Origin: a virus
Direction: 5' to 3' (one strand)
Length of the DNA: 35,248 nt
Virus record (IMG/VR): IMGVR_UViG_3300027522_000014
Location: 1 to 35,248 of that record
Shown: in pieces, positions 1 through 35,248 of the stretch
Position numbering within the stretch: position 1 is the first letter of the stretch
Layout: every line of letters begins with the position of its first letter
Translations under genes and position numbers: made by a program
Notes under the pieces: generated by a model
What the model was told of the DNA's origin: nothing
Databases searched by the model: none
The model's input: the letters and a program-made list of their open reading frames with translations, nothing else

Positions 1-554
1 TCTGTTGGTGGCTCGAGGTCACCTTTTGTTGCAATTTCTAATATACTAGATTCATATTTAGGTCCCCCTCTAGTAGAATCATAGTTATATCCTGATTCCA
101 TTTTGAAGTCTATTAAACCATCTTTCCTAAATCTTATGCCTGCTGCTCCTGTTCCTGCTGTTGCAAGTACACTTATGGGAAGGGTTTGTCTATTTCGGGG
201 TGATGATAAACTTTCTGGGTTAGTTTGGGATAGTGCAAATTGTGCTGCTGACCAAGATAGGCCATTTGGGCTGATTAAGACTTTACCTAATCGTACTAAA
301 TCGGTAACTGCTCTTGATGCTAATGTTACTACTCCCCCCCTTACAAAATTATCAGTTACTTGGTTTACAAATCCTAAAGCTCCATTGGGTTCTTGATCTA
401 CCTTAGGAAGATCTTTAATGATTAAAGGTTTTGGACCACCAAAAGCCCAACTATTATCTCCATAACCTAATGATCTTTGATCAAAAGGAGATCCATCAGG
501 ATTTTGTCCTGAATTTTCGGCAAATCTTAAAATGTTTTGTAACGATATTGCCAT
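1..554 (-). CDS. Putative tail/baseplate structural protein (3' end cut by window edge)
   Basis: An open frame runs from an ATG at 554 off the left edge, giving at least 184 residues without a stop. I do not recognise a named family. The protein starts MAISLQNILRFAENS, then has a Gly/Pro/Asn-rich stretch and a central segment around residues 70-110 with LISPNGLSWSAAQFALSQTNP, a pattern I associate with structural proteins next to tape-measure genes of marine myoviruses. It has no signal peptide or membrane segment. It follows the 98-aa gene by eight bases and is downstream of the tape measure gene. In T4 that position holds tail-tube cap and initiator genes (48, 54), so a tube-end or baseplate role is inferred from position only. 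Confidence 0.7.
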   Translation of the reverse strand, partial: MAISLQNILRFAENSGQNPDGSPFDQRSLGYGDNSWAFGGPKPLIIKDLPKVDQEPNGALGFVNQVTDNFVRGGVVTLASRAVTDLVRLGKVLISPNGLSWSAAQFALSQTNPESLSSPRNRQTLPISVLATAGTGAAGIRFRKDGLIDFKMESGYNYDSTRGGPKYESSILEIATKGDLEPPT

Positions 555-562
555 TGAATATT

Positions 563-859
563 TTAGTCAGGAGGGTTATCTGTATATAAATCTGGGGTTA
601 CCCCATCGTTATCTAATCCTGAGGGGTTAGAGATACTTCCGTAAACACCTTGATATGAGGGGCCTACTAAAGATCTACCTGCTTGGTCTACTAAAGGACC
701 AGCGTGTAGTTGTGATCCTACAGGGACACCGAAGGGATATAATCCCCTTTCTACGTCGGGACCTACAATAGGAAATGCGGGTCCTGTTTGTGCTTCCATG
801 CTGCTGACTTCTCCATCTTGGACTAAGTCGAAAATTGATTCTTTGTTTTTAATTGCCAT
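563..859 (-). CDS. Small Gly/Pro-rich protein downstream of tape measure, unknown function
   Basis: A 98-residue acidic protein with no recognised domain, signal peptide or membrane segment. The N-terminal third (MAIKNKESIFDLVQDGE) could form a helix. The rest is rich in Gly, Pro, Asp and Ser and looks extended or disordered. The start at 859 is supported by a class A ATATTTATA motif 16 bases upstream and an A-rich leader. It lies between the tape measure gene and the truncated structural gene with little spacing, so it is probably a minor tail or baseplate component or an assembly factor. No function can be assigned from sequence. Confidence 0.7.
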   Translation of the reverse strand: MAIKNKESIFDLVQDGEVSSMEAQTGPAFPIVGPDVERGLYPFGVPVGSQLHAGPLVDQAGRSLVGPSYQGVYGSISNPSGLDNDGVTPDLYTDNPPD

Positions 860-875
860 GATTGTGTTGTTTTGT

Positions 876-883
876 TATAAATA
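876..883 (-). promoter_or_regulatory. Class A motif (TATTTATA), candidate late promoter
   Basis: On the minus strand this reads AATATTTATAAC and sits 16 bases before the start of the 98-aa gene, overlapping the tape-measure stop codon. The same motif recurs before many virion genes in the window. Confidence 0.5.
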
Positions 884-2743
884 TTAAGCAAAGGTAGGAC
901 TCGCCTGAAGTGATTGAGTTCCTCCTAAGCCTTTTCTTCCATTGCCGTTAGATGCCGCAAATGCGTCCCAGTTATTTTGGATTACTACAGGGGGTGGAGA
1001 TGATTGTGAGCCGGCTCCGGGACCAACTTGTAGATTATCACCAGGTGTAGTTTGAGCCATGCCACCATAGTTGTCTTTAATTGTAAATGGACCTTTACTT
1101 GAGGGGGCAAATCCATCTTTTACCTTAGGAACAGAAGATACTGCTGAAGCTATTAATCCAATTAGCCCTACAGATGCTACGGCGGCTATTGCAAGGCCTA
1201 CTCCAAAGGGTATTTGTGCTAGGGAAGCCCATATATTTGCAATTGCAGCTACTACAGAGGCTATTGCTAAAGCTCCCATTACTCCAACCATTAGGCCTAA
1301 TGCTACTTTTGATTCCATAATTAAACCAACTAAATTTCCAAATCCTTCTACTATTGGTAATAATATAGTAGCAACATCCCCCATCATAGATGCGAATTTT
1401 TCTTGAGCTAGGGCCATCTTTTCTTGGGTATCTAATTGTTCTAACTTATCTGCTAGTTCATCTTTACCTTGGGCTCTAAGTTGTTTAGCATTCATACCCA
1501 TAGTTTCCTGCTTAAATAACATATCGGCCATAGAATCGGTGCTCATTCCCATAGCCTTAGCTAATGCATCCTGTTGGAGGACATTCATTTTCATGAAATC
1601 CCCATGAGATCCTATATTTTTGCCTAATTCTTCGGCTAAAGCAACTTGATCGCCCGCTAATGCTGCTGCCCTTGCTCTTTCTAAGTTTAACTGTTTACCT
1701 GTTAGGAGTTCGGCTTCTAGTTCGGCCTCAATGCTGCTTTCAAAGTTTAACATAGTTTTACCAGCAGCAGCTATATCTGATAATTCAGCTCCTAATAATT
1801 TAGCAGCAGTTACGGCTTTTGCTATTAATTCAGGATTTGATCCTAAATTTGCTCTTACTTGGCCCGAAACCTTACCTGTTGCCTCTAATACTCCCTTCAT
1901 ATCAAGTTGAATACCTACTCCTCTTTGCATCTCATAAGATGCTCCTAATACATTTTCCTCTACCTCTCTAAAACTTTGGCCAGCCATTTGGCCTTGAAAT
2001 GCTAAACTACCAGCGGCATCAGCTGAAATTCCTACTATTTCAGTAAGTTTAGAGAAAGTTGTTAGCATTTCTCCACTAAATACAACCCCAGTTCCTAATT
2101 GAGCATTAAGACCAGCATTAGCTTTACCTAATCTTATAGAATTTATTGCTATATCCCCAGAAGAGAAAGCGATTTGGGCAAATTGCTGTTTTACCCCTAT
2201 AGCCTCGGTTTTTGACATATTTAATCCACGAGCCATTGCTGTGGTCTCTTTATCCGCAGCCATTAGTGCAGTTAGGAATACATCCATAGCTGCCGAAGAA
2301 AGTTTTTGTAATTTTAAGCCTGCTGCTTTAGTGAGTAATCCTAATTTTTCTAATGCTATAGAGGATTTGCTTATGCCTAAGGATTTCATCTTTACGGCTG
2401 CTGCTGTTCCCGCAAGAGTACCTGCTTTGCCTTCAAGCCCTAACTTGGCCATAAGTTGTTTATTAAGGCCCTCGCCAGTTTTTAACCCAGCGAATAATTG
2501 TTTTTGTTCATCTCCTTTTAAACTTTTTATTTTTTCAAGAATGGCTTCTTTGGTTGATTCCTTACTAATAGATTCTTTACCCAAATCATTACTTTGAGAC
2601 ATACTATTAGCCACCTCTTGGGTTAAGGATAATGTTTTTTCTAAACTTTTATTTAATTCATTAATAAAATTAACTGTTTCAGAAAAGGTATTTTTTATAT
2701 CTTTACCTACCTTATTAACATCATTTATTTTTTCTTTAGCCAT
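884..2743 (-). CDS. Tail tape measure protein
   Basis: This 619-residue protein would span the tail tube lumen, set tail length and probably help DNA entry. The N-terminal 120 residues are charged and helical. The middle is Ala/Leu/Lys-rich with long amphipathic helices. A strongly hydrophobic block around residues 458-535 (LGLMVGVMGALAIASVV and neighbours) is typical of tape measure membrane segments. The C-terminus is Gly/Ser/Pro-rich and contains the GFAPSSKGPFTIKDNYGGMA pattern seen in many tape measure proteins. Its size is close to T4 gp29 (about 590 residues). It lies directly downstream of the overlapping chaperone-like pair, the classical position. Family-level confidence is high; orthology to gp29 is inferred. 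Confidence 0.82.
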   Translation of the reverse strand: MAKEKINDVNKVGKDIKNTFSETVNFINELNKSLEKTLSLTQEVANSMSQSNDLGKESISKESTKEAILEKIKSLKGDEQKQLFAGLKTGEGLNKQLMAKLGLEGKAGTLAGTAAAVKMKSLGISKSSIALEKLGLLTKAAGLKLQKLSSAAMDVFLTALMAADKETTAMARGLNMSKTEAIGVKQQFAQIAFSSGDIAINSIRLGKANAGLNAQLGTGVVFSGEMLTTFSKLTEIVGISADAAGSLAFQGQMAGQSFREVEENVLGASYEMQRGVGIQLDMKGVLEATGKVSGQVRANLGSNPELIAKAVTAAKLLGAELSDIAAAGKTMLNFESSIEAELEAELLTGKQLNLERARAAALAGDQVALAEELGKNIGSHGDFMKMNVLQQDALAKAMGMSTDSMADMLFKQETMGMNAKQLRAQGKDELADKLEQLDTQEKMALAQEKFASMMGDVATILLPIVEGFGNLVGLIMESKVALGLMVGVMGALAIASVVAAIANIWASLAQIPFGVGLAIAAVASVGLIGLIASAVSSVPKVKDGFAPSSKGPFTIKDNYGGMAQTTPGDNLQVGPGAGSQSSPPPVVIQNNWDAFAASNGNGRKGLGGTQSLQASPTFA

Positions 2744-2763
2744 TAGGTATTGTTATTATCTGG

Positions 2764-2771
2764 TATAAATA
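2764..2771 (-). promoter_or_regulatory. Class A motif before tape measure gene
   Basis: The minus strand reads AATATTTATACC, 20 bases before the tape measure start at 2743. It matches the recurrent ATATTTATA element. Confidence 0.5.
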
Positions 2772-2779
2772 TTAAGTAA

Positions 2780-3037
2780 TTAAGTTCTATTTATATTAGG
2801 GGTAGAAGGCATATTTTTCATATTTTGTTTAGAAGTATTTATAGCTCTTTCCTCTTCTTCATTACGTTTTTCATGAAGATCATTTATTTTTTTAATATGA
2901 TAACGCCTAATATGGATAGGCATAATATATACTTCAGAATATATAAAACCCCCATTCCCATAATACACTAAATCGTGTATTTCTTGATAAACTTGAAATT
3001 TATAATTCGGAGTCAGGCCAAAAAAACGTGATCCCAA
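2780..3037 (-). CDS. Small tail-assembly-chaperone-like protein overlapping the upstream gene
   Basis: The frame is open from just after a stop at 3061-3059 to 2780 and overlaps the end of the 250-aa gene in the +1 (equivalently -2) frame. The only upstream start is a TTG at 3037; the first ATG in frame (MPIHIRR) is far inside. The protein has a conserved-looking core (YQEIHDLVYYGNGGF, then YIMPIHIRRYHIKKIND) and a charged C-terminus. Similar short proteins with a MPIWLRR-type motif occur beside gp26-like genes in marine T4-like phages (from memory). Overlap with the upstream gene and position just before the tape measure match the second, frameshift-expressed part of phage tail assembly chaperones. 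It may be made mainly as a fusion. Confidence 0.72.
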   Translation of the reverse strand: MGSRFFGLTPNYKFQVYQEIHDLVYYGNGGFIYSEVYIMPIHIRRYHIKKINDLHEKRNEEEERAINTSKQNMKNMPSTPNINRT

Positions 3038-3752
3038 TTGGGACCCTAACGCCCCCCCTTACGTCTCCAGCTTCATTTTCAAGATCAAATACTAAATCTA
3101 CATCGGGCTGGATTTCCTTAATGTATGCTCTTAATGCTCTTGCATCACGTGCTAGTAATTGATTATCTACAAATTCTCTTATAGTTTTGCTTTCAGAATC
3201 ACCATCTACGGATAGTATCATATACTTTAATCGAGTGCTAGATTCTGGGGATTCTCCTTTTTTGGCTCTTTTAATTCCTTTAACCTCATTATCAATTTTT
3301 TTTTCATCTCCATGAGTAAGAAATTTAAAAGTTAAGGACTTTTTAACTGTAGGAAGTTTAAATTTAAATTCATTTTGTCCTTTAGATATAAGATATTCTT
3401 CCTTTAATTCTTTATCCTTTACTTCTGTAAGGTCGACTGTATGCTCTTCATCTTCTATAGTAAAGGTGTAATCTTTACCATATCCTAAAACACGAGCAGC
3501 AATCATGATTGCATTTTTATCTCCTACTACTATATCATTATAGTCTATAGGTGTTACTATTAAAGATTTTAATAATTTATCTATTACAGTTCCGTTTTTA
3601 ATGTAACTTCCATTTGTAAGGATATCTTCTTCTTTTGCAGTCATGTATTTCATCTCTAATACACCTTTTGAAAGAGGATTGTCTTGGGGGTAAATTAATC
3701 CCTTTGAAGGTAAAGTAACTTCTTCAGTAGGGAATAGTTGTTTATTTTCCAT
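3000..3752 (-). CDS. gp26-like baseplate hub / tail assembly chaperone protein
   Basis: This 250-residue soluble protein resembles the T4 base plate family (gp26 type). It has an N-terminal LPSKGLIYPQDNPLSKG segment, a LEMKYMTAKEEDILTNGSYIK segment around residues 32-52, then GTVIDKLLKSLI and GDKNAIMIAARVLGYGKDY, and a C-terminus ending PIGITFFWPDSEL. In T4, gp26 is needed to build the central hub. In long-tailed phages generally, the gene two places before the tape measure encodes a tail assembly chaperone. Here the 3' end overlaps an 85-aa frame by 38 bases. A terminator and a class B motif lie upstream, suggesting its own transcription start. Family assignment is from remembered motifs. 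Confidence 0.68.
   Translation of the reverse strand: MENKQLFPTEEVTLPSKGLIYPQDNPLSKGVLEMKYMTAKEEDILTNGSYIKNGTVIDKLLKSLIVTPIDYNDIVVGDKNAIMIAARVLGYGKDYTFTIEDEEHTVDLTEVKDKELKEEYLISKGQNEFKFKLPTVKKSLTFKFLTHGDEKKIDNEVKGIKRAKKGESPESSTRLKYMILSVDGDSESKTIREFVDNQLLARDARALRAYIKEIQPDVDLVFDLENEAGDVRGGVRVPIGITFFWPDSEL
3020..3058 (-). other. Candidate programmed ribosomal frameshift region (G7 and T7 runs)
   Basis: On the coding strand the overlap of the 250-aa and 85-aa frames holds a run of seven G (3058-3052) and a run of seven T (3026-3020). The downstream frame opens right after a TAA at 3061-3059, so both homopolymers lie within the short stretch where a +1 or -2 shift would join the two proteins. A slip on TTT-TTT-T would give ...GITFFGLTPNYKF. 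The site is a prediction. Confidence 0.45.
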
Positions 3753-3770
3753 TTTATAACTTGTATGTTT

Positions 3771-3784
3771 GCATATACATATAC
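3771..3784 (-). promoter_or_regulatory. Class B motif (GTATATGTATATGC)
   Basis: The minus strand reads GTATATGTATATGC, 18 bases before the start at 3752 and directly after the T-tract of the tube-gene terminator. This is one of six similar copies in the window. Confidence 0.45.
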
Positions 3785-3809
3785 AAAAAAGAGGTGCTTA
3801 CGCACCTCT
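3785..3809 (-). terminator. Rho-independent terminator after tail tube gene
   Basis: The coding strand forms AGAGGTGC-loop-GCACCTCT, an eight-base perfect stem with a four-base loop, followed by T6. It lies 26 bases after the tube gene stop. Run-on AT-rich sequence on the other side could make it partly bidirectional. Confidence 0.85.
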
Positions 3810-3834
3810 CTAATTTTTTGTTTTTAAAAAAGTC

Positions 3835-4320
3835 TTAGTAATTTAAGATCGCATAATCCATTGAAATTGTTAAACTAATTTCCATAGGAGTAGAAGATGT
3901 CCAATCACCACTTCCAAATTCAACACCTGTTACAAAGGCTCCTTTACAAATCCATTCTTCAACAACGTCACCTACAGGGCCTAAGGTATTAAATCTGATG
4001 TCTTTTTTATAAAAATCAGAATAACCATCTCTACCTGTTACTGACTCGTGGTGTAAACGAACCCATTCCATTACCGCTTGTGCTCCTGAGGGAGTTACAG
4101 GATCATATAAAGTACAAGTAATTGGACTCCAATCAGATTTACCTTTTACTTTTCTTTTAACGTTAATATGGTCAAGAACTACTTCTTCTGATGTGTATTT
4201 TGGTCTGTCTGCTTTTTTTATCAAATAAGCTGGAATGCCATCTATATAAAATATAAATCTATTTGATAATTTGGGCTCGTAGGCCGTGAAAAACATATCT
4301 GCTGAGCTAAGTATTGCCAT
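3835..4320 (-). CDS. gp19: Tail tube protein, gp19-like
   Basis: This 161-residue protein polymerises into the inner tube of the contractile tail. It has the T4 gp19-type tube pattern: an N-terminal FFTAYEPKLSNRFIFYIDG segment, a basic central strand region (VKRKVKGKSDWSPITCTLYD), a MEWVRLHHES helix, and a C-terminal GVEFGSGDWTSSTPMEISLT region ending in an aromatic DYAILNY. Its length matches the family (about 160). It sits directly downstream of the sheath gene as in T4, has a class A motif 16 bases upstream, and is followed by a strong terminator. The assignment is firm. Confidence 0.93.
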   Translation of the reverse strand: MAILSSADMFFTAYEPKLSNRFIFYIDGIPAYLIKKADRPKYTSEEVVLDHINVKRKVKGKSDWSPITCTLYDPVTPSGAQAVMEWVRLHHESVTGRDGYSDFYKKDIRFNTLGPVGDVVEEWICKGAFVTGVEFGSGDWTSSTPMEISLTISMDYAILNY

Positions 4321-4336
4321 TGTGTTGTTATTTTGT

Positions 4337-4344
4337 TATAAATA
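4337..4344 (-). promoter_or_regulatory. Class A motif before tail tube gene
   Basis: The minus strand reads CTATATTTATAACA, 16 bases before the tube gene start, followed by an A/C-rich leader (AAAATAACAACACA) without a Shine-Dalgarno sequence. Confidence 0.5.
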
Positions 4345-4360
4345 TAGAGTTTTTTAACTT

Positions 4361-6127
4361 TTAGTCATTAAATGTAGCTCCCGTTGGTTGGATAGTGTAA
4401 TCTAAAATTATAAATTCAGCTGTTCTAGTTGGTTGGATAAATATCTGACCTACTAGTTGGTTTCTATCTATTGCATCAGCGGTGTTATTGCTTTCATCCA
4501 TTACTACCCTAAAGGCGAATAGTCCTTGTCTTTGTTGGACAGATTCTAAGAATGGGTTGACTGCGTTTAAAAATCTATTTCTAGTTACGGTTGTGTTTTG
4601 TTCAAATACTAATTGTTTACTAGTATCTCCTATAAAGTTTTTAAGAGAAATAAGTAATCTTCTTACATTAATACGATCTAAAGCACTTGCTTTCTTTTGA
4701 AGTGTTTTTTGGCCATATGCTACAGGTCCTACCTTTGGGAAAGTAGCAAGTGGGTTAACTTTATTATCATATAATGTATCTCTTAAGGCTTGAGTTACTT
4801 TAAATTCTGTTCTTATAATTGGTAAGCCTCCTCTGTTTAGACCCGCTGGTGCAAACCATGGAGCTGCTATTTTATCATTAGCGGCATAAACCCCTTGCAT
4901 TACCGTTGAAGCGGGACACCATACATTTCTACTTAATTCAGTAGAGGGTACTTGAACCCATGGCCAGTAAGTACCTGCAAAATTAGTATTTAACTCACCT
5001 GCTTCTGAGGTTACGTTAGCTACAGTTTTATTGTAAGCTACCATATCTGCTATGTAGAAACAATCTCCTCTTTTTTCACAAAGTGCAATTCCTGATGCTA
5101 CTACAGAAGCATAATCTGAATTATAAGCTCCTGGTGTAGTTAAAGTAGCAAATCTGTATTCATCTTTATTTTCTAGAATATTAAAGGCTTTTGTATAGTT
5201 ACTAGATAATAATCCCTGGGTATTAGTAGATGATATTTTGTCAAATGTAGTTGGTGGGAGTGGATAATTTGCATTACCTGGCTCTTTACCATCAGCTCCA
5301 AAGAATGAGCCACTTTGGGCTAGTGGTAAACTAGCACTGTATAGTGCACCACCATCGTCAGTTCCTACACTACCATCAATTCTAAGATACTCTGAAGTTT
5401 TTAAACCTACACTATCTACAAATATTAATTTAGATTGGTTTGGGTAATCGCCATTTGTTCTAATTACTGTTTGGCCTTCATAAGTAGCTTGTGAGAGAAA
5501 TTGGTCTCCTACTACTCTTTTAATATAATTTTCTGATTTTGGATCTAGACTACATCCTACAAAAGTTTCAAGAATAATTTTATTATTCTTATTATCATCT
5601 CCTCTTCTAATTGTTAGATTAAATGTACCTGCTGAAGTGTTAATTCCTGTAACTTCCCATCTTAAATTATCTTTAGACCCCGTTGATAACGAACTATCAG
5701 AAAATTGATTTATTGAGGATGCATTCTTATTAACAGCATTATTAAATATTTCTCCTGCTCCTATAGTTTTTAGAGTAAAAGGACTTATGGTTGTTAGTGT
5801 TGGATGTGAAGATGTTAAAGTTGTAGATGTAGCAGAGGTATATGAACCTGATGATACTCTAGTAATTAACATACTATTACCCCCATTAGCAAAGAATTTT
5901 TGTGCTGCTATTGAGGTAAAAAATTCAAGGTCTTCAGAAGCAGAAGTAAAAGTTGTTCCAAATTTGTTTTTATAATCAGCAAATGAACTTACTACAGTAG
6001 GTTGTTCTACAGGCCCTTTAACAGTGGGGCCTATAATTGCCGCTCCTACTTCTACTGGAGTAGGTGTGATGAAAGATTGGTCTGTTTCTCGTTGAAATAC
6101 ACCAGGTGATACTATTGCTTCAGCCAT
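4361..6127 (-). CDS. gp18: Contractile tail sheath protein, gp18-like
   Basis: This 588-residue protein forms the contractile sheath around the tube. The N-terminus (SPGVFQRETDQSFIT, then GAAIIGPTVKGPVEQPT) is the signature of phage sheath proteins. The middle (roughly residues 100-290) is a variable, probably surface-exposed insertion. The C-terminal part is diagnostic: WFAPAGLNRGG around residue 425, NVRRLLISLKNFI around 495, and QQRQGLFAFRVVMDESNN with a final TRTAEFIILDYTIQPTG segment. Its length is a little below T4 gp18 (659). It lies upstream of the tube gene in a conserved pair, with a class A motif 25 bases before the start. The assignment is firm. Confidence 0.95.
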   Translation of the reverse strand: MAEAIVSPGVFQRETDQSFITPTPVEVGAAIIGPTVKGPVEQPTVVSSFADYKNKFGTTFTSASEDLEFFTSIAAQKFFANGGNSMLITRVSSGSYTSATSTTLTSSHPTLTTISPFTLKTIGAGEIFNNAVNKNASSINQFSDSSLSTGSKDNLRWEVTGINTSAGTFNLTIRRGDDNKNNKIILETFVGCSLDPKSENYIKRVVGDQFLSQATYEGQTVIRTNGDYPNQSKLIFVDSVGLKTSEYLRIDGSVGTDDGGALYSASLPLAQSGSFFGADGKEPGNANYPLPPTTFDKISSTNTQGLLSSNYTKAFNILENKDEYRFATLTTPGAYNSDYASVVASGIALCEKRGDCFYIADMVAYNKTVANVTSEAGELNTNFAGTYWPWVQVPSTELSRNVWCPASTVMQGVYAANDKIAAPWFAPAGLNRGGLPIIRTEFKVTQALRDTLYDNKVNPLATFPKVGPVAYGQKTLQKKASALDRINVRRLLISLKNFIGDTSKQLVFEQNTTVTRNRFLNAVNPFLESVQQRQGLFAFRVVMDESNNTADAIDRNQLVGQIFIQPTRTAEFIILDYTIQPTGATFND

Positions 6128-6152
6128 TATTTTCTAGATTATTGTTGTTATA

Positions 6153-6160
6153 TATAAATA
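6153..6160 (-). promoter_or_regulatory. Class A motif before sheath gene
   Basis: The minus strand reads CATATTTATATATAACAACA, with the motif 25 bases upstream of the sheath start codon. The surrounding 110-base gap (6128-6238) otherwise holds only a short CATCA/TGATG inverted repeat near 6170-6185. Confidence 0.5.
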
Positions 6161-6238
6161 TGAATTTTTTCATCAAAACCATGATGAAGGAAAGTCAATA
6201 ATAAATATCTAGGGAATATCTGAACCTATATAGAGGGT

Positions 6239-6499
6239 TTACTCTACTGGGGTAATAGTACCATCTTCAATATTTACTTCTCCTTTTCCATACTTTTCAA
6301 AAAGTTGTGTTGAAATCGTTTGTTCTTCTTTGGATATTTTTTGGAATTCTTCTAAAAGGATTGTTTTTTGTGATTGTAAATTATCCTCAGCTAATCCTAA
6401 TTGCCCTCTTTGGAAAATTAAATTATTATTTTTTTTTCTTAGTTTAAGTAGAGATTCTAACTCTTGAGTTTCTAATTTTTTTGATTCTTTAATAGCCAT
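6239..6499 (-). CDS. Small coiled-coil protein upstream of sheath
   Basis: This is an 86-residue protein of unknown function. Residues 8-72 are predicted by eye to be one long helix, with heptad-like Leu/Ile spacing (LESLLKLRKKNNNLIFQRGQL, then EEFQKISKEEQTISTQLFEKY), and the last 14 residues are acidic. It has no signal peptide. Small coiled-coil proteins of this kind are common in marine T4-like genomes, but I cannot name a characterised homologue. A class B motif stands 21 bases upstream of the start. It could be a dimeric assembly factor or a regulator co-expressed with the sheath gene. Confidence 0.75.
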   Translation of the reverse strand: MAIKESKKLETQELESLLKLRKKNNNLIFQRGQLGLAEDNLQSQKTILLEEFQKISKEEQTISTQLFEKYGKGEVNIEDGTITPVE

Positions 6500-6520
6500 A
6501 ACTTTTATTATTTTATGTGT

Positions 6521-6534
6521 GCATATACATATAT
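6521..6534 (-). promoter_or_regulatory. Class B motif (ATATATGTATATGC)
   Basis: The minus strand reads ATATATGTATATGCACAC, 21 bases before the 86-aa gene. Unlike most other copies it does not follow an obvious hairpin terminator. Confidence 0.4.
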
Positions 6535-6551
6535 GTTAATTTTAGAAACCA

Positions 6552-7145
6552 TTAACTTATTCCATTTAATGTTGTAATATTAGCCATAGTAATTCCATTT
6601 ATAGAAGTAATACTTGCTTTAGCAATTCCATTGTATGATGTAAGATTTGCAGGACCAGAGGCTGATTCTGTGTAGTCTACTGTTACAAAGAGTTCAAAAA
6701 ATCTATTTTGTGACGCGTCAGTAGTAGTTACCGAAAGTCTCATGTCATCCACATCGCTAGCAGAAACACTACCCCCAAAGAATATAGCATTCGCATTAAT
6801 AGTTGTAGGAGAGGAGTTTGTTGTAACAAAAACATTATCAGAAACAAATCCAAAAGTTGTTAATGATGAACCGTCACCTATCTTTACCTCAAAGCTAGCG
6901 TCAGATCCTCTTCCCGCATGTTTTTGAAATATCGCAGTAACAACAAAACTATTAAACGTAGCTCCACTTAATCCGCTTGTGTCATCTAACGCAAGTAACA
7001 TAGTTTGATTTGTAGACGCGTTGTAGAGAAATGTAGAGTTGCTAGAGTCGTTTATTTTAGCTACGTTAATACCAGCCGTGTTTGATTCATCTTTAAAGCT
7101 ACCTCCGCTAATTGCTGAGCTTGGTCTTAGTATTACTGTTGCCAT
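6552..7145 (-). CDS. Beta-rich virion protein with C-terminal NGI repeats
   Basis: This 197-residue protein is rich in Ser, Thr, Asn and Gly with alternating hydrophobics, as in a beta-sandwich. Residues 1-160 look like one globular domain; FEVKIGDGSSLTTFGFVS and RFFELFVTVDYTES are likely strands. The tail carries three imperfect repeats (LTSYNGI, ITSINGI, ITTLNGI) about 12 residues apart, up to the stop. Such NGI repeats are seen at the ends of phage and Bacteroidota surface proteins (from memory). It is the last gene of the fibre cassette, starting one base after the 900-aa fibre gene ends. An accessory fibre, tip or capsid-decoration role is possible; the family is not identified. Confidence 0.75.
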   Translation of the reverse strand: MATVILRPSSAISGGSFKDESNTAGINVAKINDSSNSTFLYNASTNQTMLLALDDTSGLSGATFNSFVVTAIFQKHAGRGSDASFEVKIGDGSSLTTFGFVSDNVFVTTNSSPTTINANAIFFGGSVSASDVDDMRLSVTTTDASQNRFFELFVTVDYTESASGPANLTSYNGIAKASITSINGITMANITTLNGIS

Positions 7146-7146
7146 A

Positions 7147-9849
7147 TTATGCGTGTATTATAAAGTCGTTACTTGGGTTGAAGTAAATTAAATCTGGACC
7201 ATATTGGTAACCTACTATTCTTACAACATCATTAGTACTACTTGGGGGTGCTGCTAATATTCTTCCAGCGTGAGTGTCACTTAAATATACTGGATTGCCA
7301 ATTCCCGCACTAGGATCTGTAAAGGGATTGGCAAATCCTCTAAGGCACATACCATGAATTGTAGAATTAGTACCAACAGCAACTGCTAAAGATCCAGTAG
7401 ATGTAGCAGCAGCATTGGCTTGAGTTAAAGTCCATCCTCCAGTACCATTTAAAAAATATACTCCTCCTGCTACTGTAGTAGTAAAACCAAATTTAACTAT
7501 ATCTCCAAATGCACTATTAGCATTTAAAGCTAATGAACCTGTATTGTAGATATTTTGGTTGACATTATTTAATATACTACCGGTTATGTTAGACGTAAAT
7601 GTTGTAGACCCGGCTATTATTTCCATACCTCCGTCACTTAATGTTATTTGGCTTGTAACACCGCCTGCTGCAGCTATTAATCTATTAGCAGATATGTGCC
7701 TCATATTTGTAATATCAGTAACATCATCACCTACTATATCCCCATTTGCTGTTATATCACCAGATACTGTTAAGGCTGATAATGTACCAACAGATGTTAT
7801 AGCTCCTTGTGTTGCTTGTGTTGTTGCCGTATTTGGTGCTAAGCCTGCAATAGTTGCTACTGTATCAGCTTCGCCTGTTAAATCACCAGTAATATTGCCA
7901 ACAAATGCATTTGCTGTTATTGTTCCACTTGAACTTATATTACCTGATGCTGTTATGTGGGAAGTTGTATTTATATTTCCGACTACATCTAGTTTAGCTG
8001 TTGGGGTTGCATCTCCTATACCTACATTATCAGTAGAAGCATCAATATAAAATACATTTTGATCATTTTCACTAGCGTACTGGAGATCTACGTTATTTTG
8101 TTGTGCGTTATATAAAAATTTATCTCCAGCATTAGCTTCAAAATCAAAACCACTAGTGCCTATAGTTAAATATACATCACCATCAGCAGTAGATGATATA
8201 CTAGTATCATTTAAGTTTAAATTATCAACTGTTAAGGCTGATAATGTACCTAATGATGTTATATTAGTTTGGGCTGCTGTTCCTAATGTACCTACTATTG
8301 AGTTACCTGTTATAGTACCACTTGAGCTTATATTACCTGATGCTGTTATGTGATTAAATATTCTATTAGCCGTAGTAGATTCTGCCGTTGTTAATCTAGT
8401 TGAGATTGAAGCGCTTGGCTCTGTAAATGAGCCTGATATCCCCGTTTTTAATGCTAATGCAGATAAGTCTTGATCTGCGTTAGTAACTTTTGCATCATTT
8501 AAAGTCACTCTGGTTGAGAATGAAGCGCTATCTGCAATTAAATTAGGGCCTATTATATTTCCACTTGCACTTATATTACCTGAGGCTGTTATGTGTCCTA
8601 TAAAATTAGAATCACCGGTTACCTCAAATACTCCTGGTGGTTGTGTTGTTGCATTAATTCCTAATTTTCCATCAACATAACTATTTCCATGAATCTGTGC
8701 AGCAAGTCCTATAATTGTACCACTTGCACTTATATTACCCGATGCTGTTATATTAGTAAATGCTTGTAGGGAACTTGAAATTAAAGTTTTTCCGGTTATA
8801 ACTTCTGCAGCAGTAACCCTTGTACTGAATGAAGCACTAGGTGCTACAAATGACCCAGAAATGCCTGCGGCCGTAAACACACCATTTCCTTCTAATGCGG
8901 TGGTTCTTGTACTGAATGAAGCACTATCAGCGATTAAATTTGGACCTATTATATTACCACTGGCACTTATATTACTAGATGCCGTTATGTGTCCTACAAA
9001 ATTAGTACCTGTGGTTCCTGCTATGGCTAAATTATTGCCAGTTTGGGTAATTGTGACATCACCATTATCAAAATTGATTACACCTCCTTCTGCAAGAAAT
9101 AAGTCAGACCAACGCTGATCTGCATCTCCTAAAGCTGTTCCATCGTCTGCCCCGGGTGCTACAACGTTTGCTTGAATTACCATTTCTTGGGCGTTATTAG
9201 CATAGAAATGTATTTCATCAGCAGTTTCAAAGTCAATTTTTGTTTCGTCGTCTTCACCAATTTTTACATCGGCCGCTAGGATAGAAGTAATAGTAGTTTG
9301 GGCAGCTGTTATTGCCATATCGTTGGCGTTTGCCGTAATTCCATCTCCTCCTATTAAGTTTACTGTAGCTGAACCTCCTAAAGTAATGCTTCCTCCCCCT
9401 GTAAGGCCAGTTCCGGCAGTTACAGTTACAGCATCTTCAGCTAATTTAGCAATTGGGATTTCATCATTATCTATTTCTGCAATAATGGCTGCTGCTAAAG
9501 TATCTGAAACTGCAGCAGCATCTAATGAAGCTGCTATAATATTACCACTTGAGGAGATATTGCCAGAAGCTGTTATATGACCATTAAATATTTGTGTATC
9601 TGTTATGGCATCACCAAATGTGTTTGAGCCCTCAGATAATACTATAGAAGAAGTGACTATTGATGAAGTAATACTAGTAACATTTAAGCTTGTAGCATTA
9701 AGGGACCCAAATGTAAAATTAGTTACACTATTAGAACCAGAGCCAAAATATAATTGACCATCATCTAGATTAATTGCTAATTCTCCATCAGCTAACCCAG
9801 ATGGGACTGCTGATCCTGTTCCCCTTTTTATTTGTATTGTACTTGCCAT
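7147..9849 (-). CDS. Large repeat-built tail fibre protein (receptor-binding candidate)
   Basis: This 900-residue protein is probably a trimeric fibre. The N-terminus (MASTIQIKRGTGSAVPSGLA, then DGELAINLDDGQLYFG) matches the Mtd-type N-terminal module that attaches phage fibres. The shaft (about residues 60-760) contains at least seven copies of a unit like HITASGNISSSGTI, mixed with SASFSTR and LSALTV units. The last 130 residues form a distinct domain (GGVYFLNGTGGWTLTQA, MCLRGFANPF, GNPVYLSDTHAGRI, VRIVGYQYGPDLIYFNPSND) that recurs at fibre ends of marine myoviruses, probably the tip. No Shine-Dalgarno sequence is seen. It lies in an unbroken fibre operon between the 251-aa and 197-aa genes. 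Confidence 0.85.
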   Translation of the reverse strand: MASTIQIKRGTGSAVPSGLADGELAINLDDGQLYFGSGSNSVTNFTFGSLNATSLNVTSITSSIVTSSIVLSEGSNTFGDAITDTQIFNGHITASGNISSSGNIIAASLDAAAVSDTLAAAIIAEIDNDEIPIAKLAEDAVTVTAGTGLTGGGSITLGGSATVNLIGGDGITANANDMAITAAQTTITSILAADVKIGEDDETKIDFETADEIHFYANNAQEMVIQANVVAPGADDGTALGDADQRWSDLFLAEGGVINFDNGDVTITQTGNNLAIAGTTGTNFVGHITASSNISASGNIIGPNLIADSASFSTRTTALEGNGVFTAAGISGSFVAPSASFSTRVTAAEVITGKTLISSSLQAFTNITASGNISASGTIIGLAAQIHGNSYVDGKLGINATTQPPGVFEVTGDSNFIGHITASGNISASGNIIGPNLIADSASFSTRVTLNDAKVTNADQDLSALALKTGISGSFTEPSASISTRLTTAESTTANRIFNHITASGNISSSGTITGNSIVGTLGTAAQTNITSLGTLSALTVDNLNLNDTSISSTADGDVYLTIGTSGFDFEANAGDKFLYNAQQNNVDLQYASENDQNVFYIDASTDNVGIGDATPTAKLDVVGNINTTSHITASGNISSSGTITANAFVGNITGDLTGEADTVATIAGLAPNTATTQATQGAITSVGTLSALTVSGDITANGDIVGDDVTDITNMRHISANRLIAAAGGVTSQITLSDGGMEIIAGSTTFTSNITGSILNNVNQNIYNTGSLALNANSAFGDIVKFGFTTTVAGGVYFLNGTGGWTLTQANAAATSTGSLAVAVGTNSTIHGMCLRGFANPFTDPSAGIGNPVYLSDTHAGRILAAPPSSTNDVVRIVGYQYGPDLIYFNPSNDFIIHA

Positions 9850-9853
9850 TTGT

Positions 9854-9861
9854 TATAAATA
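9854..9861 (-). promoter_or_regulatory. Class A-like motif only 4 bases before fibre gene
   Basis: The minus strand reads AATATTTATAACAAATG. The match to class A is perfect, but the spacing to the ATG is only four bases, too short for a normal leader. Its role as a promoter for this gene is doubtful. Confidence 0.25.
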
Positions 9862-9862
9862 T

Positions 9863-10618
9863 TTAAAAAGATCCTCCATCCATTGTTCCTACAAAGGATG
9901 CTGCTGTGATTGTTCCACTTGCACTTATATTACCTGATGCTATTATGTTAGTTGCTGTGATATCTTGGGTGACATCTAAGGCACCAGTAATTTCAGTTCC
10001 GGCACCTCTAAGATTTAATCCTAAACTTGTATCGCTTGTGTTAACGAAAGCAGATGCTTTAATAATACCACTAGCAGTAACATTACCCGTTAAAGATATA
10101 TTACCCGTTAAAGATATACTACCAGATAGTTTTATTCCTCCAAATAGAGCTTCTAATGTTATTTCTTCCGTTCGAGCATTTAATAATTGCCCATCAAATG
10201 TAAAACCCTCATCTGATACGAATCTTTTTTCTCGGACTCCGTTGTTAAGGAAGTCCCGATATCTTAAAACACCATGACTATAAGGTGCAGCACCATTACC
10301 ATTTGTTATAAACCCATGCCACGTGGGGGTTGTTATATTACTAACACTTATACCTCCGGATGCTGTTATATTCCCATTAACATAAATGTGGTCATTATAG
10401 ACCTGGAAGCTGTCCGAGCCATCTACTTCAAATGAAAGACTATTCCCATCTACAAATATTTTAGTAGTATCATTTGCAGGAAAATTTACAATAGAGGTAG
10501 TTATATCATTAAATGAAACTAGAGACCCCGTACCATCACGAAGTTCACCCCCATCGGTTTGTAGTACCCTTTGGTAAGTATCTTCTATATTTTGGCCTGT
10601 AAAATCAGGTAATGCCAT
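9863..10618 (-). CDS. Short tail fibre protein with ITASGNIS repeats
   Basis: This 251-residue fibre-like protein has an N-terminal stretch (MALPDFTGQNIEDTYQRVLQ, then DGSFQVYNDHIYVNGNITASG further on) that resembles head-attachment ends of phage fibre proteins. Shaft repeats follow: NITASGGIS, SLTGNISLTGNVTASGI and IIASGNISASGTITAASFVG. The internal region FLNNGVREKRFVSDEGFTFDG is a short globular insertion. It is far shorter than the neighbouring fibres and ends in the shaft repeat (FVGTMDGGSF) with no tip domain. It may be a connector to the 900-aa fibre encoded 13 bases downstream, or a remnant of a longer fibre. Confidence 0.8.
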   Translation of the reverse strand: MALPDFTGQNIEDTYQRVLQTDGGELRDGTGSLVSFNDITTSIVNFPANDTTKIFVDGNSLSFEVDGSDSFQVYNDHIYVNGNITASGGISVSNITTPTWHGFITNGNGAAPYSHGVLRYRDFLNNGVREKRFVSDEGFTFDGQLLNARTEEITLEALFGGIKLSGSISLTGNISLTGNVTASGIIKASAFVNTSDTSLGLNLRGAGTEITGALDVTQDITATNIIASGNISASGTITAASFVGTMDGGSF

Positions 10619-10625
10619 AACTTAT

Positions 10626-11192
10626 TTACTTTAATTTAGAAAGTCCACCTATGACCCCCTTTATAATTTTATCTTTTTGTACTTCATTAATTGGGTGTTT
10701 ATCTATGTAAGTTGCTACTACATAATTAAGTTTATTTTTTCTAAAAGAAACATTAGATATAGTAATATCTTCCCTAATTAAAAGGCGCAAAATGTTTAAA
10801 ACGTGATTTTTTTCATTTAAAGTAACTTCATTAATATTTTTAACTTTAACTGAAGGTTTTCCTCCTTTAATAATATTTCCCTGCTGTGATTTCACTTCGA
10901 CTTGTACTTTTTTAGCTGTATTAACCTCAAAGTTGGACTCCCATGGAATAAAGTAAGTATCTTCAGCTATTACTTCTAATTTAATTGTTCCTTTAGAGTT
11001 TTCACCTAGAATGCCTTTTAATCTTTTAACTGGAATTTTGCATTTTCCCCCGGGGGTTATAGTACCTTTAAATAGTAAAGTTAAGTCAGTTGTTTCAATA
11101 ACTAAACGTGCTTTTGAGTTATTTAGGGATGCTCCTTCAAGTTGAATATCACACTCGAATGTTTCTTGTTTATCTGTGTATAATTTGTACAT
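10626..11192 (-). CDS. Conserved virion-associated protein between fibre genes, unknown function
   Basis: This 188-residue protein has no signal peptide or membrane segment. The N-terminal half is beta-rich (MYKLYTDKQETFECDIQLEG, ARLVIETTDLTLLFKGTI, KCKIPVKRLKGIL, LEVIAEDTYFIPWESNFEV). A Lys/Val-rich linker follows (AKKVQVEVKSQ), then a helical C-terminal domain from about residue 125. I recall close relatives in uncultured marine phages, always annotated as hypothetical. It lies one base after the 105-aa gene and eight bases before the 251-aa fibre gene, so it is co-transcribed with fibres. A fibre-attachment or fibre-assembly role is inferred only from that position. Confidence 0.78.
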   Translation of the reverse strand: MYKLYTDKQETFECDIQLEGASLNNSKARLVIETTDLTLLFKGTITPGGKCKIPVKRLKGILGENSKGTIKLEVIAEDTYFIPWESNFEVNTAKKVQVEVKSQQGNIIKGGKPSVKVKNINEVTLNEKNHVLNILRLLIREDITISNVSFRKNKLNYVVATYIDKHPINEVQKDKIIKGVIGGLSKLK

Positions 11193-11193
11193 G

Positions 11194-11511
11194 TTATAAT
11201 ATTGTTACGTTAATACCTAGTACCTCTTCTGTGAGGATCTTAATGTCTTTAACAGTGATTTTAAAGTCTTTAATTTCTTTTTCCTTTTTTATTGTTTTTC
11301 CTTGAACTTTACATATTAACTTAACTAATTTGTCTTTTTTTTTTGGATCTCTATCAAAAAATGAATGAACAAAATCATCATCTTCTACAACTCCAGCAGC
11401 ATACTTAGCTAATGCAATTTCATCCCAAGTATAACGAGAATGACGAGTATTAGTTGGAGCTACATTCCATTTAAAGTTAGCTTTATTCCATGTAGTAGTA
11501 GTTTTTACCAT
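11194..11511 (-). CDS. Small basic protein coupled to fibre gene, unknown function
   Basis: This is a 105-residue, lysine-rich protein. The N-terminus has a Trp-rich pattern (TTTTWNKANFKWNVAPT, then YTWDEIALAKYAAG), the middle is charged (FFDRDPKKKDKLVKLICKVQG), and the C-terminus alternates Lys with Ile/Val. Its ATG overlaps the stop codon of the 936-aa fibre gene (TAATG), which indicates translational coupling. Similar small genes accompany fibres in marine myophages (from memory), with no known function. It could be a dedicated fibre chaperone or a minor collar part. Confidence 0.75.
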   Translation of the reverse strand: MVKTTTTWNKANFKWNVAPTNTRHSRYTWDEIALAKYAAGVVEDDDFVHSFFDRDPKKKDKLVKLICKVQGKTIKKEKEIKDFKITVKDIKILTEEVLGINVTIL

Positions 11512-14321
11512 TATGTTAGTGTATTATACTCCCATAAACATGTTATACTAACTCCTCCTGGAGTATTTTGAGGGTCAAACTTAATTGCTAATATATCATC
11601 AGCACTAAAATTGAAAGCTTTAATAATTGTTACTACGGTATTTGCACCAATAGCCGTTGTGCCCGGAGAGGTTGTTAATACACCATTTATATCTAAGTTA
11701 ATTTCACAATTACCAGCATTATTATCTGTAAGTATTTTGGCTCCCTTGAAAGTACCATCATGTGGAGCTACTATAGCATTACGTCCTTTTTCTACATTAG
11801 CTTTAGGGGATATATTATTTATAGGAATGTATAAGTTGTCTGAATTTGCAAATGTCATATTATGGTGAGTTTGGTGGCGGAGCTTTCCCTTTATTACTCC
11901 CAAGGCTTTTATATTATCACTTGTCAATATATCGCCACTTGAACTTATATTCCCTGAGGCTGTTATATTACCTTTTAAGACTGTTTTTGTTATTGAGTCA
12001 TTACCTAAAACAACACTGTTGGAGCCTTCTCCCGTTGCATCATAACCTATGACTATTTGGTTTGTTTCATCGTCTGCTTTAGCTTTTGTTTCCATTCCTA
12101 TAAAGGTAGAGAATGAAGCTGAATTTAGGGGATTTGATCCTCCTGTAATGTTTTTTCCTGCCTTAAGGCCTAAAGCTACATTATTATTTCCAATTACATG
12201 ATTGTAAAGAGAATCTTGACCTATAGAGGTGTTGTTAGAGGCTTTTGTCTGGTATAATGCTCTTTGACCTACAGCTGTATTAAGTTTACCTAAGGGGCTT
12301 AATTGCATACTTGAAGCACCCACTGCTGTATTGCCCTCTTCAGTGGCCTTTAAAAGTGCTAAATTACCTATAGCTGTGTTTTGTACGTTAGCTCCACCTC
12401 CTCTTCCAATAGTTAATCCATTAATAAGAGCATCATTTTGAACAACTAAATCTGAGGAAGATATAAATCCACTTGCACTTATATTAAGAGCATTAGTAAT
12501 ATTATTTCCCGCCATATTAAGAGCTTCAGTAGCCGTATGATTACCTAAATTATCACCTACTGTTCCTGCTGTTAAAGCTGCTAAAGAAGCTGAGACATTT
12601 GGAAAACCAGGTAAAGATAATTCGCCTGAAGATGATACTGCTGATGCAGTTACAGCACCCCCTATATGATTGAGGAAAACCTCTGCTGGTAAGGAGAAAA
12701 TTTTCGCTGCTGCTAAGTCGGGGGCTGAAGAAAAGATTGGGATATCGGTGCCTCCTCCTTCATCTTCTTCAAGAAGGTTAAGTGCCTTCATAGACACTTG
12801 TCCATTTAAGTTTATATTTGTATCCGTTATCTGCGTAGTCGTGCCTTTTGAGGATATAGTCGCTTCACCGGAAGTGGCTGCTTCCCCGTTTTTACATAGG
12901 AAGAATTCATTTCCACTGTGAACAAATATATTATTTCCATTATTGGTACCAGCTACATCTCCCCCATCACTACCGCTAGTAATTCTAAATGTAGTTACAT
13001 TGTGTATGAGGAATTCATCTCCTACGGGAGGAACTGAAGTTGATTTTACGTCTACCAATTCTACATTGCCAATTTTTAGCATATTGTGGTGATTGGTAGC
13101 CATAGCTCCAGAAATAATAAGACCTGAGCCTGTTATCATATACCCACTAGCATTTGCCGTATCAAATCCTACATTATAGGTTCCAACTTCAATGTGAGAA
13201 TTTGCTGGCCCATTTATATTTAATCCAGCTCCCAATAATGTACCACTTGCACTTATAGCACCTGAGGCTGTTACTGGTCCTAATAATTCTATGTTTTTAT
13301 TAGGTGATCCATTTCTTCCTATTTGAATACTTGATAAAGTTGGGTCAGGAAATACTCTACCTTGAGTATGGTTTGGATCTGTATCAAATGCTACCTTCCC
13401 ATCGACGTTATATTGACTTGCATATATATTTTTACTTGAGCTTATATTGCCTGATGATGTTATGTCTCCCCTAAAATCAACACTGGTTGCAACATATCCA
13501 TTTAGATTAATTCTAGCTAATTCATTAGCTCCTAAGGTAATTACGGGACTATTAAAAGTAGAGTTTCCATCATGAATAGTAATACCTCCTCCAAAAATAT
13601 CTAATGCACCACTTCCTGTAATTGCAACAGAGCCTGTAAATTGATGAGCTGTTCCACCCCCCGCTATGTCATTAGCCGAGGGAGTTGAGCCTGATCCAAA
13701 TACATTACTTCCTGTAAAGTTTGCTGAGAATCCTTGAATAAAGCTAAATCCACTAAATGAAAAAATATTTCCACCTACTGCTAAATCACCATCTGCCTTT
13801 ATGTTGCCTGAAGCAGTTATATGACCATCACCTAATACTGAAAGTGAGTTTCTTATTTCTACCTTTGAATCTACAGCATCTACTTTAAGTAAGTTATTTA
13901 CAGTTTTTCCATGGACTATAAAATCAACATTTTCATTAGTAGTATTAATTTTAAAGGCAGCTGAACCACCCCCAGCCTGAGCATTTTGGTTAAATTCAAA
14001 ACCATCTTCATTAAGCACAATAGCAGGTAGTCCTCCAGGAACTGTTACGGGTCCTTGAATGGTGTCATTTTCTATTTTTATAAGACCTGTACTACCACTT
14101 ACTATTAATGAGCCTATAATAGATGAATTTCCATCTCTTTGTCCCGTTGCTTTAAATGTGTTGTCAGAAACTGCATTAGTTTGAGAAATTTGCATGATTC
14201 CTCCTGTGGTGGAATCAATTGCTAATAAATTTTGGGTAGTAGCTGTGGGAACTACGCTTGCGCTTATTTGCGCTAGGGTGGCATTACTGCCGGATACTAT
14301 GACTTTCTTCCAATTTGGCAT
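11511..14321 (-). CDS. Large tail fibre protein with YadA-like head repeats
   Basis: This 936-residue fibre protein begins MPNWKKVIVSGSNATLAQIS, nearly the same as the 793-aa fibre (MASWKKVLVSGSN), so the two probably share an attachment site. The shaft has ITASGNIS-type units and a segment shared with the 793-aa protein (FTGSNVFGSGSTPSANDIAG and GGGTAHQFTGSV). Residues about 650-780 carry trimeric-adhesin head repeats (AIGNLALL, NTAVGASSM, NTAVGQRALY, NTSIGQDSLY, NNVALGLKAG, FIGMETKA, IVIGYDA, SVVLGNDS). The last 120 residues form a different terminal domain (IVAPHDGTFKGAKIL to ITCLWEYNTLT), likely a tip. An adsorption role is well supported; the receptor is unknown. Confidence 0.85.
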   Translation of the reverse strand: MPNWKKVIVSGSNATLAQISASVVPTATTQNLLAIDSTTGGIMQISQTNAVSDNTFKATGQRDGNSSIIGSLIVSGSTGLIKIENDTIQGPVTVPGGLPAIVLNEDGFEFNQNAQAGGGSAAFKINTTNENVDFIVHGKTVNNLLKVDAVDSKVEIRNSLSVLGDGHITASGNIKADGDLAVGGNIFSFSGFSFIQGFSANFTGSNVFGSGSTPSANDIAGGGTAHQFTGSVAITGSGALDIFGGGITIHDGNSTFNSPVITLGANELARINLNGYVATSVDFRGDITSSGNISSSKNIYASQYNVDGKVAFDTDPNHTQGRVFPDPTLSSIQIGRNGSPNKNIELLGPVTASGAISASGTLLGAGLNINGPANSHIEVGTYNVGFDTANASGYMITGSGLIISGAMATNHHNMLKIGNVELVDVKSTSVPPVGDEFLIHNVTTFRITSGSDGGDVAGTNNGNNIFVHSGNEFFLCKNGEAATSGEATISSKGTTTQITDTNINLNGQVSMKALNLLEEDEGGGTDIPIFSSAPDLAAAKIFSLPAEVFLNHIGGAVTASAVSSSGELSLPGFPNVSASLAALTAGTVGDNLGNHTATEALNMAGNNITNALNISASGFISSSDLVVQNDALINGLTIGRGGGANVQNTAIGNLALLKATEEGNTAVGASSMQLSPLGKLNTAVGQRALYQTKASNNTSIGQDSLYNHVIGNNNVALGLKAGKNITGGSNPLNSASFSTFIGMETKAKADDETNQIVIGYDATGEGSNSVVLGNDSITKTVLKGNITASGNISSSGDILTSDNIKALGVIKGKLRHQTHHNMTFANSDNLYIPINNISPKANVEKGRNAIVAPHDGTFKGAKILTDNNAGNCEINLDINGVLTTSPGTTAIGANTVVTIIKAFNFSADDILAIKFDPQNTPGGVSITCLWEYNTLT

Positions 14322-14415
14322 TATATGTGGTATTTCGCGGTTAGATACGGCAACATTACCGCCTACTTCCCATAATTAGTGGGCCAACAACATACTATCA
14401 ATAAATATAGTAGCT

Positions 14416-14562
14416 TTATACAGGCTTAAAATCAGCTAATTTATCTTCAAACTTTTTTAGTGTTGATGATACTAAGTGAGCATCTTTACCTTGGAATTGT
14501 GTTTGGCATATAGATACAATTGCTAATTGTATTTCTTGAGGGTCTAATTTAATTTGTAACAT
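14416..14562 (-). CDS. Small 48-residue protein between fibre genes
   Basis: This short gene encodes MLQIKLDPQEIQLAIVSICQ, followed by a helical stretch ending LKKFEDKLADFKPV. The start at 14562 is supported by a class B motif 18 bases upstream and by the terminator before it, so the gene appears to open a new transcription unit. The protein is probably all helical and cytoplasmic. It resembles the small helical LxxEExxxLL-type proteins of T4-like marine phages, whose function is unknown. About 94 bases lie between its stop and the next fibre gene. That stretch contains a class A-like TATATTTATTG near 14400-14411 and nothing else I can identify. Confidence 0.65.
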   Translation of the reverse strand: MLQIKLDPQEIQLAIVSICQTQFQGKDAHLVSSTLKKFEDKLADFKPV

Positions 14563-14580
14563 AACTTTTTATTTTTGATC

Positions 14581-14594
14581 GTATATACATATAC
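14581..14594 (-). promoter_or_regulatory. Class B motif (GTATATGTATATAC)
   Basis: The minus strand reads GTATATGTATATACGATC, 18 bases before the 48-aa gene and directly after the terminator T-tract. The arrangement is the same as at 3771-3784. Confidence 0.45.
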
Positions 14595-14622
14595 AAAAAA
14601 AAGCATCCCATGTGGAATGCTT
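14594..14622 (-). terminator. Rho-independent terminator after 793-aa fibre gene
   Basis: The coding strand reads AAGCATTCC-ACAT-GGGATGCTT, with one G-T wobble in the stem, followed by a T run of eight. It lies about 25 bases after the fibre stop codon. Confidence 0.82.
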
Positions 14623-14647
14623 TCTTTAATTTTAATAATTTTATTTA

Positions 14648-17029
14648 TTAGAGATAAACATATAGATCACTATTAGTAGTGTCTACAAATAACTGACCTC
14701 TATTGTTATCCTCACTGTTGCCATAAACCTCAGCTGCTATTCCAGGTTGAGAGGGGAGTGATGTGTCTTGGAAGACAGTAACTAACTTAAGATCTCCAGT
14801 TGCAGTTCCATAAGTTGATGCATCCGGATCAGCTCCACTAAGATCTATACTCCACATATCTGTGTTTGAATCCCAGAATAATGCTGTGCCATTTCCATTT
14901 GCAGCTCTTGAAACTACAATACCTGCTGAGGTGTCAACTGCGGCTCCTGAAGCTAATAATATAAATCTATCCTCAATTGAAAGATTGTCGACATTAATAG
15001 TTGTTGTTGTTCCATTAACTGTAAGATTACCAGTAACTGTAAGGGCACCTCCCACTGATGCATTACCAGTTGTAGTTACAGTAGCAAAAGTTGGATTATC
15101 CGTTGGTAGAAGGCCTACATCAAATGATGATGTCACTCCATTTATTGATGCTGTTACTCCTCCTTGATTATTACTTGAGAAAGCAGAAGATGATACTATA
15201 TTAACAGGAATGTTATCTAAAGCTGTATAGCTAGTAAGACCTCCACCGGAACCTCCATAACTTCCCGTGTGGAAGAATTTACCTGTAGTTGTATTATATA
15301 CTACTGTTTTAAAGGATGGTGAGTTATCTAGTGATAAACTTGCTATTAAATGGCCACTTGCACTTATATTCTTTGATGCTGATATATTACCAAACAATAC
15401 CAAACTATTTGTTAATCCTAAGTTATTAAAAGTTGGTGAATCACCAGTTAATAATCCTGCTGAGACACCATCACTTACTGTTACACTGTCTACTGTAAGG
15501 TCATATTCTCCTTGGGTACTTTCTACTAAGGCTATTGCTCCGGAGACGATAAGATCTGGAATATTATTTAAATCTGGATACTCAGTTACTCCTATAGTAT
15601 TAGAAGCAGTGCGGAATAATTGGCCTGTTTCAGGCTTATAAACTACAACCTGTGTTAAAGATTGAGTTGTTGGTATTTCGGCATATAAATGACCACTTGC
15701 AGAAATTTCAAGAGCATGTACATAACCAAATGAACCTGTTCCACTATTAGCCGTTACTGAGCCATTTGTTGTAGATATATTTCCGTTGTTACTACCCCCT
15801 AATGATAAATTTCCATCAGTTATTGTAAGGGCACTTCCTGTGATTCCTACTGAACCTGTAAATTGGTGTGCTGTACCTCCCCCTGCTGTGTCGTTAGCGG
15901 ATGGAATTCCTCCTTGACCAAATATATTACTTCCTGTAAATATTGCTGCTACATTTTCAATAAGGCTTAGACCTGTAAATGAAAATAAATTTCCACCAAT
16001 AGCTATGTCATTTTCTACTCGGAGATTGGATCCCGTAATATTTCCAGCTGCATGTATATTTGATGCTGAGATGTCTCCTTTAACAGTTAAACCTCCTCCA
16101 ATTATTGCATTATCAACAATGCCAATTTGAGTATCACCATTAACTGTTGTGTCTACTATAATTTCATTAGCAGTTCCAATAATTGAGGCTGTTATTGAGC
16201 CTGTTAGAGCTGCTACTGAATCATCAATAAGGGGTTGAATGTCTCTTTTTTCTAACCCATTAGCTCCCGACACAATTACATGTGCAGATGTTGTATTTAT
16301 TGGTAAAAGAGATGCTGTTATTCCTGTTGTGTGGATGGTTCCAGCTACTGTTAGTAAACTGTGAGCATTAACAGTATCAGTTCCAATTGCTACTTTATCA
16401 TTTCCTCCATCTGCAAATAATAAGTGGGTATCAGTATTACTTTCAACTATAAAATCAACATCAATGCCACCACTATTAATTAAAACTACGTTGGGGAAGT
16501 CTTCACTTTCTATCAATGTTACCATCTTTACACCACCGGCTTCAAGACTTATTTCATCATCTGATAAACCTATTCTTGTATTAGTATCACCTTGGTGGCT
16601 TAAAAATCCAGTTGTATCAGCAGCACTACCCAACTGCATATTTCTAAATTGTGGTTCATCAGACGTTTTTAAACCTTGTGGGGTTATAAGATCTATACTT
16701 GCTGTGTTATCAGAATCACTAACTTCAAATCCAAAACCATGATTTGATGCAGCATCAAATACCATTAAATCAACTCCTGTGCTAAACTCTACAGATGAAG
16801 AAAGAGAGATTGAGAGGGGAGTATTGCTTGCATTTATATTAAATGTTGGGTTAGTTCCAGATATATTACCTTGGTTCATTTGGGTGATTGCCCCATCAGT
16901 ACCAATTACTAGTATATTATCTTCATTATTGGTTGTAGGAACTAACGATGCCGTTATATTACCTGTTGCTAGGATGTTGTTTACCTCAATATTTGAGCCA
17001 GAGACTAGTACTTTTTTCCAACTTGCCAT
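14648..17029 (-). CDS. Large tail fibre protein, paralogue of the 936-aa fibre
   Basis: This 793-residue protein starts MASWKKVLVSGSNIEVNNIL, paralogous to the 936-aa fibre N-terminus. It contains ITGSNLRVENDIAIGGNLFS and GGGTAHQFTGSV segments also found in that fibre, plus ISASKNISASGHLIA shaft repeats. The C-terminal 170 residues (VTGNLTVNGTTTTINVDNLS, IEDRFILLASGAAVDTSAGI, LFWDSNTDMWSID) follow a pattern widespread in T4-like fibre proteins. It ends RGQLFVDTTNSDLYVYL, without the tip domains of the other two fibres. A class A motif lies 29 bases upstream and a strong terminator follows. It is probably a structural fibre segment or a second adhesin. Confidence 0.84.
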   Translation of the reverse strand: MASWKKVLVSGSNIEVNNILATGNITASLVPTTNNEDNILVIGTDGAITQMNQGNISGTNPTFNINASNTPLSISLSSSVEFSTGVDLMVFDAASNHGFGFEVSDSDNTASIDLITPQGLKTSDEPQFRNMQLGSAADTTGFLSHQGDTNTRIGLSDDEISLEAGGVKMVTLIESEDFPNVVLINSGGIDVDFIVESNTDTHLLFADGGNDKVAIGTDTVNAHSLLTVAGTIHTTGITASLLPINTTSAHVIVSGANGLEKRDIQPLIDDSVAALTGSITASIIGTANEIIVDTTVNGDTQIGIVDNAIIGGGLTVKGDISASNIHAAGNITGSNLRVENDIAIGGNLFSFTGLSLIENVAAIFTGSNIFGQGGIPSANDTAGGGTAHQFTGSVGITGSALTITDGNLSLGGSNNGNISTTNGSVTANSGTGSFGYVHALEISASGHLYAEIPTTQSLTQVVVYKPETGQLFRTASNTIGVTEYPDLNNIPDLIVSGAIALVESTQGEYDLTVDSVTVSDGVSAGLLTGDSPTFNNLGLTNSLVLFGNISASKNISASGHLIASLSLDNSPSFKTVVYNTTTGKFFHTGSYGGSGGGLTSYTALDNIPVNIVSSSAFSSNNQGGVTASINGVTSSFDVGLLPTDNPTFATVTTTGNASVGGALTVTGNLTVNGTTTTINVDNLSIEDRFILLASGAAVDTSAGIVVSRAANGNGTALFWDSNTDMWSIDLSGADPDASTYGTATGDLKLVTVFQDTSLPSQPGIAAEVYGNSEDNNRGQLFVDTTNSDLYVYL

Positions 17030-17058
17030 TTTATGTTATATTATATTATTGTGTTATT

Positions 17059-17066
17059 GATAAATA
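17059..17066 (-). promoter_or_regulatory. Class A-like motif before 793-aa fibre gene
   Basis: The minus strand reads CATATTTATCAATAACAC, one base different from the consensus, 29 bases before the fibre start. The intervening leader is A/T-rich without a Shine-Dalgarno sequence. Confidence 0.42.
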
Positions 17067-17085
17067 TGTAACTTATTATAAACCC

Positions 17086-18267
17086 CTATAGGATTGATTT
17101 AGCTGTGAATCTTGGGATTATAGCATTAATATTAGGGGCACCTACTACATATACCTCAGTGGTTCCTGGGGTGTTATAAAATCCATATGAAGCTGTTGTT
17201 TTTAAATCAGCATCACCATGAAGGGGTGAACTTAATGGATTTGAAGTAGATAAACTACCAGTATATGATCCTGAGGGGGATGTTGTTCCCGTATGGTAAA
17301 AGAGGGTTTTAAATATCCCTGAACCTGTAGCTGTGTGTCTGCTTAGGGGATCATATTGGAAGGATCCACTACTTACACCAAACCTTTCATGGCTCTTATC
17401 ATATACTATAATTTCTCTACTCTGCGCAAAGGAATAAAGGCTACCTGAATCTGCGTCTCCTGCCATTTTCATTTTCAACGCATATGAGGCATAAATACCT
17501 TGAGAGCCATTCGAATTATTAATATTAGTTACAAATCCTCTACCTATAATAGTTCCAGATACTGGTGATGAAAAAGTGTTATTAGTACTAGTAAATGAAG
17601 CAGTGTTACTACTACTATGATGGCAGTTGATTAAGGAAGAGGTAAAAAATACACTTTGAGTTACTTCGTTTATCGGAAAGCCTACTTGGAAAATAGTATG
17701 TGTTGAAAACGTTGAGTTATTTTCAATAAGAAAGTCAACTCCACTACCCTCATCTATACCCGAATATGATTGAGTAACACCATTAGCTGTTCTAAGTTCG
17801 TAAGAGGCAGTTACTGGGCCTACAAATGAAGATCTTGGGTTAAGGTGATTTTGCTTAGAGAGAGGTGAAGTATAATTTTCTTCAACCATCTGTGTAAATA
17901 TTTTATCACCATCTATGTTACTAAATTTAGTAGCAAAGGAAGAGCTTATAGAAAGGTAAGCAGATTCACCAAAAGTTTTTTTAATATGTGAATCTGTGCC
18001 AATTAACATATCTTGAAAATTAGATTTTTTAAAGGGAACATAAACAGTTCCATCATCTATTCTAATAATCTGATCTGCTTCAACTTTATTTATATCAAAA
18101 AGAGTTGATTGATCTCCCTGTTTTAATCTAAAGGGGATATCTTTAACTCCTACAAATCGAGCAACTTTACCATTAATTAAGCCTGTGGCTGCTACAGAAG
18201 CAGAAAGTGCTGCGTGACCCTCAAATGCAAATTCTTTATTTGAAAGCTTATCTTTAATCCTTCCCAT
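17086..18267 (-). CDS. Ser/Thr-rich structural protein at head of fibre cassette, unknown function
   Basis: I do not recognise this 393-residue protein. The first 120 residues are mixed alpha/beta with several charged segments (MGRIKDKLSNKEFAFEGHAA, GKVARFVGVKDIPFRL, VYVPFKKSNFQDML). The rest is Ser, Thr, Asn and Gly rich with aromatic residues, like fibre or decoration proteins (SGSYTGSLSTSNPLSS, ASYGFYNTPGTTEVYVVG). It has no signal peptide and no ITASGNIS units. Its start overlaps the 82-aa gene by 14 bases, linking it to the neck operon, while the fibres follow downstream. In T4 this region, between neck and fibres, holds whisker and collar genes, so a collar or fibre-anchor role is plausible but unproven. 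Confidence 0.75.
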   Translation of the reverse strand: MGRIKDKLSNKEFAFEGHAALSASVAATGLINGKVARFVGVKDIPFRLKQGDQSTLFDINKVEADQIIRIDDGTVYVPFKKSNFQDMLIGTDSHIKKTFGESAYLSISSSFATKFSNIDGDKIFTQMVEENYTSPLSKQNHLNPRSSFVGPVTASYELRTANGVTQSYSGIDEGSGVDFLIENNSTFSTHTIFQVGFPINEVTQSVFFTSSLINCHHSSSNTASFTSTNNTFSSPVSGTIIGRGFVTNINNSNGSQGIYASYALKMKMAGDADSGSLYSFAQSREIIVYDKSHERFGVSSGSFQYDPLSRHTATGSGIFKTLFYHTGTTSPSGSYTGSLSTSNPLSSPLHGDADLKTTASYGFYNTPGTTEVYVVGAPNINAIIPRFTAKSIL

Positions 18268-18502
18268 CTTCTTCTTTTATATATTCTTTTATTTGGTTTT
18301 GTAGTTTTAAAGCTACATTATATACTATTTGAATGTCTTTTCCACTAAAATCTGATTTAGCTATTAACGTTAATAAATATCGAGCTTCTTCTAGTTCAAG
18401 ACTAAAATTGTTTTTTTTTATTTTAGTTTGGGATGATTTTTTAGTTAGTAATGTTGTATTTTTACCTTGTAATTTTTCTTTTAATTCTTTAAATGATGCC
18501 AT
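18254..18502 (-). CDS. Small helical protein with FSLELEEARYLL motif
   Basis: This is an 82-residue protein. The basic N-terminus (MASFKELKEKLQGKNTTLLT) is followed by an acidic amphipathic helical domain from residue 33 (SLELEEARYLLTLIAKSDFS, then GKDIQIVYNVALKLQNQI) and an acidic tail. This LxxEExxxLLxxIxxSxFxG pattern recurs in small phage proteins, including ones beside structural genes, but no function is known to me. It overlaps the 393-aa gene by 14 bases and has a class B motif 12 bases upstream. Confidence 0.72.
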   Translation of the reverse strand: MASFKELKEKLQGKNTTLLTKKSSQTKIKKNNFSLELEEARYLLTLIAKSDFSGKDIQIVYNVALKLQNQIKEYIKEEDGKD

Positions 18503-18514
18503 ACCTTTATTTTC

Positions 18515-18525
18515 GTATACATATA
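18515..18525 (-). promoter_or_regulatory. Class B-like motif (TATATGTATAC)
   Basis: The minus strand reads TATATGTATACGAAAA, 12 bases before the 82-aa gene. No terminator hairpin separates it from the preceding gene. Confidence 0.35.
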
Positions 18526-18529
18526 TTAA

Positions 18530-19783
18530 TTATATCCCTAAATAAAATTCTCCAGCTAGATATATTAAACCCCCCTCTCTAGCGGGGGGTTCAGAACCTT
18601 GTTCGCCTAATAAAAAAATTCTATTATCATCAACCGCTATTGCTCTAGTTCCACTTTTTAATACATCAAAAATAATAGCGTGGGTATTATCACCATCATT
18701 TACTAAAAAGGAACTTTCAACTACTACCTTTTTATTTGGAAAGGATGTAATAGAATCAGCTGTAATAATCCAATCATCATCATCATTAACAGCTGTATTA
18801 ATAGTAGTGTTATTAACACTAGTGTTAATAGTACTTCCTCCACCTCCACTTCCACCTCCTCCAGTAGGGGCTCCAAGGGATCTAGCTCTAGTACTAGGTT
18901 CTTCGATTACAGTAGTTGACTGATTTAAGACTATTTGGGCTTTGCTAAAATATCTAGTATTTTGTTCTTTAATTTTTTTCTGAATATTATCAGGGACGAC
19001 ATATCCTTGTAGTTTTAAAGTAAAATTAGCTCTTACTATTCTACCATCGTCATTACTTAATTCATTAATATTATTAAATGAATCAATACTTGCCATAAAC
19101 TTAAACCTTTCTGGGTCACCCCAATAAGAATCTGATGAATAATTTACGGCTTCAATAATTTTATTAAGTTGGGATATATAATCTGTCCAGATTATACCAC
19201 TATATGTTAAATTAACATAATCTGGAATAACTACTGCGTTGTATTCTTTTTGAGGTATTCTATTATTTATAATAGAAAATCTATCATATGAATTTTTTTG
19301 AGTGTATTTTTCTTGTTGAGTAATGTATAATTGAGGGTTATTAGCGTCTAATTTATTACCTAAATCTCTTCTTTTTTCAATACTTTCTCTTTTAAGCATA
19401 ACAAGAGGAGTTTGAACTTTACCTCCTTTATCTCTATAAAATCCATCTTTTTGAGCTAATTTCCACCTTTCACCTGAACCATAAATTACGGGAACATCTA
19501 TAAGATCACCATTTGATAAAACTGAAGGTTTTATAACATTTTCAAAATAATAAAAAATTGCTTCATCTATATCCTGAAGTCCTAAATGAAACCCTGTGTT
19601 AGCTTTAGAGTCGTTTTTACTATTAATATTGCCCCTATTTTTATTTGGTCTAATATCTGGTCCTAAAACCGTAGCGGGAACGTTAGGGTCTCCTCCTTGA
19701 TCAATAGAGCTATCTACTATAGCTTGTTGAGACAATTCATATTGCCTTGCTGTCTTTGGTTTTTTGGATATTCTTTTAGCCAT
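18530..19783 (-). CDS. Putative tail-completion/neck protein (gp15-like) with linker and extra C-terminal domain
   Basis: This is a 417-residue protein. Residues 60-300 form a conserved-looking core (GLQDIDEAIFYYFENVIKPS, VIYGSGERWKLAQKDGFYRD, YTQKNSYDRFSIINNRIPQK, VIPDYVNLTYSGIIWTDYI, YWGDPERFKFMASID, LKLQGYVVPDNIQKK) that I recall next to neck genes in marine T4-like phages. By order it corresponds to the tail sheath stabiliser/completion protein gp15. A GGGGSGGGGS linker at residues 308-317 leads to a separate domain of about 85 residues rich in beta signatures and ending LIYLAGEFYLGI. Its start overlaps the gp14-like stop (TAATG), which indicates coupling. The structural role is likely; gp15 identity is tentative. 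Confidence 0.6.
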   Translation of the reverse strand: MAKRISKKPKTARQYELSQQAIVDSSIDQGGDPNVPATVLGPDIRPNKNRGNINSKNDSKANTGFHLGLQDIDEAIFYYFENVIKPSVLSNGDLIDVPVIYGSGERWKLAQKDGFYRDKGGKVQTPLVMLKRESIEKRRDLGNKLDANNPQLYITQQEKYTQKNSYDRFSIINNRIPQKEYNAVVIPDYVNLTYSGIIWTDYISQLNKIIEAVNYSSDSYWGDPERFKFMASIDSFNNINELSNDDGRIVRANFTLKLQGYVVPDNIQKKIKEQNTRYFSKAQIVLNQSTTVIEEPSTRARSLGAPTGGGGSGGGGSTINTSVNNTTINTAVNDDDDWIITADSITSFPNKKVVVESSFLVNDGDNTHAIIFDVLKSGTRAIAVDDNRIFLLGEQGSEPPAREGGLIYLAGEFYLGI

Positions 19784-20340
19784 TAACTGTATAATTGAGT
19801 GCGGGGGTTAGGAGGTGATTTTTCTACTTTAGTAGTTGTTGGATAAATACCTGATCTAAAAGGAATTGTTTTTAGTTGTTCAACTCTTGATTTACTACCT
19901 TTACAAATTATAGAAAGAGATACACCAAAACCATCTGTGTCTTCATTCATTGAATGGTCCGGATTTTTTCCCGCAAAAAATTGATTTTCTATAATACTAT
20001 TAAATTCAAAAAAATCGTTATTATATAATACTATATCACCTATTTCGGGTACTAAACTTTTTTCTATTAAATTTGCTTTTAAAAATGCAAAAGTATGTTG
20101 TTGAGTAGAATCAGGACCGAAATCAGTTTCACTCCACGATTGGTCATCTCTAGTAACTAAGCAAGGAAATAGAAGAGGTTCATAATAAACTTTATTTTCA
20201 GCTTCACCATATACATTAGTAACAGTATCTTGGAGAACAAATTTGTAAAATCCAACTTCTTGCTGAATGATGTCATTAATTAACTCTTTATTCATTGTTT
20301 TAAATAAAGATATATCTCGAGCTCCTCCAAATAATGGCAT
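19783..20340 (-). CDS. Neck protein, gp14-like
   Basis: This 185-residue protein probably closes the head-tail junction. Its features are MNKELINDIIQQEVGFYKFV, YGEAENKVYYEPLLFPCLVT, a GDIVLYNNDFFEFNSIIENQF segment split by short loops, and a C-terminal segment with GVSLSIICKGSKSRVEQL. This matches the pattern of short gp14-type head completion proteins in marine T4-like phages, and is shorter than T4 gp14 (256). The gene is coupled by TAATG overlaps both to the 118-aa gene upstream and to the 417-aa gene downstream. Position after the gp13-like gene supports the call; sequence similarity is from memory. Confidence 0.62.
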   Translation of the reverse strand: MPLFGGARDISLFKTMNKELINDIIQQEVGFYKFVLQDTVTNVYGEAENKVYYEPLLFPCLVTRDDQSWSETDFGPDSTQQHTFAFLKANLIEKSLVPEIGDIVLYNNDFFEFNSIIENQFFAGKNPDHSMNEDTDGFGVSLSIICKGSKSRVEQLKTIPFRSGIYPTTTKVEKSPPNPRTQLYS

Positions 20341-20696
20341 TATACTTTAGTTAAGGTTTCTGAGTTAAACGTTAAATGACGTAAACCTTTAACCCTATTT
20401 CCAGGATCTCCTTTATTACTACTTAACATAGTAGTTTTTAAAAATTTTAAATCTTGTTGGGGGTTATCCCCTGCTACAAATTTCATAGTTGCAGTACGTA
20501 CTTCTTTACCATCTGATCTTAGGCGATTTTTAGCCTCTAAATCATCACTAGTATTAACATTAACAATTGTAATTTTTCTAGTAGCTCTTATGCTATCTAA
20601 TACGTCTGTAAAGCTAGAACCTTTATCAGATACTATTGTTATACTTACAGAGTAGATATTAAGTGCTTCATTTAATATGTCTTTTAATTTAATCAT
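20340..20696 (-). CDS. Small basic protein inside neck operon, unknown function
   Basis: This 118-residue protein begins MIKLKDILNEALNIYSVSIT. A short helix is followed by a compact alpha/beta fold with strands (VSITIVSDKG, RKITIVNVN) and a helix (SFTDVLDSIRA), like an ACT- or ferredoxin-like domain of the type seen in several small phage proteins. The C-terminus is basic (GDPGNRVKGLRHLTFN). It is inserted between the gp13-like and gp14-like genes, with one-base TAATG couplings on both sides, so it is made together with neck proteins. T4 has no gene at this spot. Its role is unknown. Confidence 0.72.
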   Translation of the reverse strand: MIKLKDILNEALNIYSVSITIVSDKGSSFTDVLDSIRATRKITIVNVNTSDDLEAKNRLRSDGKEVRTATMKFVAGDNPQQDLKFLKTTMLSSNKGDPGNRVKGLRHLTFNSETLTKV

Positions 20697-21850
20697 TAGT
20701 AAACATAAATTGGGTAGGGAACTTTATTAAAGGTATCTTGGGCATTTTGAGCCTCACTTGCTTGTCTTTCCATATATTTTGATCTTGAAGATTCTTCAAG
20801 CATTGTCTTTAATTCATCAATTAACGAAGTTTTTTCGGTTGCTGCTTCACTTCTTAATTCTGTTGCATTTGTAGTAATTTCTGCTCCCGGAATAGGGACT
20901 GAGGAATATTTGCCTCTTATACTAGCTAACATTTCTTTAGAAACTGCTAATGTATATCTAAAAATCCATTGTCTAGAGGGGGAATTAATAGTATTATATG
21001 TTATATTAGTATAAGGAACATTAGATACATTAGTAACTAAATTAGTAGCAGTAGTTCTGATAGGGCTGTTTCTATCTGTTTTAACTACATAATCAAAATA
21101 CAAGTTTTCGTTTCGGTTAGGTGTTGGAAATACTTTTAAGGTATCGTTACCTATTAATTCAAATGAATATGCGGATTTTCTAATAGTATCGTTAAATTCA
21201 ATTGCTTGAACTTTTAAAGCATCATAATATGTAGGCATTAACATAAAATTTACACCAGGTGAGTAGTTACCAAACCCAAATGACTCCATTAATGATTGAA
21301 TACCTGTACCTGTACCCGCATAAGGGTCAAAATATCGTACAATAGCTGCAGGGGCATAATGGTAAACTCTTTTAATTTCTATTGGGTTTCCCTCTTCCTT
21401 AATATTAGTCCATAAATTTGTTAAAGAGTATCTTTGTTGTCCCGGAATTATATCTATACTTCCTGTTTTGTAAGTAATATTACCTCCTGACCCCGCTTCT
21501 GTACCATACTGTTCAGCAATAGCAATTATATTGCCCATATTGGGTTGAACATATTGGTTATTTAAATTACTCCCTGTGATAGAACCTTCTAATATACCTA
21601 TATTTTCAATAATTTTATATTGATAAACATATTGAGCATATGTAGTTACAGCTTCTTCAAAAGCAGTAAAGAAATTTACAGCTTGTAATTCTATATCTAC
21701 TATTGGGTATCCTAATCTTTGAGCGCACCAAGTAGCTACTTTATCCGCTGAAGAAGTAAAAGCTGTGTCTGTATCATAAAAACCAAAAGGAGTTGGGTTT
21801 TCTGTATCAGCAAAAGAAGCAGATCCAGGCCAAATAGAAATTGATGCCAT
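20696..21850 (-). CDS. Neck protein, gp13-like
   Basis: This 384-residue protein has a conserved N-terminal pattern typical of gp13-type neck proteins: DKVATWCAQRLGYPIVDIEL followed by NFFTAFEEAVTTYAQYVYQY. It then has a beta-rich middle (SIDIIPGQQRYSLTNLW, IEIKRVYHYAPAAIVRYFD) and a region DTLKVFPTPNRNENLYFDYVV. The C-terminus is helical and charged (LIDELKTMLEESSRSKYMER). It is somewhat longer than T4 gp13 (309). It heads a translationally coupled run of four genes and has a class A motif 15 bases upstream. The role is completion of the head neck before tail joining. Family assignment is fairly confident. Confidence 0.72.
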   Translation of the reverse strand: MASISIWPGSASFADTENPTPFGFYDTDTAFTSSADKVATWCAQRLGYPIVDIELQAVNFFTAFEEAVTTYAQYVYQYKIIENIGILEGSITGSNLNNQYVQPNMGNIIAIAEQYGTEAGSGGNITYKTGSIDIIPGQQRYSLTNLWTNIKEEGNPIEIKRVYHYAPAAIVRYFDPYAGTGTGIQSLMESFGFGNYSPGVNFMLMPTYYDALKVQAIEFNDTIRKSAYSFELIGNDTLKVFPTPNRNENLYFDYVVKTDRNSPIRTTATNLVTNVSNVPYTNITYNTINSPSRQWIFRYTLAVSKEMLASIRGKYSSVPIPGAEITTNATELRSEAATEKTSLIDELKTMLEESSRSKYMERQASEAQNAQDTFNKVPYPIYVY

Positions 21851-21865
21851 AATTTAATGTTTGAT

Positions 21866-21873
21866 TATAAATA
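21866..21873 (-). promoter_or_regulatory. Class A motif before neck operon
   Basis: The minus strand reads TATATTTATAATCAAACA, 15 bases before the gp13-like start, at the head of four coupled neck genes. Confidence 0.5.
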
Positions 21874-21887
21874 TAAAAAAAAAGTAA

Positions 21888-22553
21888 TTACTGATAACCA
21901 TTTAAAAGTTCTAATAGATCCTCTATAGCTGCGTGTCGATGTGAATCTGTTAGTACTGTTTTAAAAACGTATTTAGAATTAGTTAATTTAGCCATATCAT
22001 GATAAGCTGAGTGTTGTTTATCCCTTAAATCTATTTGATATGAATCACCACAAAATATCATTTTTGAATCTTTGCCTAATCTTCCAATACACATTGCTAA
22101 TTGAGATTTAGATAAGTTTTGATATTCATCTACAATAACTACAGCATTATCAAAAGTTCTGCCCCTAAAATGGGCTAATGATACTAGTTCAATTTTTTCT
22201 TCCTTTTCTAATTTTTCTAATATTTGGGGTTTATTATAAACTTTTCGCATATTAGATCGAATAGGGACTAACCAGGGTTCCATTTTTTCACGTTCAGATC
22301 CAGGTAAAAACCCATTATCTTCCGTTGATATAGTAGGTCTTGTTATAATAATTTTATTAAACCTGCGTTTAAAAAATTGATCTAAAGCAATTTGAACTGC
22401 TAATAAGGTTTTACCTGATCCTGCTTTTCCTACAACAAAGTTATATGGATGGTTTAAAATTTCAGTTTTTGCAATTTTTTGTTCTTCTGATAGAGTTACT
22501 GAGAACCTAATATTACCCTTAGGGGGGGATTTTTCAATATTTTGTTTAGCCAT
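21888..22553 (-). CDS. phoH: PhoH-like P-loop ATPase
   Basis: This 221-residue ATPase of the PhoH family has a Walker A GKAGSGKT at residues 42-49, then TRPTISTEDNGFLPGSEREK (residues 71-90, a PhoH signature), a Walker B VVIVDEYQNL around 138-147, and a sensor segment GRLGKDSKMIFCGDSYQIDL. It is shorter than bacterial PhoH (about 350) and corresponds to the bare ATPase domain common in marine phages. Bacterial PhoH proteins are linked to RNA metabolism; the phage function is unsettled. It sits between the capsid and neck genes, behind the capsid terminator and a class B motif, so it may be expressed as a separate unit. Confidence 0.92.
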   Translation of the reverse strand: MAKQNIEKSPPKGNIRFSVTLSEEQKIAKTEILNHPYNFVVGKAGSGKTLLAVQIALDQFFKRRFNKIIITRPTISTEDNGFLPGSEREKMEPWLVPIRSNMRKVYNKPQILEKLEKEEKIELVSLAHFRGRTFDNAVVIVDEYQNLSKSQLAMCIGRLGKDSKMIFCGDSYQIDLRDKQHSAYHDMAKLTNSKYVFKTVLTDSHRHAAIEDLLELLNGYQ

Positions 22554-22581
22554 TATGAATGGGTTAAGAAACGTTTGTTAC

Positions 22582-22595
22582 CCATACATATAAAA
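22582..22595 (-). promoter_or_regulatory. Class B-like motif (TTTTATATGTATGG)
   Basis: The minus strand reads TTTTATATGTATGGGTAACA, directly after the capsid terminator and 28 bases before phoH. It is a weaker match, with one TATGTAT core. Confidence 0.35.
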
Positions 22596-22620
22596 AAAAG
22601 GGCCGCTTTCGCGACCCTTT
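22592..22620 (-). terminator. Rho-independent terminator after major capsid gene
   Basis: The coding strand reads AAGGGTCGC-GAAA-GCGGCCCTT, a GC-rich stem with one wobble and a GNRA-type tetraloop, followed by eight T. It lies about 35 bases after the capsid stop codon. Confidence 0.88.
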
Positions 22621-22652
22621 CTAAAATAGAATTATATATTAATCCCTATAAC

Positions 22653-24332
22653 TTACACTAAGTTAAGGTCATGACATTTAACTACACCATAGAAGTCTGG
22701 GCGGACCATCTTCTTAGCATAGCGAGTCATAATTCCTTTACGTGGTGTAAATGAAGTAGGATCATACACAAGTGGAGTCATAATCAAAGGAATATAAGGG
22801 GCAAATACAGCTCCTGTTTCTAGGAATTGATTTCCTTTATATCCCATTAGAATTATATTTTCAGTCATATAAGGGTTCTTATAAACGGTATAACGAGAAT
22901 TAATTGAACCGATTTTTTGAACACCCATAGCATACTTGTTAGAATCACCAGGTGAATCAGCAGCAAATCCAGGAATAGATTCAAGGACTGTACTTACAGT
23001 AGGAGAAACTACCATGAAGTTAGCACCACCACGAAGTGTTTTCTGGTGGATTTTGTTACTAACAGATTGAAGTTTAACACCTAAAGTTTGGAACCAAGAC
23101 ATCTTAGTATAGTACTGACCTGTACCTGTTTCATCTTTAGTAGTACCTACATTATCTAATTCTTTAGCAATTTGGGCACTCCAGTGATTCGTAGTATCAG
23201 CATTTCTAATTAGCATATCAAGAATTTCGAGATCGATTTCCATTGAAATATATTCAGAAAGGATAGACGTTAATTCTGCTTCAGCATCAATACTATGATA
23301 AGCATTTAAGTCTTGAGCAAATTCTGGTGTCCATTGAGCCTTTAACTTACGAGTTTTTGCAGTAACTGTGTCACTTCTTAACTGTACGTTAATTTCGGGG
23401 ATATCAAGGGTTGAATTATCTGCACCTGTTGCTGTTATAGCATTTGTTGAATTGTCTTCAAAATCACCTCTATCGTTGAGATTATCTGGGCCTTTCTGGT
23501 ATTCAACTACTAAAGTTCCATCAACAGCTGCTGCTCCAGCTACATATAATCTTACAAACCCATCAGTAGCCTTATAGCTATTAAATTGGCTATAGTTAGC
23601 AGTAATTGCTGCTGGTCCTGTTACTCTGAATGCTCTTACTCCTTCAGGATCAAAATCCGGAATAGAAGATGTAGAAACTCTTATTTCATCTACATCAGTT
23701 AGTGTTACAGAATCAATAAATACTTGATCATAATTTAATAAAGCTTTACTAGCATTATCATTAGCAAGTGGCGCGAACGAAGATGTTGTTGATGATAAGG
23801 TTGCGCTAGCTTGCGGTACGTTATCAACTCCGAGGCTTGTAGCTTCGTTAATAGAGTAACCAAATCGACCGGCACCATATAATCCTGCTCCTGTTCCTGC
23901 TGCAGGTAGATCAGTTTTCTTTAAATCTGCAGAAGCAGCATAAAGACTATTACCTGAAGTAAATCCAGGTTGATTTGATCCATACTGGAAGTCTAAATAA
24001 AAGATTAGACCTGAAGGTAAATTCATAGGCTGTACAGATACAAGATCTTTAGCTACGATTTCACCAAATACTCTTCTTACAAGAGGAAGAGCAACACCAG
24101 CCCATGCCTCACTATTACCAGTAGTAATAGAAGTACCTGTGCCTGCTGTGTTTGACTCATTTACGAGTTGTTTAGCTTGGTTCTCTAGGAGAACTGCCAT
24201 ATTTGTTTGTTCTGCTTCAGAAGTATAACCTTCTAACAGACCGGATCTTTTCCATTTTGATGTCAGTTTAGCAGCTTCGTTTTGCTGGTTCTGATATGGA
24301 GAAGCACCCTCTAATAATGAATTAATATTCAT
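22653..24332 (-). CDS. gp23: Major capsid protein, gp23-like
   Basis: This 559-residue protein forms the capsid hexamers. The N-terminal propeptide (about residues 1-59) is helical and charged and contains WKRSGLLEG and MAVLLENQAKQLVNE. The mature start is probably after Glu59 (LVNE), a site close to the gp21 protease preference for (L/I)xE. Then follow GTGTSITTGNSEAWA, VRRVFGEIVAKDLVSVQPMN and FYLDFQYGSNQ, hallmarks of gp23. Residues about 190-300 form an inserted beta domain. The core resumes at QLRSDTVTAKTRKLKAQW and DLNAYHSIDAEAEL, and the end (MTPLVYDPTSFTPRKGIMTR, then YAKKMVRPDFYG) is typical. The gene lies 12 bases after the scaffold gene and is followed by a strong terminator. The assignment is firm. 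Confidence 0.96.
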   Translation of the reverse strand: MNINSLLEGASPYQNQQNEAAKLTSKWKRSGLLEGYTSEAEQTNMAVLLENQAKQLVNESNTAGTGTSITTGNSEAWAGVALPLVRRVFGEIVAKDLVSVQPMNLPSGLIFYLDFQYGSNQPGFTSGNSLYAASADLKKTDLPAAGTGAGLYGAGRFGYSINEATSLGVDNVPQASATLSSTTSSFAPLANDNASKALLNYDQVFIDSVTLTDVDEIRVSTSSIPDFDPEGVRAFRVTGPAAITANYSQFNSYKATDGFVRLYVAGAAAVDGTLVVEYQKGPDNLNDRGDFEDNSTNAITATGADNSTLDIPEINVQLRSDTVTAKTRKLKAQWTPEFAQDLNAYHSIDAEAELTSILSEYISMEIDLEILDMLIRNADTTNHWSAQIAKELDNVGTTKDETGTGQYYTKMSWFQTLGVKLQSVSNKIHQKTLRGGANFMVVSPTVSTVLESIPGFAADSPGDSNKYAMGVQKIGSINSRYTVYKNPYMTENIILMGYKGNQFLETGAVFAPYIPLIMTPLVYDPTSFTPRKGIMTRYAKKMVRPDFYGVVKCHDLNLV

Positions 24333-24344
24333 GTTGTTTTAATT

Positions 24345-25529
24345 TTAAAATTTAATATTTGCGAGTTTTTGGAATCGAGACACTGTCTCATCAACTGATT
24401 CCGTAATAACCTTTTTGGGAGCATTACCACTAGCCTTTGAAGCTCTTCCTAATCCTTCCTTAATAGCTCTTTTCTCTACACCTGTAAAGTTAAAAGATTC
24501 TTGTAAGGTAGTAAATACAAGTTTTGCTTCGTTAGCAGTGTTAGCCATGTCTAAGGCATCAACTACTTTAACCTTTTGGGTTTCAGTAAGTGCATTAGAT
24601 CTAAACAGTTTATTGCAGTAAAGAAGTTTGCTGTTAAGTAAATTCATTTCAGAAATAGTTCCTTTAAGAGATCTAACGGTAGCAATAGCTGCGTTGCGTT
24701 CTTCTTTAAGTTTCTTAACTGTTTTTGAATCATATCCAGTACCTCCTTTTCCACCAGGCTTGTTGTCAAATCCAGTTCTACCTTTTCCTCCGACTTTTTC
24801 GTCGTAGCCAGTAGCACCTTCTTCAAGGTCAGCCTCCTCTTCGATTTCAGCAATTAAAGCATCAATGTCAACGTTTTCTTCAACGGCTTCATCATCCTTT
24901 TTAACACCTTCTTGTCGAGGTTTATTTGTACCTAAATCAGACCCAATTTGTGTCATCATTTTTAGTAAACCACCTATTTTTGGGTACTTTGCTGCGAATT
25001 TAGGGTCTTCAAGTTTACCTTCAAGAGCTGTTAAGCCTCCTAATGCTGCTACTAATGCAGGAACTGCTGCAAAAGCTAGTACAGCACTTTCATCTAGACC
25101 TTCGTTAGTTTCTGAGTTTTCACCGAGTGCTTTTTCAAGTTTATCAAAGTCGGCCATTTGACCTCCATCATCTTCCCTCATTCCCTTATTGCCATCATCG
25201 TCCTCTTCATAAGAAGTTTCTTCTAATTCAGCCATAAGTTCATCAAGGTTAATTTCTTCGTCAACTTGATCGTCTTCACCGTAGCTCATTTCATCAACTT
25301 TGTCGTCCTCGTCATAATTCATAGCTTCAGACGTTTTTTCTTTTTCGTCTTCCATATAAGTTTCTTCAAGTTCAACATCTTCTTCAATTTCTTCTGCTAA
25401 TTTAGCAGAGAGCATGTTTTTAATCTTAGAGTCGAATGCTTCCTCCAACGCCATTTTAGCGTTTTGCAGAGCAACTTCTCTAACGGCTTTTGCGTCAGCA
25501 ATTGCCTCTTTTAATAATTCTTTAGCCAT
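24345..25529 (-). CDS. gp22: Prohead core scaffold protein, gp22-like
   Basis: This 394-residue protein should form the inner core on which the capsid assembles and be degraded later. It is very acidic in the N-terminal 150 residues (DEDDKVDE, GEDDQVDEEINLDEL), helical and charged at the start (MAKELLKEAIADAKAVREVA), and helical again from residue 270 (VKKLKEERNAAIATVRSLKG, LLNSKLLYCNKLF). Unusual parts are a hydrophobic Ala/Leu insert at 148-170 (AVLAFAAVPALVAALGG), two similar acidic motifs (NLDELMAELEE, DIDALIAEIEE) that bracket it, and a triple TGYDxK-GGKG repeat at 240-269. It ends RFQKLANIKF. Position between protease and capsid genes matches T4 gene 22. Confidence 0.88.
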   Translation of the reverse strand: MAKELLKEAIADAKAVREVALQNAKMALEEAFDSKIKNMLSAKLAEEIEEDVELEETYMEDEKEKTSEAMNYDEDDKVDEMSYGEDDQVDEEINLDELMAELEETSYEEDDDGNKGMREDDGGQMADFDKLEKALGENSETNEGLDESAVLAFAAVPALVAALGGLTALEGKLEDPKFAAKYPKIGGLLKMMTQIGSDLGTNKPRQEGVKKDDEAVEENVDIDALIAEIEEEADLEEGATGYDEKVGGKGRTGFDNKPGGKGGTGYDSKTVKKLKEERNAAIATVRSLKGTISEMNLLNSKLLYCNKLFRSNALTETQKVKVVDALDMANTANEAKLVFTTLQESFNFTGVEKRAIKEGLGRASKASGNAPKKVITESVDETVSRFQKLANIKF

Positions 25530-25715
25530 TTTGTTGTTTGTTTAAATGGGTAATCCAGTAAATTGTATACAGGAAATAGAGATATTGGATCTCTAATGGG
25601 ATTTGTTTTTAAAATCCAGGGACACTATATTAAGATAGTGTATGTTATCCTAAATAAATATTGAGGCATTTTGGAAACCAAAAATTTATTCGTATATTGG
25701 GGTAAATAAAAAACT
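25530..25715. promoter_or_regulatory. Divergent intergenic region with two hairpins and promoter-like motifs
   Basis: These 186 bases separate the scaffold gene (minus) from the 66-aa gene (plus). They contain two perfect seven-base inverted repeats: TAGAGAT/ATCTCTA at 25577-25595 (5-base loop) and ACACTAT/ATAGTGT at 25622-25641 (6-base loop). A minus-strand class A-like CAATATTTATTTAG lies at 25650-25663, and a plus-strand AATTTATTCGTATATTGG at 25683-25700 stands before the plus-strand gene. Neither hairpin has a clear T-tract, so they look more like leader structures or protein-binding sites than terminators. Confidence 0.5.
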
Positions 25716-25916
25716 ATGTTTACATACCCTTACATTACCCTAATAGCATCTTACTTATTAGTAGGAGTAGTTGTCGGATTTTTGCTAGAATTAGCTATCC
25801 GTAAGTTTGACTTTAAAATTGATAATTCAGAAAGGCTTATCATGATTGGCTTATGGCCCTTTATGGCTTTTGTTTTTGCCTACAATTTCTTAAAGGCTTA
25901 CTTTAATAAAGATTAA
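25716..25916 (+). CDS. Small two-helix membrane protein on the opposite strand
   Basis: This is the only convincing plus-strand gene in the window. It encodes 66 residues with two hydrophobic helices: residues 5-26 (PYITLIASYLLVGVVVGFLL) and 43-62 (IMIGLWPFMAFVFAYNFLKA). Between them is a polar loop with ELAIRKFDFKIDNSER, and the end is basic. It has a good A-rich leader (GGGGTAAATAAAAAACT) and a class A-like AATTTATT about 25 bases upstream. Its stop codon overlaps the protease stop by three bases on the opposite strand, so the genes converge tail to tail. Similar small proteins with an ERIxMIxLWP motif are common in phages, function unknown. A holin-like or membrane-modifying role is possible. 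Confidence 0.75.
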   Translation: MFTYPYITLIASYLLVGVVVGFLLELAIRKFDFKIDNSERLIMIGLWPFMAFVFAYNFLKAYFNKD

Positions 25917-26518
25917 CACTTACACACTCCTGTGTTGTCACAAATAATATCTCTAATAATATTATGGACTTTATTATAATTAATTGTTGGGGTAGATACT
26001 CCTTCCATCATGGGAGACATATAAGCACCTGGGGTTGATGGTGTAGAAACCATATCAAAGCAAAGGAGATCAAAATCTTCTTGAACCATTAAAACCCCCT
26101 CTGAGTTTTCTTCTACGGAGCCCATGCCCCTAGATGAAATACCAACTGTAACACCACAACGGAATAATTCTTTAAGGATATTACCTGATGGAGTAGTTAA
26201 TATTTCTATTACACCGTGAACATCACCCCCATTCATAGAAACTTCTACTATATTATGTGAAACATTATTAAGGTTAATTACAGCAGAATCTGGGTGATCT
26301 AATTCACCTAATGCTCTTTTTTCTTTTACAGGACCCTCAATATACTTTTTAATTTCTCTTTCTAAAATATCTTGCTCATAAATACGGCCATTATGGTTTT
26401 CAACACCTGCTCGTTGGATGATACCTTTAACTCTAAGAGGAGAATTATTTTTAATAGATTGCTCAACTAGGAGTTTATCTACTTGAAATGGGATATGTTC
26501 TGTAAGTAATTGTTTCAT
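25913..26518 (-). CDS. gp21: Prohead maturation protease, gp21-like (S77 family)
   Basis: This 201-residue serine protease cleaves scaffold and capsid precursors during head maturation. It has the S77 layout: GIIQRAGVENHNGRIYEQDI near residues 32-51, the catalytic His in GELDHPDSA (His75), the catalytic Ser in VGISSRGMGS (Ser128 or Ser129), and the conserved DFDLLCFDMVSTPSTPGAYM at 148-167. Its length is close to T4 gp21 (212). The start overlaps the stop of the 45-aa gene by ATGA. The gene order (portal, small core proteins, protease, scaffold, capsid) is that of T4. Cleavage is expected after (L/I)xE sequences, as known for T4. The assignment is firm. Confidence 0.94.
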   Translation of the reverse strand: MKQLLTEHIPFQVDKLLVEQSIKNNSPLRVKGIIQRAGVENHNGRIYEQDILEREIKKYIEGPVKEKRALGELDHPDSAVINLNNVSHNIVEVSMNGGDVHGVIEILTTPSGNILKELFRCGVTVGISSRGMGSVEENSEGVLMVQEDFDLLCFDMVSTPSTPGAYMSPMMEGVSTPTINYNKVHNIIRDIICDNTGVCKC

Positions 26519-26652
26519 CGTCCTTGTCCTCTATTTAATTTTTTATAATGTTTAGAGCCTTTGTGGTTGCTATGTTTAGTTTTAGCATGCACTCCTGGGC
26601 GTGATACTTCATCACCGCTTCTATATTGGCTTATATTCATTGATTTTGCCAT
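26515..26652 (-). CDS. Tiny basic protein with RPGVHAKTK motif
   Basis: This is a 45-residue, strongly basic protein: MAKSMNISQYRSGDEVSRPG, then VHAKTKHSNHKGSKHYKKL and a final NRGQGR. I recall the motif RPGVHAKTKTSKLKSSKNYKK from many marine phage genomes, always beside portal and protease genes, with no function assigned. It starts three bases after the 50-aa gene and ends in an ATGA overlap with the protease gene, so it is translated with the head genes. Its charge suggests an internal head or core protein contacting acidic scaffold or DNA. Position corresponds to T4 genes 67/68 (prohead core), but similarity to them is not evident. Confidence 0.78.
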   Translation of the reverse strand: MAKSMNISQYRSGDEVSRPGVHAKTKHSNHKGSKHYKKLNRGQGR

Positions 26653-26655
26653 AAC

Positions 26656-26808
26656 TTACTTTTTCTTTTTCTTTTTAAATGCATATGGGGTAGCATATGC
26701 TTCAGAATTACCTGTAGATATAGATGATCCTGCCCCAGTAGATGACGTTTCGGATAGTGTAGATTTAATAAGTTCCCTAATAAGGGTTCTAAGCTCGTCT
26801 ATCTTCAT
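26656..26808 (-). CDS. Tiny head-cluster protein mimicking the capsid cleavage region
   Basis: This 50-residue protein begins MKIDELRTLIRELIKSTLSE, a helix ending in LSE, a consensus-type (L/I)xE site. Then comes TSSTGAGSSISTGNSEAYA and a basic end (TPYAFKKKKKK). Residues 20-39 align without gaps to residues 59-78 of the major capsid protein (GTGTSITTGNSEAWA region), with 12 of 20 identical and the same 13-residue spacing between the candidate scissile Glu and GNSEA. Codon choice differs, for example TCT against AGT for Ser. It overlaps the 281-aa gene by ATGA and precedes the 45-aa gene by three bases. A prohead core protein processed by gp21 is the favoured guess. Confidence 0.8.
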   Translation of the reverse strand: MKIDELRTLIRELIKSTLSETSSTGAGSSISTGNSEAYATPYAFKKKKKK

Positions 26809-27650
26809 TGTGTAGTATTATTTAATTCATTAACCAATTCATAATAATTTAAAAGATTAACGACATTATCATCGTGGACCGAAGATTTTTTACAAAGAGG
26901 TTTAATTAAACTAACAATTTCATTTAATTTAATTTTAGTAATCTGATCGACATTTTGAGATAACTCAACTAGTTGGCTTTTTACCGTTTTAATTTCTTTA
27001 TTAATAAAAGATTTTAGTTTAGGGTTATTAGAAACATTATAAACATATTCCTTAAGTAAGATTTTTTGATTATCAGCTAAGCCAATATATTTATCATTAA
27101 ACTTTTCCATTAACATTTTATAGGTTAATGCTCTAGTTTCTTTATCAAACTTTTCATATTCTTCCATAACCATTTCCTTTTTAGGTTTATTAGGAAGAAC
27201 TTTATTTGTAATATGTTCTAAAATAGATACTTTAGAGTTTACTATTGATAAAGGATTAGCGTCTTGGCTTTCAAGTAAATGAAATACACTAGCATATATT
27301 TTATAATTAGGAATCTGTGCTTTAAAAAATTCTTCTAAATTATAGTTTTCCTTAATCTCACGAACTAAGTTATATCTTTCTCTTCTAAGGTTTGTTTTAT
27401 TTAACTTTGAATGGGCATTAATTAATGTTTCTATAAGAACATTTGCATTAGCATCTTTATTAAATTTTTTATTTAATAAAGCATGGTATATTTGATATTC
27501 TTTTAAGAGAGTAGATCTTTGTCCAAAAAACTTTCTTAAAATACCTACAGACTTAGGGGGTGTATTTGAAATTGTTTCAGACGTAATTTGTCTAGTTAGT
27601 AATTCAAATAGTATCCCAGTATTTTTGTACTTGGAGTGCTTAGGTTTCAT
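26805..27650 (-). CDS. Helical protein between portal and protease, unknown function
   Basis: This 281-residue, mostly helical and basic protein has no recognised domain. It starts MKPKHSKYKNTGILFELLTR, followed by ISNTPPKSVGILRKFFGQRS, LLKEYQIYHALLNKKF and several charged helices. The C-terminus (KLNEIVSLIKPLCKKS, then VVNLLNYYELVNELNNTT) is helical. It has no membrane segment or signal peptide. It lies downstream of the portal gene, with a class A motif 21 bases before the start, and overlaps the 50-aa gene by ATGA. Position within the head operon suggests a prohead core or assembly protein. I recall similar proteins in uncultured T4-like phages, all uncharacterised. Confidence 0.78.
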   Translation of the reverse strand: MKPKHSKYKNTGILFELLTRQITSETISNTPPKSVGILRKFFGQRSTLLKEYQIYHALLNKKFNKDANANVLIETLINAHSKLNKTNLRRERYNLVREIKENYNLEEFFKAQIPNYKIYASVFHLLESQDANPLSIVNSKVSILEHITNKVLPNKPKKEMVMEEYEKFDKETRALTYKMLMEKFNDKYIGLADNQKILLKEYVYNVSNNPKLKSFINKEIKTVKSQLVELSQNVDQITKIKLNEIVSLIKPLCKKSSVHDDNVVNLLNYYELVNELNNTTQ

Positions 27651-27671
27651 GAATGAATAATTTTATTCCTA

Positions 27672-27679
27672 TATAAATA
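27672..27679 (-). promoter_or_regulatory. Class A motif before 281-aa head gene
   Basis: The minus strand reads CATATATTTATATAGGAA, 21 bases before the start at 27650. Confidence 0.5.
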
Positions 27680-27697
27680 TATGAAAGTTTCTGAGAA

Positions 27698-29545
27698 TCA
27701 CTCATCTATTATATTTTTTTCATCTAATAGGGAAGGATTATCATCCTCATTTATAAGTTGTTTACCTTTTAAACGAGTTAATGATAATTTTTTTAATAAT
27801 CTAGAATTTTCTGTAACAGAAAATGTAGAAACATCATTAGTTCTTTTAGGGCTATCATCAGCTTTTAAGCCCGCTTTACCTAAAGGATCTCTACCCATAT
27901 TAGCTTGATCAGTTCCATATCTACTTAGTTTAATAGCGGGTCTGCCTGGTCCTTCTTCATCATACCCATCAGGTACATCTTTTATAGTTTTGTCTCTTTT
28001 AGTAGAATATAAACCTGCTAAATCATGGGGTGTACCATATGATTCACCAGATTCAATAGGGTCATTACCTTCGTTTTCTATTTGGTTAACGCGGAAAATA
28101 TGAGCAGCATCATCAAGTGCTTGATTTCTTTCATGATCCATTTCTTGGTCAGATAGATTAAATATGTTTTTGTAAATAAAATCAGATGAAAGTATCTTTT
28201 TATCTGTAATATTATTAGCCAGTTCAACTTTTGACTTATATAGTTCTACTTTTTCCTGTTCAAATATAATTGAAGGACCTGTTAGTTGTAGTTCAAAATC
28301 AACTAAATCTGCATCTGTAAATCCTTGGGTATATAGATGTACTAAGGCTATTTTTTGTAATTCAGATACTATTGTTCTTTGAAGACGTTCAATTGTGCGC
28401 GCAAAGCGAATATCTAGAGCTGCTATTGATGATTTACCTTCAAGATTTTCATCATATCCTAAGAATGCTTTAGGGATTTTAAGAGCCGCTAACATTCTAT
28501 TCTTTAAGTATTCAATATCAGTTATACCATCATAATCAAGTCCTTTTGTAGTATCAATTTTAGTTGATGTATCATTACCTCTAACGGGGATATAAAAATC
28601 CTCCGTCATATTTTGGATATTAAATTTTAAGTTATAATCTCCAGTAGCTTGGTCAATATATGGAGTTTTTTTCATTTTAGCAACCGTCTTTTCCATATAA
28701 GCATCAATTTCATTAGGTGGAATCCCACCTACATTCATATAGAAAACTCTTTTTTCAGGTGCACGCATAATCCTATGAATAAGCATCGCATCCTCCATTA
28801 ATATAAGTTGCTTAAATACTTTACGGGCCGGTTCAAGATATGATCTACCATAAGGGAGATAAGAAGCATCTGAGAGGAGTCTAAAGTGTGCTACCTCATA
28901 GTTTTCAAGCTTCATTTGATCACTCCTACGAGCACTATAAGTGTTACTTTGAGATAATCCATTAGGGTCTAATATAAATTGAACATAACTTGGATTCTCT
29001 GGATCTGTTCCTTCCTCTCTTACTACTTGATAAACTGAAAGTGGTAAAACATTATAAATACCAAACTTTTCAGATATTTGTAGGTGTAGATAAAAATCAC
29101 CATATTTACACATTTGGCGAACCCAAGATGGTAGATTAAATTCAATATTTAATACATCATAAAATAAATTATGGAGTACTCTTTTTACATTTTCATTGGA
29201 TGATTTAATCATTAAAACATCTCCATACTCATTTTTAAGAGTTGCCTCTTCAGAAATAATATCAAGGGCTGGTGCAATTAAGGAATCATAATCCATTGCC
29301 TCATAATCACTATACAACTGAAGTCGCATAGAAGAGTAGTTAAGTGTAGGGTTGTATTGAAGTGAAGAGCCTACCGGTCTATGTAATCTAGTAAATCTGT
29401 CATAAAGAGAGTTTGATTCTAAATTGCCATATTTTTGGATGCGATCTGCATCCATAATTTTGAGTTGATTACCTCCAACGTTTCGTATAACAACATCTGT
29501 TGAAAATAACCTCCGTAATCGTGTAAATAAGCTTGTATCTGCCAT
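27698..29545 (-). CDS. gp20: Portal vertex protein, gp20-like
   Basis: This 615-residue protein forms the dodecameric ring through which DNA enters and leaves the head. Motifs of T4 gp20 are present in order: RFTRLHRPVGSSLQYNPTLN near residue 50, LYSDYEAMDYDSLIAPALDI and ISEEATLKNEYGDVL near 78-112, WVRQMCKYGDFYLHL near 142, LPYGRSYLEPARKVFKQLIL and MEDAMLIHRIMRAPEKRVFY (stem region), FYIPVRGNDTSTKIDT, and MLAALKIPKAFLGYDE. The C-terminal 130 residues are acidic and variable. Length is above T4 gp20 (524). It follows the terminase gene by 29 bases, with a class A motif before it. The assignment is firm. Confidence 0.95.
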   Translation of the reverse strand: MADTSLFTRLRRLFSTDVVIRNVGGNQLKIMDADRIQKYGNLESNSLYDRFTRLHRPVGSSLQYNPTLNYSSMRLQLYSDYEAMDYDSLIAPALDIISEEATLKNEYGDVLMIKSSNENVKRVLHNLFYDVLNIEFNLPSWVRQMCKYGDFYLHLQISEKFGIYNVLPLSVYQVVREEGTDPENPSYVQFILDPNGLSQSNTYSARRSDQMKLENYEVAHFRLLSDASYLPYGRSYLEPARKVFKQLILMEDAMLIHRIMRAPEKRVFYMNVGGIPPNEIDAYMEKTVAKMKKTPYIDQATGDYNLKFNIQNMTEDFYIPVRGNDTSTKIDTTKGLDYDGITDIEYLKNRMLAALKIPKAFLGYDENLEGKSSIAALDIRFARTIERLQRTIVSELQKIALVHLYTQGFTDADLVDFELQLTGPSIIFEQEKVELYKSKVELANNITDKKILSSDFIYKNIFNLSDQEMDHERNQALDDAAHIFRVNQIENEGNDPIESGESYGTPHDLAGLYSTKRDKTIKDVPDGYDEEGPGRPAIKLSRYGTDQANMGRDPLGKAGLKADDSPKRTNDVSTFSVTENSRLLKKLSLTRLKGKQLINEDDNPSLLDEKNIIDE

Positions 29546-29565
29546 ATTAATTGTTTATTGTTATG

Positions 29566-29573
29566 TATAAATA
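29566..29573 (-). promoter_or_regulatory. Class A motif before portal gene
   Basis: The minus strand reads GATATTTATACATAACAATA, 20 bases before the portal start and just before the terminase stop codon. Confidence 0.5.
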
Positions 29574-29574
29574 T

Positions 29575-31167
29575 CTAACCTAGAAGCCAAGAAATATCCT
29601 CATCTTTGTTTCCTACAGTCATTTTATATGATTTTTGTGGGTCATTGCCCATTTTAGGGGAAAATACGGGGTTGTATGAAGTTTTAGTAGTATTATCTAA
29701 CATAGCTCTTGTTAGGTCTACCCCATGTTGTGCAAATTTGAGTGCAGTATCCCGCACATAACATGCAGTTGCTAGCGACATTATTAAATCATCGTTGTAC
29801 CCCGTCTGGGCTTCTGGTCTGCCGTTTTTCCACACGAAAGTACGCAGCTCATCTAGTGTGCGTTGGGATTGGATTTGAATACTATTTTCTTTAACATATG
29901 CATCTAATTTAGCAATAGTTAAGGGACGGGTTCTCATAGACATAGTAAATCCAGCTACCATTTTTGATTTATCTACTATGTCATACCCTTTAGCAATATA
30001 AGATTCAGCGTCTCTAGCGAATTTTTCATCTTTAGGACTGTAATATAAATTTTCATATCCCATATCTATTACTTCTTGAATTGTCGCCCACCCAATGTTT
30101 GCATTTTCTATTACTAATAATGCCTTATTATATTCTGTAGCTATGGTGAATAAAATTCGGCCAAAATCTTTAGTGGGAACTTGGCCCTTAAATTCAGCTA
30201 CTTGGGTGCATGTTTCAATATCTATAACATGAAACGCCGAGTAGTCTTTTGCGTCTCCTCTTGCTACGTCTGCTACAACCATATATTGTCTTGAATAGTC
30301 GGGGTATTCCCAAACCCATAGATTTTGGCCCATTCCCCTTTTTTCAAGTGGTTCTTTAAGAGTTGATTTTTCTATGTAACTTAAGACTTCAGGTGGAAAT
30401 ACAGTAGCTCCGGAGGTTGTAAAATCACAATCACACTCTTGGGCAGCCATTCTATCCCCTAACTCATCATCTTGTTTATCTCTCCATGTTTGAGATCTCT
30501 CAGGGTGTACAGTCCATGGTAGTCTAATGGGGGTAAATCCACTAGAACCATCTTGGGCTTTAGCCCACATTCTATGAAACCAGTTACCCGTGCCATTTGG
30601 TGTAGATAATATAATCGCTCTACCACCAGTAGCTAGGGTTTGTTGAGCTGATCCCCAAATATCTTCTATTCGGTTGCCTTCAATAAAGGCTGCCTCATCA
30701 ATAATCAGTAGAGAAATAGCTTCTGATCTACCTGCATCACCAGCAGCTGAAACTGCCTTAATTTGTGAGCCATTTTTTAGTCGTATTGATAGGCGATTGT
30801 TTTCAACTGCCGGTAGTTTTAACCAACTTGGTAGTTGATCGTACATAAATCGTACCTTAGTTACTAGATTTTTTGCTGTTTCTTGTTTTGTAGCAATGAC
30901 AAGGATATTTTTATCCTTTTGGAATAGCATCATGTGTAGAGCTATGCCTGCTGAAAGTGTCGAAATACCTAGCTGGCGGGACTTTAAAATTACTGACTTA
31001 TCGTGTTTATTTAATAGTCCTAATAACTTTTCTTGAAAGGGGTAGAGGTTGAATTGTGTTCTACCTCTTGTTGGGTGTTGAATCCAACAATATTTTTTCA
31101 TAAAGTAAACAGGATCGCTTGCTGATTTAACAAACTCTTGTTTAATGATTGATTTTATATCTGCCAT
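29575..31167 (-). CDS. gp17: Terminase large subunit, gp17-like
   Basis: This 530-residue packaging motor and nuclease has a Walker A-type KSRQLGIST at residues 62-70, a Walker B SLLIIDEAAF with Asp157/Glu158, and coupling motif ILSTPNGTGN at 186-195. The RNase H-like nuclease domain starts at VVADVARGDAKDYSAF with Asp300, continues with LLVIENANIGW (Glu354) and ends at GYNDDLIMSLA (Asp459/Asp460). All expected catalytic acids are present, so the enzyme looks active. It is shorter than T4 gp17 (610). The ATG at 31167 stands only one base from a class B motif, leaving almost no leader; the next in-frame Met (residue 23) would cut into the conserved N-terminus, so the long start is preferred. 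Confidence 0.95.
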   Translation of the reverse strand: MADIKSIIKQEFVKSASDPVYFMKKYCWIQHPTRGRTQFNLYPFQEKLLGLLNKHDKSVILKSRQLGISTLSAGIALHMMLFQKDKNILVIATKQETAKNLVTKVRFMYDQLPSWLKLPAVENNRLSIRLKNGSQIKAVSAAGDAGRSEAISLLIIDEAAFIEGNRIEDIWGSAQQTLATGGRAIILSTPNGTGNWFHRMWAKAQDGSSGFTPIRLPWTVHPERSQTWRDKQDDELGDRMAAQECDCDFTTSGATVFPPEVLSYIEKSTLKEPLEKRGMGQNLWVWEYPDYSRQYMVVADVARGDAKDYSAFHVIDIETCTQVAEFKGQVPTKDFGRILFTIATEYNKALLVIENANIGWATIQEVIDMGYENLYYSPKDEKFARDAESYIAKGYDIVDKSKMVAGFTMSMRTRPLTIAKLDAYVKENSIQIQSQRTLDELRTFVWKNGRPEAQTGYNDDLIMSLATACYVRDTALKFAQHGVDLTRAMLDNTTKTSYNPVFSPKMGNDPQKSYKMTVGNKDEDISWLLG

Positions 31168-31168
31168 C

Positions 31169-31180
31169 GTATATACATAC
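31169..31180 (-). promoter_or_regulatory. Class B motif abutting the terminase start
   Basis: The minus strand reads GTATGTATATACGATG, where the last ATG is the terminase start. It follows a terminator hairpin, like other class B copies, but the spacing to the start codon is only one base. Confidence 0.4.
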
Positions 31181-31188
31181 TAACAAGA

Positions 31189-31210
31189 AAGGGGACCTAT
31201 TGGTCCCCTT
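31189..31210 (-). terminator. Terminator hairpin between 465-aa gene and terminase gene
   Basis: The coding strand reads AAGGGGACC-AATA-GGTCCCCTT, a nine-base perfect stem with a four-base loop, followed by TCTTGTT, a weak T-tract. It lies 24 bases after the stop of the 465-aa gene. Confidence 0.75.
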
Positions 31211-31234
31211 AATTTTAATATTGTTATTACTTAA

Positions 31235-32632
31235 TTATTTTTTCTTTATATCGCTTTCAGTAATTAAACCAGCTAGCTTTTGCATACGAAGTGTAGATTC
31301 ATTCATAGTAACCATAGGTCTTAAATCATGAACTCCATTAAGGCCTTCAAATCGCATGTTATCTTCTTCTAATTCAACTTCATCAACAGCATTGTCAAAA
31401 TTGTCTTCAGCAATTTCATCAGCAGACATAGTAGGATCTACGTCATTATCTTCATCTACTACTTCTTTTTTAGCTCCGCCTTTAGATTTACTTACAGCCT
31501 TATCGTATTCTTTTTGAATTTTAGCATGTGCTCTTTCAAGTTCTTTAAGTTGCTTACGAACTCCTTTAACAGCACCTTTATCCATCATTTCAGTGAATTC
31601 ACTGTCTTCATCAATGCGGGTTAGGCGTTCGTTTGTTTCTTCAATTATTTCTTGAACAGCGGCTAATTTGCTTTCAAGGGCTGCAATAGTACCCTGGGCT
31701 TCAATTTCTTTAAGCTTAGCAGCTAGTGGGTTTTTCGCCTCTAAAATTTGTTGACGAATGTGTTTTGTTAGGTTATTTGACATATTGTTGTTTTCTTTTA
31801 ATTCTTTATTTTTATTTTTATAAAATAAAATGACTTTTTTAGTATCTTCTTTTGATAGAGAGGAAGTTTCATCAGTAACAGCCATAGCTAATTTATTAAC
31901 GAAGTCTTTTGCTCCCTTAGAACGATTGAGAATATCATCAATGCCTTCTATATCTTTTAGTTTAAATTTTACTGGTTTACCTTCATACTCTCCAGTGATA
32001 GTTTCTTCATATAGTGATGTTGGATCACTTAAGTCTAAATTATCAAAATCTCCAAAATCCATTCCTGTTGGGTCATCATCCATATCGAATTCAGCTGATT
32101 GTGCTTTTCTTCCTCTTGTTTCAGGAGCATTTGGATCACGATCTGGTACTAAAGTCTTTTTAAGGATTGAAGTTATGGTAATTAAACCTTTTTGTTCAAG
32201 TGCTGCTAAGAATTTATTTGCTTGGGCTGGACTTGTGTATGAAGTAGCCGCTATAATGTCTTTTGAAGTAAAGCCTTCAGGCTTAAGCATTGCTGTTGCA
32301 AGTGCTTTCATTTCTTCTGGTGTAAAACGCTTTTTAGGACGCTTTTGGCCTGGTGATTTGTATGTTTTTAGGACATCATTTACGCGTTGCATAAACTGCA
32401 TGACTTCCTTAAGGCCAGCACCATCTTTAAGTTTAAAAATATTAGATGTACGAGCCATTTCTTCCATGGGATCTAGATCATCGTCATACATTTCGCCATC
32501 CATTTTATCAAAGGCAAAATCATCCTCTTCGGGACGTGAGTCAGCCGCCATCATTTCAGGCGACATATTCATTTCTTCTAATGCAGAATCAATTTCTTCA
32601 AGTATAATCTGCTTAATTTCAGTTTTATTCAT
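31235..32632 (-). CDS. Acidic winged-helix/coiled-coil head-module protein, probable two-part fusion
   Basis: I do not recognise this 465-residue protein as a whole. Part one (1-283) starts MNKTEIKQIILEEIDSALEE, is acidic to residue 60, has a likely winged-helix segment (FTPEEMKALATAMLKPEGFT, SKDIIAATSYTSPAQANKFL, ALEQKGLITI), and ends in a Lys/Asn-rich stretch. Part two starts at an internal Met284 (ATG at 31783) preceded by an A-rich leader like those of real genes. It has a coiled coil (LKEIEAQGTIAALESKLAAV to IQKEYDKAVSK), an acidic region, and ends LRMQKLAGLITESDIKKK, similar to the scaffold C-terminus. It precedes terminase, so a prohead core or small-terminase-like role is conceivable. 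Neither is shown. Confidence 0.75.
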   Translation of the reverse strand: MNKTEIKQIILEEIDSALEEMNMSPEMMAADSRPEEDDFAFDKMDGEMYDDDLDPMEEMARTSNIFKLKDGAGLKEVMQFMQRVNDVLKTYKSPGQKRPKKRFTPEEMKALATAMLKPEGFTSKDIIAATSYTSPAQANKFLAALEQKGLITITSILKKTLVPDRDPNAPETRGRKAQSAEFDMDDDPTGMDFGDFDNLDLSDPTSLYEETITGEYEGKPVKFKLKDIEGIDDILNRSKGAKDFVNKLAMAVTDETSSLSKEDTKKVILFYKNKNKELKENNNMSNNLTKHIRQQILEAKNPLAAKLKEIEAQGTIAALESKLAAVQEIIEETNERLTRIDEDSEFTEMMDKGAVKGVRKQLKELERAHAKIQKEYDKAVSKSKGGAKKEVVDEDNDVDPTMSADEIAEDNFDNAVDEVELEEDNMRFEGLNGVHDLRPMVTMNESTLRMQKLAGLITESDIKKK

Positions 32633-32655
32633 TACGTATAAATATTGTTAACAGC

Positions 32656-32663
32656 AATAAATA
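32656..32663 (-). promoter_or_regulatory. Class A-like motifs before 465-aa gene
   Basis: The minus strand reads TATATTTATTGC here, 23 bases before the start. A second, perfect copy (AATATTTATA) lies at 32637-32644, only four bases from the ATG. The farther copy has the spacing seen elsewhere. Confidence 0.42.
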
Positions 32664-32671
32664 TATAAAGA

Positions 32672-33052
32672 TTATTGAGGAAGTGTATAGTTGATAGCAT
32701 GTATTAAAACTATTGTACCTGCAACACCCCCCACAACACCCACCCACGGCTTTTTATACCACTTATCAACTTGGTTTAGGCGATCTAGATGTAGTTCTAT
32801 CTGTTCGTTTAATAAAGTAATTTCTTGGTCTTTGTAAGAAATAATGAGACTATCTTGATCTGCTAACATCCCATAAAGTAAAATTTCATGTTCAAGGTGT
32901 TCAATTAAAATAGTCTTAATTGAATCCTGTGTTTCAAGTGTATCTAAAGCCAAGAAAAACTCCTCAAGTTCCCCTGAGGGAATTTGAAGAGTATCTTGTG
33001 AAAAACAAAAACTAGATACACATAGTAGTAGTGTAGTTAGTATGTACTTCAT
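32672..33052 (-). CDS. Exported coiled-coil protein with C-terminal membrane anchor (spanin-like candidate)
   Basis: This is a 126-residue protein. Residues 1-19 (MKYILTTLLLCVSSFCFSQ) are a signal peptide with a probable cleavage before Gln, the form common in Bacteroidota. No proper lipobox is seen. The middle (residues 25-97) is a predicted helix or coiled coil (SIKTILIEHLEHEILLYGML, QEITLLNEQIELHLDRLNQV). After a basic WYKKPW comes a C-terminal transmembrane helix (VGVVGGVAGTIVLIHAINY). A periplasmic coiled coil anchored at the C-terminus is the layout of unimolecular spanins and similar lysis proteins, minus the lipid anchor. The start overlaps the upstream 98-aa gene by ATGA. Function is inferred from topology only. 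Confidence 0.72.
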   Translation of the reverse strand: MKYILTTLLLCVSSFCFSQDTLQIPSGELEEFFLALDTLETQDSIKTILIEHLEHEILLYGMLADQDSLIISYKDQEITLLNEQIELHLDRLNQVDKWYKKPWVGVVGGVAGTIVLIHAINYTLPQ

Positions 33053-33345
33053 TTTTTAGCTCTATATTTTTGTTTAAAGTTACGAGTAGTATTTTTAGTA
33101 CTATTAGTGTTTTTAACTTTTGATTTAGTGTGCGTTGTTTTCTTCTTCGCATTAGATAAATCTGCTTTCGCGGCAGCTTTCTTTGTTGTTGCTTCTTTGG
33201 TCTTAGTCTTAACTTCTTTGATCTTATCATTGTTATCCTTGACTCTTTTGTCGTATTCTTTTTTTCTTCTACTTTGTGTAGTAGCTACGGCCGCTGCCCC
33301 TCCTAGGAGGGCTAATACGCCTAAAATCCATTTCCATAATTTCAT
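33049..33345 (-). CDS. Membrane-anchored lysine-rich small protein
   Basis: This is a 98-residue protein. A hydrophobic helix at residues 4-22 (WKWILGVLALLGGAAAVA) is followed by about 75 residues dominated by Lys, Thr, Ala and Asn (RRKKEYDKRVKDNND, KEATTKKAAAKADLSNAKKK, KSKVKNTNSTKNTT), resembling a histone H1-type tail or a basic coiled coil. The positive charge directly after the helix predicts that the tail stays in the cytoplasm. It overlaps the downstream exported protein gene by ATGA, so the two are probably a functional pair. A lysis role is possible; DNA- or membrane-binding is another option. No named family is recognised. Confidence 0.68.
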   Translation of the reverse strand: MKLWKWILGVLALLGGAAAVATTQSRRKKEYDKRVKDNNDKIKEVKTKTKEATTKKAAAKADLSNAKKKTTHTKSKVKNTNSTKNTTRNFKQKYRAKK

Positions 33346-33350
33346 TTTTT

Positions 33351-33869
33351 TTAATTTATAATTTTTAATATTTGTTTGATTCGTTCTTCAGTAGAACCTT
33401 TAAGGGTATATGAGTAAGGTCTATGTTTTAATAATAACCTTTGAATAGACTCATCTATTTTTTTTCTATACATAGCGTCTGTTTCTCTAATACCATTATC
33501 TTTAATCCCAATCCCTTCAGGAGAAATATAGAATATATAATCATATTGGGAAATAAATCTTTGTGAATAATCAATAAAAGCATCAGCATCAATAATACTT
33601 GTATGGGTAGCACATTCAGTAAAAGCCATTACATCAATAATAGTTCTGTCTGTTATAATATTTTCCTGCATTAGTTCTGTAACTCTTTCTGCTAAAAAAA
33701 TTGTTTGCCCCTCAATTGTTGTTTTATAATTTAAAGGAATACCTAATGAATTAAGGTATTTACTACGTTCTGTAGCAAATTTATAATCCTTAAATTCCGG
33801 TATTTCTTTAAGTGCATTGACTAGTGTAGTTTTTCCTACACTCATTGTTCCACATAATCCTATTTTCAT
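33351..33869 (-). CDS. P-loop nucleotide kinase/ATPase (AAA_28, NadR-like)
   Basis: This 172-residue P-loop protein has Walker A GTMSVGKT at residues 7-14, then KFATERSKYLNSLG, NYKTTIEGQTIFLAERVTEL, a Walker B-like strand IITDRTIIDVMAFTE near 75-89, and YDYIFYISPEGIGIKDNGIR around 113-132 with a basic lid. This is the pattern of the AAA_28 group, related to the ribosylnicotinamide kinase domain of NadR and to thymidylate kinase-like enzymes. The substrate cannot be read from sequence; nucleoside or NAD-precursor phosphorylation is possible. Start and upstream stop share one base, so it is coupled to the 103-aa gene and lies in the accessory operon with the FAD enzyme. Confidence 0.82.
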   Translation of the reverse strand: MKIGLCGTMSVGKTTLVNALKEIPEFKDYKFATERSKYLNSLGIPLNYKTTIEGQTIFLAERVTELMQENIITDRTIIDVMAFTECATHTSIIDADAFIDYSQRFISQYDYIFYISPEGIGIKDNGIRETDAMYRKKIDESIQRLLLKHRPYSYTLKGSTEERIKQILKIIN

Positions 33870-34180
33870 TATCCCGCTTGTCTTGCTGTTTGTTTGGGGT
33901 CTTTAAACCATGGTAACCCTTTACCACTACGTTTAGCTTCTTTCCAATCTTCTTGTGTATATTTTACACCATATATATAGTACTCTCTTAACCTATTATT
34001 GCCTTCTGGTATAAGAGCTGGTCCTTCCCAATTGTGAAGTTTATTATCCCAATAGTATACTATAGTGCCATCAGGAGTTTTTAGACGCTTTGTTTTAGGA
34101 AAATCTTCCTTACCTCTTGCTTTATTTTGCTTTTCTATTTCTTGGGCTTCTTTTAACCTTTTTTCTTCTTTTTTATCCAT
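33869..34180 (-). CDS. Small protein with WEGPA and YYIYGVKYT motifs
   Basis: This is a 103-residue soluble protein. The N-terminus is a charged helix (MDKKEEKRLKEAQEIEKQNK). The core has strands KTPDGTIVYYWDN, LHNWEGPALIPEG and REYYIYGVKYTQEDW, and the end is basic (GLPWFKDPKQTARQAG). The LHNxxGPA and YxxYGxxY pattern resembles short MORN-like repeats found in many phage proteins that lack a known role. It lies one base after the FAD dehydrogenase gene and is coupled to the kinase gene downstream. Function unknown. Confidence 0.72.
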   Translation of the reverse strand: MDKKEEKRLKEAQEIEKQNKARGKEDFPKTKRLKTPDGTIVYYWDNKLHNWEGPALIPEGNNRLREYYIYGVKYTQEDWKEAKRSGKGLPWFKDPKQTARQAG

Positions 34181-34181
34181 T

Positions 34182-35248
34182 TTATTTTAAAATTGATTCT
34201 GCTACATAAGTACCTTGTGCTCCTGAAACTGTAATTCCTCTTGCTGATAGAGCATCACCTACGAAATGAATGTTAGGGAACCTAGTTAAACTTAGATTAT
34301 CATAATTAACTAAAGGCTCAGGTGATAGATATTTTACTTCAGGCATATAAATACCCCAATCATTACCTAATGTTGGAAATACTTTTTTCATATCTTCAAT
34401 GAAGGATTCAATATGTAAAGCATAATCACCTAAGGCATCATACAAAGAATCCATATTATCTACTACAACACATTTAACATACTCACCTTCAGATGTTTTA
34501 GATGGTATTCTTTTGCTAGGAGAAAAATATGTACCTGTTTCGTTTATTTGGAGTTTTTTAACTGCTTCTCTTGACCAATCAAAAGGTTTATCAATATTTT
34601 TAATTTCCATTAAAATACCAAAATTAGTCATATCATTACGATATGATTCATCCTTTTTAGCATGTCCATTGTAACTATGGTTGCCATATGTGTCTTCAAC
34701 AGCTACATAAGCAGCATTATTATTAGTACAGAATGAGCGAAGTGATACACCTTTTTCTTCAAACTTTTGATATAGTTTAAAATCATATGAAACATCAATT
34801 AATTTTTGAAAGTGATGTTGTGGTGCTTCAAATCTAACACCAATTTGAACTGATTTAGGTTCTGTAGGTAATTCGTATTTTTCTGCTAATTGTTTGCCAA
34901 AATCAATACCTGATTTGCCTACCCCAAATATAAGTTTATCATATGATATTGTATCTACATAATCATATGCATGTGGGTAGGCTGCTTTAGTTAATGTTTG
35001 GTTTTCAAAATCAATGTCAGTTACTTTACGTTCCCAATGAAATTCTACACCATTATCTACTAAATAATTATACCAATTCTTGCCAATTTCATGTAGGTAA
35101 TCGGTTCCTACGTGCCATACTGGGAATAAGCGCAAGCCAAAATGTGGTTTAATAAAATCAGGTTCTTCTTGGGGATCAGAACATTGTACCTCTGATGGGT
35201 TTGGGTGAAAACGTTTAAAATTAGCAATTACTTCATCAAATAATTCCA
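34182..35248 (-). CDS. FAD-dependent dehydrogenase (5' end cut by window edge)
   Basis: The reading frame is open through the right edge: before the TTG at 35135 it continues upstream without a stop (ELFDEVIANFKRFHPNP and on), so the gene is truncated here and not started at that TTG. At least 355 residues are present. Motifs match the COG2509-type FAD-dependent dehydrogenases: YDKLIFGVGKSG (FAD/NAD-binding strand), VQIGVRFEAPQHHF, SFCTNNNAAYVAVE, NGHAKKDESYRNDMTNFGIL, and a C-terminal FAD motif NIHFVGDALSARGITVSGAQ. The N-terminal GxGxxG dinucleotide motif would lie outside the window. The reaction and substrate are unknown. In a phage it is a candidate auxiliary metabolic gene, heading the small accessory operon. 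Confidence 0.82.
   Translation of the reverse strand, partial: ELFDEVIANFKRFHPNPSEVQCSDPQEEPDFIKPHFGLRLFPVWHVGTDYLHEIGKNWYNYLVDNGVEFHWERKVTDIDFENQTLTKAAYPHAYDYVDTISYDKLIFGVGKSGIDFGKQLAEKYELPTEPKSVQIGVRFEAPQHHFQKLIDVSYDFKLYQKFEEKGVSLRSFCTNNNAAYVAVEDTYGNHSYNGHAKKDESYRNDMTNFGILMEIKNIDKPFDWSREAVKKLQINETGTYFSPSKRIPSKTSEGEYVKCVVVDNMDSLYDALGDYALHIESFIEDMKKVFPTLGNDWGIYMPEVKYLSPEPLVNYDNLSLTRFPNIHFVGDALSARGITVSGAQGTYVAESILK

Follow-up and report, generated by a model that had tools for sequence, protein, structure and literature searches.

A very small gene lying near the portal gene of T4-like aquatic phages appears, from the alignment of its product, to duplicate in detached form the ~17 residues with which the processed major capsid protein begins; roughly half of the relatives have a copy that changes in step with the capsid protein of the same phage. 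The gene was analysed in a window of 35,248 nucleotides, by which the whole stretch of DNA is meant (positions 1 to 35,248 of IMG/VR virus record IMGVR_UViG_3300027522_000014). The features of the head cluster are collected in Table 1, where the 50-residue product is called the fist-mimic protein. The capsid gene of the window was assigned to the gp23 family on the basis of its Gp23 profile match and its head-gene context.

Table 1. Position and basis of the head-cluster features in the window.
Feature	Position	Strand	Basis or remark
Portal protein gp20	27698..29545	(-)	PHROG 213
281-aa all-helical conserved protein	26805..27650	(-)	mimic gene follows it directly in nearly all relatives
Fist-mimic protein gene, 50 aa	26656..26808	(-)	ORF list; sequence MKIDELRTLIRELIKSTLSE followed by TSSTGAGSSISTGNSEAYATPYAFKKKKKK
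Fist-mimic residues 1-20	26749..26808	(-)	amphipathic N-terminal segment, ends in putative gp21-type site L-S-E
Fist-mimic residues 21-38, TSSTGAGSSISTGNSEAY	26695..26748	(-)	capsid N-fist copy; alignment, shuffles, own-versus-other tracking
Fist-mimic residues 39-50	26659..26694	(-)	ATPYAF motif and six lysines; unlike capsid
45-aa basic protein, ends GQGR	26515..26652	(-)	between mimic and protease genes
Prohead protease gp21, Peptidase_S77	25913..26518	(-)	PHROG 207 E 1e-53; Pfam PF03420
Acidic gp22-like scaffold or core protein	24345..25529	(-)	position and composition
Major capsid protein, gp23 family, 559 aa	22653..24332	(-)	PHROG 138 E 1e-75; Pfam Gp23 PF07068 E 8e-79
Capsid residues 60-77, N-fist equivalent SNTAGTGTSITTGNSEAW	24102..24155	(-)	directly after putative cleavage site LVNE/S

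The ungapped match described in the earlier note could be reproduced at the coordinates given there: residues 20-39 of the small protein (26692-26751) and residues 59-78 of the capsid protein (24099-24158) are identical at 12 of 20 positions, and the distance from Glu20 to Gly33 in the former equals that from Glu59 to Gly72 in the latter. The Smith-Waterman score of the pair was 57, and since this value was reached by none of 20,000 paired shuffles, chance is excluded for the window pair. The next best among the 223 six-frame ORF segments of the window scored 35, and no other six-frame ORF of at least 40 residues approached the capsid match of the mimic. When the window capsid was compared with two related phage records, the homologous small protein was the only second match (E 4e-5 and 1e-4), while in the related phage L134 the phage's own capsid protein found the counterpart small protein with an E value of 2e-8, again as the only second match in 174 kb.

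In order to place the copied stretch, the capsid protein was aligned with T4 gp23 by eye, anchored on the conserved VRR. In this by-eye alignment Trp77 of the capsid protein corresponds to Ile91 of T4 gp23 and the putative site VNE/S to T4 E65/A66, so the copied stretch, which runs from P1' to the Ile91 equivalent, would be the counterpart of the T4 N-fist (residues 66-91), having the same placement relative to the cleavage site and a similar length. In T4 the N-fist exists only within gp23, whereas here it is also carried by a separate protein. The T4 N-fist touches four subunits, two in its own and two in the neighbouring capsomer, and becomes ordered upon expansion (PMC9958956); in the five portal-facing subunits it is disordered (PMC7136217). 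The AlphaFold model of the window capsid protein (mean pLDDT 58.6) was too poor for placing the fist. In the fist-mimic protein TLSE is the putative cleavage site, at the end of a putative N-terminal propeptide which terminates in L/I-x-E.

The viral contig scan gave 47 loci, of which 16 belong to close and about 30 to more distant syntenic relatives. The same protein of 50-68 residues was present in 16 of the 47 loci, and in nearly all of the remaining ones the motif was found within other, larger proteins (about 90-290 residues); the L020 locus, which was reached via its capsid gene, also has a larger motif-bearing protein. The gene order portal, 281-aa protein, mimic protein, protease, scaffold, capsid was conserved in almost all loci, and the order of the window is shared by Far-T4 phages (PMC4360716) and by the nearest named relatives by capsid, Flavobacterium phage immuto and Microcystis phage Mel-JY01 (54% and 51%, respectively). 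Both named phages carry a family member, KNV73_gp072 of 73 residues in immuto (L062) and WWT39308 in Mel-JY01 (L050), each annotated as hypothetical and each of a short form, unlike the long form of the window. Two Vibrio phages weakly matched the homologue of immuto (E 0.07 and 0.3), and a tblastn search of named phages with the 50-aa protein gave none. The 281-aa protein, whose stop codon is overlapped by the ATG of the mimic gene, adjoins the portal in nearly all relatives; its helical model is confident and matches nothing in the PDB or Pfam. A basic protein of 42-45 residues ending in (R)GQGR, of no known family, is kept between the mimic and protease genes in many relatives (e.g. L071:6728-6862). 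Downstream of the protease, three loci encode head-cluster proteins of 579-802 residues with many repeated ESVNE-like LxE sites (L030:9234-11210, L032:9682-12090, L044:9000-10739), which have the look of polyproteins from which the prohead protease would release a number of internal head proteins.

Members of the mimic family consist of a variable N-terminal part or a short amphipathic helix, the LxE site, an S/T/G-rich arm of 9-21 residues, the YxTPxAF motif and a charged tail, with a GYKxVK-like end in many of them. The helix upstream of the LxE site is conserved in relatives, YxTPxAF is retained in most, and position P3 was L, I, V or M in 77 of the 106 typed relatives according to a rough automatic assignment. 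Among these 106 phages 51 have a long and 55 a short arm, and about ten switches between the two could be placed on the tree. The short form retains the LxE site and the YxTPxAF motif without the fist copy; the mean net charge of the tail per 15 residues was +4.2 in the long form and +1.0 in the short one. The last aromatic residue was Tyr and not Trp in 40 of the 51 long forms, and the subsequent N-arm is not copied. In about 32 more phages the TPxAF motif is lost or altered, and in several of these (L134, L072, L119, L174) a strong fist copy is still present. No further copy of comparable score was found elsewhere in the locus, for instance in short-form phages, with two exceptions: the second tandem capsid gene of L303 and a 105-aa ORF in L072 (score 49). 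One short protein (L112:6169-6540) has tandem TPxAF motifs, TPRAF and TPHAF. In 52 of the 106 typed phages, often in the larger relatives (module proteins of L017-L047), a second LxE lies at most 40 residues after the fist module, so the fist peptide could be excised on both sides.

For the comparison with each phage's own capsid, four capsid-anchored scans were combined into 138 non-redundant phages of this gene order having both a capsid gene and a portal-to-protease interval, and each capsid fist, taken from P1' up to the aromatic residue, was compared by alignment with every ORF of every interval. The score was 39.7 in a phage's own interval versus 27.6 in those of others; the double-centred own excess was 12.0, with a permutation SD of 0.67 and a largest value of 2.56 in 2000 permutations. 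In the same test the 281-aa protein, the portal, gp22 and gp21 showed no own-specific excess across the 138 phages. The excess persisted when labels were permuted within capsid clusters of 60-75% identity (0-2 of 2000 permutations). Inside clusters of 80% identity no tracking was seen, since little has changed there. Shuffling of the arm residues removed the signal (0.9 versus 16.8). Of the phylogenetically independent pairs that differed at four or more positions of the capsid fist, 28 were for and 13 against the own combinations (sign p 0.014, Wilcoxon p 0.0014), and the control proteins showed no own bias over such pairs. Examples of capsid and mimic segments from the same phage are SNTGGGVSNGATFTPGTGEQW and SATGGGVSNGATFTPGTGEQY in L134, NTIASNSSFTSGGQGEN and SSIASNSFFTSGGEGEN in L174, and ANVNTSGGAGFSAGAGETW and ANVTQVGGSGFTAGAGETY in L277.

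The tracking is a property of the long form alone, with a z value of 10.6 overall and of 5.9, 4.9 and 2.2 within clusters of 65%, 70% and 75% identity, respectively; the short form does not track (z 0.8). Universal tracking across the mimic family was therefore rejected, and the covariation of motif and capsid for which the earlier note had proposed a test exists in the long form, also within clades (z 4.9-5.9), and is absent from the short form. Raw arm lengths agreed in 29 of 48 long forms, against 13.4 expected, and the covariation was gone in phylogenetic contrasts (long form, PIC r -0.04). It had been predicted in advance that the capsid fist of the L032-type phage, whose module is short, would be short too; this was borne out, although later data also contained short modules together with long capsid fists.

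Two stretches rich in Ser, Thr and Gly might resemble each other through low-complexity composition, gene conversion or shared ancestry with no functional link, and half of the relatives do lack the copy. However, shuffling abolished the signal, so that a composition effect was rejected, and an old duplication alone would not make the copy more like its own capsid than like others, as is seen inside clades and over independent pairs. The DNA argues in the same direction. The matching 60-nt stretches of the window share 37 of 60 bases, the same codon being used for 5 of the 12 identical residues, and in 48 strong pairs with 588 identical residues the same codon occurred 276 times, against 275.2 expected from the codon usage of each locus. 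Codon agreement is thus at the level of chance, which means that the identity is maintained at the protein level and not through DNA exchange; gene conversion and recent duplication were rejected, as the earlier note had concluded from the window for a recent copy. A mere sequence artefact is consequently unlikely, and we regard it as the least probable of the readings considered.

The reading which we prefer, at roughly even confidence, is that the fist-mimic is a head protein of the prohead-core type, which would be cut at its LxE site and whose mature peptide would bind the capsid N-fist site in trans. Its first ~20 residues would bring it into the prohead, where the gp21-type protease would remove them after L-S-E, simultaneously with the propeptide of the capsid protein and in like manner. 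The released peptide of ~30 residues would comprise a free N-fist copy, the TPYAF motif and the basic tail. The copy may then dock, on a neighbouring subunit or capsomer and during shell maturation, in the site otherwise filled by a capsid subunit's own N-fist, the basic tail facing inward to the DNA or portal side. The copy would follow the capsid of each phage because selection keeps both fitted to one lineage-specific site, and the lineage-specific tracking indeed suggests that mimic and capsid fist bind the same place in the growing shell. The suggestion of the earlier note that the peptide sits in the inter-subunit site of the mature capsid N-terminus is accordingly favoured by the long form and does not extend to the short one; since the latter (55 of 106) has neither copy nor tracking, the function of the family cannot everywhere depend on the copy.

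A serious rival, to which we nevertheless give a rather small probability, is that the uncleaved protein acts at the prohead stage as a placeholder or timer, holding the N-fist or inner capsid site and keeping the shell unexpanded or spaced, and that it leaves or is degraded once the protease is activated. It predicts identical tracking, and the gene does lie in the core and protease cluster and encodes an N-terminus resembling a targeting propeptide; moreover, the N-terminal region of T4 gp23* lies inside in disordered form until the shell expands, and only afterwards shifts outward (PMC9958956). However, in T4 the tracked residues make ordered contact only after cleavage and expansion, and the conserved LxE upstream of the copy would release the copy rather than destroy it.

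It is also conceivable, though still less probable, that the capsid N-terminus and the mimic share a handle for a common core component (the gp22-like scaffold, say, or the 281-aa protein) and track this partner rather than each other's site. In the window the 281-aa gene overlaps the mimic gene, which it also precedes in nearly all relatives, but the match lies after the cleavage site, outside the core-facing propeptide. The 14 residues preceding the site have only generic helix similarity with marginal own-specificity, for which reason propeptide mimicry before the site was also rejected. The similarity of the two stretches, which both lie behind a putative LxE site at equal spacing, could instead reflect an extended recognition of post-cut residues by gp21, the small protein serving as a decoy or competitor. 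The 17-20 tracked residues, however, exceed the needs of a protease subsite, and the specificity of T4 gp21 resides in a very short L/I-x-E motif on the non-prime side, to which few other determinants are added (PMC9026906). The other head proteins tested, gp22, the 281-aa protein and the portal, lack any such downstream sequence. The protease competitor or timer which the earlier note had listed is thus not favoured, and we consider a decoy of this kind very unlikely.

A plausible place of action for the freed peptide of the preferred reading would be where a neighbour's N-fist is absent, above all the portal vertex, which is attractive because the fist partners are absent there and the mimic gene lies beside the portal gene. 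That the detached fist, produced by the same cut, plugs the N-fist sites emptied where the portal replaces a capsomer is a tentative proposal of low probability. Each of ten large related genomes contains one gp23-like gene, as judged by a profile that finds both gp23 and gp24 of T4, and gp24 was not detected in any of the ten while T4 gp24 was found as a control; the pentons are therefore probably made either of the capsid protein or of some other, unrelated one. The L303 phage has two tandem major capsid genes (9968-11602 and 11623-13353; 451 identities in 580 aligned columns) with identical N-fists and a diverged remainder, possibly a capsid/vertex pair in the making.

Comparison with known systems shows partial likenesses. 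As with T4 gp67 and gp68, the mimic is small, has putative L/I-x-E sites and is encoded between portal and protease; the placement proposed in the earlier note holds in this respect, except that the gene is not directly beside the protease gene, from which the 45-aa gene separates it. Homology to gp67 or gp68 was not found: the fist-mimic protein has no family match in PHROGs or Pfam, and T4 gp68 and the gp67-like proteins of cyanophages P-TIM40 and S-CAM22 have neither a copy of their own capsid's N-fist nor sequence similarity to the mimic. The T4 internal proteins IPI-IPIII also begin with a short amphipathic N-terminus (CTS) ending in an LxE-type site, and their mature part is retained in the head, as that of the mimic would be by analogy. 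Unlike them, with which it shows no sequence match, the mimic has a mature part resembling the capsid protein, and we know of no T4 internal protein that mimics the capsid protein. A precedent for capsid-binding mimicry by a short shared motif is given by SaPI1 CpmB and the phage 80alpha scaffold, which share a RIIK helix-and-hook and bind the same capsid site (PMC5644958). There the scaffold of a parasite mimics a scaffold, whereas here the phage itself encodes the protein that mimics its capsid arm.

Head core and internal proteins are already known as a kind, while to our knowledge no copy of a capsid arm that coevolves with the capsid has been reported; in searches of open-licence papers for the N-fist, capsid-arm mimicry and Far-T4 head proteins no description of such a mimic was found. 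The mimic bears on two general questions, namely by what means core and minor head proteins identify the interior of T4-type shells and what sets the portal vertex apart from the other eleven; the localisation of core proteins in T4-type heads has been called mysterious (PMC9958956). A short peptide matched to the capsid would mark a binding site, and its ~18 residues would offer a direct experimental handle. The gene, which most of the sampled relatives contain and which is annotated only as hypothetical in the named phages examined, can now be given a family name and a proposed mechanism. If the peptide does plug the empty sites at the portal vertex, the unique vertex would be sealed or branded by a capsid arm acting in trans, with its basic tail contacting the DNA or the portal.
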